NCBI RefSeq assembly: GCF_030685535.1
Contig: NZ_CP131599.1
Location: 806,001 to 870,000, forward strand
DNA: 64,000 bases
Source: Photobacterium leiognathi
GTDB taxonomy: Bacteria > Pseudomonadota > Gammaproteobacteria > Enterobacterales > Vibrionaceae
Direction: 5' to 3'
Below the pieces are notes generated by a model that worked only from the letters and a program-made list of their open reading frames with translations, did no database searches and had not been told where the DNA came from. Shown here in pieces: positions 1-64,000 of the stretch; position 1 is the first letter of the stretch, and every line of letters begins with the position of its first letter. Made by a program: the position numbers and the translations under genes.

Positions 1-1
1 G

Positions 2-1465
2 TTCAGCGTTGTCGTTGAGCAAGGAGCCGGACGCTTAGCAAGCTTTGATGATTCAGCTTACGAAGAAGCAGGCGCAAAAATTGTTTCAGTAGATGAAGCA
101 TGGCAATCGGATCTTATTCTTAAAGTTAATGCCCCTCAGGTAAACCCTGAAAATGGTGTTGATGAGTTTGATCTTATTAAAGATGGTGCAAGCTTAGTTA
201 GCTTCATTTTACCAGCACAAAATCCAGAGTTGTTAGAAAAACTTTCTTCAAAAAATATCAACGTAATGGCGATGGATTCTGTACCGCGTATCTCACGTGC
301 ACAGGCATTAGATGCGTTGAGCTCAATGGCAAACATTGCGGGTTACCGTGCTGTAGTTGAAGCTGCACATGAATTTGGTCGTTTCTTTACAGGTCAAATT
401 ACTGCTGCTGGTAAAGTACCTCCGGCGAAAGTATTAGTGGCAGGTGCAGGTGTAGCTGGTCTTGCTGCTATCGGTGCTGCTGGTAGCCTTGGTGCTATCG
501 TTCGCTCTTTTGACGTTCGTCCTGAAGTAAAAGAGCAAGTTGAATCAATGGGTGCTGAATTCCTAGAAGTGGATTACAAAGAAGACACTTCTACAGGAGA
601 CGGTTACGCAAAAGAAATGTCAGATGAATTCAACAAAGCGGCTGAGCGTTTATACGCAGAGCAAGCGAAAGATGTTGATATCATTATCACAACAGCACTT
701 ATTCCAGGTCGTCCTGCACCTAAATTAATCACCAAAGAAATGGTTGATTCAATGAAAGCGGGCAGCGTTATTGTCGATCTAGCGGCAGCTAATGGCGGTA
801 ACTGTGCTTACACTGAAGCTGATAAAGTGGTAACAACACCAAACGGTGTGAAGGTTATCGGCTATACAGATATGGTGGGTCGTCTACCGACACAATCATC
901 TCAGCTTTACGGTACAAACCTTGTTAACTTACTGAAGCTACTTTGCAAAGAGAAAGACGGTAACATCGATATTGATTTTGAAGATGTCGTTCTACGTGGC
1001 GTTACTGTTATTAAAGACGGTGAAGTAACGTGGCCTGCACCACCTATTCAAGTATCAGCACAACCTCAAGCAAAAGTTGAACCTCAACCTGTAGCAGAAG
1101 AGAAAGTAGAAGAGCCAACATCACCTGTTAAAAAACTGGTAGGTTTGGTTGTTGGCTTAGGTGCGTTTGGTTGGGTGGCTTCAGTTGCTCCTCCAGCATT
1201 CCTATCACATATCACAGTATTTGTTCTAGCTTGTGTTGTTGGTTACTACGTAGTTTGGAACGTTACACACGCACTGCACACACCACTGATGTCAGTGACG
1301 AATGCTATTTCAGGCATCATCGTTGTGGGTGCGCTACTTCAAATTGGTCAAGGCAACGGGGTAGTTTCTTTCCTCGCATTTATTGCCGTACTCATTGCAA
1401 GCATAAATATCTTTGGTGGCTTTACGGTTACCAAGCGCATGCTTGAAATGTTCCGTAAAGATTAA
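2..1465 (+). CDS. pntA: NAD(P) transhydrogenase subunit alpha (5' end outside window)
   Basis: Proton-pumping transhydrogenase alpha subunit, which carries the NAD(H)-binding domain and a small membrane part in the inner membrane. The frame is open from base 2, so the start lies upstream; about 30 N-terminal residues appear to be missing compared with E. coli PntA. Visible are the dinucleotide-binding core ([15 protein letters not shown]), the [10 protein letters not shown] segment, a Pro/Glu-rich linker, and hydrophobic helices in the last 110 residues. pntB follows after 14 bases with its own AGGAG, so the two form an operon. Family identification is firm. Confidence 0.97.
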
Positions 1466-1479
1466 TAGGAGTAGCGAGA

Positions 1480-2865
1480 ATGTCTGCAGGATTAGCACAA
1501 GCGGCATATATTGTTGCTGCACTTTTTTTCATTCTGAGCCTTGCTGGCTTATCAAAGCAAACGTCAGCAAAATCAGGTAACTATTTTGGTATCGCTGGTA
1601 TGAGCATCGCGCTCATTGCGACTATCTTTGGCCCATACGCGCAAGGTTTGACATGGATCATTCTGGCGATGGTTATTGGTGGTGCTATCGGTATCTACTA
1701 CGCAAAACGCGTAGAAATGACAGAAATGCCAGAATTAGTCGCAATTCTACACAGCTTTGTAGGTATGGCGGCGGTTCTAGTGGGTTATAACAGCTACCTT
1801 GAACCACCAGTATATTCTGGTGAGTTCGCTCACACTGAACACGTTATCCATATGGTTGAAGTGTTCCTAGGTGTGTTTATCGGTGCGGTAACCTTTACAG
1901 GCTCTATCGTCGCATTCGGTAAGCTACGTGGCATTATTTCATCTTCACCGTTGAATCTGCCTCATAAGCACAAAATGAATCTTGCAGCAGTAGTTGTCTC
2001 TACTTTGCTAATGATTTATTTCGTGAAAGCTGACGGTAGTATGTTTGCTCTTATCGTGATGACGCTGATTGCTTTTGCATTTGGTTACCATCTTGTTGCT
2101 TCAATCGGTGGTGCGGATATGCCAGTGGTTGTTTCAATGCTGAACTCATACTCTGGTTGGGCAGCGGCGGCGGCAGGTTTCATGTTAGCAAACGATCTGC
2201 TAATCGTAACAGGTGCACTTGTTGGTTCTTCTGGTGCGATTCTGTCTTACATTATGTGTAAGGCGATGAACCGCTCATTTGTTAGTGTTATTGCTAGTGG
2301 TTTTGGTCAAGAAGTATCTGTTTCTTCAGATGTTGAATACGGTGAACACCGCGAAGTATTCGCTGAAGATGTGGCAGAAATGCTGAAAGAAGCACGCTCT
2401 GTAATTATCACACCGGGATACGGCATGGCGGTAGCACAAGCTCAGTACCCAGTTCACGAGATCACTGAAAAGCTACGAGCTAAGGGTGTTGATGTTCGCT
2501 TTGGTATTCACCCTGTAGCGGGTCGTTTGCCTGGTCACATGAACGTACTGCTTGCTGAAGCCAAAGTACCTTACGACATTGTGCTAGAAATGGATGAAAT
2601 CAATGATGATTTCCCTGAGACTGATGTTGTTCTTGTTATCGGCGCGAACGATACGGTTAACCCTGCTGCAATGGAAGATCCAAATAGTCCAATCGCAGGT
2701 ATGCCTGTTCTCGAAGTATGGAATGCAAAAGAAGTTGTTGTCTTCAAGCGTTCGATGAATACAGGCTATGCAGGTGTTCAAAACCCATTATTCTTCAAAG
2801 AGAATAGCCAGATGCTATTCGGTGATGCAAAAGATACATGTTTGAAGATTCTTGAACATCTTTAA
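1480..2865 (+). CDS. pntB: NAD(P) transhydrogenase subunit beta
   Basis: Beta subunit of the proton-translocating transhydrogenase, 461 aa, the usual length. The N-terminal half is a series of hydrophobic helices that form the proton channel. The C-terminal 180 residues form the NADP(H)-binding domain III ([50 protein letters not shown]). The enzyme couples the proton gradient to NADPH formation together with PntA, encoded directly upstream. A strong terminator follows the stop codon. Assignment is firm. Confidence 0.98.
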
Positions 2866-2888
2866 TGGATAATCTCCACTAAGACAGA

Positions 2889-2913
2889 GCCACTCAATTG
2901 AGTGGCTTTTTTC
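2889..2913 (+). terminator. Intrinsic terminator of pntAB
   Basis: A perfect 7-bp stem, GCCACTC / GAGTGGC, with an AATT loop is followed by a run of T. It lies 24 bases after the pntB stop codon. Confidence 0.93.
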
Positions 2914-3035
2914 GTTTAGTAGGGTATAGACATACAATAATATTATGGGATTCAATGCATTATTCTGTATTAGCTGTATAGTTTTACATGACATTTCATT
3001 GACAAATCTCTTAAAAATAGTGTTAAACTGGATTG

Positions 3036-4475
3036 ATGAAAACGTATGTACTTTTATTTACACTTGCATTCTCTGCTGCTAGTTATGCAGATGGAATTTC
3101 TTTACCGGAACGTTTAGCCGCTGTTCGTGCTGAATTGCTAGAAAGCAAACCGGTGGCATCATACGACTTTCGAAAATTTCAAAGTAATTATCCATCACCT
3201 TTGTTGTTGTCATCGAGTTTACTGCCTCAAACAAAGAAATACCCACTTTCGGCATTACGGCAGCTCTATCAAAATTCGTTGACATGTAAAGGTCCTTGGC
3301 CTTACAGCCCTTTAGTGACGCAACCTGTTGTTTTTACAAGAGCTATCTGTAATAAAACGATTTTACCTCCGGGTTGGTTTATCCGTTCGGGCTACATTCA
3401 TCCCGGTGGCGGTAGTTATGCTATTCGTTATTTAGCAAAGCATCCTGATAAAGCAGCAGAGCTAAGTAAGTTTTTACACATAAATGAACGCCCTTTAGCG
3501 TCAGCAACATCATTGCTTGGTCGATTACAGCGTATGAGTAGTGATGAAAAGAAAATTTTAATCTCAGGTTCACAATACTTCATATCTAATGGGGATTTGT
3601 GGGTCAGAAATGGCAACAAGTATAATATTTATAACCAAAGTACGTGGCTAAAAGTCTTAGAACAACATGGTTTGCATTTAAAACGTTTTAACCGTAAGGA
3701 CTTTTGTTTAGTACAAAATGGTAATATTTGTTGGCGCGAGGAGAACAAGTCACATTTAACCTACTATTTATTAATTAGTTTGTTAGTGAGTAATGCGTTA
3801 GTACTGGTCGGGTGGGGTATTTACCGTTTCCGTATTCGTCGACGTGATATGCAAGAGCGTATGCTTGTTCTACAAATCTTAACTCACGAGTTAAGAACGC
3901 CAATTGCAAGTTTATCAATGACGGTGGAAGGCTTCAGGCGTCACTTTGATATATTACCTGAAGCTTTATACGATGAATTTAGACGTCTAACCGATGATTC
4001 AAGGCGGTTAAGACAATTAGCTGAAGCGAGTAAAGATTATTTGCAAGCAAATCAGCAGCAATTAAGCACGCAAGAAGTGGAGTCTTTAAATGAATGGCTT
4101 ACTTATCTTGCTGAAGAATATGATGTAACTTTGCATCTTTCTGAAGATAGAAGTGTACATGTTAATATTTATTGGCTAACAACCTGTTTAAACAATTTGT
4201 TATCAAATGCCCATAAATATGGCGTAGCACCAATTACATTAACGTCATCGTACAATGATGGAAAACTTAAGATTATCGTGCAAGATCAAGGTCCTTTAAC
4301 AGCCAAAGATTGGTCTCGCTTGAGAAAGCCATTTGTAACAGAGAAAGGTTTAGGCTTAGGTTTAACGATTGTAGAATCGATGATTAATAGAATGGGGGGG
4401 ACGTTGAAACTCTCTGGCCCACCAACAACGTTTATATTGGAGATACCGTGTGAATCAAACTCTGCTACTGGTTGA
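3036..4475 (+). CDS. vxrA: VxrA-like sensor histidine kinase (DUF3404 sensor)
   Basis: Membrane histidine kinase, 479 aa. It has a signal peptide (about 1-19), a long periplasmic sensor region of DUF3404 type, one transmembrane helix near residues 243-263, the H-box (ILTHELRTPIAS, phospho-acceptor His near 285), an N-box (NNLLSNAHKYG) and a G-box (GLGLGLTIVESM). A TTG at 3033 precedes the ATG; I take the ATG at 3036. The downstream regulator overlaps its 3' end by 26 bases, so expression is coupled. In Vibrio cholerae VxrAB responds to cell-wall damage and controls type VI secretion; the role here is inferred by homology. Confidence 0.88.
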   Translation: MKTYVLLFTLAFSAASYADGISLPERLAAVRAELLESKPVASYDFRKFQSNYPSPLLLSSSLLPQTKKYPLSALRQLYQNSLTCKGPWPYSPLVTQPVVFTRAICNKTILPPGWFIRSGYIHPGGGSYAIRYLAKHPDKAAELSKFLHINERPLASATSLLGRLQRMSSDEKKILISGSQYFISNGDLWVRNGNKYNIYNQSTWLKVLEQHGLHLKRFNRKDFCLVQNGNICWREENKSHLTYYLLISLLVSNALVLVGWGIYRFRIRRRDMQERMLVLQILTHELRTPIASLSMTVEGFRRHFDILPEALYDEFRRLTDDSRRLRQLAEASKDYLQANQQQLSTQEVESLNEWLTYLAEEYDVTLHLSEDRSVHVNIYWLTTCLNNLLSNAHKYGVAPITLTSSYNDGKLKIIVQDQGPLTAKDWSRLRKPFVTEKGLGLGLTIVESMINRMGGTLKLSGPPTTFILEIPCESNSATG

Positions 4476-5109
4476 AGATGACCGCAACCTTGCCGATGGT
4501 TTACTCGATTGCTTGACGCAAGCTGGATACAACTGTTTATACGCAGATTGCGCAAGTAAAGTAGATGCTTTATGGAAAGAAGCTGATCTTGTTGTGCTTG
4601 ATCGTCAGCTTCCTGAAGGTGATTCTTTAAACTACTTAGGCGCATGGCTTAAGAAAAAACATCTACCAGTAATCTTATTAACAGCAATGGTATCAATTAA
4701 CGATAAAGTTGTAGGTTTAGATTCTGGTGCAAAAGATTACCTAACTAAACCCTTTGCTGAAGAAGAATTGTTAGCTCGAGTTCGTGTGCACCTTCGTGGT
4801 GATGACGATGATACTGCGGCAGCAAACATCATTAAAGTGGGGGGTATTATCATTAACCAAGAGAGCCGTGAAGTGCTTCTAGGTGATGAAAATATTACTT
4901 TAACGCGAACTGAGTTCGAACTGCTTGTGTTCCTTTCGAAGAATGCGGGTCGAGTGTTTACTCGTGATGAACTACTAGATCAAGTGTGGGGCTATAACCA
5001 TTACCCAACAACACGAACAGTAGATACACATATTCTGCAGTTACGCCAAAAGCTACCAGGTATTGATATCGAAACATTACGTGGTGTTGGCTATCGTATG
5101 AAGCCATAA
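4450..5109 (+). CDS. vxrB: VxrB-like OmpR/PhoB-family response regulator
   Basis: DNA-binding response regulator, 219 aa. The receiver domain has the acidic pair EDD near residues 9-11, the phospho-acceptor Asp51 (LVVLDRQLP) and the conserved Lys in LTKPF. The C-terminal half is a winged helix of OmpR type (LTRTEFELLVFLSKNAGRVFTRDELL, then TRTVDTHI). It starts inside the kinase gene, showing translational coupling, and the DUF2861 gene follows 14 bases later. Together they match the Vibrio vxr operon. Confidence 0.9.
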   Translation: MNQTLLLVEDDRNLADGLLDCLTQAGYNCLYADCASKVDALWKEADLVVLDRQLPEGDSLNYLGAWLKKKHLPVILLTAMVSINDKVVGLDSGAKDYLTKPFAEEELLARVRVHLRGDDDDTAAANIIKVGGIIINQESREVLLGDENITLTRTEFELLVFLSKNAGRVFTRDELLDQVWGYNHYPTTRTVDTHILQLRQKLPGIDIETLRGVGYRMKP

Positions 5110-5123
5110 GTATTGGCTGTCAA

Positions 5124-5999
5124 ATGAGAAGAATAACGACTTTTCTATGTGGTCTAGGTATTGCGCACTCTCTGTTTTTTGCAGCGAGTGCCAATGCTGA
5201 TTGGTTTGTTAACCAAAGTGTTTATTCTGAAGCACATAAATATTTGCTCCAAGGGAAAACCGCTCAAGCATTTGGCTCTATTGTAGAAGCGTGGCAGCAA
5301 TCACCTAACTATGATCAAGAGTCAAACCTTAATGATTTGCTCGATCTTGCGATCGGTGAAGATTGTGGTCATAGCCTAGATAAAGCCGTACTACCCACTT
5401 GGTTGTCTAAGCTATCGATTGAACGTGCTGTCGTTCAAAATATTAATCAACAAATATTAAAGCTTTCTATCGTTGGTTTAACTCGTGTCGATATCACTCA
5501 GATCACATTCTCTAAATACCCTAATTACTCATTGATTGATGCGACACCTGTCATTGATGATGGTGGCTATTTTACGGTTGAAGCACATAAGCTTGACCAC
5601 AAGGTTGAAGCGGGTCTTTATAAACTCACAATAGTGGCTAAAGGTGAGCCTGTTTGGAACAAATGGGTAGTGCTTAATGAACCGCCAGCGAAACAAACAC
5701 TAGGGTGGAAAGACAGTAATTCATGGCGCATCGATAAGATTAAGAAGCCAAATAGCTCTTGTCCTGCTCCAATATTATCGATCAAAATGTATGATTTGAA
5801 TGATACTGATTGGCGACCATTATGGAGCGAAGAAGTGGATACTCGTTTACCGACTGAGTTACCAAAACTGAACATTCCTGAAGGTCGATATTGGCTTGAT
5901 GTGGGTTTAATTCAGAGCCGTTGGCAGGGTGAGTTATCTATCTTAGATATTCAAAGTATCACGCGCCCAATTGACTACTCAGATGATGAGCTGGAATAG
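5124..5999 (+). CDS. DUF2861 family exported protein of the vxr operon
   Basis: Protein of 291 aa with a signal peptide (hydrophobic core around residues 8-22, cleavage near SANA-DW), so probably periplasmic. No catalytic motif is visible; the sequence reads as mixed beta structure. It is the third gene of the kinase/regulator operon and ends at a strong terminator. In Vibrio, DUF2861 proteins sit downstream of VxrAB. A role in envelope stress is inferred from position only. Confidence 0.75.
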   Translation: MRRITTFLCGLGIAHSLFFAASANADWFVNQSVYSEAHKYLLQGKTAQAFGSIVEAWQQSPNYDQESNLNDLLDLAIGEDCGHSLDKAVLPTWLSKLSIERAVVQNINQQILKLSIVGLTRVDITQITFSKYPNYSLIDATPVIDDGGYFTVEAHKLDHKVEAGLYKLTIVAKGEPVWNKWVVLNEPPAKQTLGWKDSNSWRIDKIKKPNSSCPAPILSIKMYDLNDTDWRPLWSEEVDTRLPTELPKLNIPEGRYWLDVGLIQSRWQGELSILDIQSITRPIDYSDDELE

Positions 6000-6004
6000 C
6001 TGAT

Positions 6005-6035
6005 AAAAGCCACTTTTAATGAGTGGTTTTTTTAT
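6005..6035 (+). terminator. Intrinsic terminator after the vxr operon
   Basis: The stem CCACT / AGTGG with a short loop is followed by a run of seven T. It lies just after the DUF2861 stop codon and directly before the NsrR-like operator. Confidence 0.85.
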
Positions 6036-6037
6036 AA

Positions 6038-6070
6038 CATTAAACATGTATAATTAATACATGTTTAATG
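6038..6070. promoter_or_regulatory. NsrR-like operator upstream of nnrS
   Basis: A perfect inverted repeat with 14-bp arms (left arm CATTAAACATGTAT) and a 5-bp spacer. The inner 23 bp (6043-6065, half-site AACATGTAT) match the NsrR consensus AANATGYAT-type 11-1-11 dyad. It ends 14 bases before the nnrS start, where a repressor would block transcription. Nitric-oxide control of nnrS by NsrR is known in gamma-proteobacteria; the site is an inference from sequence. Confidence 0.8.
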
Positions 6071-6084
6071 TTTGAGGCATGACA

Positions 6085-7263
6085 ATGCAAATAGTTGATA
6101 AGAGCAAAGAGGATAAAATCCCTGCTATCTTACGTTTGGGATTTCGGCCGTTCTTTCTTGGTGCCAGCACATTTTCTGTATTAGCTATGGTTATTTGGGC
6201 ACTCTTCTGGTCTGGTCAATCTCAATTCTCTAGTATTATGTATTCAAACCCGATTTGGTGGCATAGCCATGAGATGTTATTCGGTTTTTCTGGCGCTATC
6301 ATTATTGGGTTTCTCTTAACGGCGGTTCAAAATTGGACAGGGCAGACTGGCATCAAGGGAACGAAACTGCTTGTGCTTTTTGCTCTGTGGTTATGTGCAC
6401 GCTTAGGCTTAATGTTTGGATCAGTAAGTAGTATTTGGCTATTTGTCGATACAGCATGGATTTTCCTTGCTATGTATTATCTTGCAGTGCCAATTATTAA
6501 GGTTAAGCAATACAGAAACCTATTCTTTGTACCCGTGCTTTCACTATTTGGTATGATGAATGTTAAGTTTCACTTAGTGGCGCTTGGCGCATTACATTCA
6601 TCGATTAGCGCGTTGACGTTACCTATTGTGCTTGTTGTTACCTTAATCACCTTAGTCGTTGGTGGTCGAGTGATCCCATTTTTCACATGGCGTGGTACAC
6701 AAACAGAGCAAATTACGCGTGTTAAAGTGATTGAATTTGCTGCACTAATACCTGTGTGGTTATTGTTATTGGCAACTCTAATGCCGTCTAGCCTGATACC
6801 TGCAAAGTGGGTAGGTGTACTCGCTATTATTACTGCGATGACGAATTTAATTAGATTTAGCCGTTGGCGCAGTTTTTCTACATTAACAAATCCATTGTTA
6901 TGGACTCTGCATCTATCATATTTGTCCTTAATTGTTGGGCTATTAGTACTAGGATTAAGCGAGTTTAGTTCTGTCGTTAATGTGTCTATTGCAATCCACA
7001 TATTGGCAATCGGTGGTATTGGCGGCATGATTTTATCAATGATTTCACGTGTTTCACTGGGGCATACAGGTAGGACATTGAAAGTAAATATGATCATGCA
7101 AGTGGCGTTTATTGCTCTATTTACCTCACTATTAGTGAGAGTTGTTTTAGTCTACGCAATACCAAGTTTAACGATGAACAGTTATGTTTTATCAGCCTCG
7201 CTTTGGGCATTTGCATTTGCAATTTTCGCCATCGTTTATTTTCCTATTTTGACGAAGCCATGA
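6085..7263 (+). CDS. nnrS: NnrS family membrane protein (nitric oxide tolerance)
   Basis: Polytopic inner-membrane protein of the NnrS family, about 12 hydrophobic helices, a haem- and copper-containing type linked to nitrosative-stress tolerance. Visible family features are LGFRPFFLG near the N-terminus, WHSHEMLFGF, and GGRVIPFFTWRGT, supplying histidines and arginines typical of the family. An ATG at 6079 is possible, but TGAGG (6073-6077) sits at the correct distance from ATG 6085, which I choose. It is monocistronic behind the NsrR-like palindrome. Confidence 0.9.
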   Translation: MQIVDKSKEDKIPAILRLGFRPFFLGASTFSVLAMVIWALFWSGQSQFSSIMYSNPIWWHSHEMLFGFSGAIIIGFLLTAVQNWTGQTGIKGTKLLVLFALWLCARLGLMFGSVSSIWLFVDTAWIFLAMYYLAVPIIKVKQYRNLFFVPVLSLFGMMNVKFHLVALGALHSSISALTLPIVLVVTLITLVVGGRVIPFFTWRGTQTEQITRVKVIEFAALIPVWLLLLATLMPSSLIPAKWVGVLAIITAMTNLIRFSRWRSFSTLTNPLLWTLHLSYLSLIVGLLVLGLSEFSSVVNVSIAIHILAIGGIGGMILSMISRVSLGHTGRTLKVNMIMQVAFIALFTSLLVRVVLVYAIPSLTMNSYVLSASLWAFAFAIFAIVYFPILTKP

Positions 7264-7390
7264 GTTGATGGGCATCCTGGTTAAACCTTGTTAATTGATT
7301 TTTTCATTGAACATGAAGGGTTTTATAATCAGTGACATTACAGATTAATCACTCTAAAATAACGCCTCATTCATCAAGAAGAAGACAGTT

Positions 7391-7576
7391 ATGTACAATC
7401 ACACTCCAACGCTCACTCACGAAGAACAGCAAAAAGCAGCAGAGCGTATTCATGAGTTGATGGCTCAAGGTATTAGTAGCGGTGAAGCTATCATGATCGT
7501 AGCTAACCAAATTCGTGAAGAAGATGCTAAACGTCGTGAGGCGGCGGGTGAATCTTTCAGTGATGAAGAAGAGTAA
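7391..7576 (+). CDS. yoaH: UPF0181 (YoaH) family small protein
   Basis: A 61-aa soluble protein closely resembling E. coli YoaH ([27 protein letters not shown]). No catalytic residues are apparent; the acidic C-terminus ends DEEE. Function in the family is unknown. It is a single gene with its own terminator. Confidence 0.9.
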
Positions 7577-7583
7577 TTAAAAG

Positions 7584-7607
7584 AAGAGCTTAGCGGCTCT
7601 TTTTTTA
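7584..7607 (+). terminator. Intrinsic terminator of yoaH
   Basis: The stem AGAGC / GCTCT with a short loop is followed by seven T. Confidence 0.8.
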
Positions 7608-7699
7608 TATCTGAATTCTAGCATTCCAAATAAAAGGCTGTTCAATTATCAAGTTTTGTTATAAAAGATAAATTAGCAGTTATATTTTGGGGTAATGAT

Positions 7700-8224
7700 A
7701 TGAATGACCGTTATTTACAGGCACAAGCATTTGCGAAGGAACGCCATGGTGAACAAAAATATGGAGATTACCCATACTACATTCATCTAGATGCGGTAGC
7801 AGAGCTCGCAAGCCCGTACGGTACCGATGCGATGATTGTTGCCCAACTTCATGATGTTATTGAAGATACAGAAACTACATTTGACGAATTAGCAGATGTA
7901 TTTGGCTACACCATTGCTGATGCAGTTAATTACGTAACTGATGTTAAGTTAGAAGACAGAGCGAAGCGCAAATTAGAGATCAACCAACGTTTATTCTCGC
8001 TTAATCCTGCTGAAGATGCTGCGCGTTTAGCATTGATCGTAAAAGCTTGTGATCGATTAGCGAATGTTCGCTCGAGTAGTAATAGTTCCCGTCGTCATTA
8101 TTTAATGTATCAAGCTGAGCATGAAGCGTTTAAACATGCGGTATTCCGCCCTGGTTTATGTGATGAAATCTGGGATGAATTAGACTCACTAATACATGCA
8201 AAAGACTGTGTTAATTGCTATTAA
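7700..8224 (+). CDS. HD-domain phosphohydrolase, small alarmone hydrolase-like
   Basis: Soluble 174-aa HD-superfamily protein. The metal-binding set is visible: H29 (YYIHL), H51-D52 (QLHDVIEDTETT, with the following ED pair) and a later Asp in KACDRLANVR. This pattern and length match stand-alone SpoT/MESH1-like hydrolases, which remove pyrophosphate from (p)ppGpp or act on related nucleotides. No synthetase domain is present. It stands alone before a strong shared terminator; the substrate cannot be told from sequence. Confidence 0.85.
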   Translation: MNDRYLQAQAFAKERHGEQKYGDYPYYIHLDAVAELASPYGTDAMIVAQLHDVIEDTETTFDELADVFGYTIADAVNYVTDVKLEDRAKRKLEINQRLFSLNPAEDAARLALIVKACDRLANVRSSSNSSRRHYLMYQAEHEAFKHAVFRPGLCDEIWDELDSLIHAKDCVNCY

Positions 8225-8251
8225 CAAGCTTGGTTAGATAACTAATAAAAG

Positions 8252-8292
8252 AAAGCCTTTGTGTTTAGATAAACTAAACCAAAGGCTTTTTT
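8252..8292. terminator. Bidirectional terminator between HD gene and nadE
   Basis: The stem AAAGCCTTTG / CAAAGGCTTT, extended by GTTTAG / CTAAAC, has T tracts on both strands. It is placed between two converging genes. Confidence 0.85.
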
Positions 8293-8331
8293 GTTGCCGC
8301 GATAATCCACTCGCGGCAGGCATGAATAAGA

Positions 8332-9168
8332 TTATTCTTCGTCGTAAATAGTCGGGATTGGTTGACGTTTGTGTTGAGTGACTTTGTAGATAGACACTAA
8401 ACGATCACGTACGAAATCATCAACAGGCTTACCTTCAAGGAAATCATCGATTTGATCGTAAGAAACTTGAAGCGCATCTTCATCTGCTTTTTGTGGTGCT
8501 AGCTCTTCCAAATCAGCTGTAGGCACTTTAAATACGAGCTGCTCAGGCGCACCCAGCTTCGCCGCAACCTTACGTACTTGACGTTTATTTAGGCCAAATA
8601 AAGGAGCAAGATCGCAAGCGCCATCACCAAACTTGGTATAGAAGCTAGTAATGTTCTCGGCAGAATGGTCTGTACCTAAGACTAAACCACCAACAAGGCC
8701 TGCAATTTCGTATTGAGCAATCATACGAGTTCGTGCTTTTACATTACCTTTAACGAAATCGACTTTTGCTTCATCAGCAGGGATAAGGCCAGTACCTTCA
8801 AGAGCAAAAAGGGTACTTGCATGTGTACCATCAACACCATCTTTAATATTCACGCTAACCGAGTGGCTAGGCTTAATGAAGCGTAATGCTAGCTGAGCTT
8901 CATCTTCATCCTGTTGCTCGCCGTATGGCAGGCGTACAGCGATAAATTGGTAATCATTAGTATTGGTTTCTGTGTTTAAGCCATCAATAGCTAATTGAGC
9001 AAGGCGACCACAGGTTGTTGAATCCACGCCACCACTAATGCCTAGCACAAGAGATTTACAGCCTGATTGTTTAAGTTTTTTCTGAATAAATGCCACACGA
9101 CGTTGGATTTCAAAATCAACGTCAATTTCAGGTAACACACGCATTTCAGTGCGGATAAGCTGTTCCAT
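8332..9168 (-). CDS. nadE: Ammonia-dependent NAD+ synthetase
   Basis: Catalyses the last step of NAD synthesis, amidating nicotinate adenine dinucleotide with ATP and ammonia. The PP-loop SGGVDST follows [15 protein letters not shown] and the [21 protein letters not shown] segment are typical. The frame is open 14 codons further, but the ATG at 9168 ([11 protein letters not shown]) aligns with family N-termini and has AAGGA 10 bases upstream, giving 278 aa. It is transcribed divergently from an NMN adenylyltransferase-like gene that acts one step earlier. Confidence 0.96.
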
Positions 9169-9402
9169 GGTATATGAATCCTTAAGGGCGTTAGCCCAAA
9201 TATTAATCATTTGAAACGATATAATGGAGAAATGAGAGCCAAACCATTACACCTTTTTCAAAATCATGCGATAACTCTTAATTATGATCAATGCTAAAGA
9301 TAGATTTAACTAAAATTAGTCAGCAATTTTCTAGGAAATGCTTAAATAATAGTTACATCATTAGGAAATCTTAGCGAAAAAACAGTTTGATAGGTCTGAT
9401 GG

Positions 9403-9924
9403 ATGCAACAAACACTCGCCGTCTTTGGTAGCGCATTTAATCCGCCCAGTTTAGGGCATCGCTCAGTGTTAGAACGCTTAGCGCATTATGACAAAGTTCT
9501 TTTATTACCAAGTTATAGCCATGCTTGGGGTAAAACTATGCTGGATTATTCACTTCGTTGTCAGCTTGTCTCTGCGTTTATTAAAGATATTGCTCAGAGC
9601 AATTTAGAACTCTCAACCTTAGAGCAAGAGATTGCCATTGATGATGAAGCAATAACAACCTTTGCTGTACTTGAAGAGCTTGAAAAGCGTTTTCCAGAGC
9701 ATCAAATCACTTTTGTTGTCGGCCCAGATAATTTCCTGAACTTTGGCAAGTTTTATATGTCAAAAGAAATACTTAGCCGTTGGCAAGTGCTAGCTTGTCC
9801 AGAAACGTTACCAATAAGAAGTACCTTAATTCGTGAAAAGTTGGCTAAGGGAGAAAACATCTGTGAGCTGACAACACCAAGTGTTAGTCAGTTGTTGATG
9901 ACAGATGAGCGCTATCAATTTTAA
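9403..9924 (+). CDS. Nicotinate/nicotinamide mononucleotide adenylyltransferase-like protein
   Basis: Nucleotidyltransferase of the NMNAT fold, 173 aa, shorter than E. coli NadD (213 aa). The signature appears as GSAFNPPSLGH, where the usual first His/Thr of the (H/T)xGH motif is Ser. The second signature IRSTLIREKL near the C-terminus matches the ISSTxIR motif. Genomic pairing with divergent nadE supports a role in NAD synthesis or salvage. The altered motif means catalytic competence is not certain. Confidence 0.82.
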   Translation: MQQTLAVFGSAFNPPSLGHRSVLERLAHYDKVLLLPSYSHAWGKTMLDYSLRCQLVSAFIKDIAQSNLELSTLEQEIAIDDEAITTFAVLEELEKRFPEHQITFVVGPDNFLNFGKFYMSKEILSRWQVLACPETLPIRSTLIREKLAKGENICELTTPSVSQLLMTDERYQF

Positions 9925-9944
9925 GTTTCAGGGGTTATGACATC

Positions 9945-10484
9945 GTGCTTAAAACAATCCTGTTATCGATTATATGTAGCTTTTCGTTTATTTTTTCTTC
10001 GTCAGCGTTGGCATTCAATTGCAATGACTCATATTTGGAAGGCGGTGCATCAAACCAGTTTCATCAAAATTACGGCGCAACATGTCCTGTTTTCTCTAAT
10101 AGCCATGATCTTACACGTTACCGTCAGCTAAATGATGTAACGGCACAAGAGCATTCATCACCATGGAAGTTAGATCAGAGCAACTACGGCAGCCAATTTT
10201 GGTTACATTGGAATGATGATTTTGCCGATTCCCCCGTTTTTATGGATCACAGTGCCTCGACATTTTATGGTTTAGGATTTTGGATGCCAGAGCAATATGA
10301 TGAAGAAGACGTTTCAGATGTAGCTGGCGCTGAAAGTTGGATCTTAAACCATGGTTTGCAAATGAGTTTAGGATTTGGTGATCCAAAAGGGCACACGCCG
10401 AGAGTGAGGTTTGATTATCGTTGGCACAACAATAGCCATGTTGAAGATGGTGTGTCGATGCAACTACATTTTCCTATCAATTAA
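9945..10484 (+). CDS. Hypothetical exported protein
   Basis: A 179-aa protein with a clear signal peptide (residues 1-23, ending SSALA-FN). The mature part is rich in aromatic residues (FWLHWNDDF, FYGLGFWMPEQ, VRFDYRWHNN) and ends MQLHFPIN, which suggests a beta-rich periplasmic or outer-membrane-associated protein. The GTG start at 9945 has AGGGG upstream. It follows the NMNAT gene by 20 bases and shares its transcript up to a strong terminator. I do not recognise a named family. Confidence 0.72.
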   Translation: MLKTILLSIICSFSFIFSSSALAFNCNDSYLEGGASNQFHQNYGATCPVFSNSHDLTRYRQLNDVTAQEHSSPWKLDQSNYGSQFWLHWNDDFADSPVFMDHSASTFYGLGFWMPEQYDEEDVSDVAGAESWILNHGLQMSLGFGDPKGHTPRVRFDYRWHNNSHVEDGVSMQLHFPIN

Positions 10485-10499
10485 CGTTTTCCAAGTAAT

Positions 10500-10526
10500 A
10501 AAAAACGCCCGTTGTGGGCGTTTTAG
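10500..10526 (+). terminator. Intrinsic terminator
   Basis: A perfect 9-bp stem, AAAACGCCC / GGGCGTTTT, with a GTTGT loop. Confidence 0.9.
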
Positions 10527-10588
10527 TTATTCTTTTCTTCACTTTTTTACTGAATCTGCTATCAGATTGTGTATTCAAAGCGGTTATT

Positions 10589-11266
10589 TCAAGGTTTCAC
10601 CAAGAACCTAAGCAGTGATAATGCTTCAATCATCTGCTCGGTTGTATTTAGCTGAGCTGCAATTTGTGGCAATTTACGACCGGAACGACTCAGTTTCAGC
10701 GCTTCACGCATCATAATGCAGGCTTCACATTCTTTAACTGTCATATTCATAACAGCTTCAAGGCTAGTGATTGTTGCTTTTTCTGTTAGCTTATTACCCG
10801 ATAGCATCAGAGCTAACGAATTATGATGTTGCTTATTAATAGCAGGGCATAGCGACTGAGTTGAGACAGAGAGCTTAGAGGTTTGATCAGCAATTACACG
10901 TAGCAAACGACCTTCAGCGCCTTCCCATTGGTGTTCATCAACAGGCGTTTTTGATAACTCGTCAAGTACAGCTCTGATTATAGGAGAAACAACAAAGAAG
11001 CCAGCGTCTGTACACAATGGCTGTGTCATTCGAACTGAAAACGCGACTTTGTAATATTGAGTACCAGGAAGCACTGTAATTGCATGTAAACAGTCAAATG
11101 GGATCCAAAAGCCATGGCCTTTAGTGATCATATGTTCATGTTTACCTAAACGGATCAGTACGCTGCCATTGGTGACGACAATAAAGTAAGAACAATGACT
11201 TTTACGACGTGAACCCACAAAAAGGAAAGGATGTTCGTTGTTTGAAAACTCAATAGCTTGTTTCAT
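10589..11266 (-). CDS. AraC-like regulator with N-terminal cupin
   Basis: A 225-aa protein. The N-terminal half resembles an AraC-type cupin sensor (VTNGSVLIRLGKHEHMITKGHGFWIPFDCLHAITVLPGTQYYKVAF). The C-terminal 80 residues carry helix-turn-helix-like segments (TSLEAVMNMTVKECEACIMMREALKLSRSGRKLPQIAAQLN in broken form), but they are shorter than a canonical double-HTH AraC domain. It is read away from the acyltransferase gene and may control it. Ligand unknown. Confidence 0.72.
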   Translation of the reverse strand: MKQAIEFSNNEHPFLFVGSRRKSHCSYFIVVTNGSVLIRLGKHEHMITKGHGFWIPFDCLHAITVLPGTQYYKVAFSVRMTQPLCTDAGFFVVSPIIRAVLDELSKTPVDEHQWEGAEGRLLRVIADQTSKLSVSTQSLCPAINKQHHNSLALMLSGNKLTEKATITSLEAVMNMTVKECEACIMMREALKLSRSGRKLPQIAAQLNTTEQMIEALSLLRFLVKP

Positions 11267-11425
11267 AGTGACTCTCTAACACATAAGCCTGCACATCTTC
11301 GTGTTTTTTTCTGATAGCGTCAACACAGAGAGGAATGTAATAACTAAATACTGTAGATAACAATCACTAGTCGAGCAAATCAGGACAAAACATCGAAATA
11401 ACGTTTAAAAATTCGCCTAAATAAT

Positions 11426-11438
11426 GAGGTATGACCTC
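11426..11438. promoter_or_regulatory. Possible FadR-like dyad upstream of the acyltransferase gene
   Basis: GAGGT-ATG-ACCTC is a perfect 5-bp inverted repeat about 80 bases before the acyltransferase start. It resembles FadR sites (TGGT-N3-ACCA core) except for the outer bases. Tentative; only this one copy is seen. Confidence 0.25.
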
Positions 11439-11519
11439 CAACCATCACGGTTATTGATGTAGGTTGTTTGGCTAATGTTTTTTTATAAGTAAAATAAACC
11501 AGTTTTTTCAAGATGAAGC

Positions 11520-12638
11520 ATGACTGTGCAAATAGATAACGATATTTATAAAGAAATCCGCCCTTATAACGACGATGAAGTTAGTGGTGCGATTCAACGC
11601 CTTATTGATGATAAAGATTTTATCAATGCTATTTTAAAATACCGATTCCCGCATGCATCGGGCATGTTTGGGTGGTTACTTATTCCTTTAATAAAGCGTT
11701 TTCTTGTCAAGAAATGGTCTGGTATCAAAACGGTTAAAGACGTACAAGATCAAGTTGCTAAGTACATGAATGGCACGATTGAACATTCATGTGACGGTGT
11801 CATTTATACCGGTCTGGATAAGCTTGATCCTAACCAATCTTACTTATTCGTTTCTAACCATCGTGATATCGCGATGGATCCTGCGATGGTGAACTGGTGC
11901 CTATATCAAGAGAAAATGGGCACAGTAAGAATTGCGATTGGTGATAACCTTTTAAAGAAACCTTGTGCGACAGAGCTTATGCGCTTAAATAAGAGCTTTA
12001 TTGTTAAGCGTTCAGCTAAAGGTCCGCGTGAGTTAATGAAGTCGTTAGGTTTGCTATCAAGCTACATTTCGTACTCACTAGAAACTGGCAACAATATTTG
12101 GATTGCACAGAAAGAAGGTCGTGCGAAAGACGGTAACGATAAAACGGATCCTGCTATCCTAAAAATGTTTTACATGGAAGGCCGTAAGCGAAAACAATCA
12201 TTTGAAGACTTTATGAGTGGTTTAAATATTGTGCCTGTGGCGATTTCTTACGAAAACGATCCATGTGATGTAGCAAAAGCTGAAGAATTACACCAGAAAG
12301 CGACAACAGGTAGTTACGAAAAAGGTGAGTTTGAAGATATCGAAAGCATCATTCAAGGTATTGTAGGTGAGAAGCGACGTATTCATATTAGCTTTGGTGA
12401 TGTGATTACTAATGCCCCTGAAACACCAGAAGAATTAGCATTAGAAATTGATCGTCAAATTACGCAGAACTACCATTTATTCCCAGCAAACTATATTGCA
12501 GCAGAAATGGATTCAGAGCTTGTTACAGAGGATGAAAAATCCTTATTTGCTAAGAAGTTTGAAAATCACAGTGATGCAGTAAATGACATTTTAAAACAAA
12601 TGTACGCATTACCAGCATTGAAAAAACAGCAGCAATAA
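11520..12638 (+). CDS. 1-acyl-sn-glycerol-3-phosphate acyltransferase family protein
   Basis: A 372-aa PlsC-superfamily acyltransferase. The catalytic HX4D motif is seen as NHRDIAMDP near residue 120; further blocks are KSFIVKRSAKGPRE, IWIAQKEGRAKDG and LNIVPVAISYENDPC. It is longer than PlsC (about 245 aa), as in a Vibrio family of larger glycerol acyltransferases. No clear transmembrane start is visible, so probably a peripheral membrane enzyme of phospholipid synthesis or remodelling. The substrate is not deducible. A strong terminator follows. Confidence 0.88.
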   Translation: MTVQIDNDIYKEIRPYNDDEVSGAIQRLIDDKDFINAILKYRFPHASGMFGWLLIPLIKRFLVKKWSGIKTVKDVQDQVAKYMNGTIEHSCDGVIYTGLDKLDPNQSYLFVSNHRDIAMDPAMVNWCLYQEKMGTVRIAIGDNLLKKPCATELMRLNKSFIVKRSAKGPRELMKSLGLLSSYISYSLETGNNIWIAQKEGRAKDGNDKTDPAILKMFYMEGRKRKQSFEDFMSGLNIVPVAISYENDPCDVAKAEELHQKATTGSYEKGEFEDIESIIQGIVGEKRRIHISFGDVITNAPETPEELALEIDRQITQNYHLFPANYIAAEMDSELVTEDEKSLFAKKFENHSDAVNDILKQMYALPALKKQQQ

Positions 12639-12647
12639 TAAAATCTT

Positions 12648-12686
12648 AAACGGCACTTAGGTTTATCACGAGTGCCGTTTTCTTTT
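12648..12686 (+). terminator. Intrinsic terminator after acyltransferase gene
   Basis: The stem AAACGGCACT / AGTGCCGTTT with a 13-base loop is followed by TTCTTTTG. It also separates this gene from the converging OmpA-like gene. Confidence 0.85.
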
Positions 12687-12687
12687 G

Positions 12688-13248
12688 TTAATACATGTCT
12701 AGTTCAGGATCATAAGTCACGATAATAGTTTTTGGCATGATTAATTCGGTACTGTTTTTCCAGTTCTTCTCATACTGCTTGTAGTGTTTCGTCTCTTCCT
12801 GACTCGTTAGTATTATTTGTATTCTTTCTTGTTCGATCTTAAATTGCATCGCAATGTAATCAGCCATGCTATAAAGTCGATCGTATGCTAAATCATCTGA
12901 TGTGTGTAAAGTGATAACAAGATAAGTTTCTTTATATGTATCAAGTAAATAGCCAATATTATTTAAAATAGTCTTCATATTAATGGTTAATTGACTACTG
13001 TCATTTTCAAAATAAATGACGTCATAGTGAGTTGGAAACGCCACCAATATACCTTGTTCAGGGTAGTGATTTAGCTCGGTTATCAATGGGTGTGATATAG
13101 GATTAGTTTGGCTAAAACTGTGAATGGTCATTGCCGATTTTGGTATAAGTAGAGCCAATAGAAAGACGATACTTGTAGTACAAGCATTTATGGAGAAACA
13201 GCGCTTAAAGCATTGATGAATTAACAACATAGCTTGCTCAATATACAT
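12688..13248 (-). CDS. Hypothetical exported protein with weak OmpA-like C-terminus
   Basis: A 186-aa protein with a hydrophobic N-terminal segment (about residues 20-38) that may be a signal or anchor. The stretch VIYFENDSSQLTINMKTILNNI followed by YLVITLHTSD, DRLYSMADYIAMQF and RIQII resembles the order of an OmpA peptidoglycan-binding domain, but key residues (the NxxLSxxRA block) are poorly kept. A later start at 13230 is possible. Single gene; function unknown. Confidence 0.55.
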   Translation of the reverse strand: MYIEQAMLLIHQCFKRCFSINACTTSIVFLLALLIPKSAMTIHSFSQTNPISHPLITELNHYPEQGILVAFPTHYDVIYFENDSSQLTINMKTILNNIGYLLDTYKETYLVITLHTSDDLAYDRLYSMADYIAMQFKIEQERIQIILTSQEETKHYKQYEKNWKNSTELIMPKTIIVTYDPELDMY

Positions 13249-13324
13249 GCTTTATTATCAGTCTAGTATATTGAGCAAGGTTACTTGGAGATATCTTCTA
13301 TTAACTTATTGCAAGTAAGGACAA

Positions 13325-14257
13325 TCAGTTGTTAGTCAGAATAGGGTTGTTGTTTTTATATGGCGGCATAGCCATTCTTTCAGCCATAAAATCGATAAAG
13401 CATCTTACTTTAGGGGCTAGATATTTACGTCGTGGGTATACCGCATAAATAGGTAAATCTACCGTTGTTTGCCAGTCTGATAACAGGGTAACAAGCTTGT
13501 TTGATTCAATTTCATCAGTCAGTAAATAGGTAGACAGATAAGCAATACCTAAGCCACTGACAGCGGCATCAAGGACTGCAGGGGCGTTATCAATACGGTA
13601 ATTGCCACTAACACGAATAGACTGTTTAAGACCATCACGGCTGAATTCCCAATTGACATATTTACGCTCGCGGCTTTCATAAGTGATACAATTATGTTGG
13701 CGTAAATCACCCGGTACTGTTGGCGTGCCATGTTGCTCAATGTAGTCAGGGGAGGCGACAACGACAAACTCACATTTGGCGAGTTTTCTTGCGACCATTC
13801 CTTCCGGTGGATGCTCATGAATAGCGATCCAGCAATCAAAACCTTCTTCCAATAAATTAGGGCGATGATCAAACAAGCTGATCTCTAGTTCTAAATTAGG
13901 GTTTTGTTTCTGAAATTCAGCAAGGGCAGAGGTGATATGAATATTGCCAAATGATTGTGCGATACCTATGCGTAAAACACCTGTGATTTCATTACGATAA
14001 CCTGCAACCATCGCTTCTGCTTCACTTACCGTATCAATAAGTTGCTGACCATAATCAGCATATTGAAGTCCAATCTCAGTAAGCACGACTGTACGTGTAC
14101 TTCGCTGTACAAGTTGACAACCGAGCCTATCCTCTAAGCATTTTATTTGCTTACTTACCTGTGATTTAGAAATACCTAAACGCTCGGCTGCACGAGTAAA
14201 ATTTTGTTCATGGCCTACTGCTGCCAATATTACCATTTGTTGTAAATTATCAAGCAT
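13325..14257 (-). CDS. LysR family transcriptional regulator
   Basis: A 310-aa LysR regulator: N-terminal winged helix (FTRAAERLGISKSQVSKQIKCLEDRLG, then LVQRSTRTVVLTEIG) and a substrate-binding domain from about residue 90. It belongs to the CrgA/DsdC-like group that ends SDWQT..PIYAVYPRRKYL. It is divergent from the chromate-transporter gene across 185 bases, the usual arrangement for a regulator and its target. Inducer unknown. Confidence 0.93.
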   Translation of the reverse strand: MLDNLQQMVILAAVGHEQNFTRAAERLGISKSQVSKQIKCLEDRLGCQLVQRSTRTVVLTEIGLQYADYGQQLIDTVSEAEAMVAGYRNEITGVLRIGIAQSFGNIHITSALAEFQKQNPNLELEISLFDHRPNLLEEGFDCWIAIHEHPPEGMVARKLAKCEFVVVASPDYIEQHGTPTVPGDLRQHNCITYESRERKYVNWEFSRDGLKQSIRVSGNYRIDNAPAVLDAAVSGLGIAYLSTYLLTDEIESNKLVTLLSDWQTTVDLPIYAVYPRRKYLAPKVRCFIDFMAERMAMPPYKNNNPILTNN

Positions 14258-14442
14258 TCATAAACCTAGGTGACGTTGTCACATAAAATAAGAGGAGGAA
14301 GCTAATAACCAAAGCATTATTATGGTTTAGCTACTAAACATCAATATAACTATTAGTAAAAACAATAAATAACATCATTTTAAACGATTTTAATAATGAA
14401 GAGGTTAACGCTATGATAATACGATAGTTTATGGAGGAACCC

Positions 14443-15594
14443 ATGTTTACCGTTTTCACCACATTTTTACTTTTAGGTTTTTACAGTTTCGGTGGTCCAG
14501 CCGCACATATCGGCTTTTTTCAGCGTGCGTTTGTACAAGAAAAGAAATGGATCAGTGATGATGATTTTAACCACGCTGTAGCCCTGTGTCAGTTTTTACC
14601 CGGCCCAGCAAGTAGCCAATTAGGTATGTATATTGGCTATAAAAAAGCGGGCTATTTAGGAGCTGTTGCCGCTTTTATTGGTTTTACATTACCTTCATTT
14701 GCACTATTAACCGCTGTTGCGATGGCGAGTAGCAGTGTTACCCAGAATTCTGTTGTTGATAGCTTAATTCTAGCCGCAAAATTGCTAGCTGTTATCGTGG
14801 TTGCTGACGCATTATGGGGAATGGCAAAGAAGAATCTTACCTCTGCATTGACTATCACGATTGCTGTTATAACGGCAATCTGGGTTTATTTCAGCACAGG
14901 TTTACTAGGGCAAATTTTGCCGATTTGTATCGCCGCCGCTATTGGTTATGGGCTTTCGTACAAAAATGCCGAGCCTGCAAAAACACAGCAAGCCATTAGT
15001 ATTAAACCGCACATGGGAATACTAAGTACATTTATTATCTTATTGGTTGTATTGCCATTTATCGCAAGTTATAGTCAAGGTTTTAATCTGTTTAACATCT
15101 TCTATCAGGCTGGTAGTTTCGTATTCGGTGGGGGGCATGTGGTACTTCCATTATTACAACCTATGATGGAAGGACTTGTTAGTGAATCAACCTTCATTAA
15201 TGCTTATGCATCAGCACAGCTTGTTCCTGGGCCAATGTTTACAATGGCAAGTTACTTAGGCGCATCTATTGATTCCTTACATCCTGTATTGGGGAGCCTT
15301 ATTGCTACTATTGCTGTATTTTTACCGGGAGCACTTCTACTATTTGCTTTTGTACCTGCATGGAAAGCGTTATTTGCTCATCAACGTTTGAAGCACTCAA
15401 TTACATTAGTTAATGCATCAGTAGTAGGTTTGTTAGCAAGTGCATTTGTGACGCCAATTATGACAAGCGGCATAAAATCTTGGTTTGATATCGTATTAGT
15501 TGTTGTGGGGTTCATTGCATTTAAACAGTTCAAATGTCCGGTATGGTTACTAGCGGCACTGCTTTTTGTTGCGAATTATTTCATTGTGATTTAA
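14443..15594 (+). CDS. chrA: Chromate transporter (CHR family)
   Basis: Inner-membrane transporter, 383 aa, made of two homologous CHR halves. The first begins YSFGGPAAHIGFFQRAFV with a CQFLPGPASSQLGMYIGY block. The second is marked by SFVFGGGHVVLPLL and SAQLVPGPMFTMASYLG. An ATG at 14431 overlaps the ribosome site; GGAGGA at 14433-14438 points to ATG 14443. The family exports chromate, probably with protons; specificity here is inferred. The divergent LysR gene probably regulates it. Confidence 0.92.
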   Translation: MFTVFTTFLLLGFYSFGGPAAHIGFFQRAFVQEKKWISDDDFNHAVALCQFLPGPASSQLGMYIGYKKAGYLGAVAAFIGFTLPSFALLTAVAMASSSVTQNSVVDSLILAAKLLAVIVVADALWGMAKKNLTSALTITIAVITAIWVYFSTGLLGQILPICIAAAIGYGLSYKNAEPAKTQQAISIKPHMGILSTFIILLVVLPFIASYSQGFNLFNIFYQAGSFVFGGGHVVLPLLQPMMEGLVSESTFINAYASAQLVPGPMFTMASYLGASIDSLHPVLGSLIATIAVFLPGALLLFAFVPAWKALFAHQRLKHSITLVNASVVGLLASAFVTPIMTSGIKSWFDIVLVVVGFIAFKQFKCPVWLLAALLFVANYFIVI

Positions 15595-15626
15595 CAGCGA
15601 TAAGCGTATAACAGTATGATTATTAT

Positions 15627-15658
15627 AAGGATCTGAGCACATGCCAGATCCTTTTTTA
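15627..15658 (+). terminator. Intrinsic terminator of chrA
   Basis: The stem AAGGATCTG / CAGATCCTT is followed by TTTTT. Confidence 0.9.
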
Positions 15659-15673
15659 TTCTAGGAACCATGA

Positions 15674-16180
15674 ATGAATATTGTCTGTGAAACTGAATCG
15701 CTAGTGATCCGCAAATTTGAACTAACTGATACTGACTTTATTATCAGTTTACTCAACGAAGAGTCATTCTTTCGTTATATTGCAGACAAAAATGTTCGTA
15801 CTCACGACGATGCTATTCGCTATTTAACGCAAGGTCCAATTGCTTGTTACAACACTCATGGTTTTGGACTAAATATGGTTATTTTGAAATCGACAAATAC
15901 ACCTATTGGTATGTGTGGATTATTAAAAAGGGATGAACTGGATCTTCCTGATTTGGGTTATGCATTCTTAAGTCAATACTGTGGCAAAGGCTATGCATTT
16001 GAAGCTGCAGAAGCCGTAATCAGTGATGAAATGAAACGTTATGAGCTAACCAAAATTCAAGCGGTTACTTACCCCGATAACATAGCTTCAAACAAATTGT
16101 TAGAAAAATTAGGATTTGAACTGCTCGGGGAAATGGAACTCTATGGCTCAGTGAATAATTTATATCAATTTCAATGCTAA
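15674..16180 (+). CDS. GNAT family N-acetyltransferase
   Basis: A 168-aa enzyme of the RimJ/RimL type. It starts with the typical LVIRKFELTDTDFIISLLNEESF. The acetyl-CoA-binding region is YAFLSQYCGKGYAFEAAEAV, followed by VTYPDNIASNKLLEKLGFELLGE. It transfers acetyl from acetyl-CoA to an unknown amine acceptor. Monocistronic with its own terminator. Confidence 0.9.
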   Translation: MNIVCETESLVIRKFELTDTDFIISLLNEESFFRYIADKNVRTHDDAIRYLTQGPIACYNTHGFGLNMVILKSTNTPIGMCGLLKRDELDLPDLGYAFLSQYCGKGYAFEAAEAVISDEMKRYELTKIQAVTYPDNIASNKLLEKLGFELLGEMELYGSVNNLYQFQC

Positions 16181-16208
16181 CAAGAAGAATGTTTTTTGGG
16201 CGATGAGT

Positions 16209-16237
16209 AAAAAGAGGCACATTAAGTACCTCTTTTT
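16209..16237 (+). terminator. Intrinsic terminator of the GNAT gene
   Basis: The stem AAAGAGG / CCTCTTT with a short loop ends in a T run. Confidence 0.8.
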
Positions 16238-16293
16238 GTTTATGTCTAACAACCTAATGCACTATAACTTTATATTGTGATTCTATAAATAAT

Positions 16294-16839
16294 TTACCAA
16301 TCGAGAACAAGTTGATGATTTTTAATAATTAAGTCAGGCTTAGTAGATTTTAAAAGGGCTTGCTTCATCTCAGACTCATCAAGCTTATACACTGGTTTAG
16401 TGGATAACACCTGACCAATCAGTGAAACAAAAGGCGTGACTACAGGCTTAGTTAGCATGTTATTGTATTTTTCTGGCTTAATATTAAGAGATTCGATGTT
16501 TAGGCTACGTAAGTAGATCGCGCCTTCGTCGGGATTGTAGAAGGGAATAGCACTAAAGTTTGCTTTTATAACAATATCTTGTGGTTGTTGGCCTGCAAGT
16601 TCTAGATTTGCACTTGCAGTAGCGTCAACGTTCACACGATTATCTGCCACACGACCAATACCGACTTTTACGTTATCAAAACGTCCTGTTGCGTAGGCGA
16701 TACCTTGAATGCCAACAGAGCGCTCAACGTTAGTTTCTTTATTTATGTAGTTTTGCATTTCACTTTCAGTGACACCGTAACTACTACAGCCAGCAAAAAT
16801 GAATGCAGAGCTAGCGATGATCAGAGCTTTTAAACGCAT
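16294..16839 (-). CDS. DUF1439 (YceB-like) lipoprotein
   Basis: A 181-aa lipoprotein: signal peptide with lipobox FAGC (Cys18), and no Asp at position +2 of the mature protein, so outer-membrane sorting is expected. The body (NYINKETNVERSVGIQGIAYATGRFDNVKVGIGR in part) matches DUF1439, a family of periplasm-facing lipoproteins with unknown function. It lies downstream of the sigma-factor gene, separated by a terminator. Confidence 0.85.
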   Translation of the reverse strand: MRLKALIIASSAFIFAGCSSYGVTESEMQNYINKETNVERSVGIQGIAYATGRFDNVKVGIGRVADNRVNVDATASANLELAGQQPQDIVIKANFSAIPFYNPDEGAIYLRSLNIESLNIKPEKYNNMLTKPVVTPFVSLIGQVLSTKPVYKLDESEMKQALLKSTKPDLIIKNHQLVLDW

Positions 16840-16896
16840 ATAAATCCTTAGTAAAAGAATAACGATTCTATAATTTATAGCTCATGATAAACAAAA

Positions 16897-16925
16897 GAAG
16901 CACGTAAACCTACGTGCTTCTTTAT
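16897..16925 (-). terminator. Intrinsic terminator after sigma-factor gene
   Basis: A perfect stem, GAAGCACGTA / TACGTGCTTC, with loop AACC; T/A-rich tails on both sides. Confidence 0.85.
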
Positions 16926-16938
16926 TAAAATGAAAAAC

Positions 16939-17814
16939 TTAACCGTTTGCGAACAAAACTGACAAGTCGTATTTATCTCGAGTCAGTGAATTTTTTAATT
17001 TTGATAATGATATTACTTGTAATTGACGAATCCGTTCTCGGGTTAACCCCACTTCCTCTGCGACCTCCTGTAGCGTTTGGGCTTCATAACCGAGAAGACC
17101 GAAACGGCGGCAGATGATCTCTTTGTCTCTTTTATTTAAACAATTAAGGACATTCGTTGTAATTTTTTCAATGGCTAAGTCATCAACATGTTGATCTGGC
17201 TTTGCCATGGTTTCATCAGCGATAAGCACTGCCATAGATTGAGCATTTACTTCACCGTTAACTGATTGATCGTACGAGATAATAGGGGTTTCGTAAGAAA
17301 GTGTCGTCGATACATCATGCAGTGATTTGTTCAATATATTAGCAATTTGCTCTTTACTAGGTTCCTCGTTATTTTTCTTAACTAACTGTTTGTGGGCTCT
17401 GACAATGGTATTAATTTCTTTTGAAACATGAACGGGCAATCGAATCGTTCTACCTTGATTATGAATAGCGCGTTCAATGGTTTGTTTTATCCACCATGTT
17501 GCGTAAGTTGAAAAGCGAAAGCCTTTCTCTGGGTCAAATTTTTCTACTGCTGTAATAAGACCAATATTTCCTTCATCAATTAAATCACTGATATGCATTG
17601 GACTACCACGGTATTTTTTGGCGATACTAACAACAAGTCTTAAGTTACTTTCAATTAAAACCTTTTTACTATTTTCATCGCCAGCTAAACTTTTTCGGCT
17701 GTATAACACTTCGTCTTCCTTGGTCAAAAGATCTTTTTCAGCGATATCTTTTAGGTATAAATGGACGATATCTCCACCATGTGAAAGCAGGTCATCTTTG
17801 TTACTAACATCCAT
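16939..17814 (-). CDS. RpoS-like alternative sigma factor
   Basis: A 291-aa group 2 sigma-70 factor without region 1.1. Region 1.2 is at the start ([21 protein letters not shown]), region 2 has [19 protein letters not shown] and [16 protein letters not shown], and region 4 has the [23 protein letters not shown]. It is shorter than RpoS (about 330 aa) and lies alone rather than beside nlpD. Vibrionaceae carry extra RpoS-like factors (RpoQ, RpoX); I cannot tell which this is. The 449-base upstream region suggests complex control. Confidence 0.9.
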
Positions 17815-18263
17815 ATAATTATCCTTATTATACTTTTTACATATACTTATTTATAAATCTTAGTAAGCAACGGAGGTCACACTACCATAAAGGAATATCG
17901 TGTACAGCTTTTTTATTTAATTGTTAATAAAAAACGAATATTCGGTCACATAATCAAATGTATTCTTAATATAGTTAAGTGATATGGTTAGATGTATATT
18001 TTTGCTAATTCTTTTTAGGTTAAGTAATTAAGTGTTTGTTAATAATGGATATATTTATATTTCTTTATGGCAGCAAATATCTACTAATAATATATATATT
18101 TATAGCGTGCGTAATATTAATTTTAAATTACAACGATTGTTGATACCTATTAAAGTCAACAGATTCATTTTTGAAAGCTTACAAATCAATAATAGATCTT
18201 AAATGATATTGATTCTCATTTGTCGGTTGGTAGTATAACTCTATCTTAAATAAGGAGTTAGCC
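17815..18263. other. AT-rich divergent intergenic region, sigma factor / mntH
   Basis: 449 bases, very AT-rich, between two divergent genes. Apart from the Fur box near the mntH end I find no coding sequence or convincing RNA gene. Its length suggests promoter and upstream control sites for the sigma-factor gene. Confidence 0.6.
18204..18218. promoter_or_regulatory. Fur box upstream of mntH
   Basis: TGATATTGATTCTCA matches the 7-1-7 Fur dyad TGATAAT-N-ATTATCA with only compatible mismatches. It lies 46 bases before the mntH start. Iron/Fur repression of mntH is known in enterobacteria; here it is predicted. Confidence 0.75.
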
Positions 18264-19505
18264 ATGACCAGTTCGACACTTTCAATAAAGCCTGATATGG
18301 CTAACTTTAGCTTAAAGCTAAAAAAGAAACTTTTATTACTAGGTCCTGCTTTTATCGCAGCGATTGGCTATATCGATCCTGGAAATTTTGCAACCAACAT
18401 TGAATCAGGTTCGGCATTTGGTTATCAATTGCTTTGGGTTGTTTTATGGGCAAACCTAATGGTCATGTTAATTCAATACTTGTCTGCAAAACTAGGCATC
18501 GTAACAGGCAAAAATCTCGCTGAACATTTACGTGATCACTTACCTAAATGGGCTATTGGTCCATATTGGATTCAAGCTGAAATTATTGCGATGGCAACGG
18601 ATTTAGCAGAATTTATAGGTGCATCTGTTGGTTTCCAATTGTTGTTTGGTATTTCTTTAATGGAAGGGGCGTTGATCACTGCTGCTGCAACAATGGCGAT
18701 TCTTCTACTTAGTAATAAAAGCCAGAAGCCATTAGAAGTGGTAATAGGATCACTGTTACTGTTAGTGGCTGTGGTATATGTTGTCGAACTATTTTTTGCC
18801 CACCCAGCAACCAGTGAAATGGTGAAAGGTTTAGTGGTTCCAACATTAGATAATTCGCATCAAATTTATTTGGCTGCGGGTATCTTAGGCGCAACCGTGA
18901 TGCCGCATGTTATCTATCTTCATTCTGCACTGTTTAAAAATACTTACGGTGAGACTAAACAAAGACGTTTAAAATCAACACGTATTGATGTGTTAATTGC
19001 GATGGTCATCGCTGGTTTTGTGAATATTGCGATTGTTGCAATGGCGGCAGCAGTATTTCATTACTCAGGTAATCAACACATTGCTGAAATTGAAACTGCA
19101 TATCAAACATTGACGCCTCTTGTCGGTAAAGCTGCATCAACCTTGTTTGCAATCTCATTAATTGCATCAGGTTTATCTTCAACAGTAGTGGGGACTATGG
19201 CTGGGGATGTAGTTATGCAAGGGTTTGTTAAATTTAGAATTCCAGTGTTATTACGTCGTGTGATTACCATGATCCCTTCATTTATTGTGATCGCATTAGC
19301 TATTAATACAACTGAAATTTTAGTGATGAGCCAAGTGGTTCTAAGCTTTGGTATTGCACTTGCTATCATTCCATTGCTCATTTTTACAAATAGTAAAAAA
19401 CTGATGGGTGAATTTAAAAACAATACTTATGTTAATTATGCTGGCGTCGTTATTGTTACATTAGTTGTTGCGTTAAACGGTTATCTATTAGTTACATTAT
19501 CGTAG
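18264..19505 (+). CDS. mntH: Nramp family divalent metal (Mn2+/Fe2+) transporter
   Basis: Proton-coupled Mn2+/Fe2+ importer of the inner membrane, 413 aa with about 11 helices. The metal-site helix is seen as [15 protein letters not shown] (the DPGN motif); [12 protein letters not shown] carries the second signature. AAGGAG lies just upstream of the ATG. A Fur box precedes it. Single gene. Confidence 0.95.
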
Positions 19506-19519
19506 TTTTAAACAAAAAG

Positions 19520-19771
19520 TTACGAACACTTTTTCACCTTAAATAGGTACTTAATTGCTTTCTGTTTGTTTTTAAAAGTTTTTAACTCTTGATTAGATGA
19601 TACATCTTTTACCATCGGAGCACGTTTATTTAGGCTAAGAAGTTTTGTTTTTAAGCCGCTACATGGCACAACGTTATACTGTTCGACAAAATGCTCAAAA
19701 CTACGTGCTCCAGATGGGAAAGATATAAGCAAAATAATCGATATTATTGAAGTGATAAAACACATTTTCAT
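19520..19771 (-). CDS. Small exported protein
   Basis: An 83-aa protein with a signal peptide (about 1-24) and a short basic mature part with two cysteines (VVPCSGLKTK and KVKKCS at the C-terminus) that could pair. It resembles no family I can name. It converges on mntH with only 14 bases between them. Confidence 0.55.
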   Translation of the reverse strand: MKMCFITSIISIILLISFPSGARSFEHFVEQYNVVPCSGLKTKLLSLNKRAPMVKDVSSNQELKTFKNKQKAIKYLFKVKKCS

Positions 19772-19889
19772 GACTTACTCCTTTAATATGGAATATTATA
19801 TTTCATTTATGTAAATCAATGAAATCCAATATGTTTTAAAATGAGAGTTAGGCCGTGATTTTATAAATACTATTAATCAGTTAATTACA

Positions 19890-21332
19890 TCACCTTGCTG
19901 GAATAACACCTTTCAAATCATCATCTGTTCGTCTATCGTAGCGCTGTGTTGTCGTAATACTGCTATGTCCCATGAACTTACTTACTAATAGTAAGTCAAA
20001 TCCCGAACGAAGTAAGTTGGTTGCCACAGAGTGACGAAAGTCATGGGGCGAAACAACTCTATTAAATCCTTTTTTATTCAGTCCCTTACATAAATCATTA
20101 AGTGTTTGTGTTGTTAATCTTTGATGGGTTAACGCTTGGTATCGATTAATGGTACAAAATAAAGCAGGCTTATCCATTTGGCTATTTTGCTGACGAACCA
20201 CAAGCCATTGCTGCATGGCGCTATAAAGATCGCTGTTGATTGAAAAGGGTACATAACGCTCTTTATTACCTTTACCTACCACTCTAAGTTGGCAACGATC
20301 CATATCAATATCATAAATATTTAAGCTGACAACTTCTGCTCGACGTAAACCTGCCTCATACATTAACCAGAAAATACCATTATCTCTCAATGCTTTAGCT
20401 TTGTTTTTTTGCTCTAAAGTGAGTGCGGAAATATGATCTAACTCTTGATAACTCAAATAGCGACCACTTGATTGACGCGAACCTCGCGGTAATTTTATTG
20501 CTTTAATACGTTCAAGTGTTTCAACCGAAATGAGTTCAGCTAACCATGCATGCTGTGCGACACCACGTAACATTCTGAGCAAATTATCTGCTGTAGCAGG
20601 AGCGTAAGATTTCTTCTGATCACCAAATGTATTTTCGATTCGATCCGTTAAGAATGATTGCATTGTCGATTGAAGTACAGGCGCATATAAAAGGGTGATC
20701 CAATCAAAACGTTCCACACAACTGCGAATACAAAAACAACTAAATGCTTCTAACATAACCCTTGACTGCGTACTTAATTCAAAACGATAAAATTGAGGTT
20801 CAATAGGTTGTAACCATCCTTGTTCTAACGTTATTTTTTTATCTTCATTAAGATTAAAACATGAAAGATGTTCTTCAAAGAGTATTACTTCAGCCAAAGA
20901 TAACGTTTTTTCAGATTGAAGGTATTTCGCTACCGTTAATAACGCATTGAGAAGGGGTTTAACCTGAAGATTTTTCAGTGGTAATTTCTCAGAAAAGTGC
21001 TGACTTTTCATTTTCGCTTTTTGGCGAGCACGCTGAATTAAAAACGCTTTTACAATCTCAATTAATCTTGTTGGATCAGAAAATAACAAAGCCCAATCAA
21101 TAAGTTGAAAGCTATCGCCAATAATATATCGAGACAGTCTTTCAAGCGTATATTTGGCATTCGCTTGTCCGCCAGTGGTGTCCGTTGCTGCTAAAGAGTA
21201 AATATACGAAAGCGCTGGATTTGATGAAGTATATTGAATCTGGTTTACACGTTGAGCGAGTTCAGTTTGCTGGCGTAACGAAGAGGCTCTAAGAGAGAAG
21301 GAACGTGGATCCATTGGAACATTATTAGGCAT
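19890..21332 (-). CDS. Stand-alone tyrosine recombinase / integrase
   Basis: A 480-aa site-specific recombinase. The C-terminal catalytic half shows Arg in YEAGLRRAEVVSLN, Lys in VVGKGNKERYVPF, HDFRH, and the His/Tyr block KFMGHSSITTTQRYD. The N-terminal 280 residues are an enlarged core-binding region. It is too long for, and lacks the extra helix expected in, an integron integrase (about 320 aa). No phage or conjugation genes surround it. Nested inverted repeats lie just upstream, possible recombination or operator sites. Confidence 0.9.
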   Translation of the reverse strand: MPNNVPMDPRSFSLRASSLRQQTELAQRVNQIQYTSSNPALSYIYSLAATDTTGGQANAKYTLERLSRYIIGDSFQLIDWALLFSDPTRLIEIVKAFLIQRARQKAKMKSQHFSEKLPLKNLQVKPLLNALLTVAKYLQSEKTLSLAEVILFEEHLSCFNLNEDKKITLEQGWLQPIEPQFYRFELSTQSRVMLEAFSCFCIRSCVERFDWITLLYAPVLQSTMQSFLTDRIENTFGDQKKSYAPATADNLLRMLRGVAQHAWLAELISVETLERIKAIKLPRGSRQSSGRYLSYQELDHISALTLEQKNKAKALRDNGIFWLMYEAGLRRAEVVSLNIYDIDMDRCQLRVVGKGNKERYVPFSINSDLYSAMQQWLVVRQQNSQMDKPALFCTINRYQALTHQRLTTQTLNDLCKGLNKKGFNRVVSPHDFRHSVATNLLRSGFDLLLVSKFMGHSSITTTQRYDRRTDDDLKGVIPAR

Positions 21333-21407
21333 TACAGGTGTTATTCTAGATCTGCTATAAGGGATATTATATAAGACTGAGATTAAATTACTATATAAAT
21401 CTGTCAG

Positions 21408-21496
21408 TTACGTAAATTTAAAAGATCACTAGCTTTGATCTTATCACTTCATTATTGCTTAAAATTTAGTCTTATTTTTTCTCCGAATTTACGTAA
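21408..21496. repeat. Nested inverted repeats upstream of the recombinase gene
   Basis: TTACGTAAATT (21408-21418) and AATTTACGTAA (21486-21496) form a perfect 11-bp inverted repeat. Inside it, AAGATCA / TGATCTT (21422-21442) form a second stem with a 7-base loop. The pair lies between divergent genes. The rest of the 300-base region is AT-rich without a gene. Confidence 0.6.
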
Positions 21497-21635
21497 TTTA
21501 TCGATATAGTAGTCGTTAGCTAGCTCAGAATTAAACTGTTACGGTGTCACTTTAAGTTGTAAACTTGATACGCTTACATCTTTGGTAATTACATATACTT
21601 AGACTATTAGGGTGGAAAGGGATCTAGGTGTGACT

Positions 21636-22370
21636 ATGAAACGATTAAAGCGTCTTATCTTACTTTGCTACTTTTGTTCCACCAGCGTAAGCGCAACAAA
21701 TATTTATTTAAAACAGTTTAACGAGATTGATAGCAACATTAATAACTTAACCATTAATATTAGCTGCGGAAAATTACCGTCTATATCCTTTGAAGGAGAT
21801 GAACTCGAAAACGTTAAGTTACAAGTTTACAACGCGACACTTAAGTTATATTCAGCAACAGAAGAAAACCCAAAAACAAATATCGTTGCGAATGTTACCG
21901 TTGCAAAGCCCCTTGTAAAAATGATCATAGAAAATCATGCAAGGGTAGATATCGATGATTGCGCTATCGATACTACTCGGTTCACAGCGACTCTAGTTGA
22001 AAAATCGTATGCTGAACTAAACGGCTCAACGACAAACTTAGATATGACGTTAACTGATAACGCTCACGCAAAGGTGAATGTGGTTGCTGAAAATATGACC
22101 ATCACTGCTTTTCAGTCGTCATCGGTTGATGCGAAAAAAGCGTTAGGAAAACTTAACTTATCACTGATGACTGATTCACTATTTGAATTATCAGCAAGAG
22201 TGAATCAAGTTGAAATTGATATGAAAGAACACTCAATTGCCACTATGTGTAATACAGTAAACAGCACTATCGGTGGTGTGATGGAAGATGATTCGTCCGT
22301 GGTGATCAATAAAAAAGCAGAAGCAAAAATAACAACAAACGATAATAGCAAAATCACTTTTTGCTACTAA
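21636..22370 (+). CDS. Putative DUF2807 (GIN domain) exported protein
   Basis: A 244-aa protein starting at ATG 21636 (MKRLKRLILLCYF), which places the signal peptide at residues 1-21; a GTG 24 bases upstream only adds charged residues. The mature part is a succession of short beta-strand-like repeats (LKLYSATEENPK, KMIIENHARVDIDD, AELNGSTTNLDM, SLFELSARVNQVE), the pattern of DUF2807 head-GIN beta-helix proteins of the envelope. Function unknown. Confidence 0.6.
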   Translation: MKRLKRLILLCYFCSTSVSATNIYLKQFNEIDSNINNLTINISCGKLPSISFEGDELENVKLQVYNATLKLYSATEENPKTNIVANVTVAKPLVKMIIENHARVDIDDCAIDTTRFTATLVEKSYAELNGSTTNLDMTLTDNAHAKVNVVAENMTITAFQSSSVDAKKALGKLNLSLMTDSLFELSARVNQVEIDMKEHSIATMCNTVNSTIGGVMEDDSSVVINKKAEAKITTNDNSKITFCY

Positions 22371-22425
22371 GACTGACGTTTTATGCTAAATGTGTAATGA
22401 TGATGGCACAGAAAAGGAGTGCATT

Positions 22426-22776
22426 ATGACGACACAATCCGTTAGTTTCGATATCAATACTGAAGTTTCTGTTGCAGAAAATATTATTGAATATCTACAA
22501 GGGCATGAAAACGAATTTTCATCTGCATTATTCAGTAAACATGATCAGCAGGATCTTCGCTACCAGTTCGCAACGGGAAGTTTGAATGTGGATATGGTCG
22601 AGCTATCGCCTGATTCAAAAAGTGGTTACGCAACAGTTAGTTATGGTATTCATTTTTTCTGGCCTTGTAACAACCAAGATGAAATTGATACCTATAATGA
22701 GAAGCTACATTTTACCGTCGATAATAGCAAGGTGTGCTTTGAACTGGTTCATCATGAACCTTGGATAGTGTTATAA
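22426..22776 (+). CDS. Hypothetical protein
   Basis: A 116-aa cytosolic protein. AAAGGAG at 22413-22419 fixes the start at ATG 22426 (MTTQSVSFDINTEV). No known domain is recognised; the sequence is acidic with a beta-rich centre (SGYATVSYGIHFFWPC). It follows the GIN-domain gene by 55 bases and ends at a terminator. Confidence 0.7.
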   Translation: MTTQSVSFDINTEVSVAENIIEYLQGHENEFSSALFSKHDQQDLRYQFATGSLNVDMVELSPDSKSGYATVSYGIHFFWPCNNQDEIDTYNEKLHFTVDNSKVCFELVHHEPWIVL

Positions 22777-22781
22777 ATAAA

Positions 22782-22812
22782 AACAGCCACTCTTTGAATG
22801 GCTGTTTTTTTG
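22782..22812 (+). terminator. Intrinsic terminator
   Basis: The stem AACAGCCA / TGGCTGTT with loop CTCTTTGAA is followed by seven T. Confidence 0.9.
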
Positions 22813-22853
22813 TATTTATTTATACAGATCATTTAGATATTGCTAATGAAAGC

Positions 22854-23231
22854 TTATTCGTCACTTTCAAAGCCGAATACACGATCTTGAATATAAACCA
22901 TGTCGCAATCTGTTTTGTATAGCACACTGTGAATACGATTTGCTTGAATGTAGCCAGTTTGACCCGTACTCAGAATCACTTCTTCACCATCTTTTACTAA
23001 TTCACCGTCTTGCTTAATGTAAAACTGAATCGCAATTTCACCTTTAACAATGATCGACATATCGTCATTTGGGTGGTGGTGTGGTGCTTCGTAAGTGCCT
23101 GCATCCCAACGTTCAAGTAGTGCAGTTACACAGTTCTCGTTTTTCTCATCTGTATCGCGGAAGCTAAATCCTGGCATTTCAGGATCTTTTGTAAAGTCAG
23201 ACCAGATATTTTTAGAAATAAAATCACTCAT
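22854..23231 (-). CDS. Cupin domain protein
   Basis: A 125-aa single-domain cupin. Motif 1 residues are seen in GTYEAPHHHPNDDMSIIVKGE; motif 2 is near GYIQANRIHSV. The triple His suggests bound metal. ATG 23231 (MSDFISKNIW) is preferred over an upstream start. Substrate unknown. Single gene. Confidence 0.85.
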   Translation of the reverse strand: MSDFISKNIWSDFTKDPEMPGFSFRDTDEKNENCVTALLERWDAGTYEAPHHHPNDDMSIIVKGEIAIQFYIKQDGELVKDGEEVILSTGQTGYIQANRIHSVLYKTDCDMVYIQDRVFGFESDE

Positions 23232-23366
23232 AGTAAACCACATAACTGTTTGATGAATATGTGTTTATTATAGGTGATGAAAACTGCTTTATAGATAGAC
23301 AAATTAGCAAGCTAATAAACCAAATAACCGTGCTACATGATTTATGCAATCTTGCTGCATTACTAA

Positions 23367-23615
23367 TTAATACATATCGATATCGTTGTATAACCACTCA
23401 TCTGCTTCATCAAACATTTCTTGTAAAAGTGCTTCTACACGTTCTTTTTCATCGCTTAAGCAACCTAAAACGCTCAAATCATTGTTACCACCAAGACGAA
23501 CACGCACATTGGCATCAGGCCAAACAGTAAGAACTCGGCGAGTAAACTCTTCATCAATTTTAGTAAAATGAGTTTCAGATAGGTTCAGTTTGTTAATCAT
23601 TAATTCAATACGCAT
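23367..23615 (-). CDS. dinI: DinI family SOS protein
   Basis: An 82-aa protein starting MRIELMINKLNL. It ends in the conserved ALLQEMFDEADEWLYND block and has WPDANVRVRLGGNNDLSVLG in the middle, as in E. coli DinI, which stabilises RecA filaments and tunes LexA cleavage. The start at 23615 fits the family; the longer frame would read into the operator. A perfect LexA box sits 20 bases upstream. Confidence 0.93.
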   Translation of the reverse strand: MRIELMINKLNLSETHFTKIDEEFTRRVLTVWPDANVRVRLGGNNDLSVLGCLSDEKERVEALLQEMFDEADEWLYNDIDMY

Positions 23616-23634
23616 AGTATTACTTATATCCAAC

Positions 23635-23650
23635 TGTATATAACAACAGT
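23635..23650 (-). promoter_or_regulatory. LexA box of dinI
   Basis: CTGTATATAACAACAG fits the gamma-proteobacterial LexA consensus CTGT-N8-ACAG exactly and lies 20 bases upstream of the dinI start. SOS control of dinI is established in E. coli. Confidence 0.92.
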
Positions 23651-23878
23651 GATTTTATAAACAGTATTTATGAACATCAATTCAAGATTCAAATGGTCGT
23701 AATTAGTTGAATTTATTGATCTGTGAATAAACAGGATAGTTTTAACCGAGATTAAACAGTATAAAAATCAAAATCTATATTGATCACAGATTTGATGTAA
23801 CAAGACTAGGCAAACGTTTACTTGGTGTAATGGAGTCGGCATACTCACGCCACTTCCTTTACTGTACTTATCCTTTTT

Positions 23879-25309
23879 ATGAAAAAACTGACTCTTTCAC
23901 TACTGGCTGTAAGCTTACTTTCTGCTTGCTCTCAAACTTCACAACTTAACCATAATGCAAGTCTGATCATTAAAAATGGTCAAGTGCTAACCATGAATGA
24001 CAATAAAGACATCATTGAACAGGGTGTTGTTGTTGTTAAAGGTGATCAAATTATCGCGATTGGTACTAAAGCGTTACTTAAGCAGTATTCAGCAAGTAAA
24101 GTGATTGATGCAGAAGATGGCATTGTCATGCCGGGTATGATCAACACTCATAACCATTTACCTATGATTGCGTTTCGTGGCTTAGGTGAAGAAGGGATTG
24201 CGAATCGCTTATTTGCTTATTTCTTCCCATTAGAAAAAGAGAAATTAAGCCGTGATCTCATTTATCAAGCAACCCGTTTAGGTACCCTTGATTTAGCGCA
24301 AAGTGGTGTGACTACTTACGCTGACATGTATTACCACATGGATGAAATGGCAAAGGCAACCAAAGAGATCGGCTTGCGTGCAGTTCTTGGTGAAACCGTG
24401 ATTAAATTCCCAGTGGTAGATGCTAAAGAGCCTCATGGTGGTATTGAATATGCCAAGCAATTTATTCGTGAATACAAAAACGATCCACTGATCACACCAG
24501 CTTTTGCACCGCATGCTGTTTACACTGTAGCAGAAGATAAACTGCAAGAAATCAATACATTATCTAAACAGCTTGATGTTCCTGTATTGATCCATGTAAG
24601 TGAATTTGGTAATGAAGCAGAGCGCATTCAAGATAACACGGACAAACTCAGTCCTGTCGCATGGTTGAATAAAATCGGTGTATTAAACGATCGCATGGTG
24701 CTAGCACACAGCATTCATTTAACCAAAGAAGACATTGCGCTAGTTAAACAATCAGGCGCAGGTATTGCTTACAATCCTATGGCAAATGCGAAAGGGGCAA
24801 CCGATATTGCGCCTGCATGGGAAATGTATCAACAAGACATTCCAATGGGCTTAGGTACTGATGGACCAATGAGTTCGAACCAAGTCGATTTATGGCGTAC
24901 CTTAAGTTATGCCGCTAACATGCAACGCTTAAAGCATGATGATCGTACGATTATGATCCCAGAACAAGTGATTGAGTTAGCAACCATTGGTGGTGCAAAA
25001 GCGCTACATATGGACGATGAAATCGGTTCGTTAGAAACGGGGAAGAAAGCTGACATCATTATTGTTGAAACCGATTCCGCGAATATGCGTCCTAATTACA
25101 ATCCGTATGCAACATTGGTGTACCAAGCTAACCCAAGTAATGTTGATACCACCATTGTGAATGGCAAAGTCGTGATGGAAAACCGTCAAATGAAGACGGT
25201 GAATGTGAAATCTATCAATCAAGAAATCGATAAGATTGAATCAGATATTCAAGACTTTGCTAAAGAGTTGGCGAAAGACGCAATTAAATCACCAAGCTTA
25301 ATGAAGTAA
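23879..25309 (+). CDS. Lipoprotein amidohydrolase (Trz/MtaD deaminase-like)
   Basis: A 476-aa metal-dependent deaminase of the amidohydrolase superfamily. Metal ligands are visible: HNH in NTHNHLPM, His in LIHVSEFGNEAER, His in VLAHSIHL, Asp in LGTDGPMSSN. The frame resembles methylthioadenosine/S-adenosylhomocysteine deaminases. Unusually it begins with a lipoprotein signal (SLLSAC, Cys17), so the enzyme is probably membrane-anchored facing the periplasm. Substrate not deducible. Single gene. Confidence 0.88.
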   Translation: MKKLTLSLLAVSLLSACSQTSQLNHNASLIIKNGQVLTMNDNKDIIEQGVVVVKGDQIIAIGTKALLKQYSASKVIDAEDGIVMPGMINTHNHLPMIAFRGLGEEGIANRLFAYFFPLEKEKLSRDLIYQATRLGTLDLAQSGVTTYADMYYHMDEMAKATKEIGLRAVLGETVIKFPVVDAKEPHGGIEYAKQFIREYKNDPLITPAFAPHAVYTVAEDKLQEINTLSKQLDVPVLIHVSEFGNEAERIQDNTDKLSPVAWLNKIGVLNDRMVLAHSIHLTKEDIALVKQSGAGIAYNPMANAKGATDIAPAWEMYQQDIPMGLGTDGPMSSNQVDLWRTLSYAANMQRLKHDDRTIMIPEQVIELATIGGAKALHMDDEIGSLETGKKADIIIVETDSANMRPNYNPYATLVYQANPSNVDTTIVNGKVVMENRQMKTVNVKSINQEIDKIESDIQDFAKELAKDAIKSPSLMK

Positions 25310-25386
25310 TCTCTATCTGTAGCGTTTGTGATAATCCATCATTATTGCAAACGCTAGTTTTCCCATCAAAACAATGCATTAGCAGA

Positions 25387-25660
25387 TATATACCCAAGCG
25401 ACTTCAAGATGCCTGATTCAGAGCGAAGTCACTGATTTGAATTCAAGGAAGACAACGAAGCGGAATAGCGAGCTCTTTCCAAGTTGTCTGACGCAAGAAG
25501 TCGTCTCAGTGACACGCTCCCAAAGGGCGAGCGTCCTTAGCTCTCAGACTTTGTTAACGATTCTCAATGTAGAACCACTATATCTTCGAATCGTTGCCGC
25601 GCCTGAGAACTAAGGTCGTCTCGCTGAACACTGCATCTTTAGGTTGCTTGGACATAGATA
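25387..25660. repeat. MITE-like intergenic repeat element
   Basis: A 274-bp non-coding block with imperfect terminal inverted repeats of about 27 bases. The left end is TATATACCCAAGCGACTTCA; the right end on the other strand reads TATCTATGTCCAAGCAACCT. Both run on to AAGATGC. The interior has further short dyads. I recognise this sequence type as a common intergenic repeat in Vibrio/Photobacterium genomes. No transposase is encoded. Confidence 0.65.
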
Positions 25661-25771
25661 CAATAAGTCTCAAATATAATAAATAAAACCTAATTTTGAC
25701 ACTTTTTGATGTGTATCTTTGTTCGATTCGTCTTATTATTATCCCAACAAGAAAACAATAGGACATCAAAA

Positions 25772-26251
25772 ATGACAGCTTTTACATTACGCAGTAATGA
25801 CCTTGCTGAAGGTCAACCAAAAGAAAAGCGTTTTTCATTCAATAGCTTTGGTCACGATGGTGATAACGTTTCTCCGCAACTAGAGTGGGCAAACGCTCCT
25901 GAAGGTACAAAAAGTTTCGCAGTTACTTGTTTTGATCCTGATGCACCAACAGGTTGTGGTTTCTGGCACTGGCAAGTGATCAATATTCCTGCATCAACAA
26001 CATCTTTAGAGCAGGGTGCTTCTGGTAAATTAGCCGCTGGTCTTGAAATGCGTAACGACTACGGTTTCAACGGTTACGGCGGTGCTTGTCCTCCAGAAGG
26101 TCATGGTATGCACCGTTACCAGTTCACTGTGTGGGCGCTACCTGTAGAAAAACTAGAAGTGCCAGATGATGCATCATGTGCACTAGTTAGCTTCATGTTA
26201 AACATGACCTCTCTAGGTAAATCAACAATTACAGCGACTTACACTCGTTAA
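25772..26251 (+). CDS. YbhB/YbcL family (PEBP, Raf kinase inhibitor-like) protein
   Basis: A 159-aa phosphatidylethanolamine-binding-protein fold. The ligand-pocket motifs are CFDPDAPTGCGFWHW and GYGGACPPEGHGMHRY. The start at 25772 (MTAFTLRSNDL) has AGGA upstream; a longer frame would add a hydrophobic stretch not seen in the family. Cytosolic; biochemical role in bacteria is unclear. Confidence 0.92.
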   Translation: MTAFTLRSNDLAEGQPKEKRFSFNSFGHDGDNVSPQLEWANAPEGTKSFAVTCFDPDAPTGCGFWHWQVINIPASTTSLEQGASGKLAAGLEMRNDYGFNGYGGACPPEGHGMHRYQFTVWALPVEKLEVPDDASCALVSFMLNMTSLGKSTITATYTR

Positions 26252-26264
26252 TTTAATTAGAGTG

Positions 26265-26304
26265 AAAGCCCTGCTTACCTTTAATTATGGTAAACAGGGC
26301 TTTT
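26265..26304 (+). terminator. Intrinsic terminator of the PEBP gene
   Basis: The stem AAAGCCCTG-CTTACC / GGTAAACAGGGCTTTT, with a small internal mismatch, is followed by T-rich sequence. It overlaps the nominal start of the next reading frame and therefore supports the later start. Confidence 0.8.
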
Positions 26305-26313
26305 GTATATGCT

Positions 26314-27093
26314 ATGAAAAGTTTTATTCAGCTTAACTATTACAACGGTATCCAACCGCAACGCTTGCGTAATGTTCCCATTATTTATCCTTCTATTTTT
26401 TGGATTCAACAAGGGGAGAAACAGCTGCAATGGCAAAACGATTGGATCAGTTTCAATAATAAAAATTGGTTATTGTCGCACGGCAATGCGTCGCTAACTT
26501 TTATCAATAATCCTAATCAAAGCCAGTTTTTCTCAACCCAACTGAGTTTTTTAATCCGCCCAAGTGATGCACTCATTGAACGCTCATTAGAAAATCAGCA
26601 AGTTGATCAAACACCAGAATATACAATTGACGGCACCGCGAAATACTTATGGCAAAGTATCATCACAATGCCAAAAGATATTAGGCCAAGCGTACAGCAA
26701 CATATCGTTAATGCTTTGTTTGAGCATCTTGCAAATAGCGGACAGTTACATCAACTGTTCACGGTGCGAAACTTAAGCTGGCGAGACAAACTCACTCAAT
26801 ATTTTAATGAGGATCCCAAAGCGAACCATTCTATTGAATCGGTTTGTGAGCATTTTGGTTTGAGTAAATCAACGTTAATTAGGCGTTTGAAAGAAGAGAA
26901 CACTCAATTTAGGGAAGTGTTAGCACAGCTTAGAATGGGCTATGCACTGAGCTTGCTGCAAAACAAACCTTACTCACAAATAGAGTTAGCACATCTATGC
27001 GGTTATAAGTCGGAATTACGTTTTGCTCAGCGATTTCAACATCAATTTGGCCTAACGCTAAAACAATACCAAAAGACATTTGAATACCATTAA
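26314..27093 (+). CDS. AraC family transcriptional regulator
   Basis: A 259-aa regulator. The N-terminal half is a variable sensor; the C-terminal 95 residues have the two-HTH AraC domain (SIESVCEHFGLSKSTLIRRLKEE; then SQIELAHLCGYKSELRFAQRFQHQFGLTLKQYQ). The start at ATG 26314 (MKSFIQLNYYNG) avoids the terminator of the preceding gene. Target unknown; the oxidoreductase gene converges on it. Confidence 0.9.
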   Translation: MKSFIQLNYYNGIQPQRLRNVPIIYPSIFWIQQGEKQLQWQNDWISFNNKNWLLSHGNASLTFINNPNQSQFFSTQLSFLIRPSDALIERSLENQQVDQTPEYTIDGTAKYLWQSIITMPKDIRPSVQQHIVNALFEHLANSGQLHQLFTVRNLSWRDKLTQYFNEDPKANHSIESVCEHFGLSKSTLIRRLKEENTQFREVLAQLRMGYALSLLQNKPYSQIELAHLCGYKSELRFAQRFQHQFGLTLKQYQKTFEYH

Positions 27094-27118
27094 CACCGAG
27101 TGTTAATGGTATTTTCTT
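27085..27118. terminator. Bidirectional terminator
   Basis: A perfect stem, ATACCATTAACAC / GTGTTAATGGTAT, between converging genes, followed by TTTTCTT on the plus strand. It starts inside the last codons of the AraC-family gene. Confidence 0.85.
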
Positions 27119-27148
27119 CTGTGTGACAAAGTCACCAATCAACGTTTA

Positions 27149-28084
27149 TTAATGACGTTCAAATAAACTGTGTAGTTGGTGAGAGAGTAAATCTGCTAAC
27201 TGATGAGATGATATATTACGTTCAATAGTGTGTAATGGCATCGAGCCTTCTTCGATAACGCCCAACCAATCATTAATCATCCCTTCAAAGCCTTTGGTTG
27301 CTAACATTGGTGTCCAATCTTCACTAGTAAGAATACGCTCTTCGTTATTTAGCCAACGTTGACCACGAGTAAATGAGCTAAATTGATAGGATTGATTATG
27401 ATAAGTTGCAGAAACCGTTTCGTTAGTGATACCGGTTAAACGGTTCATAGATGCGTGCAATAAACATTGTCCCGCTTGCCATTGCACATCAACACGCGAT
27501 AGCTGGTTACCAAACATTTGGTGAGTGATATACACATCTTCAAGAGTGGCTTTACAATTTAAGTTCACACTGTCGAGTGCATGAATAAAATCATCAAAAA
27601 TAAAGGTTTGGATATCACCTGGTAAATTATGGCGATTTTTCTCCCAACGTAGTGATAACAATTCACCCACGTTGCCAGAAGCTAATTCAGGTAGGTGTTT
27701 ATTATAAAGAGGGATGTGGCGGCGATTAAAGCCAACGTAAAGGGGAGTTTGATGCTTTTCCGCTAAGTTATAAAGCAGTTCAACTTGTTCACCACTATCT
27801 ACTAATGGTTTATCAACAAAGGTAGGAATACCTTGGGTTAAAAACCAAAATGCGATATCAAAATGAACACTGGTTGCAGCATGTATCATCACAGCATCAA
27901 CATTCTTTTTAGTTAGCTGACGATAGTCACTGTAGCTATGTTTGATGCGATATTTTTCTGATAATGATGCTAATACCGCAGTATCACGAGTACATAAGAC
28001 AAGCTCAACATTGTTTAGTTGTGTCATGATAGGTAGATATGCTTTTTGTGCAATATCACCTAAACCAATCACCCCAATTCTCAT
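27149..28084 (-). CDS. Gfo/Idh/MocA family oxidoreductase (MviM-like)
   Basis: A 311-aa NAD(P)-dependent oxidoreductase. The Rossmann motif GVIGLGDIAQKAYLPI opens the protein; VDKPL (DKP motif) lies near residue 93. The start resembles E. coli MviM. Substrate unknown, probably a sugar derivative. Single gene. Confidence 0.9.
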   Translation of the reverse strand: MRIGVIGLGDIAQKAYLPIMTQLNNVELVLCTRDTAVLASLSEKYRIKHSYSDYRQLTKKNVDAVMIHAATSVHFDIAFWFLTQGIPTFVDKPLVDSGEQVELLYNLAEKHQTPLYVGFNRRHIPLYNKHLPELASGNVGELLSLRWEKNRHNLPGDIQTFIFDDFIHALDSVNLNCKATLEDVYITHQMFGNQLSRVDVQWQAGQCLLHASMNRLTGITNETVSATYHNQSYQFSSFTRGQRWLNNEERILTSEDWTPMLATKGFEGMINDWLGVIEEGSMPLHTIERNISSHQLADLLSHQLHSLFERH

Positions 28085-28176
28085 TTATTACCCTTATTTT
28101 AGGCTTACTTCCTTTTTGCTTTATATCTTACGAAAGCTGAAGTTAAGCTGACAATATACGTATATTGCATACATCA

Positions 28177-28443
28177 TTAATCAATATAATCACGTTTGAT
28201 AGCACGATTATCATATTTAGCAAAGCGTTTATTCAAATGCTTCTCTTCTTGTCGATAGCTCGCACGTAATACGATCAGGGTAATAATGCCACTCGCGACA
28301 CATTTAAATAGAGCCAGGATGAGGCATTGCGGCAAAACAGAATAGCGATTAAATGCTAACGAAAAAAAATGGTAGGTATAGAAGATCGTTATTGCTAGTG
28401 ATGAATAGTAAAACATCTTATAGCTCAGTTTGATCACACTCAT
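28177..28443 (-). CDS. Small membrane protein
   Basis: An 88-aa protein with two hydrophobic segments (MFYYSSLAITIFYTYHFFSL and LILALFKCVASGIITLIVL) and a basic C-terminal tail. AAAGGTAAG directly upstream supports the start at 28443 rather than the longer frame. Not recognised. Confidence 0.55.
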   Translation of the reverse strand: MSVIKLSYKMFYYSSLAITIFYTYHFFSLAFNRYSVLPQCLILALFKCVASGIITLIVLRASYRQEEKHLNKRFAKYDNRAIKRDYID

Positions 28444-28621
28444 TGACTTACCTTTTTTATAACACTCTCTATGCATCAAACTTAACATAGTAAAATGAGT
28501 CAATAACAGAACAAAATGAGAGAATTTATAAAAAGTACAACCAATGAGACAAAAAACATTCAGTTAGGGAATGTTTTATACTGTAATTTTTAGTATTTTC
28601 AAAAATAACTGAAATATACGA

Positions 28622-29044
28622 TTAACACTTAGTAAACTTGCGAGATTGAATTAACAGCAAGACGGGCAAAATAAACACTGTGGTTGTTAAAATATCCGCA
28701 ACAGTATGATAATGCTGATGAACCATAATCAAGGCATAGCTGAACATTGATATCACTATTAAGTGCATTAAACGTGATTTATAGACAATAAAATACGCAA
28801 CAAACACAAGAGCAATAGCGGTGTGGGTACTGTAATCAAGTCCAAATGCTGACCAAATATGCAAGATATTATCAATGAACATCATGGTATAGATAAATAT
28901 AGTCGACAGAATTACCAAGACTAACCGCATTAACCCTTGTTGCATGCTACCTTTTAACATCACCCGTAGAATTGAAATAAAACACACCAATGCGATCACT
29001 GGCGTATAAATATCTGCAATAAGAGCCCATTGTTGATAAGTCAT
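28622..29044 (-). CDS. Hypothetical inner-membrane protein
   Basis: A 140-aa protein with about four transmembrane segments and a short polar C-terminus. It ends IQSRKFTKC. An H-x-x-x-H arrangement (MVHQHYHTVAD) near residue 112 recalls PAP2-type HxxxAD motifs, but the first signature is not visible, so I do not assign an activity. Single gene. Confidence 0.55.
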   Translation of the reverse strand: MTYQQWALIADIYTPVIALVCFISILRVMLKGSMQQGLMRLVLVILSTIFIYTMMFIDNILHIWSAFGLDYSTHTAIALVFVAYFIVYKSRLMHLIVISMFSYALIMVHQHYHTVADILTTTVFILPVLLLIQSRKFTKC

Positions 29045-29150
29045 GGTTATCCTTATATGGTTGCGTTTCTTTAAAGTTACTTATCTTCAGCCATCATGCC
29101 ATTTGGCAAATTAATAGCGGCTGAAAACAAGATATAGAAAGGTAGTTATC

Positions 29151-29540
29151 ATGGAAACAACATATATCACTGTCGATTTGGAGCTTCATGGAGATCAGCC
29201 ATTCTATACATTGCTGTCGTTTTTAAATCAAAAATACCAAGGGACGGAAATTTATCCGCCAGATCAATACCATTCTCAATGGATGGCAAATATTTCATTC
29301 ACTGATCACAGCTCAGCGAATCGCTGTTTGGAAATCCACTGTAAATGGCTTGAAAGTATGCCAGAAGACGTCAGAAAAGAATGGAATAATATTTCACATA
29401 AAGTGATGAATGTTGGCTACAACACATCATCGACTCACCAAGCATTCATTGAGCAAATCAAGCCGAGTGTGATCAAACAACTTGCAAATTTGGCGTTGGG
29501 ATTTGCGTTTACCTTATACCCAATAGAGCTTGAAGATTAA
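29151..29540 (+). CDS. Hypothetical protein
   Basis: A 129-aa soluble protein starting METTYITVDLELHGD, with a central segment rich in Trp and Cys (CLEIHCKWLESMPEDVRKEW). GAAAGGTAGT upstream is a fair ribosome site. No family recognised. lepB follows after 81 bases. Confidence 0.65.
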   Translation: METTYITVDLELHGDQPFYTLLSFLNQKYQGTEIYPPDQYHSQWMANISFTDHSSANRCLEIHCKWLESMPEDVRKEWNNISHKVMNVGYNTSSTHQAFIEQIKPSVIKQLANLALGFAFTLYPIELED

Positions 29541-29621
29541 TAACAGCTTTTCCTTAAATCGTTATCGCTCAAGTGGGATCAAAGTTTGCGAATTAAGGGC
29601 ATTTTCCTTAATAAGTTATTC

Positions 29622-30566
29622 ATGTTCAATATGCTAGAACTATTATTAGAACAATACATAGCCCTTGGACAAAACATGCTTTCATTTATCAACTCTGCGG
29701 AATTGTTTTCGCTAATACTCACTCTAGCTACTGTAATAACAGGGGGCGTTTTCTTTTTAGATAAGTACCGCTGGCAACCTCAACAAGAAAAAGAAACAGG
29801 CGTTACCGATAAAGAACAAACAGGGTGGGTTGCACAAGCTCGCTCTATGTTTCCTGTATTATTTGCCATTTTGATCATCCGTTCATTTATTATTGAGCCA
29901 TTTCAAATTCCTAGTGGTTCAATGCAACCAACTTTATTACCGGGTGATTTTATTGGGGTAGAGAAGTTTGCTTATGGTTTACATGATCCTGTATTTCACA
30001 AGACACTGATCCCAACGGGTAAGCCACAGCGTGGTGACATTACCGTATTTATCGATCCAGAAAACCCTAAGATTGATTTAATCAAACGGATTGTGGGTTT
30101 ACCGGGGGATACGGTTATTTACCGTGATAAAACCTTATACATTAAGCCTGCATGTAATGGTCAAAAAGTATGTCCGGCAGCGTATGAAGTGCCAAAACAA
30201 TTCGTAGGTGTTACTAAGTTTACTGAGCTAGGTACAGATCTCGATGAGTACAAAGAGCATTTAGGTAATGTAGAACACCATATTCTACGTGATCCTAATC
30301 TACCTGAAATGTATAGCCGTTATTACCAACAACCAGGTTCACCTGTTGGTGAGTGGGTTGTACCGAAAGGTCATTACTTTGCAATGGGTGATAACCGTGA
30401 TAACAGCCTTGATAGCCGTTATTGGGGCTTTATGCCAGAGCAAAACCTAGTAGGTAAAGCGACATTTATTTGGATTAGTTTCACCTTTAACCATAATCCT
30501 GATTCATCATGTCCAAGTTGGTTACCAAATGGGGTGAGATTCAATCGAATTGGCGCGATTCATTAA
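29622..30566 (+). CDS. lepB: Signal peptidase I
   Basis: Membrane serine protease that removes signal peptides at the periplasmic face of the inner membrane. Two N-terminal transmembrane segments precede the catalytic domain. The nucleophile is Ser100 in IPSGSMQPTLLPGD, the general base Lys155 in LIKRIVGLPGD, and the C-terminal signature is MGDNRDNSLDSRYWGF. I place the start at ATG 29622; a TTG upstream is in frame. 314 aa is normal for Vibrionaceae. rnc is not directly downstream, unlike the usual lepB-rnc order: a terminator follows. Confidence 0.93.
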   Translation: MFNMLELLLEQYIALGQNMLSFINSAELFSLILTLATVITGGVFFLDKYRWQPQQEKETGVTDKEQTGWVAQARSMFPVLFAILIIRSFIIEPFQIPSGSMQPTLLPGDFIGVEKFAYGLHDPVFHKTLIPTGKPQRGDITVFIDPENPKIDLIKRIVGLPGDTVIYRDKTLYIKPACNGQKVCPAAYEVPKQFVGVTKFTELGTDLDEYKEHLGNVEHHILRDPNLPEMYSRYYQQPGSPVGEWVVPKGHYFAMGDNRDNSLDSRYWGFMPEQNLVGKATFIWISFTFNHNPDSSCPSWLPNGVRFNRIGAIH

Positions 30567-30613
30567 ACGCGAATACCAAAGGCCGAATCAAATACTTAAC
30601 GTCTAAAACAGCA

Positions 30614-30646
30614 AACCGACATGCCAAAACATGTCGGTTTTTTATT
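30614..30646 (+). terminator. Intrinsic terminator of lepB
   Basis: A perfect 10-bp stem, AACCGACATG / CATGTCGGTT, with loop CCAAAA, then a T run. Confidence 0.93.
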
Positions 30647-30661
30647 AGCTATCATTTGTTT

Positions 30662-31777
30662 TTATTCGTAATAGCTACCTGAGATTAAGCCATATTTAGC
30701 AGATTCATCGTTCGTTACCCAGTGCTCACCTGATGCTGGTGCTGAATCTAGAGTGTATAGGTAGAAATCCACGCCTTTATTACCCAACATTTTTGCAAAG
30801 TAGGTCGCTTGTTTACGATGACTTAAATCTGTAAAAGGGAATTCTTTTGCTGTTTTATCATCTTCAGCCCAGCTATGAACACCCACTTGTTTCGTTAGCT
30901 CAATGTTAGTTACTGGCTGAGCTAGTTCTAAAATGCGTTCTTCACCAGCAGTAAATAAATCAGTACCACCAGAAAACACCGAACCATTGCGAGTCACCAT
31001 CGTTCCCATATGATTATTTCGAATCATCAAGCCAGTATACATATTAATATCATCATCCATGCTACCACCAATATGATTATCAAACTTCAATAGCATATTC
31101 TGACCGTAATAGTCTTGAACAATATTAGATAACTGCTGATAAGTTGTTAAACCTAACGATGAACGATTAAGATCACGCTCTGTGATATCCTGATTATCTT
31201 TTAAGAATTCGTTATAGAAGTCTTTAAATACAAATGAAGTTAAAATATCAATTTGATCGCTATAATATTCAACTGTTAATAAGGTTGAACCAATAACAGG
31301 TAAATATTCAATTTTATCGTTTTCATAAGTCAGCATGACATTATTCATATGCGGTATTGATGTTGATTGAATAAATGTCGAATCACCTGTTATGGATTTA
31401 TTAAACTCACCACAATCAAAAACTTCTTTGTACTTGTCTTTTTTATAAATAATACATCTTGCGTCATCACTAAAATCAATCATTAAATCAATATCATGAT
31501 CGTAATTATCAGCTAATTTCACAACCATTAACTCGTCACTCATTTGTTGTGCGAACTTAACGTGATGATAAATTGTACCGTCAAAAGAAAGGTCAAGACT
31601 GTTACGATACTGTTCACGATCATTTACAAGCTTCGCAATTTCTTCATCATTAAAATTGTAGTCTGCGGCAGGTTTAACTCGTGTCACTGTTTTTGTTTCT
31701 GAAGAACTCGAACCTGAATTACAGCCAGCAATAATAGAAAGTGAAGCAGCAAATAGCCATTGCTTATAATGTTTCAT
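30662..31777 (-). CDS. Hypothetical lipoprotein
   Basis: A 371-aa protein. The lipobox IIAGC (Cys18) is followed by a Ser-rich linker, so it is a lipoprotein. The mature domain contains SSLGLTTYQQLSNIV, SGGTDLFTAGEERI and VGVHSWAEDD, which give the look of an alpha/beta fold, but I recognise no family or catalytic set. The start at 31777 (MKHYKQWL) places the signal correctly. Single gene. Confidence 0.7.
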   Translation of the reverse strand: MKHYKQWLFAASLSIIAGCNSGSSSSETKTVTRVKPAADYNFNDEEIAKLVNDREQYRNSLDLSFDGTIYHHVKFAQQMSDELMVVKLADNYDHDIDLMIDFSDDARCIIYKKDKYKEVFDCGEFNKSITGDSTFIQSTSIPHMNNVMLTYENDKIEYLPVIGSTLLTVEYYSDQIDILTSFVFKDFYNEFLKDNQDITERDLNRSSLGLTTYQQLSNIVQDYYGQNMLLKFDNHIGGSMDDDINMYTGLMIRNNHMGTMVTRNGSVFSGGTDLFTAGEERILELAQPVTNIELTKQVGVHSWAEDDKTAKEFPFTDLSHRKQATYFAKMLGNKGVDFYLYTLDSAPASGEHWVTNDESAKYGLISGSYYE

Positions 31778-32168
31778 TAAACCCTCGATCATGTTTACGT
31801 GTTTGGTGTTGATGAATACGAGGTTATAGATTTTGTTAAAAACCGTCTAAACCATCACCACATAAAAACCAAACCAAAATCAAACCTTAAGTAACCACAT
31901 GATATTTAATTAAATAATTACAATATAAAAAGGCGACAAGTTTAAAAAACAACAAGTGATTGTAACGTTTAACTACGCTAATTTTAGTTACATTGTCACT
32001 TTACCCATAGTAACTAACATTACACTGTCACTTTTTGTGTGTTTTTTACTCTGGTTAATATTAGAAATTAGCTACCTTAGGGATATAAAAAAGCCTGTAC
32101 TGATAGCTCAATACAGGCAAACGAACGATAAAGATAAAATAGTAAAAAGGATTAGCAATGAAAGGAGG
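31778..32168. other. Intergenic region between two lipoprotein genes
   Basis: About 390 AT-rich bases between two minus-strand genes. An 80-codon plus-strand frame from a GTG at 31956 is present but overlaps the next gene and looks accidental. A strong AAAGGAGGT at 32161-32169 is not followed by any plus-strand gene. Confidence 0.4.
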
Positions 32169-32564
32169 TTAATAAACTTCTACGTCATATTGTTTTAATT
32201 GCTTCATGTCTTCAACTTTAATTGCAGTACCGCCCGTATAAGGAGCCCCCCAAGAAAAAGCAGTAACTGTATGACCACCATATAAATCAATAACGGCATT
32301 CGCACCAATTTTTCTCGCTTCATCGGCTAGTAGTGGATATAAGGTCACCACACTGTCATAACCATATCTGGCATTGGCTTTAACTTTACCTACTTCTGTA
32401 TATTTTACATTAGCTAGTAAATCAGACTTGATAATATAAACCCGTCCTTTAGTTTGCTGACTAATAGGTAAATTAGGCACATTAGATGAAGATACATTAC
32501 TTGCCGCACAACCTGTTAATAATAGCCCTAGCACTAATGCTGAGCATAGTTGTTTAAATTTCAT
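32169..32564 (-). CDS. Small lipoprotein, YbjQ/RcsF-like core
   Basis: A 131-aa lipoprotein with lipobox LLTGC (Cys19). The body (VYIIKSDLLANVKYTEVGKV, then LADEARKIGANAVIDLYGG) has the beta-alpha-beta pattern of YbjQ/RcsF-like small domains. The cysteines needed for the RcsF disulphides are absent. Function unknown. Confidence 0.65.
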   Translation of the reverse strand: MKFKQLCSALVLGLLLTGCAASNVSSSNVPNLPISQQTKGRVYIIKSDLLANVKYTEVGKVKANARYGYDSVVTLYPLLADEARKIGANAVIDLYGGHTVTAFSWGAPYTGGTAIKVEDMKQLKQYDVEVY

Positions 32565-32814
32565 AGATTACTAATATTTTATTAAGAAGATGCGGATACT
32601 TTAATGTTCTCATTGAAATTAAACCAAACAGAAATCAAATAAATTTCAAATCATTATAAATAACACTATTAATATAGTTGTTATATATCCCTAATTTTAG
32701 TTGGTTTTTGTCATAGATTGACTCAGATATACTGCGTCGACTTTAAAAAAGTCTATGGTTATAAAATACGGATAACGCTCTGGATTTACGCTCCAGCTCG
32801 CAGAAGGAAAAAAC

Positions 32815-33798
32815 ATGTCTCAATACGTTGTATGTGCGCTGTATAAATTTGTTGCACTTGATGATTACCAACAGATCCAACAGCCACTAAAAGATCTATT
32901 AGAAGCCAATAACATCCGTGGCACATTGCTACTGGCCAGCGAAGGGATCAACGGAACTGTAGCTGGTAAACGAGAATCTATTAATGCGTTACTAAAGTGG
33001 TTTAAACAAGATCCGCGCTTAGCCGACGTTGTTTATAAAGAGTCATTTAATGCAGAGCAGCCATTTAACCGCACCAAGGTAAAACTTAAGAAAGAAATCG
33101 TTACCATGGGTGTAGAGGGGATCGATCCTCGTCACGTGGTGGGAACCTATGTAAAACCAAAAGAGTGGAATGCTCTTATTTCTGATCCTGATGTTGTTCT
33201 GGTTGATACCCGTAATGATTACGAAGTCGATATTGGTACTTTCAAAAATGCCGTAAACCCAAATACAGAAACCTTCCGCGAGTTTCCGCAATACGTGAAA
33301 GACAACCTCGATCCTAACAAACACAAAAAGGTTGCGATGTTCTGTACTGGCGGTATTCGCTGCGAAAAATCAACCGCATACATGAAAGAGCAAGGCTTTG
33401 AAGAGGTCTATCATCTTGAAGGCGGTATTCTTAAATACCTAGAAGAAGTCCCACAAGAAGAAAGCATGTGGGAAGGTGATTGCTACGTGTTTGATGGCCG
33501 TGTAGCGGTTAATCATCAACTAGAAAAAAGTGATTACGATGTGTGTAATGCCTGTCGATTACCAATCACTGAACAAGACAAAGCTTCTGAGCATTTTGAA
33601 CAAGGGGTAAGTTGTCCGAAATGTATTGATAAACACAGCGATGAGCAAAAAGCCCGTTTCCGTGAACGTGAAAAACAAGTGCAATTAGCAAATGCCCGTG
33701 GCGAAACCCATGTTGGTGGTGATGCAGCACAACTTATAGAACAACGTAAAAAAGCCAAACTTGACCATAAAGAGCTGCAACGTGCGGCTAAAAAGTAA
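32815..33798 (+). CDS. trhO: tRNA uridine(34) hydroxylase TrhO (rhodanese family)
   Basis: A 327-aa cytosolic enzyme that hydroxylates U34 of tRNA with oxygen. An N-terminal acylphosphatase-like region ([16 protein letters not shown]) is followed by a rhodanese domain with catalytic Cys177 in [18 protein letters not shown]-terminal zinc-like cluster (CNACRLPI, then CPKC) is typical of the YceA family. GAAGGA precedes the ATG. Confidence 0.95.
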
Positions 33799-34112
33799 AT
33801 AGTACAAACACAAAAGGAATAGGTAGCCATGCTTATTCCTTTGTTATAACTCAGCTTATATGTTGATATTTAACCTACCGTTGCATACACACAGCCAATT
33901 CAAACCCAGCTAGATATTATTAACACAAATACAAATTATACACTGTTCAGTTTCCATTCATAATCTATTCATATACTTGCCGACCTAAACAAATAGCGTC
34001 ACTTAAATAGTAGATAAACCGTCTGCTTCTACTTATTCATATAATTATAAAAAACATATAAATATCAATAAATAAGCTTATAACATAAGCCTGTTTACTG
34101 ATAGGAGATAAC
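33799..34112. other. Intergenic region, trhO to outer-membrane protein gene
   Basis: About 310 AT-rich bases. It begins with a hairpin AAGGAATA / TATTCCTT (33814-33841) that can terminate trhO. I see nothing else beyond AGGAG before the next gene. Confidence 0.5.
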
Positions 34113-34652
34113 ATGCGATTAAAAACAGCTTTCACTTTATTATCACTTACTTTGCTATCTCAAACTGCAGTAGCGAACGAGAATATCATTGGTGGATCTA
34201 TTGGCTATGGTACCCAAGATTTTAATTTAAAATACGATGCCAATGATGGAGATACCGTAGCATTTGATATCTATTACCGTCATATGCTTAGCGATCACAT
34301 GGGTGTAGAAGCCGATTATACCCGAAGCTACGATGGTATTTTTAGCGACTTTACCAGCTTGCTATCATCTGCTGATGTATCGTCATACGGTGGGCCACGT
34401 TTGTCACTGTATGGGCAATATCCACTAAGTCACGGTAATGCACTTTACGCAAAAGTTGGTGTTGCTTATCACGATGTTGATTACAAAATGAATAACGTAA
34501 AACACAATGAAAGTAAGGTTGGTGCTGATCTGCAAGTGGGTTGGGAAAAACGCTTCCACAACGGAATGGGTATCAACGTAGGTTACCAGTTTGCTGACAG
34601 CTCAATTTTAACTATGAACAATTTCTATGTCGGCACAAGCTACCGCTTTTAA
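34113..34652 (+). CDS. Outer-membrane beta-barrel protein
   Basis: A 179-aa protein with a signal peptide (1-21, ending AVA-NE). The mature part alternates aromatic and polar residues in strand-length blocks (GGSIGYGTQDFNLKYD, LYAKVGVAYHDVDYKM) and ends GTSYRF with a terminal Phe, the barrel-assembly signal. It is of the OmpW/Opa-like small porin type. Ligand unknown. Confidence 0.82.
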   Translation: MRLKTAFTLLSLTLLSQTAVANENIIGGSIGYGTQDFNLKYDANDGDTVAFDIYYRHMLSDHMGVEADYTRSYDGIFSDFTSLLSSADVSSYGGPRLSLYGQYPLSHGNALYAKVGVAYHDVDYKMNNVKHNESKVGADLQVGWEKRFHNGMGINVGYQFADSSILTMNNFYVGTSYRF

Positions 34653-34675
34653 TCGCCTTTCCTAGCTCTAATTAT

Positions 34676-34774
34676 TATCCGCTACAGGGGATAATATTAA
34701 AATATCCTTTATAGCGGATAAATTGAAAATATCCGCTGTAGGGGATATGCTTTAAATAACCTTTATAGCGGATA
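34676..34774. promoter_or_regulatory. Four HipB operators upstream of hipBA
   Basis: Four 18-bp sites of the form TATCC-N8-GGATA start at 34676, 34703, 34730 and 34757, exactly 27 bp apart; the last has TAACC in its left half. The spacers alternate GCTACAGG / TTTATAGC / GCTGTAGG / TTTATAGC. The consensus is identical to the E. coli HipB operator. They end 17 bases before hipB, so autoregulation is expected. Confidence 0.93.
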
Positions 34775-34790
34775 ATTTAAAGTGGGAACC

Positions 34791-35051
34791 ATGCAAATCA
34801 CATCAGCTAAAATGCTCGCCAATGCCGTGCGAGACCAACGAAAAGCCCAAAGCAGAACCCAAAGTGATACAGCTAAACTGGTGGGGATTAAACAAACCAC
34901 CGTATCTGCGTTTGAAAATAACCCAGAAAGTACCAAGCTAGAAACGCTTTTTAAATTACTCGCCGCGTTAGATCTAGAGCTCCATGTTCAACCACGTAAC
35001 ACAAACACCGAACCACACACCACACAACAGAAATGGAATGAGGAGTGGTAA
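34791..35051 (+). CDS. hipB: HipB antitoxin, XRE-family DNA-binding protein
   Basis: An 86-aa Cro/CI-type HTH protein (SRTQSDTAKLVGIKQTTVSAFENNPESTKLETLFKLLAAL). It neutralises HipA and represses the operon. ATG 34791 is used; a GTG 9 bases upstream is in frame. The hipA gene starts two bases after its stop, with AGGAG inside the hipB end, showing coupled translation. Confidence 0.93.
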   Translation: MQITSAKMLANAVRDQRKAQSRTQSDTAKLVGIKQTTVSAFENNPESTKLETLFKLLAALDLELHVQPRNTNTEPHTTQQKWNEEW

Positions 35052-35053
35052 AC

Positions 35054-36352
35054 ATGGACGTGTTAACGGTTGCAATGAATGGGATCTTAGTCGGCAGCTT
35101 AACCAAAGCAAGCTCTGGTGCAATATCGTTTCAATATGATCCATCATGGTTATCACGACCTGGTGCCCGTGCGATTTCACTTTCTATGCCGTTACGTCAC
35201 GATGCTTATCATGGTGATATTCCTTACAACTTCTTCGATAACTTATTGCCTGATAACGAAGAAATTCGCAGCCGTATTCAAACTCGTTTTCAAGCAGCCA
35301 CTAAACGACCTTTTGATTTACTAAGTAAAATAGGCAGTGATTGTGTTGGTGCTATTCAGCTTTATTCACCACAACATAGCCTACAAGATGTGAGGCAAAT
35401 ACAGACAGAGCCATTAACTGAAGCTCGTATGGCACAGGTATTACGAGGTTACCAAAGTGATGCGCCGCTAGGAATGCTAGATGATATGGACGATTTTCGT
35501 ATCTCTATTGCAGGCGCACAGGAAAAAACAGGCCTGTTATGGTATCAAGATCAGTGGCATTTACCGTTAGGTTCGACCCCAACGAGTCATATTCTGAAAT
35601 TGCCAATAGGGATCTTACCGCACAAAAACATAGACTTAAGCGATAGCTGTGAAAATGAATGGCTATGTTTAAAAATCGCGGCTGCATTTGGCTTTGAAGT
35701 GAACGATGCCAACATCATCTATGTTGAAGAAGTAAAAGCATTAGCATTAACCCGTTTTGATCGTCGATGGTCACAAGATGGCAGTTGGCTAATGCGTTTA
35801 CCCCAAGAAGACATGTGCCAAGCGTTAGGTGTTGCACCTGCATTAAAATATGAATCAGACGGTGGGCCTAACATTGCCAGTATCATGCAATTTCTATTAG
35901 GTTCACGAACATCCACCCAAGATCGAGAAATGTTTTTTAAAGCACAGATCTTGTTTTGGTTGTTAGCAGCCATTGATGGACACGGTAAAAATTTCAGCTT
36001 ATTTCTAGAGCCTGAAAGCCGCTATAGCATGACACCGCTATACGACATCATTTCTGCTTATCCTTTAATGGATTCAAACAGTATTCCAAAACAGAAAGCA
36101 AAAATGGCGATGGCATTAACGGGCACCAAGAAATATTACAAATGGCAAACCATTCAGCCTCGTCATTTTTTAAGTACAGCAAAAGCGGTCGGATTTTCGA
36201 CTCAACGTGCTAATGAATTAATGTCTGAAATGAAAACCCAAGCACCAAGTGCGATAGAAAAAGTCCGTCAGCAATTGCCTAACGATTTTCCTACTGAGAT
36301 TAGTGAGTCGATATTTAATGGGGTATTAAAGCAAGCAGGGCGATTGGTATAA
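35054..36352 (+). CDS. hipA: HipA toxin, Ser/Thr kinase
   Basis: A 432-aa kinase toxin closely similar to E. coli HipA, which phosphorylates glutamyl-tRNA synthetase and induces persistence. Visible: FNFFDNLLPD-like NFFDNLLPDNEE, Ser151 in FRISIAGAQEKTG (the autophosphorylation serine of HipA), LPQEDMCQALG, and the catalytic loop DGHGKNFSLF with Asp308. The frame is intact. Together with hipB and four operators this appears a complete module. Confidence 0.95.
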   Translation: MDVLTVAMNGILVGSLTKASSGAISFQYDPSWLSRPGARAISLSMPLRHDAYHGDIPYNFFDNLLPDNEEIRSRIQTRFQAATKRPFDLLSKIGSDCVGAIQLYSPQHSLQDVRQIQTEPLTEARMAQVLRGYQSDAPLGMLDDMDDFRISIAGAQEKTGLLWYQDQWHLPLGSTPTSHILKLPIGILPHKNIDLSDSCENEWLCLKIAAAFGFEVNDANIIYVEEVKALALTRFDRRWSQDGSWLMRLPQEDMCQALGVAPALKYESDGGPNIASIMQFLLGSRTSTQDREMFFKAQILFWLLAAIDGHGKNFSLFLEPESRYSMTPLYDIISAYPLMDSNSIPKQKAKMAMALTGTKKYYKWQTIQPRHFLSTAKAVGFSTQRANELMSEMKTQAPSAIEKVRQQLPNDFPTEISESIFNGVLKQAGRLV

Positions 36353-36366
36353 AAGCCAAGTATAAA

Positions 36367-36396
36367 CAAGGCATGAGCAAACAGCCCATGCCTTAA
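36367..36396 (+). terminator. Probable hipBA terminator
   Basis: The stem AAGGCATG / CATGCCTT with a 10-base loop; the T tail is weak. Confidence 0.5.
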
Positions 36397-36424
36397 TACT
36401 TATGCCTTCAGAATTAGGGCTTAA

Positions 36425-37231
36425 TTAACCAAGAGTAGGATAGTCGGTATAACCATGGTCATTACCGCCAAATAACGTCGCACCATCCAGTTCTGCCAAT
36501 GGTTGTTGCTGTTGTAGGCGCGATACAAAATCAGGATTAGCCACAAACGGACGTCCAAACGCCACCAAATCCGCATATCCTTTATTTAGCACTTCATCCG
36601 CACGCGCTTGCGTGTAACTGCCAGCAACAATGATCGTATTAGTGAAATACTTACGCAGATCAATTCTAAACTGTTCAGGGATAACTGGTGCATCTTCCCA
36701 ATCCGCTTCCGATAAATGCAGATAACCAATACCACGGGCTTGAAGTTGTTTTGCCGCCTCTAAAATAGTCGGGACAATATCAGGACAATTCATATCTTTA
36801 AAAGTGATGAAGGGCGCAAGTCGAACACCCACTTTATTAGCACCAATGACAAGACTAACGGCATCAACCACTTCTAATAAGAAGCGAATACGGTTTTCTA
36901 TAGTGACACCGTAACCATCTGTACGGTGATTAGAGTTAGTACGTAAAAACTGATCGATAAGATAGCCATTACCGCCATGAATTTCGACACCATCAAAACC
37001 AGCATCAATGGCACGTTGCGCAGCATAAGCAAAATCCGCAACAACCCGATCAATATCCGCTTGTGTCATTGCTCTTGGCTCAACGCAATCGACCATGTTG
37101 CCATTGCCTTGTTCATCCGCAATCCACACCTTAGTTTCAACAGGTCTAAGTGCCGATGGCGCAATCGGCTTATCACCATTTTGAAATACAGGGTGAGACA
37201 CACGCCCAACATGCCATAGCTGGCAGAACAT
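36425..37231 (-). pseudogene. 5'-truncated NADH:flavin oxidoreductase (old yellow enzyme) gene
   Basis: 268 residues matching the C-terminal three quarters of NemA-type alkene reductases: LWHVGRVSHP, FDGVEIHGGNGYLIDQF, VGVRLAPF and the GRPFVANPDF phosphate site near the end. Full-length members have about 360 aa, so about 95 N-terminal residues with part of the FMN site are lost. The break abuts the LysR remnant head to head, so one deletion probably removed both 5' ends and the shared promoter. Not expected to give an active enzyme. Confidence 0.85.
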
Positions 37232-37239
37232 GGCCGCGC

Positions 37240-37551
37240 CGTTCTTATGTACCTAATCGCAGTACTAGGCATATCTCTTTAACCGAATCTGGCGCGCTGT
37301 ACCATCAGGCCTGTTTAGAGATCATCGATAGCGTAAAAGAGACAGAAAACTTACTTCAAACCGGTAGCCAAGAAGTGCGCGGAACGCTAAAGATCTCAGC
37401 GCCACGAGACATAGGCAAACAATATATCTCACCAATACCAAGCAGCAAAACCAATGACTACGAGAAAAATCAACTTCTTCATACCATTCCTTGTGTTGTT
37501 ATAAACAGTAAAATCAAACACAGCAATCCTTGCGGTTTAAAAGCGGTTTAA
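37240..37551 (+). pseudogene. LysR regulator gene fragment
   Basis: In frame from about 37240, the residues NRSTRHISLTESGALYHQAC then GTLKISAPRDIGKQYISPI are the middle of a LysR regulator (end of the wing helix and start of the effector domain). The helix-turn-helix before it is missing, and after about 37445 the sequence no longer resembles the family. It lies divergent to the truncated flavin oxidoreductase gene, the normal order for this pair. Confidence 0.75.
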
Positions 37552-37802
37552 TATACAAAACAATGAATATGAGCATTTGTGTAAAACTTCACACAATAGC
37601 AATAACACTAACTCTCAGATACTAAATGTGTCGAATCCTAGACGTAAATAGCGATGTAATACGCTGATATATCAATAGGAAATAGAAGGGGGATCACAGG
37701 CTAAATTAAAGAGGAAATAGTACAATTATAAAAGTTGTTTTTAATTGCATCATTAATTAATCGTTATTAAAGCTAACAATACTGTTAGCTTTAATATATA
37801 CG

Positions 37803-38548
37803 TCAGAATGGAATATCATCATCAAAATCAATAACTTTTGTAGTGGTATTCTTTTGATTACTTCTTAAACGTTCTCTAGCAGCCAACAGTCCATCTCGCG
37901 CACTCATTGTTGGCACTTGTTGTAAACCATCATTAAGTGATTGAGTTATTTCAATAGAAGACAATTTCTTTTGCATTGTAGAAACATTTTCCATAAGAGA
38001 ATCTAATTTTATTTGAATCAAAGCTCCTTCACGCTCTTCACCAGACATAGAATTTCGAGGTACCTCTGCTGGTGACGTTAACTCTAATAAACGTATAAGA
38101 GAATTTACTTCACCTTTATTGTCTTTCTTATTGTATGTTTCAATTAACATATCACGTAATCGATGGACTGCACTTTTTACATCACGATGCTTCATCTCAT
38201 GATTATAGTCACAATACCTTAATCCATTAATATCAAAAGGAGCATCTGTAATATTATCTTTTAATAAGACAGTAGGTAAATCGAATGCCTGTCTCAATCC
38301 TAGTTCATAAAACACATTAGGATTCTTAGAGCTTATATCGCAAATAGCAATCGGTGACTTAATCACATTTTTTAAGATATCCAACTGAATTAAATTAGAG
38401 TTTTTCGTTTCATCAGCCCGTACAGGGAGCATGTCAGCTTCTTCAATAGCGGGTTTTATAATATAAGAAAGTGAGAATCTTCATAACCTTTTTGGTTTGA
38501 GATTGGCATGATAACAAAACATTTAACTTTTTCTAAACTGCTACTCAC
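37803..38548 (-). pseudogene. Frameshifted TIR / nucleoside-deoxyribosyltransferase-like gene
   Basis: The long frame (37803-38432) has ICDISSKNPNVFYELGLRQAF, the hallmark of nucleotide-binding TIR/NDT-like domains. Its natural N-terminus continues upstream without a start (IIKPAIEEADMLPVRADE). A second frame just above it supplies KCFVIMPISNQKGYEDSHF, the normal first strand. The two must be joined by a shift near 38465-38472, a few bases being lost. A GTG at 38548 is a possible original start. The C-terminal 90 residues are a linker and coiled coil. Probably inactive; it directly flanks the island. Confidence 0.7.
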
Positions 38549-38920
38549 TAAGGCACCAATGTTAATTCTGGTTTATACGTCTAAAGGTAGCATTTTTTAT
38601 TTAAAAACAAATCAGTTAGAAATACTTTATGCAAAACATATGCATTTAGTAACAAATTCTATAAAGGTCTATAAATTTCTCACTATCAAAGATAAAAAAT
38701 GGTACCTAGGATTCTAAACACTAAGAAATCATGACACCCTACATTGGTGCGCATTATGTACCTTATGTTAAATATGTCTGGTTTTAAGTTAAGTTCATGA
38801 GCAGATCAATATCAACAACTTAGCCTCATCCTAAGCACTTGCCAAAGTTTCGTGATGGGCTTACGATAACTTCACAAAATTAAATTTTGGGTTTTTGTTA
38901 GGTTCATAGAATGCTGACTA

Positions 38921-39021
38921 TTTAACAGTATTCTTGATTTACCATAAAATAGGTAATAAACATCAATATAGTTGTTCTGCGAACGCTAAGCATTCTTGTA
39001 CAACTATATTTTGCTATTACC
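38921..39021. repeat. Left attachment-like direct repeat of the island
   Basis: 101 bp repeated at 63510-63611. Shared blocks are TTTAACAGTATT, GATTTACCATAAAATAGGTA and TTGTTCTGCGAACGCT then GCATTCTT, ending ATTACC. Inside is a dyad: AATATAGTTGT (38965-38975) and ACAACTATATT (39000-39010) flank the conserved core. GGTAAT and ATTACC form an outer dyad. It ends 57 bases before ginA. Taken as the left end of the integrated element. Confidence 0.8.
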
Positions 39022-39077
39022 TTGGTGACTTAAACAAGGATCTCAAATTAAATACTTTGAGGGCTTTCGTTAGGTTC

Positions 39078-40592
39078 ATGGAATATACAAACTTACATCT
39101 CAAAAGAAATGGTCAATGGACTCATGTCATGGTTGATAATGAGACCACCTTGCCTTCGATGTTTCTCTCAATCTATGGGTTAAACGAGCTATCCAAGAGA
39201 GCTCTGGGAACCCAAGAAAATGCTATGGTGTCGTTGCGTTTTTTTTATGTGTACTACTACAAGAAGCACAAGCGAACTTTCGATTTTGACTTCTATCGCA
39301 GCAAGTATGACGTTTCCCGCTTCATAGATGAGCTTGATGGTTTCTTTTACTACCTACTTGGCAAGCAACATCTTAACAATGAGTCAGACATACTTGGTCT
39401 CGGGTTCTTTGGCACTGTCATTTCCAAACACAACAAGATCACTTATGGCGGCCACATTCGCGCAGTTGGGCGATTCTTCAAATATCTCAACCTAAGGTAT
39501 ATGAACGTCAGGTTTCAGGATTTGTCACCTGCTGACGCCCACGATATACACAAAAACAACGATAAGGCGCTTTCTGCTAAGATCAAGTCATTCAGTGATT
39601 TGGAGGTGTCGAGTAATGAGCCAGCCAATCGATATAAAAGCATCACTGATTTGCAAAATATAGAATTGAACAACATGCTCATACCCTCTACTCCAGAGTT
39701 TACCGATGTGGATACAGGGGAAGTTTATGAGGCGGTCATCAATCCACAAAACCCATTTAATGATGGGTTTGAGCAATATCGTAACTACTTAATACACAGG
39801 CTAATGTACACCTATGGGCTTCGCGTGGCTGAGTGCTTATTGCTGACGAAGGATTCTATTGGGCCAACGTTACCAGATGCTCGGGGGGATGTGCATTACA
39901 TCCTTATTGTTCAGAACCTTCCTGACGATATCGAAGATCCAAGGAAGCGTCCACCTTCGTTAAAGACGGCGAACTCTTACCGCCATATCGAGCTGGATGT
40001 GGATGATTACAGCCTATTGACGATTTATATCGAAAGTTATCGTGATTCACTTTTTGAAGAAAAAGAAATGGATGACCACGACGTCTTATTTATTAAGAGT
40101 ACGGGTAAGTTGACTCCGTTAACTTACGATGCCGTTAGGACTTTTTACAAGAACAAAATCGATCCTTCTTTTATCGTACTTCACCCCTACTACCGAAGTG
40201 AGAAGAAGCGCAATATTGATTCCATGGTCATGCTTACCCCTCATGTGGGTCGTCATACTTGGGCATATATGACTTTAGAATACATCTATAACGATTTGCT
40301 GAAGGAGGAGCTAAGGCTATCTAAAGATTATGGTATCACTTCGAGGATGAAGGGACTCCTTGATGCAGCCGCTGATCAGCTTAGGGTATTAGGTGGGTGG
40401 TCTGAAACTAGTACGATGCCTATACGATATGCCAGACGATTCATCGAAATTGTTGCGAATCGTAGCAACCTAGGCAGAACAAAACAATCCAATCAGTATG
40501 TGGCTGTCCCTGAAGCGATAACCAATACGAATAATGACAACACTTATACATTCGACGTGTTAGATGATGAGGGCTTTGATGAATTCTTATAA
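39078..40592 (+). CDS. ginA: GinA-like tyrosine recombinase
   Basis: A 504-aa recombinase, first gene of a four-gene operon typical of GInt islands. Catalytic residues are visible: Arg near 249 (TYGLRVAECLLL), HxxR near 389-392 (TPHVGRHTW) and Tyr near 451 (MPIRYARRF). The frame is open back to 38934 through the attachment repeat, but alignment with the second copy at 58221 (YTNLH shared near the start) indicates ATG 39078. It overlaps ginB by 14 bases. Expected to act with GinB, GinC and GinD in integration and excision. Confidence 0.85.
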   Translation: MEYTNLHLKRNGQWTHVMVDNETTLPSMFLSIYGLNELSKRALGTQENAMVSLRFFYVYYYKKHKRTFDFDFYRSKYDVSRFIDELDGFFYYLLGKQHLNNESDILGLGFFGTVISKHNKITYGGHIRAVGRFFKYLNLRYMNVRFQDLSPADAHDIHKNNDKALSAKIKSFSDLEVSSNEPANRYKSITDLQNIELNNMLIPSTPEFTDVDTGEVYEAVINPQNPFNDGFEQYRNYLIHRLMYTYGLRVAECLLLTKDSIGPTLPDARGDVHYILIVQNLPDDIEDPRKRPPSLKTANSYRHIELDVDDYSLLTIYIESYRDSLFEEKEMDDHDVLFIKSTGKLTPLTYDAVRTFYKNKIDPSFIVLHPYYRSEKKRNIDSMVMLTPHVGRHTWAYMTLEYIYNDLLKEELRLSKDYGITSRMKGLLDAAADQLRVLGGWSETSTMPIRYARRFIEIVANRSNLGRTKQSNQYVAVPEAITNTNNDNTYTFDVLDDEGFDEFL

Positions 40593-42210
40593 TGTTCAGA
40601 TGCAAGGAAGCACACAAACAGAACAGCTGAGCCCGCTTCTCACTCCCGAGCAGAAGGCTTGGGTTAACTCCACTATCCTACCTACACAGGTATTCCTGAA
40701 AGGTGCTACTGAATTCGATGACCAATGGCTTAACCTTAAAGGCGATTGGCGTTTCCGCTTTTCAGGCGCTAACAGGAGTATCCCATTTGTTAATGGCAAA
40801 CATTTTAATAGCTTGAAACCAGAGATTTTAAAACTCGTTAAGTTGGTGTCCGTTGAGTATATAAAAGAGAACTCTGCCTCTGTTGTTGATGATGCTGCAA
40901 GATACATTGCTATCACTTTTTCTCAAGTTGATGCCATCACACGTGAAAGTTTACTTTCGAAATTGCGCTCGATAGTTGCCAACCCTGAAAGAAATCACAG
41001 TGATATCTCGCAGTTTTATTTCACCCTATTTTGCCTAAGAGTACTCGATCGTAAGGATTTCTTCGAGAGTTCTGATGAAAAGGCAGACTTGGAAGAATTA
41101 TTACTTGAGGTGCCACGTCCAAGGAATGGTAATTGGGGTGTCTATCAAAACCTAGATAATGTGATACCTAGTGAGGTCTGCCACATGATTGAAAGTGGTA
41201 TCCAACGCTGGGCGTCAAAATTAACGCCTCAATTGAAAACTAAGGAGGAAAAAATTGCACATTTACATACAATTAAGGAGATGATTAACCTAGATAAGCT
41301 AAGTGATTGTGTGATAACAGGCATTGTTTACTATGTTGGAATGCGCCCTGTCCAGTTAGGTAAAACGGCATGTGGAGACATTGTTGTTGATACTCAAAAT
41401 GAGAATGGCAACCGCTTCTCAATCCTTGTTCCATATGCAAAGAAATCAAAACTCACCATTGACCGTATTCGTGTGGCAATCCCTGACGAACTTGGGAAGT
41501 TAATTTTACTTTATAAGCGCCTGAAGGGACTGAGTGATGAAGATTCCTTGCTTCCAAAGAAAAGTACTTCAATCAAGCCAGTGAATGATGCGATCAAGCG
41601 TATGCTACTACTATTCTCACCAGATGAAATCAAAAAAGCAGTAGCTGAAGAAGATTACGAGCTACCTTCATACACAGCAAGCCTTTTCCGCCATAACGTT
41701 GGTCACTCGATGGCTATGAATGGCGCTAGTGCTACTGAGATTGCCTACATTCTAGGTCAGTCTTCACTTGTTGTTGCCGAACGCTATGTTGCTGCCACTC
41801 CAGATATAGCAGATATTCGTGAGCAAGCCTTAGGCCGCAATCCTGTATTTAAAAATATGCTTATTTTAATGATGACAGGTGACGTGGTTCATAGTTCAGA
41901 GTGGAAAGGTCGCAAGGTTGCTTGCACCATTGGTGAACGACTTCACTGCCACATGGGTGGATGTAGTTACGAAGAGTCTGCCTGCCCTTTCTCTCAGGGG
42001 CGTGCTTGTTATGGCTGTTTATATTTCAGACCATTCTCTGATGGTCACCATGAAGCAGTCCTCAGCTCCTTCAATGATGAGATAGATTCAATCCGAAATG
42101 TTGCTGACGACACTAATACGAAAAATCACCCTTTGCTTGTTGAGCTTACCCGTTGTAAACAGAATGTGATGCGGGTAATTGCTCGCATTCAAATCATCGA
42201 GGAAAAATAG
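40579..42210 (+). CDS. ginB: GinB-like tyrosine recombinase
   Basis: A 543-aa recombinase. Catalytic blocks: Arg in YYVGMRPVQLGKT, RH in SLFRHNVGHSMAM (Ser at the usual first His), and Tyr in VVAERYVAATPDI. The C-terminus has a Cys/His cluster (CTIGERLHCHMGGCSYEESAC, then CYGCLYF) that may bind zinc. GAGGG before ATG 40579 lies within the ginA end, so translation is coupled. The substituted His is common among accessory recombinases of such trios. Confidence 0.82.
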   Translation: MNSYNVQMQGSTQTEQLSPLLTPEQKAWVNSTILPTQVFLKGATEFDDQWLNLKGDWRFRFSGANRSIPFVNGKHFNSLKPEILKLVKLVSVEYIKENSASVVDDAARYIAITFSQVDAITRESLLSKLRSIVANPERNHSDISQFYFTLFCLRVLDRKDFFESSDEKADLEELLLEVPRPRNGNWGVYQNLDNVIPSEVCHMIESGIQRWASKLTPQLKTKEEKIAHLHTIKEMINLDKLSDCVITGIVYYVGMRPVQLGKTACGDIVVDTQNENGNRFSILVPYAKKSKLTIDRIRVAIPDELGKLILLYKRLKGLSDEDSLLPKKSTSIKPVNDAIKRMLLLFSPDEIKKAVAEEDYELPSYTASLFRHNVGHSMAMNGASATEIAYILGQSSLVVAERYVAATPDIADIREQALGRNPVFKNMLILMMTGDVVHSSEWKGRKVACTIGERLHCHMGGCSYEESACPFSQGRACYGCLYFRPFSDGHHEAVLSSFNDEIDSIRNVADDTNTKNHPLLVELTRCKQNVMRVIARIQIIEEK

Positions 42211-42220
42211 GAACAACAAG

Positions 42221-44764
42221 ATGCTTGAACAAAGGAATAATCTGACAGCCTACATAGAAAAGTTCCGTGAAAAATTTGACGCTCGATTAACTGAGTATAA
42301 TGCTACTGGAAAAATGGAATGGGATGCACCCTATTGGTACTTCGGTGAAAAAGGCGTTGCGTGGCTCAAAGAAACTAAACACCATGGCTTTAACTTTTCC
42401 CTTATTTCCAAGAAATACCAAGGACTAACAGAGCTGGCGATTTCAAATGAGTATCAATCGTTTATGCGTGCCTATCACATGCAGGTAGTCTGTTCTACGG
42501 ATGGACTTCCTTCAGGTTCGAAATTAAATAAAGACTTGCAAGTCATGAAGCGTTGGTATTTCGAGATGGTCGAGATAACTGGGCAAACACATCCGATGTA
42601 CCTCACTGCTGAGATCATTTATGCAGCAATGGATCGGCATAAAGAGAATTCAAAAAGCCCTCCCAATGTTAGTGACTATTGTGATGTTGCTGTAACTATT
42701 ATTAAAAACATTCGCAGATACAACCTGACCATAGTGAATATTGAAGTTGCTAACAGATACCCTTGTCGCAATCAGAGTAACGGTACGAAGCAGAGGCGTA
42801 AAGCAGTAGATGCAAGCCCAGAGCACACAAACGATGAAAAGTTGATTTCTATACGTGCATTCATGTGTGTAATTGAACTGATAATGCTTGCTGAAAAAGA
42901 TTCGGAACGTATATTTTACAATATGCTCCTACTAGGTATTATCTGTGGATTCCGATTTCAAGAGTTATTACTCCTGACAGAAGACTCCCTCGTTAAACGG
43001 GACATTACCGATAAGGATAAGCGGAAGCACGCTATTGACAATGGTTGGCCTTCATATCGTTTAGGTATTGAGTATCTTGGTGCCAAACAAGCAGGCTGGC
43101 GTATCCATTGGCTGGCACCAAGTTCATACCCTGTTGTTGAAGCTATCTTCGACAATGTGAAGGCGCTTACAGCTGAAAGCCGTAAGATGCTTAAAGGTTA
43201 CAGAGCGTCGGCCTTTACAGATTTTCTGCCTGATGAAATCAAGGAGCTACCAGATGAATTGATAGAGTGTCGTGATTTGGTTGGCCTAATGTTTACTGGT
43301 ACTGGTGGTGTCCGTAAAGCAGTAAGCAAAAGCATTATCAACTCGATTAAGAAGTTCTCAGGACATGAGCCAAAGGTAATCCCTGTTAACAACCAATTGA
43401 AGAATAACTACTTCACCAAAGGTCAACTAAATGACTATGTATACCAAAGATATGCAGCCATCAAGAACTTTGAAACGGGTCACCAGTGTGTAATCTCTGC
43501 TAAAAACGGTGGTGATTGGGAGCACTTCAATTACGAAGATTTGCTATTTATTGCCCCTAAAGGGAGCTTCTTTATCGATTTTGATTTGGTATCTTTGAGG
43601 CACCCTGTGCCGTTAGATGAGAAGTCTGTTGAGGCATGGCTGGGTGGCGCAAAGAACCGAAAGTCTATCTTTGATTCTTACGACTTACATGAGGATGATG
43701 GCTCTAGGATTGAGCTCAAGAAGCATGTTCCTCGTCACAACATCAATACATTCCTTGCTATTGCGGGTGTAACAGATCATATCCAAGCAATTTTAATGGG
43801 ACGTGTTGATATCACGCAGAATAAGCATTATCAACACCAAGAAGAGTCTCAGGAGTACCGGACTGCTGCTCTAGCTGTGACAGCTCTTGAAAAAACAGTG
43901 GAAGAGAACAAGAAAGCCCTGTCCAAAGATGACCAGCTATCCCTGTTTGATTCTGAGGGTGAGCCAACACCGCCTCTCCCACAAAAATCTCTGGTGCCAA
44001 AGGAGCAAACGGCTGTAAGTCGTCGTATGGCAGCCATGGCTAAAGCGGCAGATAACCGCCCTCGTTCAGGGGTTGATGCCGTTAAAAAGAGTGCAGCTAT
44101 GATGGTTGATCCAAAGCTAAGCATGGAGCTCAATATGAAGCAAAACATGCAGACCTATGGTGAGACTCCAGCAGAAGTTGCCCACTTTGTTAAGGGAGCT
44201 ATGTCTGACAATTTTGTACCTGACATTAAAAAAGCCCATGACAAATTAATCGAACAAAAACAAGCTGCTGCGGCAAAAGCCCTGCTAGAACGCCATGCAA
44301 AGTTACATCCTCTCGATTTTGGTAGTTGTACAAGGGATGTTGCTCGCTGGGGCTGCCCGCATGCCATGAAATGTCAAACAGGTTTACCTTGTGGCTACTT
44401 CTCCCTGACAAGCCGTATGGGCGAAGAAGTCGAGATTTCACGGAGCTTAGTAGCCAAGAAGAAAGACATCGTTGTGCTTCGGAAGCTGCATGAAGAAGAC
44501 CCCTCTTTCGAGCTTGCATTAAAAGAACAGGAAGAAGCCCTGATTGTTTTGGAGGCATTTGAGAGTAAGGCCATTGACTCGCTTAAGCCCAAAAAACTTG
44601 TATCACTTCTTTCCGAAGACAAAGACAACCCATTGGCTCGAATCATCGAACGCGCAAATGAACAAACCGTGATTGGTAAAAAGCCAAAAACCCTTGCCGA
44701 CATGTTCTTCATTGAGCAAAAACGGATGGAGAGAGATGCGAATAAGGAAGCCCAAGATGCCTAA
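42221..44764 (+). CDS. ginC: GinC-like large tyrosine recombinase
   Basis: An 847-aa protein with AGGA before ATG 42221. The catalytic domain lies in the middle: Arg in IICGFRFQELLLL, HxxR in HVPRHNINTFL and Tyr in QNKHYQHQEE. A long C-terminal extension has charged helices and a Cys cluster (FGSCTRDVARWGCPHAMKC, then LPCGYF). The size and position fit the third recombinase of GInt operons. It starts 10 bases after ginB and overlaps ginD by 8. Confidence 0.82.
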   Translation: MLEQRNNLTAYIEKFREKFDARLTEYNATGKMEWDAPYWYFGEKGVAWLKETKHHGFNFSLISKKYQGLTELAISNEYQSFMRAYHMQVVCSTDGLPSGSKLNKDLQVMKRWYFEMVEITGQTHPMYLTAEIIYAAMDRHKENSKSPPNVSDYCDVAVTIIKNIRRYNLTIVNIEVANRYPCRNQSNGTKQRRKAVDASPEHTNDEKLISIRAFMCVIELIMLAEKDSERIFYNMLLLGIICGFRFQELLLLTEDSLVKRDITDKDKRKHAIDNGWPSYRLGIEYLGAKQAGWRIHWLAPSSYPVVEAIFDNVKALTAESRKMLKGYRASAFTDFLPDEIKELPDELIECRDLVGLMFTGTGGVRKAVSKSIINSIKKFSGHEPKVIPVNNQLKNNYFTKGQLNDYVYQRYAAIKNFETGHQCVISAKNGGDWEHFNYEDLLFIAPKGSFFIDFDLVSLRHPVPLDEKSVEAWLGGAKNRKSIFDSYDLHEDDGSRIELKKHVPRHNINTFLAIAGVTDHIQAILMGRVDITQNKHYQHQEESQEYRTAALAVTALEKTVEENKKALSKDDQLSLFDSEGEPTPPLPQKSLVPKEQTAVSRRMAAMAKAADNRPRSGVDAVKKSAAMMVDPKLSMELNMKQNMQTYGETPAEVAHFVKGAMSDNFVPDIKKAHDKLIEQKQAAAAKALLERHAKLHPLDFGSCTRDVARWGCPHAMKCQTGLPCGYFSLTSRMGEEVEISRSLVAKKKDIVVLRKLHEEDPSFELALKEQEEALIVLEAFESKAIDSLKPKKLVSLLSEDKDNPLARIIERANEQTVIGKKPKTLADMFFIEQKRMERDANKEAQDA

Positions 44765-45233
44765 AGTACGCAATAAAGATGACAAAGTAATTCAAGGCAA
44801 AGAGCTTGATAACTACATCATGAGTGAGCTTCTTGCCATGGAACGTGAGGGGCTTGAAAAAGCCCCTATCCAAGCCTCAACGTTACATGCTCGCTTGAAG
44901 GCCAAAGGTATCATTAATGGCAAGCTAAGCACTTTAAGTACTCCTACTCGAAAGAAAATGATCGAGGAAGCCAAGCAGCGTCAGCACAGCAACAATGAAC
45001 TATCAGATGTTGAACTGGCAATGCTGGCTCAAGGCCGGACAGGTGCAGCCTATATCAGCAAAGCTGAGCGCCTAGAGAAAGAGCTGAATAGTTTTAAAGC
45101 TAAATATGACAGGAACATCTTTGCTGTTATGGACATCATCGCTCAGATTGATGCAGTAAGCCCATTTAATGTTGAAGACTTACTTGCAAAAGACTTAATC
45201 CGCGAGCTATCCGCCAAGAAAAGGCATAAGTAA
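44757..45233 (+). CDS. ginD: GinD-like small protein of the recombinase operon
   Basis: A 158-aa basic protein, mostly helical, with a coiled-coil-like stretch (KAERLEKELNSFKAKYDRN). AAGGAAG 6 bases upstream fixes ATG 44757 within the ginC end. Similar small proteins close ginABCD operons, where all four genes are reported to be needed for movement. No enzymatic motif seen; probably an architectural or directionality factor. Confidence 0.75.
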   Translation: MPKVRNKDDKVIQGKELDNYIMSELLAMEREGLEKAPIQASTLHARLKAKGIINGKLSTLSTPTRKKMIEEAKQRQHSNNELSDVELAMLAQGRTGAAYISKAERLEKELNSFKAKYDRNIFAVMDIIAQIDAVSPFNVEDLLAKDLIRELSAKKRHK

Positions 45234-45299
45234 TAAGCAAGAAGGTAAGGATAAGTCTATAAAATAAAGACAACCATCTTTTGATGTATTAAAGAAAAA

Positions 45300-45330
45300 G
45301 AGTCAGCGCATGATAACGCTGACTCAAAAA
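45300..45330 (+). terminator. Terminator of the gin operon
   Basis: A perfect 9-bp stem, GAGTCAGCG / CGCTGACTC, with an 8-base loop, followed by AAAAATGG. The tail is A-rich rather than T-rich on the plus strand, so strength is uncertain. Confidence 0.55.
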
Positions 45331-45390
45331 TGGACAAAACTTTGTTTGATAGCTAGCTCTATTTGGGCTGGTAGGTATTAGAAAAAGTAT

Positions 45391-45432
45391 GGATAGGTGT
45401 CGGCTTCGCGACACATATCCTTATTTGTTATA
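45391..45432 (-). repeat. Truncated short attC-like hairpin
   Basis: GGATAGGTGTCG / CGCGACACATATCC forms an imperfect hairpin with a small loop, followed by TTATTTGTTATAA which ends at the 3' edge of the next gene. It is the same unit as at 50306 and 53078 but lacks the far core site. It closes cassette array 1 on its left. Confidence 0.55.
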
Positions 45433-45439
45433 AATCTGT

Positions 45440-46264
45440 TCAGACACTCTCTCTAAGTAGCATTGCTTCCCACTTTTTTTCACGTTCATCTAACTCGACC
45501 TCATCAAGCCCGTTCTCCCAAAAGCCTTTGCGATACTGAGCATTTTTTAAATGACTTTTAAGTTTCACTATTCTGATGAGGGACATCGAGCCATTAACTT
45601 TTCGTGTTTCCTCACCCAATCTATTATTTATTTTGTTAGCTGTATGGACTTTAGCTATAGCTGCTTTTTTTATGTCAGTAGGGCATATATCACCAAGACG
45701 AACGCCTTCTGCCCATAAGAGATCAATCAATATCAAGCAGCGTCGTCTTATTCCGTCATGATAAACCAACCAATCTTGCACTTCCCTCCTAATTCCTCTA
45801 TGCGCTCTGCTCTCCATTGGGTCATGATTTTGAGGGTAGTAAACATCGAGAAGTACTCTTAGTGGACGACCTTGTCGCAGTAACTCACTGCCAAATATCG
45901 GATATACATCTTTGATGTCTAAGTGCCCTTGAAGAATACGTATACAGATATCACTAAATATATTAGATACTCCTCGCACTGACTCTAGTGCCCATACTGT
46001 AGGCGCACTTAAAGAATAATCCCCTTTTAATTGCTCTAATTCTGTAAGTTGAACTTGGTCTGCGACTTGATAATAGTCCTTTTCTCCTCGTCCAATATAC
46101 ACAGTTCTCGCCCATTGTTTTTTTAAGCCCCACCACCTGTTTCTATAATCCTGAAGTAAAGCAAGTTGATTTTGATGCTTTTGGCTAAACAGCATTCTAA
46201 TCTGAGCAATACCTACTAAAACAAGCAGTGCAGTCAAAAAAGACATCGTTAATTCATTACTCAT
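45440..46264 (-). CDS. Cassette protein, membrane-anchored, unknown
   Basis: A 274-aa protein with one N-terminal transmembrane helix (FLTALLVLVGIAQIRMLF) and a long helical cytosolic part rich in Arg, Trp and Lys (RNRWWGLKKQWART; VQDWLVYHDGIRRRCLILIDLLW). It recalls DUF4760-type cassette proteins, without certainty. Last gene of cassette array 1; the attC-like site that follows is truncated. Confidence 0.65.
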   Translation of the reverse strand: MSNELTMSFLTALLVLVGIAQIRMLFSQKHQNQLALLQDYRNRWWGLKKQWARTVYIGRGEKDYYQVADQVQLTELEQLKGDYSLSAPTVWALESVRGVSNIFSDICIRILQGHLDIKDVYPIFGSELLRQGRPLRVLLDVYYPQNHDPMESRAHRGIRREVQDWLVYHDGIRRRCLILIDLLWAEGVRLGDICPTDIKKAAIAKVHTANKINNRLGEETRKVNGSMSLIRIVKLKSHLKNAQYRKGFWENGLDEVELDEREKKWEAMLLRESV

Positions 46265-46296
46265 ATTTAATTACACCCAATGTTGAGTAGGATTTA

Positions 46297-46417
46297 TAAC
46301 GCCCAATTAAGGTGTGAGGCACGCAATACCAATGCCACCGCATACCGCTGTAATCACTAAAACCAACGCATGGTAAAAATGCCACGCGTGCCGAATCACT
46401 CTTAAATTGTTTGTTAT
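46297..46417 (-). repeat. attC-like recombination site
   Basis: Plus-strand ends TAACGCCCAATTAAGG and CTTAAATTGTTTGTTAT can pair across an inner dyad GAGGCACGC / GCGTGCCGAATC. This is the Vibrio-type attC fold in minus orientation. It overlaps the stop codon of the cassette gene to its right. Confidence 0.8.
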
Positions 46418-47118
46418 ATGTCTTTGCCCATTACAGATTGGATCAAGGCATCCATTCGCTTTATCGTTTTTTGTATGACACGCTGAGTGCCTTCCTTAGT
46501 TGTGTACTGAATTTCGTCTGGATAGATGTCTTGCTCGACTAATTGTCGATAATAATCATCTCTCTTTTCTTCTTCAATTCCAGCCTGCTCACACAACTCG
46601 TCAAATGGACTGGCAGCTCCAGTAAGTGCAATAATTTCAGAACCTTTTAGTGGAGAGCTTAAAATGACCTCTCCTTGCGTTGCTTTGAAGTTATTTAAAG
46701 CATCACTGTGCTCACCCAGCCTTTCAGTGTAATTTTGTACCGCAAGAGTAAACTGCTCACACTTCCATAACTCGCAAATATTTACGATTACCTCTTCCGA
46801 GGTTGGTGAATGCTCAAAAATAGCACCACTTACTGCATTTGCTTTGTATACCCCTTTAAACCGTTCAGCATATCGCTTATCTATAGTCCAACTTGTAACA
46901 CCTTCGTCTTTTTCATCGACCATTATAATTTCATATAGCTCACCTTTGTGAAGAAAGCGTTTCCTATAACAAGGAGTAGACACTGACTTGTACTTCTTAG
47001 GCAGATGTTCGGTTGTAGATTTAAGTTCTATTTCTAATTCCGCTTTTTTAGATTGGTCTTCATTCCAACCTTTTTGCCAAGCTCCTAAAGCTTTCAAAAA
47101 ATCATCTGTAAACGTCAT
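46414..47118 (-). CDS. Cassette protein, unknown
   Basis: A 234-aa soluble protein starting MTFTDDFLKALGAWQKGW. No domain is recognised. The C-terminal third (EEEKRDDYYRQLVEQDIYP) is helical and charged. The stop codon lies inside the attC-like site, usual for integron cassettes. One-gene cassette in array 1. Confidence 0.65.
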   Translation of the reverse strand: MTFTDDFLKALGAWQKGWNEDQSKKAELEIELKSTTEHLPKKYKSVSTPCYRKRFLHKGELYEIIMVDEKDEGVTSWTIDKRYAERFKGVYKANAVSGAIFEHSPTSEEVIVNICELWKCEQFTLAVQNYTERLGEHSDALNNFKATQGEVILSSPLKGSEIIALTGAASPFDELCEQAGIEEEKRDDYYRQLVEQDIYPDEIQYTTKEGTQRVIQKTIKRMDALIQSVMGKDI

Positions 47119-47144
47119 TCTGACTCCTCTATTTCATTGACATA

Positions 47145-47265
47145 TAACGCCCAATTAAGGTGTGAGCCACGCGACCACGACACTCATTTTGGACACCGTA
47201 AACACTAAACTAGACCCAAACCAAAAATGCTAAGCGTGGGGAATCACTCTTAAATTGTTTGTTAT
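47145..47265 (-). repeat. attC-like recombination site
   Basis: 121 bp with the same ends as the 46297 site: TAACGCCCAATTAAGG and CTTAAATTGTTTGTTAT, and an inner dyad GAGCCACGC / GCGTGGGGAATC. Minus orientation. Confidence 0.8.
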
Positions 47266-47270
47266 AAGTA

Positions 47271-48236
47271 CTAATTCACCATAAACAGTTTCTTTTTAAA
47301 AAACTGCTCGAAAGGCTCTTTTTTACCATCAAACAATGCCATAAGCTCACTATCGCTAAGGATAATATTTAGTGTTACTCGTAAGTAGTTATCGCACTTT
47401 TGGCTCAAGCTAGACAAAGATTGCTCTTTATTAGTCTTTAAACTATCTCCATGAGTAACCTTTGAGCGTATTACATAAAATGACTTTAGATCATCAAAAA
47501 CTTCAACAGGGTTAAAGCCAAAGTCTTTTAGAAAAAAAGCAACGCGCTCAGAAAGTTTATGAGTTAACTCAGAATTATCAGTCGAAAACAGACTCTCGAA
47601 AGCACTACAATAATGAGCTAATTTGACTGCTGGATGTCTTTCACGTGCAGCTGCTTCAATGAACCTCATACTTCGCCCGATACGTGAGAAATTAGTGTTG
47701 GTAAATGAGTCCTTGAATGTAGACTTAGTGTTACATAGATAAGATTGAATTTGATGACTTTTTTCATCCCATTGCTTCAGTTCTTCGATGGTCATTTCAG
47801 TATTCTGAAACGAGACTCCCGAGCTCACGTAAGTAGGAGCAGTCAAATTATTTCTAGTCCATGAGCTATGATTTGAGTCCGTTAACTTACAAAAAGCAGC
47901 CTCACAAACAACCGCGTTATCTTTTAAAAACCATAGATCATTTAAAAGCATTTTTAGCCAAACTAACCAGACATACAGTGCTTGGTGACTATCTTCACCT
48001 TTATTGAAAATTGTCTCGTCAATTTCACAATAAATGATATTGGCAGCATTTTTAAAGTGCTCATATTCGATTATCCCAGCGACTTCTTTAAATTCACTGT
48101 CGATAATGTTCGATATGAGTTTTTTATTGTTTGTAATATCAATTCCCGGCACCAAAGTTACCCATTCTTCTACCGGTTCAGAAATCGAAAGGTAACGAAG
48201 TGTAGATATAAATTTATACTTTTTCATTAACGACAA
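47271..48236 (-). CDS. Cassette protein with ApeA-like HEPN domain
   Basis: A 321-aa protein. The C-terminal half has a HEPN pattern: KLAHYCSAFESLFSTDNSE, ELTHKLSERVAFFL and the RX4-6H motif in YVIRSKVTHGDS. HEPN proteins are often RNases in antiviral or toxin systems. The N-terminal half is unlike anything I know. One-gene cassette next to a DUF4062 gene; a defence role is plausible but inferred. Confidence 0.72.
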   Translation of the reverse strand: MSLMKKYKFISTLRYLSISEPVEEWVTLVPGIDITNNKKLISNIIDSEFKEVAGIIEYEHFKNAANIIYCEIDETIFNKGEDSHQALYVWLVWLKMLLNDLWFLKDNAVVCEAAFCKLTDSNHSSWTRNNLTAPTYVSSGVSFQNTEMTIEELKQWDEKSHQIQSYLCNTKSTFKDSFTNTNFSRIGRSMRFIEAAARERHPAVKLAHYCSAFESLFSTDNSELTHKLSERVAFFLKDFGFNPVEVFDDLKSFYVIRSKVTHGDSLKTNKEQSLSSLSQKCDNYLRVTLNIILSDSELMALFDGKKEPFEQFFKKKLFMVN

Positions 48237-48251
48237 ACTCTCATGTACTTA

Positions 48252-48343
48252 TAACGCCGCATTAAGGTGTGAGCGACGCTTGGCTATACTTGAGCGAAGC
48301 GAAAATGCCAAGCGTTGCGAATCACTCTTAAATGCTTTGTTAT
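48252..48343 (-). repeat. attC-like recombination site (short loop)
   Basis: 92 bp. Ends TAACGCCGCATTAAGG and CTTAAATGCTTTGTTAT; inner dyad GAGCGACGCTTGGC / GCCAAGCGTTGCGAATC. A shorter loop than its neighbours. Confidence 0.8.
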
Positions 48344-49077
48344 GCTTTATTTCTACCCATCAAAGACGCCAGCCCTGTTAGAGAGTTAGTATTACCTGTT
48401 GGCTCTTTAAGGTTACCCAACCCCAATGAAAGGAAGTTTGGCTGGGATTCTGTAGCTTTAGCAGGCTGCCCTAAGCTCGTTTGAGATTTTAACCTAGTAA
48501 GTTCACTCTCCAGTTCTACTATTTTTGAATTCAACTCTGATTTTTCAGAGGTTAGCTTTTTTACACCTGATCGGTAGATGCTAATGAGAGATTTATCTAG
48601 CTTATCAGCTAACTCTTCTGGAGATGAGTAATATGCTGGATTGTGGCGACTAGACACGACACTTTTAAAGCGTTCAAATAGCTTCCTTTTCTTGGCATAC
48701 TCTTTATCACTTTTATCGTCATGATATATAGGGTCAGAGCTAATTCCTGATTTGAAATAAGCGATAACTGGCTTACCCATTTTAATGGCATTGTTGTATT
48801 CCCAAAACGTAATACTTAACGTCGAGCTACCCGTCATACTTGGCAAAATTGATCCGTATCTGTCGCCAATAATGAGAATTACAAAGTCGCTTTCTCGTAT
48901 GCCAGTTAAGATTTCTTTTTTAGATGTTTGGCTAGATGCTGGTTGGATATCCAAAGCATTAACATTCAACCCTCTATCAGCAAGTACGCTTGCAACTTGT
49001 GCTCTATCAGACTTCAAATCAACAAATGTTGAACTTATAAAAGCTGAAGGATGAGATGTGTGCATATTTATTTTCAT
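48340..49077 (-). CDS. Cassette protein with DUF4062 (TIR-like) domain
   Basis: A 245-aa protein. The first 140 residues match DUF4062: AFISSTFVDLKSDRAQVA, then LNVNALDIQPASSQ and ESDFVILIIGDRYGS, followed by FWEYNNAIKMGKPVIAYF. The fold is TIR-like, and such domains occur in defence proteins. The rest is a coiled coil (LTSEKSELNSKIVELESEL) and a disordered tail. Effector activity is inferred only. Confidence 0.82.
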   Translation of the reverse strand: MKINMHTSHPSAFISSTFVDLKSDRAQVASVLADRGLNVNALDIQPASSQTSKKEILTGIRESDFVILIIGDRYGSILPSMTGSSTLSITFWEYNNAIKMGKPVIAYFKSGISSDPIYHDDKSDKEYAKKRKLFERFKSVVSSRHNPAYYSSPEELADKLDKSLISIYRSGVKKLTSEKSELNSKIVELESELTRLKSQTSLGQPAKATESQPNFLSLGLGNLKEPTGNTNSLTGLASLMGRNKA

Positions 49078-49110
49078 TATTTTTAATACTCCGAAATCTA
49101 TCTTAAAGCA

Positions 49111-49232
49111 TAACGCCGCGTTAAGTAGTGAGCAACGCGACCACCTACCTAAATCATTACACCTTAAACACCAAAACTTGACTTGAACTTAGAATGCCGA
49201 GCGTTGCGAATCTGTCTTAAACGCTTTGTTAT
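49111..49232 (-). repeat. attC-like recombination site
   Basis: 122 bp. Ends TAACGCCGCGTTAAG and CTTAAACGCTTTGTTAT; inner dyad GAGCAACGCG / GAGCGTTGCGAATC. The C-terminal 14 codons of the gene to its right are written within it. Confidence 0.82.
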
Positions 49233-49887
49233 GTGTTTGTTTTCGCATAGTACAAAACTCTTTCTTTATATTGTCACAAACGGTTGATAAGGATTGTTCG
49301 GCAGAAACCGAATACGCTACTATTTTTGCACTTTGCTGTTGATATGGAATTGAAGCTAGTAAGTTTTCCATTAATCCCTCGGTTAAATCGACGGTATTCG
49401 AGATATTTCCCACTTCTTCATCTGTACAGAACGTAGCCACCCACTCTAGGTCTGATTTTGACTGGGAAATTGAACGAAGCCATGCATATTTAAGCGGTTC
49501 ATTATCATTTGCCAATTTTTCAATATCAGGGTGAACGATCGCACCATTCTCAATTCGAGCCACCCAAAGAGTTGATTCCTTATATGTTTCAAAGTTCCGA
49601 AGCAACTGATAGTAATTTTTTTCCAATTTAATTATTGCTTCGTATCTTTGGGAATGCGCAAACTGTTCTTTCCACGTACTTAAAGCACGGTAAGCAAAAA
49701 AAGCCGCTACAGCAGTTGCACCACCTCCGATTAGAGCACCAACACCCGCTGCTACATCAGTCCATTTTACACCAGTAAAATAGTCCCCTACAAAGGTACA
49801 ACCTAGCAAAAAGCCAAAGCTTAAGTTGGTCAAAGTGAACATCGCAACTACCGCAGTTCCCGTTATTTTCAAACTTTGAACTCCCAA
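49189..49887 (-). CDS. Cassette protein, two transmembrane helices, unknown
   Basis: A 232-aa protein. Two N-terminal hydrophobic segments (about 12-30 and 45-68) are followed by a helical soluble domain (YEAIIKLEKNYYQLLRNFETY). The C-terminus HNKAFKTDSQRSAF is encoded by the attC-like site, a common outcome in cassettes. First gene after leader copy 1, so probably the best expressed of array 1. Confidence 0.65.
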   Translation of the reverse strand: MGVQSLKITGTAVVAMFTLTNLSFGFLLGCTFVGDYFTGVKWTDVAAGVGALIGGGATAVAAFFAYRALSTWKEQFAHSQRYEAIIKLEKNYYQLLRNFETYKESTLWVARIENGAIVHPDIEKLANDNEPLKYAWLRSISQSKSDLEWVATFCTDEEVGNISNTVDLTEGLMENLLASIPYQQQSAKIVAYSVSAEQSLSTVCDNIKKEFCTMRKQTHNKAFKTDSQRSAF

Positions 49888-49902
49888 TTAAAGAAAAACA
49901 CA

Positions 49903-50264
49903 TAACAGTATATTAATAAGCATTCTTACTTTCGCGCAAAAATACACGCATAAAAGACCTTTATCATACTAGATATAATCTATATATATCATGAAGTTGA
50001 TAACAGTTTTTCACGCCTGACGCCAATGAGAGGATGTGAAAAGTAAGAATTGTATTTAATCAGTCTTATTAAATACAAACTGAAATATTAAATGATTTGA
50101 TTTTCAATTAGTTATGATTTCACTTCTGTTTTTAACAAGAAATATTTCTTATTAAAAACAGAACTAAAGCGATAAAATCACCACGTTTCATTATAACTGT
50201 TCATATAAACAGTAAATAAAACTAATCCAAAACCACGTTAATAAAAAATGAATGAGTATTTGAT
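49903..50264 (-). repeat. Array leader, copy 1 (attI-like)
   Basis: A 362-bp block nearly identical to 57327-57690. It starts at TAACAGTATATTAATAAGC, the point where the first cassette is joined. It contains ATTCTTACTTT / AAAGTAAGAAT inverted repeats and a long hairpin with arms near TCTGTTTTTAACAAGAAA. No gene. Its place upstream of the first cassette suggests it carries the array promoter and an attI-like site. Confidence 0.7.
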
Positions 50265-50305
50265 CTAGCAAGTTTTGGGGCATTTCTGCTAAGAGGCTCG
50301 GGCTT

Positions 50306-50356
50306 GTTCAACTCTGAATAAAGCTGTCGGCTGCGCGACAGCTATTCTTATTTGCT
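50306..50356 (-). repeat. Short attC-like hairpin
   Basis: GTTCAAC (core GTTGAAC on the minus strand) is followed by AGCTGTCG-GCTGCG-CGACAGCT and a second end near TTATTTGCTAG. It can fold as paired outer boxes, an unpaired spacer and a paired inner box, like a minimal attC. The T-run expected of a terminator is absent. Confidence 0.5.
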
Positions 50357-50374
50357 AGCCATGGAAGCTAGCTC

Positions 50375-50402
50375 GTGTGATCACCAAGCGATTCTGTCGT
50401 AT
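50375..50402 (+). repeat. Left 28-bp terminal inverted repeat of helicase module
   Basis: It starts GTGTGATCACCAAGCG and is a perfect inverted copy of 52911-52938. A related repeat, CCAAGCGACTATTTCG, begins at 50411, 27 bases after the first CCAAGCG (50384). Confidence 0.85.
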
Positions 50403-50479
50403 CTTAACTACCAAGCGACTATTTCGTTCATTTAGTTGCTCACAAGATTAAACAGCCTAGTAAACACTTTGTATTAAGA

Positions 50480-51874
50480 TTAACTGCGATACTTTAATTT
50501 AGAAAAAGCAGCAATTACTCGCTCTCTATATTGCCCTAATTTGATACGTTCAGATTCTTGATAAATCATTTCGCTACTACTGTTAGAACTATTTGACACT
50601 TCGTCTTCCCAATCAATTAAAAGTGAAGAAAAGCCACTATCTGTAGTAGTACTACTTTCAGTTGCTTTTACTTTCGTGTTACTAATGATGTCTTCGACAG
50701 GCTGCTCAACATCGATATACAAACAAGACTCTGGTATATCTTGCTCTATACGTTCAGCAAACTCGACCAAATTACTTTCAGCAAATGTATAAAGCCATGC
50801 ATCTTGATTAACGCTATTAGTTACACGCAAAATACGCCCCAAGACCTGTCTAAAATATAACTCAGTTTTAACCGCACTTAAGTGACAACAAACTTGAAGT
50901 CTTGGTATATCAGTACCTTCACTAATCATTCCCACACTGACTATCCATTGTGTTTTATCATTTCTAAAACGTTGAATTTCTTCCATTGGAGATTGATGGT
51001 GATAAGTAACGATAGAAACAGTTTGCTTAAGTTCAACATCTAACAACTTTTGTATCCATTTAGCGTGTGATACTGAAGCTGCAACAATCAGCCCTGCTGC
51101 ATTCGGTGTTCTTTTTCTAATCTCGCAGAGCTTTATACAAGCCGACTTTAATATATAGATAACAGCAGCCTGATTATGGATAATCGATTGATATGAAGCT
51201 TTTGTATGTTGAAGTAAGTCAGCAATTGATGAAAATGAGTGACTAGATTCATCTTTAATCGATAAACCTTCATTATCAACCAATACAATCTTAGGCCGAC
51301 GACAGACATTATCTTTAACAGCTTGATTTAACGTGTATTGATAATCACAGACAAGCATTCCTTCAGGATCAGAATATTCCGCCATTGCTATGGGTAAACG
51401 ATCAGAGCGCCAAGGCGTACCTGATAGCGCTAATGTATATTTAGCTAGTCGCTGTACTTTACATACGACTTGCTCTCCCCATGAATTACTTTTCCCATCC
51501 TCATCAAACGAACAATGATGGATTTCATCAAACACGACAAAAATTCGATATTTCTTTAACGTTTCCCAAAAGGAATCATCAAGATATTTGATGCTTTGGT
51601 ATGTGTATGATGCTCCTAAAGTTCCTAACCTGCCACTAAACGTGCATGATAAATAAGATGAAAATGTCGCTTTAATTCCCTCAGCGACTGCAGAAGAAGG
51701 CGAAAAACAGAGTACTAAGTCTATTTCATCATTATCCAATAATGATTTGGCGACATCTGCAGCCATAATGGTCTTTCCAGCACCTGGCGTCGCTTGGCAA
51801 AAGAAGTGTGAATGTCCATTTATATATTTATCTAACGCTTTATTAGCACATTCCGACTGCCACAACCTCAGCAT
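50480..51874 (-). CDS. DEAD/DEAH-type superfamily 2 helicase
   Basis: A 464-aa helicase of the type III-restriction Res/UvrB-like group. Motif I ATPGAGKT near residue 30, motif II DEIHHC, motif III LSGTPWRSD, motif V ISEGTDIPRL and motif VI QVLGRILRVT are all present. No nuclease or target-recognition domain is attached. The upstream 175-aa gene overlaps it by 7 bases, so they probably work together. It lies within the inverted-repeat-bounded module; role unknown (mobility or defence). Confidence 0.88.
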   Translation of the reverse strand: MLRLWQSECANKALDKYINGHSHFFCQATPGAGKTIMAADVAKSLLDNDEIDLVLCFSPSSAVAEGIKATFSSYLSCTFSGRLGTLGASYTYQSIKYLDDSFWETLKKYRIFVVFDEIHHCSFDEDGKSNSWGEQVVCKVQRLAKYTLALSGTPWRSDRLPIAMAEYSDPEGMLVCDYQYTLNQAVKDNVCRRPKIVLVDNEGLSIKDESSHSFSSIADLLQHTKASYQSIIHNQAAVIYILKSACIKLCEIRKRTPNAAGLIVAASVSHAKWIQKLLDVELKQTVSIVTYHHQSPMEEIQRFRNDKTQWIVSVGMISEGTDIPRLQVCCHLSAVKTELYFRQVLGRILRVTNSVNQDAWLYTFAESNLVEFAERIEQDIPESCLYIDVEQPVEDIISNTKVKATESSTTTDSGFSSLLIDWEDEVSNSSNSSSEMIYQESERIKLGQYRERVIAAFSKLKYRS

Positions 51875-52395
51875 AGGGACACCTTACTATTTTTTACCTG
51901 CAAACGATTTGTTAACGCATTTACTTTGCCCAAAAGTTTAGCGGAGCGTTCTTTAGCAGCATCAAAAAGCGGAGTCAATATTTCCTCATCATTGGGGAAA
52001 CGATTAAGTAATGATTGGTATTCTTCTACTTCGCCCAGTGTAATTGCGAGCTCAGCCTCGTACTCCTTTTTCTCTTGAACTAGGATTTCAATAATGTTGC
52101 CAACACAACTTGTTGATCTTACTTTTTCATCACGTTTTGGCGCAAAAGATTGAGATCGAAATTTATCTGTTATTGAGTAGCGTTTATCTCTTCTTTTTCC
52201 TAAAGATGTTAGCCATCCATTTTTTTCAAACGATAGAAGTTGTCTATACACATATTGTCTCGCATCTTCTTTATCAGTAAACGACACATCCAGACTAAGT
52301 AGCGCATCTCTAAGCTCTATCACCGAAAAATCATCCATCTTATTTTCAATCAATAGGTTAAACATATGAGTATTTATTTTGATGATTGTATTCAT
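51868..52395 (-). CDS. Winged-helix / coiled-coil partner of the helicase
   Basis: A 175-aa protein. The first 85 residues read as a winged helix (FSVIELRDALLSLDVSFTDK, then YRQLLSFEKNGWLTSLGKR). The C-terminal half is a helical coiled coil (IEILVQEKKEYEAELAITLG). Translationally coupled to the helicase gene. Divergent from the XRE gene across two dyad operators. Function unknown. Confidence 0.7.
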   Translation of the reverse strand: MNTIIKINTHMFNLLIENKMDDFSVIELRDALLSLDVSFTDKEDARQYVYRQLLSFEKNGWLTSLGKRRDKRYSITDKFRSQSFAPKRDEKVRSTSCVGNIIEILVQEKKEYEAELAITLGEVEEYQSLLNRFPNDEEILTPLFDAAKERSAKLLGKVNALTNRLQVKNSKVSLC

Positions 52396-52417
52396 GTGTA
52401 AATTTAGACCAATAAAA

Positions 52418-52468
52418 ACTTAGGATTGCTAAGTATACAAAAATCGGTAAAACTTAGACAATCTAAGT
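52418..52468. promoter_or_regulatory. Two dyad operators between winged-helix and XRE genes
   Basis: ACTTAG-N5-CTAAGT occurs at 52418-52434 and again at 52452-52468, 34 bases apart. A further half site CTAAGT lies at the XRE start. They fit a repressor acting on both divergent promoters, most simply the XRE protein itself. Confidence 0.75.
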
Positions 52469-52496
52469 TATCTATAGGTCTTAAAGAAATGTCTAA

Positions 52497-52805
52497 GTGG
52501 AATACAACAACCCCATTCCAGCGAGGCTTAAAGCAGCGCGTAAAAAAGCAAAAATCACCCAAAAGGATTTAGGGGTGAAGATTGGTATGGAAGAAAGCTC
52601 AGCAAGTGGACGAATGAATCATTATGAAAAAGGGCGTCATGTGCCAGATATTGGTACTTTGAAGCGTATGGCTGAAGAGCTAGGTGTTCCGCTGCAATAT
52701 TTCTTCTGTGAGAATGAATTAAGTGCGGAGCTTGTGTGTGCAATTGAAAAACTAAGCGATGAAGATAAAGCTTCGTTACTTGAAAATTTGCTTTCCTCTA
52801 ATTAA
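52497..52805 (+). CDS. XRE family transcriptional regulator
   Basis: A 102-aa Cro/CI-type regulator. HTH at residues 8-65 (LKAARKKAKITQKDLGVKIG, then YEKGRHVPDIGTLKRMAEEL) and a short helical tail. GTG start at 52497; no in-frame ATG upstream. Divergent from the helicase pair, probably its repressor. Confidence 0.85.
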   Translation: MEYNNPIPARLKAARKKAKITQKDLGVKIGMEESSASGRMNHYEKGRHVPDIGTLKRMAEELGVPLQYFFCENELSAELVCAIEKLSDEDKASLLENLLSSN

Positions 52806-52910
52806 AGAAATCTTTTATCTTCTCTAAAACGATGTAATTAACTATCTGTTTCAAAGTACGATATTCAACACTTAGTACATTAATCGCGACACATTCCCTT
52901 GGTAATTACG

Positions 52911-52938
52911 ATACGACAGAATCGCTTGGTGATCACAC
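52911..52938 (-). repeat. Right 28-bp terminal inverted repeat of helicase module
   Basis: A perfect inverted copy of 50375-50402 (ends GGTGATCACAC). The subterminal relative CCCTTGG at 52896 is again 27 bases from CGCTTGG at 52923, mirroring the left end. Confidence 0.85.
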
Positions 52939-53077
52939 TGTCGTTCAGGGCGTGGAAGAACGCCCATGGACAAAGCTTCTTAGACCGTTTGTTCTATTTA
53001 GGCTTTTAGGTATTAGGAAAAGTAAGGGTTTGACATTACTCTTGATGATATTTACTTATATAAGGTGGCTTGGGCTT

Positions 53078-53126
53078 GTCCAACACTTCGGATAGGTGTC
53101 GGCTGCGCGACACATATCCTTATTTT
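53078..53126 (-). repeat. Short attC-like hairpin
   Basis: GTCCAAC (minus GTTGGAC, a GTTRRRY core), then GGATAGGTGTCG-GCTGCG-CGACACATATCC. It closes cassette array 2 on its left. The flank shares GGTATTAGGAAAAGTA and ATGGACAAA with the region after ginD, which marks this as a second copy of the gin-operon/cargo junction. Confidence 0.55.
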
Positions 53127-54077
53127 TTATATTTCAATAAACTCCAAACTATAATAGTCATCATTTTTTTTTGCCTTCCAAACATCTAGATAACCGACAG
53201 AGTTTGCATACCCATCTAAAACATCTTGTTTTTGAAGGTTTGAATTTAATCCAATAAGACAGTTATTGATGCTGCTAGCACTCAATTTCATTAGAAAAAT
53301 TGAACTAGGATCCGTACTAAGTTTTGCCAAATTGATAGCTACAGCAATACGCTGGTACTCATCATCAAACTGCCATAAATCGATGATGCACCGCCCCGTA
53401 GATTGATCTATGGATACATTAGGATTGGTAGATAGTAAGTTGCGAATTGTTACATTCTCAATATTTTCGATAGAGTTGATAATAACTCTATCTGCTTGCT
53501 CAAGCCTCAGTACGACCCGATGTTCTTGCTCGTAAATCCACTCGTCACTTTTTTGCATGAACACCTCATACAAAATTCTATCTGCACCTTCTACGTATAT
53601 GTTTGAGTAATCATTATCAAATTTATCATTTCTATAGCGCAAACCTTTTCGGTATGAGACAGGCTTCGCTACACCATCAAACGGAGAGAACTCATCTCCG
53701 AAAGATGTATTTATCAAAGTACACGCTCTGAAAAGATTATGGAAAATTGAAAAATCGCGATGCTGAGCGATACCCGCAATAAGTCCTTTATGCTCGTTGG
53801 CATAGTGAGCCCACATCAACAAATTCTCTTTGTTTTCTGAGAAGCTAATTATGCCAATATGATTCATTTTAATTTGAACGTAGTCAGAAAAACTGACTTC
53901 ACCCAACTCAGTGTCAAACTCATACGATTCATCGAAGTGTGATGACAATTCATCAAGACTTGTTTTGCAAAAAGAAGCTTCAAAAGGATCGTTCAGAGCG
54001 ACAATCTGAGAAAGCCGAATAAATCCATCGACGAAGAGATCTCTTGGCTCAGGTAAATACTTAAATAATTGTTTCAT
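53127..54077 (-). CDS. Cassette protein, DUF2971 family
   Basis: A 316-aa soluble protein of the DUF2971 type: FKYLPEPRDLFVDGFIRLSQ, ALNDPFEASF, ISFSENKENLLMWAHYANEHKG and the later KSDEWIYEQEHRVV. Function unknown, though DUF2971 genes are frequent in integron cassettes and defence islands. Last gene of array 2. Confidence 0.82.
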   Translation of the reverse strand: MKQLFKYLPEPRDLFVDGFIRLSQIVALNDPFEASFCKTSLDELSSHFDESYEFDTELGEVSFSDYVQIKMNHIGIISFSENKENLLMWAHYANEHKGLIAGIAQHRDFSIFHNLFRACTLINTSFGDEFSPFDGVAKPVSYRKGLRYRNDKFDNDYSNIYVEGADRILYEVFMQKSDEWIYEQEHRVVLRLEQADRVIINSIENIENVTIRNLLSTNPNVSIDQSTGRCIIDLWQFDDEYQRIAVAINLAKLSTDPSSIFLMKLSASSINNCLIGLNSNLQKQDVLDGYANSVGYLDVWKAKKNDDYYSLEFIEI

Positions 54078-54097
54078 GGAAATCTCAATAGGAAATA

Positions 54098-54111
54098 TAA
54101 CGCCCTGTTAT
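54098..54111 (-). repeat. Collapsed attC-like remnant
   Basis: Only TAACGCCCTGTTAT remains between two cassette genes: the two outer ends of an attC site without the stem and loop. The neighbouring cassettes are therefore fused and could move only as one unit. Confidence 0.55.
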
Positions 54112-54114
54112 AAA

Positions 54115-55047
54115 CTAGCACTCGATGAAGTGATCTTTGTTATCTATGTACATCTCTATATTCTCAAATACCCATTGCGTCTTTGAGTTCTCATTGCGAC
54201 CACTACGTTTTCTTTCACGAGGCTTCCAGCGTCCGAAAAATATATATTCTTTTGAAGAATCTATGTACTTAAGCAATGAACTATTTTTTAAAATAATTTG
54301 TGGAATTGGCTTTTTAATTACTCCATTTTTATCAGGTTCCACAAATGGAGAATTTAGCTCCACTACATGAAAAGGGAACTTCTCATTCGTTGGTTTTCTA
54401 AGTTCATGAATATGCCCAGAAATGGCAAGAGGCATAGTGTATTCACCAACTTTATAGTGCTTTACAAAGTTATGAAGGTTCTCATGATCAAAGTAGAAAC
54501 GTTCCCAACTAACTTTCTTGCCCCGATAGTTAAGCGTTACTAAACTTTTCAGCTCTTTGTTATCTTCACATAGTGCTCTCAACTGAAGTATTTGCTTCAA
54601 TGTTTTCAGATAGTTGGTTAGTTTACCTTTGTTGGAGTATTTCTTATCAGACTCTCCCGAAGAACCCCAAGTCTTTCCTTTGTTTTCTATCTCAGGTTTA
54701 GACATCTCCCAAAGTGCTTTAAGAAGAATATGAAGTCGAAATTCATATTTTGATTTCTCAATTGCGGAAAAGACAGCAGAGTCAGATGATTTTGCTATGA
54801 TGTTGAGCTGACCACCAATGTTATACTTACATTTTGCGCTATGTTCTTCATTTCTTTTTAATCGAAAACATGGAGCTATTTCTACAGTTTTAGTGGCGTA
54901 TTTTCGATCATGCCTTTTCACAAATGATAACTGTGCACTACAACTAGGAGATGCACAAAATAGAGCCCCATAGGGCTTATTTTCATAATCAGTTGCAGCT
55001 ACACGATTGCCAGATCCCAGCCTAGCTTCAGGGATCTTACTTCCCAT
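54115..55047 (-). CDS. Cassette protein with N-terminal Cys/His cluster, unknown
   Basis: A 310-aa protein. An N-terminal cluster (ALFCASPSCSAQL, then APCFRLKRNEEHSAKC) looks zinc-binding. The middle is helical and Lys-rich; the C-terminal part has IPQIILKNSSLLKYI and WKPRERKRSGRNE. The cysteine layout recalls competence/CoiA-like N-termini but is not diagnostic. Not assigned. Confidence 0.65.
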   Translation of the reverse strand: MGSKIPEARLGSGNRVAATDYENKPYGALFCASPSCSAQLSFVKRHDRKYATKTVEIAPCFRLKRNEEHSAKCKYNIGGQLNIIAKSSDSAVFSAIEKSKYEFRLHILLKALWEMSKPEIENKGKTWGSSGESDKKYSNKGKLTNYLKTLKQILQLRALCEDNKELKSLVTLNYRGKKVSWERFYFDHENLHNFVKHYKVGEYTMPLAISGHIHELRKPTNEKFPFHVVELNSPFVEPDKNGVIKKPIPQIILKNSSLLKYIDSSKEYIFFGRWKPRERKRSGRNENSKTQWVFENIEMYIDNKDHFIEC

Positions 55048-55067
55048 CGAAAATCTCCTCTTGTTTA

Positions 55068-55162
55068 TAACGCTTTGCTAAGCGGCAATAAAATAGCTGG
55101 CTAAAATTAGCGAGGAACGAGCAAAAGCCAGCTGTTTTTTGTCCGTTTAAGCAACTTGTTAA
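55068..55162 (-). repeat. attC-like site of a different subtype
   Basis: 95 bp. TAACGCTTTGCTAAGCGG pairs with CCGTTTAAGCAACTTGTTA, and AGCTGGC pairs with GCCAGCT inside. The sequence differs from the other sites, so this cassette probably came from another integron population. Confidence 0.72.
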
Positions 55163-55166
55163 GTGG

Positions 55167-56534
55167 CTATTCTTCTTCCACTTTTTCTGATTGTGCAGTG
55201 GTAGTTTCAACTTTTTGTTTTGGTTTCTTAGGTTTACTTTTTAAAGCGGCTTTATTTGCAAATTTTCCAGCTTCTTTAGCTAAAGATGGAAACGTAGCCA
55301 TAGCATTTTTAAAAGACTCAGAGTCAACAAACTCATGCCATGGACTATTATAATCTTTACCTTCAATTAATCGGAGAGGCATTTCATCTAAACGATCCAG
55401 GGTTGAGTTGAATAACCTTTCTTCTGTTTCTGGTTCAAAACGCTCAGCAAACTTTTTAAAACCAGTGAATGATTTAGCCACAGTAGCTTTATAAGAATAA
55501 TCTTCTGATAACTTAAATCTCTGGTTAATTTGCTGAGTTGAAATCCATGCTAGCCATAATGGCCCACCTATAGAGAAAACAGACATAACCGTGTGTAATA
55601 TTGCTTGCCCCGCGGTAAGGTTATTATTTAAAGCTTGAGTAAATGCTTCTACTCTTTCAGAGCCAATCCACGCACCAGCGACTAAAGCAATTAACAATCC
55701 GAAAATCCATACCCAAATTGAATTTTTTAGTTCTTTTGCTTTTTGGTCGAACCCTGCGGAAAGACCTTGCGTTGTTGTTATTTGCAAAGCATTATCACAT
55801 TGCTCAACTAATTTCTCAGCTTCTTCAGCTGAAGATGTTGCTTTGTCTTTTAACAACTCAACTTCTTCGCTAGATTTTTTAGCTTCATTTTTTAAAACTA
55901 ATACTTCTTCTTTTAAAGTTGAAAGTTCTTTTTTAGTTGCATTGAGTTCGCTATTTGCAGCAGAAATTAAACTAGTTAGTTCTATTTTTGCTTCTTTTAA
56001 GCTTGCTAAATCAGTTGGTAAAGACTCAGCGGCTTCATGGGCTTCATTTATAACGGCTATTTTACCTTTGAGATCCTCACTTGATTCATCGATCTTATCT
56101 AAATTAGCATTCGCACTTCTCAGTCGAGCAGCTAAACCCCTTGGTAAAAGCTTTTTATCTTGGATATTTTCGTATGAGAACAATTCATAATCTATATCAC
56201 TAAATATAACTTGGAGTGTAAGTAATATTACGGGAACGGAATGTATGAGATGCTGTTGATGATCAGTAAAATAAGTTTTTGAATTAGTATTTAAAAGGTC
56301 AATTTTTTCAATGTGGCTATTTATGGCTGTCGTAAATCCATCAGTGACTTTTTTATTACCATAAGATTTTAGTTTTGAAATTTGGTTTGCTATAACATAT
56401 GAAACTTGTTGTTTATTTAGGTGTACTTGATTCCAGCCATGGACTTGAAAACCAGCTTCATTAATAGCAGCCCCATCAATAGTGGCTTGTAGAGATTCAA
56501 GTGACTTTATAAAAAGAGATAAATTTTCGTCCAT
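55167..56534 (-). CDS. Cassette protein, coiled coil plus membrane helices
   Basis: A 455-aa protein. Residues about 150-265 form a long coiled coil (ELNATKKELSTLKEEVLVL; SSEEVELLKDKATSS). Two transmembrane segments follow (WVWIFGLLIALVAGAWI and AILHTVMSVFSIGGPLWLAW), then a soluble C-terminal domain and a Lys-rich tail. Tentatively of the DUF6161 type. Such membrane-anchored sensors occur in phage defence, but activity here is unknown. Confidence 0.68.
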   Translation of the reverse strand: MDENLSLFIKSLESLQATIDGAAINEAGFQVHGWNQVHLNKQQVSYVIANQISKLKSYGNKKVTDGFTTAINSHIEKIDLLNTNSKTYFTDHQQHLIHSVPVILLTLQVIFSDIDYELFSYENIQDKKLLPRGLAARLRSANANLDKIDESSEDLKGKIAVINEAHEAAESLPTDLASLKEAKIELTSLISAANSELNATKKELSTLKEEVLVLKNEAKKSSEEVELLKDKATSSAEEAEKLVEQCDNALQITTTQGLSAGFDQKAKELKNSIWVWIFGLLIALVAGAWIGSERVEAFTQALNNNLTAGQAILHTVMSVFSIGGPLWLAWISTQQINQRFKLSEDYSYKATVAKSFTGFKKFAERFEPETEERLFNSTLDRLDEMPLRLIEGKDYNSPWHEFVDSESFKNAMATFPSLAKEAGKFANKAALKSKPKKPKQKVETTTAQSEKVEEE

Positions 56535-56591
56535 TTGAACAGTTTCCTTTTCCGTAATGGTGAATTGATAACCAAGCTTGGCCTAGCCACC

Positions 56592-56713
56592 TAACGCCGC
56601 GTTAAGGGGTGAACAACGCGATCACCTAACCTAAACCATTGTGCAGTAAACACTAAAGCCGAATCAAACTGAAAATGCCAAGCGTTGAGAATCCCTCTTA
56701 AACGCTTTGTTAG
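56592..56713 (-). repeat. attC-like recombination site
   Basis: 122 bp. Ends TAACGCCGCGTTAAGGGG and CCCTCTTAAACGCTTTGTTAG, inner dyad CAACGCG / CAAGCGTTGAG. On the minus strand it closes with GTTAGGT, which fits the GTTRRRY core. The clearest attC of the window. Confidence 0.87.
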
Positions 56714-56718
56714 TTTTC

Positions 56719-57309
56719 TTAGTATACAGACTGAGTCTTAGGAACTTCATAGCAGGGAGCACCAAAACAATTGGTGGTAACTTTTGAAGCAACAATTTGG
56801 TTCAAGTCGACAATATTATATATTTTGGCTTTCCAGCTTTCATCTAACTCCATTACTTGAACAAACACCACATAGTCAATATTGTTGGTCTTATACTTAT
56901 GAGCATGATCGACGAGAATTTGCCCCTCTGGATCACCAAACCTAATTGTTTTAACTTCGATCTTTCGATTTACTCCAGCTTGTTTACATTCTAAATCTGC
57001 CAATTGATAATCAGGTTTCCCATCAAGAATCGAGATTCGTTCCTTTCCAGCAAGCCAAGACATATCAGTAAAATCTTGTAAACTATCCAATTCGTGATAT
57101 ACCGCTATTTCTCCAAGAATTCCTACCATTGAACTATCGACAGAATTATTGATTTGCCGACCATATTTGTTTTGATAGTAAGAAAAATCTATCTTTGCCA
57201 ATTCTTGAGCCAGTTCGATATCGTTTGCAGAAAAAGTAAATGTTAAGCTTTCAAAATCAGACTCTTTCTTCGTTCGAATTTTCTTACGGATCTCTTCTAT
57301 TTTAGTCAT
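56719..57309 (-). CDS. Cassette protein, PD-(D/E)XK nuclease-like
   Basis: A 196-aa protein. GILGEIAVYHEL, then DGKPDYQL and KIEVKTIRFGDPEGQILVD, give the E / D / E-x-K order of the PD-(D/E)XK nuclease fold. AAGAGG 5 bases before ATG 57309 decides the start. First gene after leader copy 2. It may be a restriction-like or defence nuclease; no methylase is nearby. Confidence 0.7.
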   Translation of the reverse strand: MTKIEEIRKKIRTKKESDFESLTFTFSANDIELAQELAKIDFSYYQNKYGRQINNSVDSSMVGILGEIAVYHELDSLQDFTDMSWLAGKERISILDGKPDYQLADLECKQAGVNRKIEVKTIRFGDPEGQILVDHAHKYKTNNIDYVVFVQVMELDESWKAKIYNIVDLNQIVASKVTTNCFGAPCYEVPKTQSVY

Positions 57310-57326
57310 ATTCACCTCTTGAAAAC

Positions 57327-57690
57327 TAACAGTATATTAATAAGCATTCTTACTTTCGCGCAAAAATACACGCATAAAAAATCTTTATCATACTAGATAT
57401 AATCTATATATATCATGAAGTTGATAACAATTTTTCACGCCTGACGCTCAATGAGAGGATGTGAAAAGTAAGAAATGTATTTAGTCAGTCTTATTAAATA
57501 CAAACTGAAATATTAAATGGTATAATTTTCAATTGGTTATGATTTCACTTTCTGTTTTTAACAAGAAATATTTCTTATTAAAAACAGAACTAAAGCGATA
57601 AAATCACCACGTTTCATTATAACTGTTGATATACACAGTAAATAAAACTAATCCAAAATCACGTTAATGCGATATGAATGAGTATTTGCT
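57327..57690 (-). repeat. Array leader, copy 2 (attI-like)
   Basis: A 364-bp block near-identical to 49903-50264, again directly upstream of the first cassette and starting TAACAGTATATTAATAAGC. The same hairpins are kept; differences are scattered single bases and short indels. No gene. Confidence 0.72.
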
Positions 57691-57940
57691 CTGAATGATA
57701 ATGGGGCAAAAGTGAGTTTCAAACTTTGTTGTCACACTTTTCTTTGTTAGCCATGTTGATACACCTTAAGTTTCGATCTTTAATGATCTCAGACAGCTTA
57801 GCGCTCTGAAAGTTAGCTATATAACTAACATTTGGTCAGGGTTCCTAGGCACCATGGAGAGTAGAGATACGCATTTTGCGTATTTAGGTTAGATGCTCAT
57901 TGATTTGGTTGCGGATAACCCAGTGACCAACACCACGTAG

Positions 57941-57976
57941 CTCCACATTCTCAGTTACAACAGAGTGTGGAGTTTT
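57941..57976 (+). terminator. Possible terminator hairpin
   Basis: CTCCACA / TGTGGAG stem with an 18-base loop and a TTTTT tail, in the otherwise gene-free stretch 57691-58000. Confidence 0.5.
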
Positions 57977-57999
57977 TAGCGAGGCAAACTGAATTTCTT

Positions 58000-58220
58000 T
58001 GTGACTAATCTCACAAATTTGATTTATGAACTTCATGAACCTAAATTTCTTTTCTGTGCATTTTTTGTACTGTGATTCATGACTTCATGAACTAAAATGT
58101 GGTTAATGAATGCGTGCTCCCTGCCCCGTTTAACATAAAATCTAAAAAGTACAGTCACTTAGATGCATTTTATGTCACTCACTCACTCACGCACTTCACC
58201 GAAACCCAGAATAGTTAAAT
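58000..58220. repeat. Left direct repeat of nested element, with CRP-type site
   Basis: 221 bp upstream of the truncated ginA, repeated in diverged form at 63199-63407. It opens with TGTGACTAATCTCACA (58000-58015), a perfect CRP dyad TGTGA-N6-TCACA. Two TTCATGAAC palindromes follow (58032, 58084). It ends ACCCAGAATAGTTAAATA, right at the ginA start. Confidence 0.7.
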
Positions 58221-59036
58221 ATGGATGAGTTTACGTCTTACACCAACTTACATATCTCAAGAAACGGACAGCTATCGCATGTCATGGTCGATGACGTGAC
58301 CACCCTTCCGTCATTGTTTGTGACTATCTATGGACGGAATGAGCTGAGTAAGAAAAGTTTAGGTATTCAGGAAAACATTTACGCTTCATTGCGCTTCTTC
58401 TATGTCTATTACTTCAAAAAGCACAAGGTAACCTTCGATTACGCCTTCCATAAGGCTGGCTACGATATCTCGGAGTTCATCGATGAGTTTAATGGTTTCT
58501 TCAAGTACCTACTTGGTAAGCAGCACCTCAATAATCTAGAAGATATTGTCGGTCTGGACTTTCTCTACTCCGGGATCACCAAGTCAAACAAGGTTACCTA
58601 TGGCAATCACATAAGGAATGTTAGCGGCTTCTTCCGGTATCTCAACATTCGTTACATGAACACGGCATATCAAGATCTAACGCCACATGAAGCTCACATC
58701 TTCAGCAAGGCAAATCGTGAAAAGCTAGAATACGTGATGAAAGATTTTAACAGCATAGAGGTGGCGCAGAACGCTCCTGTACACAGGTATAAGAGTATCT
58801 CGGAAAAGCAGAATGTTGAGCTGAATAATATGCTTATTCCCTCTACCCCTGCGTTCGCCGATACAGAGACTGGTGAATATTTCGAGGAAGTGGACAACCC
58901 TCAAAACCCATTCAAGGATGCATTCCAGCAGTATCGTAATTACCTTATTCACAGGCTGATGTTCGCCTATGGTTTGCGTGTCGGTGAGGTGCTGTTGGCA
59001 TCTTTGGACTCTATTGGCGAGACGCAGGATGCGTAG
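58221..59036 (+). pseudogene. Truncated second ginA
   Basis: Residues 1-265 align closely with the N-terminal half of the ginA product at 39078 (shared YTNLH, LLGKQHLNN, LNNMLIPSTP, QYRNYLIHRLM, YGLRV). It keeps the first catalytic Arg but loses the HxxR and Tyr parts. Homology ends near DSIG; the last codons and stop come from the DGR template repeat. It marks a second GInt whose remaining gin genes are gone. Confidence 0.85.
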
Positions 59037-59155
59037 TTCGTGTTGCTCGGATTGTTGCTGTTGACGATGCCATTGTTGAGGTTCACGTTGTAATAGTTAG
59101 AACCATCAGGAGTCGCCGACCAATAGTTGTTGTTCGTCGGCCAACCGCGCGCGTT
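59020..59155 (-). repeat. DGR template repeat (TR)
   Basis: Read on the minus strand it is aligned with the 3' end of the lipoprotein gene (59927-60071) and carries 14 AAC/AAT codons, most at positions where the variable copy has other residues. A 37-bp block (59090-59126) is identical in both. Dense AAY codons are the mark of a DGR template, since adenines are the mutated bases. The end abuts truncated ginA; no reverse transcriptase remains. Confidence 0.78.
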
Positions 59156-59336
59156 TGCATTTATTGTTTAACTCGAAGTGTTGCCTTTCGACTCGCTTCC
59201 CTTGAATACCCATAAGGTCATAAATGCCGATAACATACCAGGGCCCACATGTTAACACCTTAACGTTAACATTCTCTGAGCACGACATTGTCGCTATGTT
59301 CCCTGTTGATTTTCCGAGAACCATCTTATTAAAACG

Positions 59337-59828
59337 TTATATCGCTTGCTTGACAGGAATCAACAACCAATCTGATGAAGAGCTTGAAGCTTTCGTCATC
59401 ATCACTTTATTGACGATTGCTTCGGGTAAAAATAATCGAACATATCGACGATTTAACAGATCGTCATCACAAGGGGCACAAGATGATTTATCTTCAATAT
59501 TGTCCATTTGAGCACGCTGCTCTTGCCTCCAAGACTCCCACTCAGAAAAATCGATGATTATTTCTAACTCAATAACAGCCTTTGTACCTATGTCAATTCA
59601 AGCTTGCTTTAATGATTCTATAGGAAGCCCACCATACAACACCTCTCTTCCATTCAATTTCTTAACCTTTTTCCTTAACACCTTCAATGTCGGTAATTGG
59701 TCCTGTTTAGATACCCACTGCTGCCAACCAAAGAGTGATTGCTCATAGAAACGTACAAACATCCCCTCTTTTATGCCAACAATACGTTGACTGCTTTCAA
59801 CCAATGCTAATTTAGTTTCAATATTCAC
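59337..59828 (-). pseudogene. DGR accessory-type gene with in-frame stop
   Basis: From ATG 59828 the frame reads GMFVRFYEQSLFGWQQWV and EVLYGGLPIESLKQA, meets TGA at 59598-59600, and then continues in the same frame for 86 codons (IIIDFSEWESWRQEQRAQ; LLNRRYVRLFLPEAIVNKV) to TAA at 59337. The two parts look like one protein of about 160 aa split by a nonsense mutation. It lies between variable gene and template repeat, the usual position of DGR accessory genes. The family is not named with certainty. Confidence 0.55.
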
Positions 59829-59845
59829 CTATCTTCCCCCTTTTA

Positions 59846-59873
59846 AAAAGTGCCAGATGCAACTCTGACACTT
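59846..59873 (-). terminator. Hairpin after the DGR target gene
   Basis: The stem AGTGTCAGA / TCTGGCACT (one G-U pair) on the minus strand is followed by a T tract. It serves as terminator, and is in the region where DGRs often have a hairpin downstream of the variable repeat. Confidence 0.7.
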
Positions 59874-59915
59874 CAAAAATTAAAAATTAAAACGTTAAAC
59901 TCTAAACGCTCAACT

Positions 59916-61274
59916 TTAAGGATTTGAGACGCAGGATACGTAAATTGCGAAATGGTCGGGAGGGCGGCTGGCGGTGCCGCTACTGGTACTGCGAAGGCTA
60001 ACTAAGTAATAGTTAGAACCATCAGGAGTCGCCGACCAATAGGCGGGGCTGATAGACCAATCGCGCGCGTTAAATCCACCTGAATGTAATGCTGGTTTTA
60101 GCTCAAATAACTCGTCTTGTGTCGGTAAATGCCAGTTCGTCCGTCCGCCGAGACTAAGGGTGTTGTAGGTAGTACATAGTTCATTTGCGTTAGTCCAGTA
60201 GAATTTGTAGAAATCACCAGCTGGGCCGAAAGAATTGGAAGGATAAGTCACAATATCGTCTGTAGCACTTCCGCTAATGCTGTCTAGATAGGCCACTGAT
60301 GGTGAATTGGTAAATAACTTACCGCTACCCGTATCAAAGATATCAATACATGCACCCGCCAAATCCGCACATACATTCACATCCACCATATTACTGGTTA
60401 CACCATCTTTGGTAGCCGTGAGGGTCGTATTACCCTCCTCAACCGCAGACAATAAACCCGCTGATGACACGGTAGCAGTCGCCGTATCGATAGGAGTCCA
60501 CGTCACTGAGTTAGACACGTCAGAGGACGTCGCATCACTGAATGTCGCTGTTGCAGTTAACTGCTGAGTCAGACCTTTTGCTACGTTGACCGAAGGCGTC
60601 ACTTGAATCGATGTAATGACCGCTGCCGACACATTCACATCCACCATATTACTGGTTACACCATCTTTGGTAGCCGTGAGGGTCGTATTACCCACCTCAA
60701 CCGCAGACAATAAACCTGCTGATGACACGGTAGCAGTCGCCGTATCGATAGGAGTCCACGTCACTGAGTTAGACACGTCAGAGGACGTCGCATCACTGAA
60801 TGTCGCTGTTGCAGTTAACTGCTGAGTCTGACCTTTTGCTACGTTGACCGGTGAAGGCGTCACTTGAATCGATGTAATGACCGCTGCCGACACATTCACA
60901 TCCACCGCATTACTCGTTACACCATCTTTGGTGGCTGTGAGGGTCGTATTACCCACGTTAGTCGCGGTAAATACGCCTGGAACATCAAAGCGTCCTACAT
61001 CAGAGTTGCTTGTGTGCCAAGCACTCACGGTAAAATCCGTCAATGTGCGAGATGAACCATCAGAGTAGTGACCAACCGCTTCAAAGGGCTGCTTGTTACC
61101 TACCGCAAGCGTCAATCCACTAACACCTCGTGTTGTTATCGGTGAAGCGGTGATGTCTATACGTTCTAATTTTACGGTTGAATCGGAGAAAGCACCTTCT
61201 GAATTACAAACGGTTAATAGCATTAATAGTGGAAAAATCACGATTGCAAATAGTGATTTAAAATATTTATTCAT
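59916..61274 (-). CDS. DGR-diversified surface lipoprotein with Ig-like repeats
   Basis: A 452-aa protein. Signal with lipobox LLTVC near residue 23. Three BIG2-type Ig-like domains follow (repeats of TSIQVTPS..VNVAKG..TQQLTATATFSDATS and GNTTLTATKDGVTSN). The C-terminal 130 residues are a DUF1566/C-lectin-like domain (GGRTNWHLPTQDELFEL; YWSATPDGSNYY) that ends in the variable repeat and SCVSNP. It overlaps the barrel gene by 4 bases (ATGA), so they form an operon. Probably a displayed binding protein; ligand unknown. Confidence 0.85.
   Translation of the reverse strand: MNKYFKSLFAIVIFPLLMLLTVCNSEGAFSDSTVKLERIDITASPITTRGVSGLTLAVGNKQPFEAVGHYSDGSSRTLTDFTVSAWHTSNSDVGRFDVPGVFTATNVGNTTLTATKDGVTSNAVDVNVSAAVITSIQVTPSPVNVAKGQTQQLTATATFSDATSSDVSNSVTWTPIDTATATVSSAGLLSAVEVGNTTLTATKDGVTSNMVDVNVSAAVITSIQVTPSVNVAKGLTQQLTATATFSDATSSDVSNSVTWTPIDTATATVSSAGLLSAVEEGNTTLTATKDGVTSNMVDVNVCADLAGACIDIFDTGSGKLFTNSPSVAYLDSISGSATDDIVTYPSNSFGPAGDFYKFYWTNANELCTTYNTLSLGGRTNWHLPTQDELFELKPALHSGGFNARDWSISPAYWSATPDGSNYYLVSLRSTSSGTASRPPDHFAIYVSCVSNP
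59927..60071 (-). repeat. DGR variable repeat (VR)
   Basis: The last 48 codons of the lipoprotein gene. It shares 37 identical bases with the template (60006-60042) and the end CTGCGTCTC. Nearly all template Asn codons differ here (for example three AAC become AGC, CCC, GCC). There is a 9-base insertion and roughly as many changes at non-A bases outside the core, so this template is related but perhaps not the direct parent. Confidence 0.75.
60373..60891 (-). repeat. Tandem DNA repeat coding Ig-like domains
   Basis: Two units (60373-60630, 258 bp; 60631-60891, 261 bp) differ at only a few bases and a 3-base insertion. A third unit, from 60892, is diverged. The near identity at DNA level points to recent duplication and allows copy-number change by recombination. 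Confidence 0.9.
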
Positions 61275-61951
61275 AACAATCGATCTGTAGTTTTTGGTGA
61301 AAAGGCCTGTATTTGAGGAGGTACTTTTACAGTGGCAGTCTCTTTAACAGGAGTATCTTCAATAATAGAAGTTGGCGCTGTTTCGACTAACGCTGGTTGT
61401 GTTGTACTGCCAAATGTATAGGTTAAACTGACCAATAATCCATGGCTATCATACTTACCCGTGTTTGAATTACCAATACTGTCAATATATTGATAGCCCG
61501 TTGATAATCGGGCGTTAGGGTTAAAGTGATAGTTAATCCCTACCTCACCGAGAGGAGAAAAACCTGTTGCATCGCTCTCATTTGAAGACAGTTGCGTTTT
61601 TTCCATGTCCCAATAAGCAGCACCAATTCGACCGTATAAACTTAGGTCATCTTGTAGGTACCAATCGTAACGAAGAGCACTTTCAATCAACCAAGTTTTA
61701 ACATTAACCGATGTGGCGTCCGCCTTTAGTTCATCGTGATATTGATAACCTAAATCCCAACTCCAAGAGGGAGCAAACTGTAACCCACCATAGAGACCTA
61801 AAATTGTGCCCTCTGGATTTGAATGGGAATAATTGTCGTCTAGGACCCATTGATAACCACCCTTTACCCCAACAAAAATTTGAGGGGATTCCGTCGCAGC
61901 CAGTATTGGAACGCTGAACAAACCTGTAAGCAATATTGCCTTTTTCATAAT
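61271..61951 (-). CDS. Outer-membrane beta-barrel protein (OmpA-barrel type)
   Basis: A 226-aa protein starting at ATG 61951 (MKKAILLTGLFSVP), which puts the signal peptide at the N-terminus. An eight-strand barrel of OmpA type is suggested by QIFVGVKGGYQWVLDDN, GLYGGLQFAPSWSWDLGYQY and GLLVSLTYTFG. After it comes a 45-residue Pro/Thr-rich tail without an OmpA peptidoglycan domain. Its stop overlaps the lipoprotein start, so the barrel may help expose the DGR-varied lipoprotein. Confidence 0.8.
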   Translation of the reverse strand: MMKKAILLTGLFSVPILAATESPQIFVGVKGGYQWVLDDNYSHSNPEGTILGLYGGLQFAPSWSWDLGYQYHDELKADATSVNVKTWLIESALRYDWYLQDDLSLYGRIGAAYWDMEKTQLSSNESDATGFSPLGEVGINYHFNPNARLSTGYQYIDSIGNSNTGKYDSHGLLVSLTYTFGSTTQPALVETAPTSIIEDTPVKETATVKVPPQIQAFSPKTTDRLL

Positions 61952-61970
61952 TCTCAGATAAGTATATAGA

Positions 61971-61992
61971 TATATAGGTATATACCTATATA
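61971..61992. promoter_or_regulatory. 22-bp perfect palindrome upstream of the barrel operon
   Basis: Halves TATATAGGTAT and ATACCTATATA form a perfect dyad 20 bases upstream of the barrel gene. Possible operator; no candidate regulator is adjacent. Confidence 0.5.
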
Positions 61993-62165
61993 ATACACCT
62001 GCGTGTTGTAAGGTAAATTTCATAAGCGTAACGAAATATTACTGGAAATTTAGGACTGTTTTTGTGGGCATATTTTAGCTATGTTTGGTATGCATCTATC
62101 CACAAACCAGATCTAAGTTTGTCAGGGCAACATATGACATCATTGATGCCTGATGGCACAGGTCG

Positions 62166-62445
62166 AACATCGTTGTAATTCTTCCGGTTGATCACCAATA
62201 TGCTTTTCTTGAAGCTAATAACGTATCCATACACTATTCAGGTTGGTTTGCCTCTTTACTACGCATCTAATTGTCACAAACTTATACCATCAATGTTCAC
62301 TAAAATTATTCAATTGATATCGTAGTAATACTTCTGGTCGATCACCAAGATGCTTATCTTGAAACGAACAGCGCCCATATTCAGATTGGTTTGTCACTTT
62401 GCAGCGTATCCGATTGTCACCAACTTATATCCCCAACACTCTACA
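62166..62445. repeat. Imperfect tandem repeat, period 150 bp
   Basis: Two non-coding copies start near 62166 and 62316. Shared words include GATCACCAA, TGCTT-TCTTGAA, TTGTCAC and AACTTATA. Reading frames are not conserved, so not a gene. It lies in the gene-poor stretch 61993-63198. Confidence 0.6.
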
Positions 62446-62539
62446 AAGCAATAATTACATAACAATCAATTGCTTAAATTAATTGAATTCAACAGATATC
62501 GTTATTGCGTTTCCTAAGGTTCAGAAACGTTTTTGTCAA

Positions 62540-62573
62540 TCAACCATAACAACGATATCATTGTTATGGTTGA
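62540..62573. repeat. Strong inverted repeat
   Basis: TCAACCATAACAA / TTGTTATGGTTGA, a perfect 13-bp stem with an 8-base loop. No T-run on either side, so an operator or recombination site is as likely as a terminator. Confidence 0.6.
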
Positions 62574-62732
62574 CTAATGAGTCACCTCATACGATCACCA
62601 AATGTAATTGGCTGTATATGTACCTCAAGCGATTCAAGGATGATAGAAGGGTTATTTCTTTGATGTTTCTAAGATACTCTTAATAAGTTACGGTTATTGT
62701 TAGCTATTCATTTACGTAATCAACAGGACATT

Positions 62733-62880
62733 GTGACCATTAAACAATTAGTACTTATTACTCCGGTACTAATACCAACTTTTAGTGTTGCCGATACTTA
62801 CTACCAAGGTAATACAACTATTCAATCTTTCAGCAAGGCAAAGAAGCACATGCAGAGAGATATTGGTTCATATTCAAACC
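62733..62880 (+). pseudogene. Possible 5' remnant of an EndA/Dns-like endonuclease gene
   Basis: From GTG 62733 the frame gives a signal-like segment (LVLITPVLIPTFSVA) then TIQSFSKAKKHMQRDI, which resembles the start of secreted EndA-type nucleases (the SFS-AK block). The similarity then ends and the frame closes at 62936 without any catalytic part. A weak assignment based on a short stretch. Confidence 0.3.
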
Positions 62881-63198
62881 CATCTCAAAAATCAACGTAC
62901 ATTCTATTTATCAGACTAGGTTCACATGCACTCTGAATGTACTTAACAAATACCTAAACTCTCTCTTTTGAATTTAAGCTTATACTCATCAACTCTGCGA
63001 ACGATGGATATCACTGTTTTATTATCTGAGTAAAATTCAAAAAGTATTCAACTCCCACATTGCATCATTTTTGCTATATTCAATTTAGATTATTATTAGG
63101 TTTATTGCAGATGAGCTTTCAATATCGCTATCATAAATAATAGATTCCTAATTTCCATCAGATAATGATGTGGCTTGGATTAATAGCGTCGATTTCAT

Positions 63199-63407
63199 TG
63201 TGATTAATATCACAATTTAAAACATTAAAGTTCATGAACCTAGGTACCCATTTTTGTATATTTTTTATACGTAGATTAATGAACTCATGAACTAAAACAA
63301 GGTTCATGAATGTAGTTCGACTGCAATATTTAATATTAAGTTAATATATACAGTTACTTGTGTTTTTTTTACTCATAAACCTCACTAAAACCCAGAATAG
63401 TTAAATA
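63199..63407. repeat. Right direct repeat of nested element, with CRP-type site
   Basis: A 209-bp diverged copy of 58000-58220. It opens with TGTGATTAATATCACA (63199-63214), again a perfect CRP dyad. TTCATGAAC and CTCATGAAC are kept, and it ends ACCCAGAATAGTTAAATA. No ginA follows: the match stops exactly where ginA would begin. Confidence 0.7.
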
Positions 63408-63509
63408 GAATGTCTGGGGTAATAATGTTGTTTATAGTTGGAATTTAGTTGTCACACAATCCACACTACTTTACTGATTAAGCGTGCTTTTTAGTTTGTT
63501 ACAGGGTCA

Positions 63510-63611
63510 TTTAACAGTATTGCGGATTTACCATAAAATAGGTAATTACCATTAATAATTCTTGTTCTGCGAACGCTGTGCATTCTTTAACAAGGATTAT
63601 CTGGAATTACC
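63510..63611. repeat. Right attachment-like direct repeat of the island
   Basis: 102 bp matching 38921-39021: TTTAACAGTATT, GATTTACCATAAAATAGGTA, TTGTTCTGCGAACGCT, GCATTCTT and the final ATTACC. The inner dyad arms are ATAATTCTTGTT and AACAAGGATTAT, different in sequence from the left site but again complementary to each other. Confidence 0.8.
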
Positions 63612-63674
63612 GAAAAGCAAAACGGCTTCAAGTTCTCTATCAGATCTTGAGGCTTTTAAAACATTCAGACAAAT

Positions 63675-63702
63675 AAAAACGCAGCTACCATAGCTGCGTT
63701 TT
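63675..63702. terminator. Terminator of the NlpC/P60 gene
   Basis: AAAACGCAGCTA / TAGCTGCGTTTT stem with loop CCA, just after the stop codon of the minus-strand gene. Confidence 0.9.
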
Positions 63703-63706
63703 ATGT

Positions 63707-64000
63707 TTAAGCGGCGACTAAACGTCTAATTTGCCATAAACGTTTTCGCCAGTATGGATGGTTGATATTAGATATTGCCACACCACGAGAACTTGTAGCA
63801 TTTACAAATCGTCCGTGATCTAAATAGATACCAACATGATGATGCGAACCCTCAGTTTTAAAGAAAACCAGATCACCATAATGGGCATTTTCTTTTTTAA
63901 CTTTAAAACCTAGCTTAACTTGTTGCAGCGATGTTCTTGGTAAATGTATATGGAAAACTTCAGAGAAAACTCGCCTTACAAACGCAGAGCAATCTATACC
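63707..64000 (-). CDS. NlpC/P60 peptidoglycan endopeptidase, MepS-like (5' part outside window)
   Basis: The C-terminal 97 residues are in the window. The catalytic Cys is in GIDCSAFVRRVF; the His lies in GSHHHVGIYLDHGRFVNATS, and the end SNINHPYWRKRLWQIRR matches E. coli MepS/Spr. The enzyme cleaves peptide cross-links of peptidoglycan during growth. The start lies beyond the right edge, so the lipoprotein signal cannot be checked. Confidence 0.9.
   Translation of the reverse strand, partial: GIDCSAFVRRVFSEVFHIHLPRTSLQQVKLGFKVKKENAHYGDLVFFKTEGSHHHVGIYLDHGRFVNATSSRGVAISNINHPYWRKRLWQIRRLVAA

What the first reader, a model, noticed from the sequence alone, without database searches (positions are those of the whole stretch)
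58221..61951. Decayed diversity-generating retroelement carried as island cargo
A variable repeat at the 3' end of a lipoprotein gene and an Asn-codon-rich template repeat share 37 identical bases; most template AAY codons are changed in the variable copy. An accessory-like gene lies between them. The reverse transcriptase expected after the template is gone, replaced at about 59020 by a truncated ginA. The lipoprotein sequence would now be frozen unless a reverse transcriptase elsewhere acts in trans. Changes at non-A bases exist too, so this template is diverged from, or not the direct parent of, the variable repeat.
Basis: partly seen in the sequence, partly recalled or inferred. Interest (0 to 1): 0.9.

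Follow-up and report, generated by a model that had tools for sequence, protein, structure and literature searches.

The report
Fossil of a diversity-generating retroelement
A bacterial chromosome carries the remains of a gene-diversifying system whose mutating enzyme has been deleted, leaving its surface-protein gene and unused template behind; close relatives with the enzyme sit on plasmids of related marine bacteria, and several other species show similar leftovers.

Summary
Confirmed: window 59019-61274 is the wreck of a diversity-generating retroelement (DGR). From the template repeat (TR) to the target's 3' end it is 98.7% identical to DGRs on Vibrio plasmids, where the order is Avd, RT (opposite strand, last codons inside the TR), TR, accessory gene, Ig-like/Lcl_C target, OmpA-type partner: the 'inverted' type published in 2012 (PMC3521204). 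In 14 relatives, 16-21 of 38-40 TR adenines but 0-3 of 95-97 other bases differ in the VR.

In the window RT and Avd are gone: ginA is cut and fused in frame to the last RT codons. The accessory gene stops at codon 77 of 163, the OmpA domain is missing, the lipobox is altered. No DGR RT or Avd was found elsewhere in the genome.

The VR is not a child of this TR: 21/38 A and 21/97 non-A changes plus 9 extra bases. Its NNY-rich codons suggest another AAY-rich template, probably via allele exchange.

Stranded targets recur: four other species keep accessory-gene stubs without a close RT or Avd. Ordinary in kind; the repeated loss of the mutator with retention of the target is the interesting part.

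The parts
58221..59013 (+). 5' remnant of a ginA-type tyrosine recombinase gene
   Evidence: 66% identical over residues 3-260 to a full-length homolog in G025 and 63% to the window's own copy at 38934
59014..59036 (+). last codons of the lost RT, now the tail and stop of the ginA ORF; overlaps the 3' end of the TR
   Evidence: RT of L010 ends ...CWPETQDA and the window ORF ends ...DSIGETQDA; alignment of the junction
59019..59153 (-). template repeat (TR), 135 nt, AAY-rich; two substitutions against the L010 TR
59337..59828 (-). accessory gene, broken (in-frame stop at codon 77 of 163); intact copies exist in relatives
59840..59915 (-). 3' flank of the target with a hairpin, shared with L010
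   Evidence: DNA fold of 59840-59935 z -2.5
59916..61274 (-). target gene, 452 aa: signal sequence, Big_2 repeats, C-terminal Lcl_C domain; residue before the lipobox Cys is V where G stands in 7 of 7 compared relatives
59926..60069 (-). variable repeat (VR), 144 nt, divergent allele
61271..61948 (-). OmpA-type outer-membrane partner without its C-terminal OmpA domain; its stop overlaps the target's ATG (start codon by my choice; the listed ORF begins at 62023)
57993..58221 (+). left end repeat of the inner island, up to the ginA start
   Evidence: matches parts of 63192-63407
63192..63407 (+). right end repeat of the inner island
38934..45233 (+). intact four-gene ginABCD-like operon of the outer, neighbouring island
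   Evidence: order fits GInt as described in the passages read of PMC5385486 and PMC10214605

Best explanation
The locus is an inactivated 'inverted' DGR that was cargo of a GInt-like island nested beside or inside another such island on a Vibrionaceae chromosome. In working relatives, RT plus Avd copy a TR transcript with errors at adenines, and the cDNA replaces the VR at the 3' end of a surface lipoprotein gene co-carried with an OmpA-type protein (the sequence pattern is shown in relatives; the chemistry is known from BPP-1). Here a deletion ran from inside ginA to the last codons of the RT, removing the rest of the recombinase operon, Avd, RT and the natural 3' flank of the TR. This immobilised the island and froze the target. 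The present VR is a foreign allele, not a product of the surviving TR; most likely it came by recombination with another DGR-diversified target. The accessory gene, OmpA domain and lipobox have since decayed or changed. Shown: anatomy, losses, relatives, A-specificity in relatives. Inferred: a single deletion, frozen state, allele exchange, order of the later losses.
For: DGRs matching 59014-60956 at 89.9-92.7% identity on 14 Vibrio plasmid records (opened); TR-to-accessory block 98.7% identical to L009/L010. RT with GLPIGSVTSQ and YMDD, sub-threshold but specific Avd hits for the neighbouring gene. A-specific substitution in 14 of 14 equal-length TR/VR pairs, 10 of them distinct. V. vulnificus GCU-01 carries three plasmids with identical TR but three different VRs. 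In-frame ginA/RT-tail fusion. The 3 RT hits in the own genome read as non-DGR; Avd matched in 0 of 6 genomes with a target but no RT beside it and in 3 of 3 RT-bearing genomes. None of the other 51 same-genus genomes searched has a match covering the TR. The known type matches the S. baltica OS155 pSbal02 element (PMC3521204 section 15).
Against: A single deletion is not proven; several steps would look the same. The target ORF is still open, so 'dead' cannot be claimed for the protein. The donor of the divergent Lcl_C domain was not found. The identity drop from the TR-accessory block to the target's 5' end also occurs between RT-bearing elements, so it is no evidence of a crossover there. 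Function of the lost TR flank is inferred from BPP-1 only: folding of that flank gave no signal in three relatives and it is not clearly more conserved than the rest of the RT gene. GInts are reported as rare in Vibrio (2.7% of replicons, passage), so the island name is provisional.
Confidence: 0.86

Rival explanations
1. The window VR was written by a different, unsampled TR (about 144 nt, AAY-rich) of a sister DGR acting on this same gene, rather than brought in by recombination.
For: 40 of 49 VR codons end in C or T against 207 of 392 in the rest of the gene, p 1e-4, as expected from AAY codons; the 3' end around the VR stop is identical to relatives (30/30 at 59902-59931).
Against: Divergence reaches upstream of the VR (about 60072-60115 and 60202-60262), which retrohoming of the VR would not change. 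The VR of L010 has the same codon bias (36/46), part of it from shared framework codons. No such TR was found: own genome, family genomes searched with the protein domain, plasmids.
Confidence: 0.25
2. The VR is simply the old product of this TR that has drifted since the RT was lost.
For: The change is still enriched at adenines.
Against: Neighbouring DNA differs from L010 by only 1.3%, while the VR has 21 non-A changes in 97 plus 9 extra bases.
Confidence: 0.04
3. The block 59019-59153 is only a duplicated end of a DUF1566/Lcl_C gene and never was a DGR template.
For: Lcl_C genes without an RT beside them are common: matches at E 1e-10 in 37 of 329 family genomes; RT within the held flank (up to 1.5 kb) in only 4 of the 30 loci examined.
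Against: The same sequence is the TR of DGRs with RT, Avd and nearly A-restricted VRs.
Confidence: 0.02
4. The target is still rewritten from time to time in trans by the DGR of a visiting plasmid.
For: The VR 3' end and hairpin are kept; RT-bearing DGRs are plasmid-borne and several can share one strain.
Against: No DGR RT or Avd found in this genome. The present VR (144 nt) is no direct product of any of the 15 TR copies listed outside the window, all 135 nt. The TR in the window lacks its own flank.
Confidence: 0.07

Closest known systems
'Inverted' DGRs of Shewanella baltica OS155 pSbal02 and Vibrio sp. RC586 (PMC3521204, Group 4)
   Same: Same TR, accessory gene and target type; RT on the opposite strand. 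The S. baltica OS155 element was fetched here, with its sister in OS117, which also shows the OmpA-type partner; RC586 was only read about
   Different: Window copy has lost RT, Avd and the TR flank, has a broken accessory gene and a divergent VR; it lies on a chromosome-size contig in a GInt-like island, not on a plasmid or beside Tn7-type sequences
Bordetella phage BPP-1 DGR
   Same: TR/VR, Avd, RT, adenine mutagenesis (passages of PMC12875486; its Mtd tail-fibre target is recalled)
   Different: avd, TR and RT together in one operon; phage target instead of a surface lipoprotein; active
GInt genomic islands (PMC5385486)
   Same: Four-gene recombinase operon at one end, cargo, imperfect end repeats; strains with two or more copies are reported
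   Different: Inner copy keeps only part of ginA; DGR cargo was not mentioned in the passages read
[quoted passage not shown]
   Same: Recombinase-rich islands common in Vibrionales (passages)
   Different: SE order is intA-tfp-intB-srap; the window's outer operon has the two proteins with weak integrase hits first and the large no-hit protein third, the GInt order

Membership tests
Inverted-type DGR | AAY-rich TR near a VR at the 3' end of a target gene | tested here: met
Inverted-type DGR | TR-to-VR differences confined to template adenines | tested here: not met
   window 21/38 A and 21/97 non-A plus a 9-nt gap; nearly so in 14 of 14 equal-length pairs from relatives, 0-3 non-A changes each
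Inverted-type DGR | DGR-type RT beside the TR, on the opposite strand | tested here: not met
   absent in the window and not found in the own genome; present in relatives
Inverted-type DGR | Avd-like accessory protein | tested here: not met
   0 matches in G000; 3 of 3 RT-bearing control genomes matched; the NCBIfam model search had no positive control
Inverted-type DGR | common descent of the remaining block with an RT-bearing element | tested here: met
   98.7% over 906 nt with L009/L010
Inverted-type DGR | observed diversification of the target | not testable with these tools
   one genome, no reads; three VRs on one TR sequence in V. vulnificus GCU-01 suggest it for relatives
GInt island | ginABCD operon | tested here: inconclusive
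   outer operon has four genes in GInt order with weak, below-cut-off integrase hits for the first two; inner copy has only part of ginA; no reference GInt protein was compared and catalytic residues were not checked
GInt island | imperfect direct repeats at both ends | tested here: met
   38920-38997/63509-63587 (86%), 57993-58112/63192-63312 (76%) and 58193-58221/63379-63407 (90%); longer than the 10-17 nt given in PMC5385486
GInt island | excision or integration | not testable with these tools
   no experiment

The most novel reading that the evidence does not exclude
Plasmid DGRs act as travelling variant factories: chromosomes repeatedly capture the diversified target-OmpA pair and lose the mutator, fixing one useful binder. 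Such stranded targets keep the VR end, so a later visiting plasmid DGR could rewrite them. The window, the only one of the 26 loci without an RT beside the target that still shows the TR, would be the intermediate stage of this capture-and-freeze cycle.
Probability: 0.2. Interest if true: 0.75.

Novelty: new member of a known kind. Interest (0 to 1): 0.45.

Why it matters
It is a fossil of a DGR in which template, target and accessory gene are still side by side while the enzyme is gone, so what was lost can be read. With four further species that keep only the target and an accessory stub, it suggests that losing the mutator while keeping a diversified surface protein is a regular end of DGRs in Vibrionaceae. 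That can be tested by counting stranded targets and asking whether they are under purifying selection.

Tried and rejected
Trans-acting RT in the same genome: rejected for the held assembly. Crossover between the TR block and the target as the source of the VR mismatch: first favoured, dropped because the same identity drop occurs between RT-bearing elements. Donor of the VR domain: not found among plasmids (best place over most of the query 78.5%), 329 family genomes at E 1e-10 (best 65%), 369 class genomes at E 1e-25 (only the own genome matched) or the fetched loci (its only full match, L104, is the window's own DNA). Phage origin: no match to the TR-accessory block in 50,697 phage records and no close RT relative in viral contigs (exact peptide patterns). 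Structured RNA in the lost TR flank: no folding signal (L010 z 1.25, L012 z 1.04, L088 z -0.35; a second L010 stretch 0.13, the window's present flank -1.36) and no extra conservation. No Rfam match at gathering cut-offs in 36000-64000. Fold of the target's C-terminal domain: model of mean pLDDT 36.7, not used; no PDB sequence relative at E 0.1.

What the A-count alone can show: five targets with no RT beside them also show A-biased differences from the TR (L013, L057, L060, L066, L073; p 1.5e-6 to 0.0065, the last with 32 of 94 non-A changes), presumably because AAY codons mark the sites that vary. The bias in the window is therefore weak evidence; the relatives carry the argument.
Full report
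WHAT IS THERE. On the minus strand, reading from right to left, the window holds an outer-membrane protein gene (61271-61948), a 452-aa target gene (59916-61274), a broken accessory gene (59337-59828) and a 135-nt template repeat (59019-59153). Directly after it, on the plus strand, lies a cut ginA (58221-59013). The VR (59926-60069, 144 nt) is the 3' end of the target. The repeats share 37 of 37 bases in the middle. The target has Big_2 repeats (E 1.5e-26) and an Lcl_C (DUF1566) end, 41.3 bits against a cut-off of 34.9.

RELATIVES. A plasmid search found 131 records with any match to 57600-62100; 20 were listed. Of these 20, 14 Vibrio records match 59014-60956 at 89.9-92.7% identity and two Shewanella baltica plasmids at about 79%. 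The homology starts at the TR's 3' end. Of these 16, four were opened with wide flanks (two Vibrio parahaemolyticus, Vibrio sp. YMD68, S. baltica OS117), eight with 3.5-kb flanks and four not at all. L013, L102 and L103 lie outside the 16. Where an RT is annotated it is on the strand opposite to the target; in L010 the RT is 6721-8025 and the TR 8008-8142, so they overlap. The RT carries GLPIGSVTSQ and YMDD. The SQ dipeptide as a DGR mark stands in a section heading of PMC3521204 seen. The gene before the RT matches the Avd models (PF22296 E 6.3e-5; NF033474 E 3e-6; both below the curated cut-offs). Of 19 plasmid records with an RT match at E 1e-60, 16 are at least 90% identical; four of these 16 (H54-H57) match in three pieces, so RT decay also occurs on plasmids. 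One of the four was opened (L101); its RT motifs lie in two separate frames. No phage record matched the TR-accessory block.

A-SPECIFICITY. A script found 14 loci with TR and VR of equal length. Ten loci were left out beforehand as copies of the window or of loci kept; some of the 14 still share a pair (L009, L010 and L101; L094 and L095; L012 and L100), so 10 distinct pairs remain. In all 14, 16-21 of 38-40 adenines and 0-3 of 95-97 other bases differ, Fisher p 3e-14 to 2.3e-9. One V. vulnificus strain (GCU-01) has three plasmids with the same TR and three different VRs, as expected of a working DGR. L101 has the same VR as L009 and L010 but a broken RT.

THE WINDOW'S OWN PAIR. 21 of 38 adenines and 21 of 97 other bases differ, and the VR has 9 extra bases. 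The TR differs from the L010 TR at two positions. Neighbouring DNA differs by 1.3% from L010, so drift since the loss cannot explain the VR. The divergence is patchy: about 60072-60115 and 60202-60262 also differ from all four aligned relatives, while 59902-59931 and 60142-60171 are identical to L010. 40 of 49 VR codons end in C or T against 207 of 392 elsewhere in the gene (p 1e-4; L010: 36 of 46 against 395 of 826), the trace that AAY codons leave. I take this as an allele from another DGR-diversified target, brought in by recombination; no donor was found.

LOSSES. (a) RT and Avd: in the own genome the RVT_1 profile finds three genes. Two look like group II intron proteins and one is a 427-aa RT with a QG motif (my reading). 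The best match of the DGR RT there has E 2.2e-7 at 29% identity, while relatives in three other family genomes have 93-100% and three more 55-56%. Avd is found in 3 of 3 RT-bearing genomes and in 0 of 6 genomes with a target but no RT beside it, the window's included. (b) The ginA ORF ends in the same residues (ETQDA) as the RT of L010, in frame, so a deletion from ginA to the RT end is the simplest reading. It also took everything 3' of the TR on the template strand. In BPP-1 that spacer recruits RT-Avd and primes cDNA (PMC12875486, passages read); that it does so here is inference. (c) The accessory gene stops at codon 77 of 163. (d) The partner lacks about 325-336 nt with the OmpA domain, and its stop now overlaps the target's ATG. 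(e) The lipobox reads LLTVC where 6 of 7 compared relatives read LLTGC and one reads LIAGC.

ISLAND. A four-gene operon (38934-45233) has the order of GInt islands (passages of PMC5385486 and PMC10214605). End repeats pair 38920-38997 with 63509-63587, and the region 57993-58221, up to the start of the cut ginA, with 63192-63407. I read this as two islands, the inner one carrying the DGR remnant. Full-length homologs of ginA exist in G025 and at 38934. Of 52 genomes searched in the window's genus, none but the own has a match covering the TR. The genus is not named; a genome (G291) whose contig has the length and target of a named Vibrio plasmid falls in another genus of the same family, so Vibrionaceae is near certain and Photobacterium is my guess.

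STRANDED TARGETS ELSEWHERE. The window's Lcl_C domain matches 37 of 329 family genomes at E 1e-10. Of the 30 loci held, one per genome, with up to 1.5 kb on either side, 4 have RT beside the target (G291, G326, G304, G305) and 5 have accessory-gene sequence without RT: the window, G108, G267, G214 and G123; G002 has a 19-residue trace only. In these four other genomes the RT query found nothing (G108, G123) or only matches of E about 1e-5 (G214, G267), and Avd nothing. The accessory fragments begin at different places of the relative's gene in G108 and G267 (293 and 310) but almost the same place in G214 and G123 (245 and 243), so the losses need not all be independent. In G108 DNA that reads as an insertion sequence follows the stub (my reading). 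Assemblies may lack plasmids, so RT may be missed.

LITERATURE. The parent type is known: PMC3521204 describes these inverted DGRs, including S. baltica pSbal02 and Vibrio sp. RC586, 93% identical (section 15 read, passages). Searches for decayed or stranded DGR targets (listings only, openly licensed papers only) showed no title or abstract start about this locus or about stranded targets in Vibrionaceae; the passages of PMC8144416 read name neither Vibrio nor plasmids.

VERDICT. The locus is a decayed copy of a published DGR type. Its value lies in the preserved anatomy of the loss and in the hint that stranded targets recur.

Noticed in passing
window 49896-50266 and 57322-57692: A direct repeat of about 370 bp, 94% identical, within the outer island's cargo; cause unknown.
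   Followed up: no
window 36425-37551: NemA-like ORF matches its family model only from position 100 on and lies against a LysR-like fragment, left of the outer island (LysR is my reading): probably a deletion at the island edge.
   Followed up: no
window 63509-63551: Short motif at the outer island's right end; a 1.6-kb query containing it matched 49 of 52 same-genus genomes, in most of them at this motif; probably a conserved attachment site.
   Followed up: partly
L010 8008-8025: In L010 the last RT codons and stop lie inside the 3' end of the TR on the other strand; in the 55%-identical relatives L087-L089 the RT stops before that point.
   Followed up: partly
G000:C1:127920-128369 and G000:C1:217196-217666: Two more Lcl_C genes on the same contig (42% and 38% identity to the target's end); the TR query found no copy there.
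   Followed up: partly
L096, L097, L098 (V. vulnificus GCU-01) and L094, L095 (V. harveyi NH-LM1): Single strains carry several plasmids each with a copy of this DGR; the three V. vulnificus copies have three different VRs (the target of L098 carries no CDS annotation), the two V. harveyi copies opened share one VR.
   Followed up: partly
targets in L010, L011, L121, window: Number of Big-type repeats differs widely (8, 14, 11 and 3 by motif count), so stalk length also varies.
   Followed up: no
L003 1204-2487: 427-aa reverse transcriptase with a QG motif elsewhere in the genome, not DGR type; possibly a defence-type RT (my reading).
   Followed up: no
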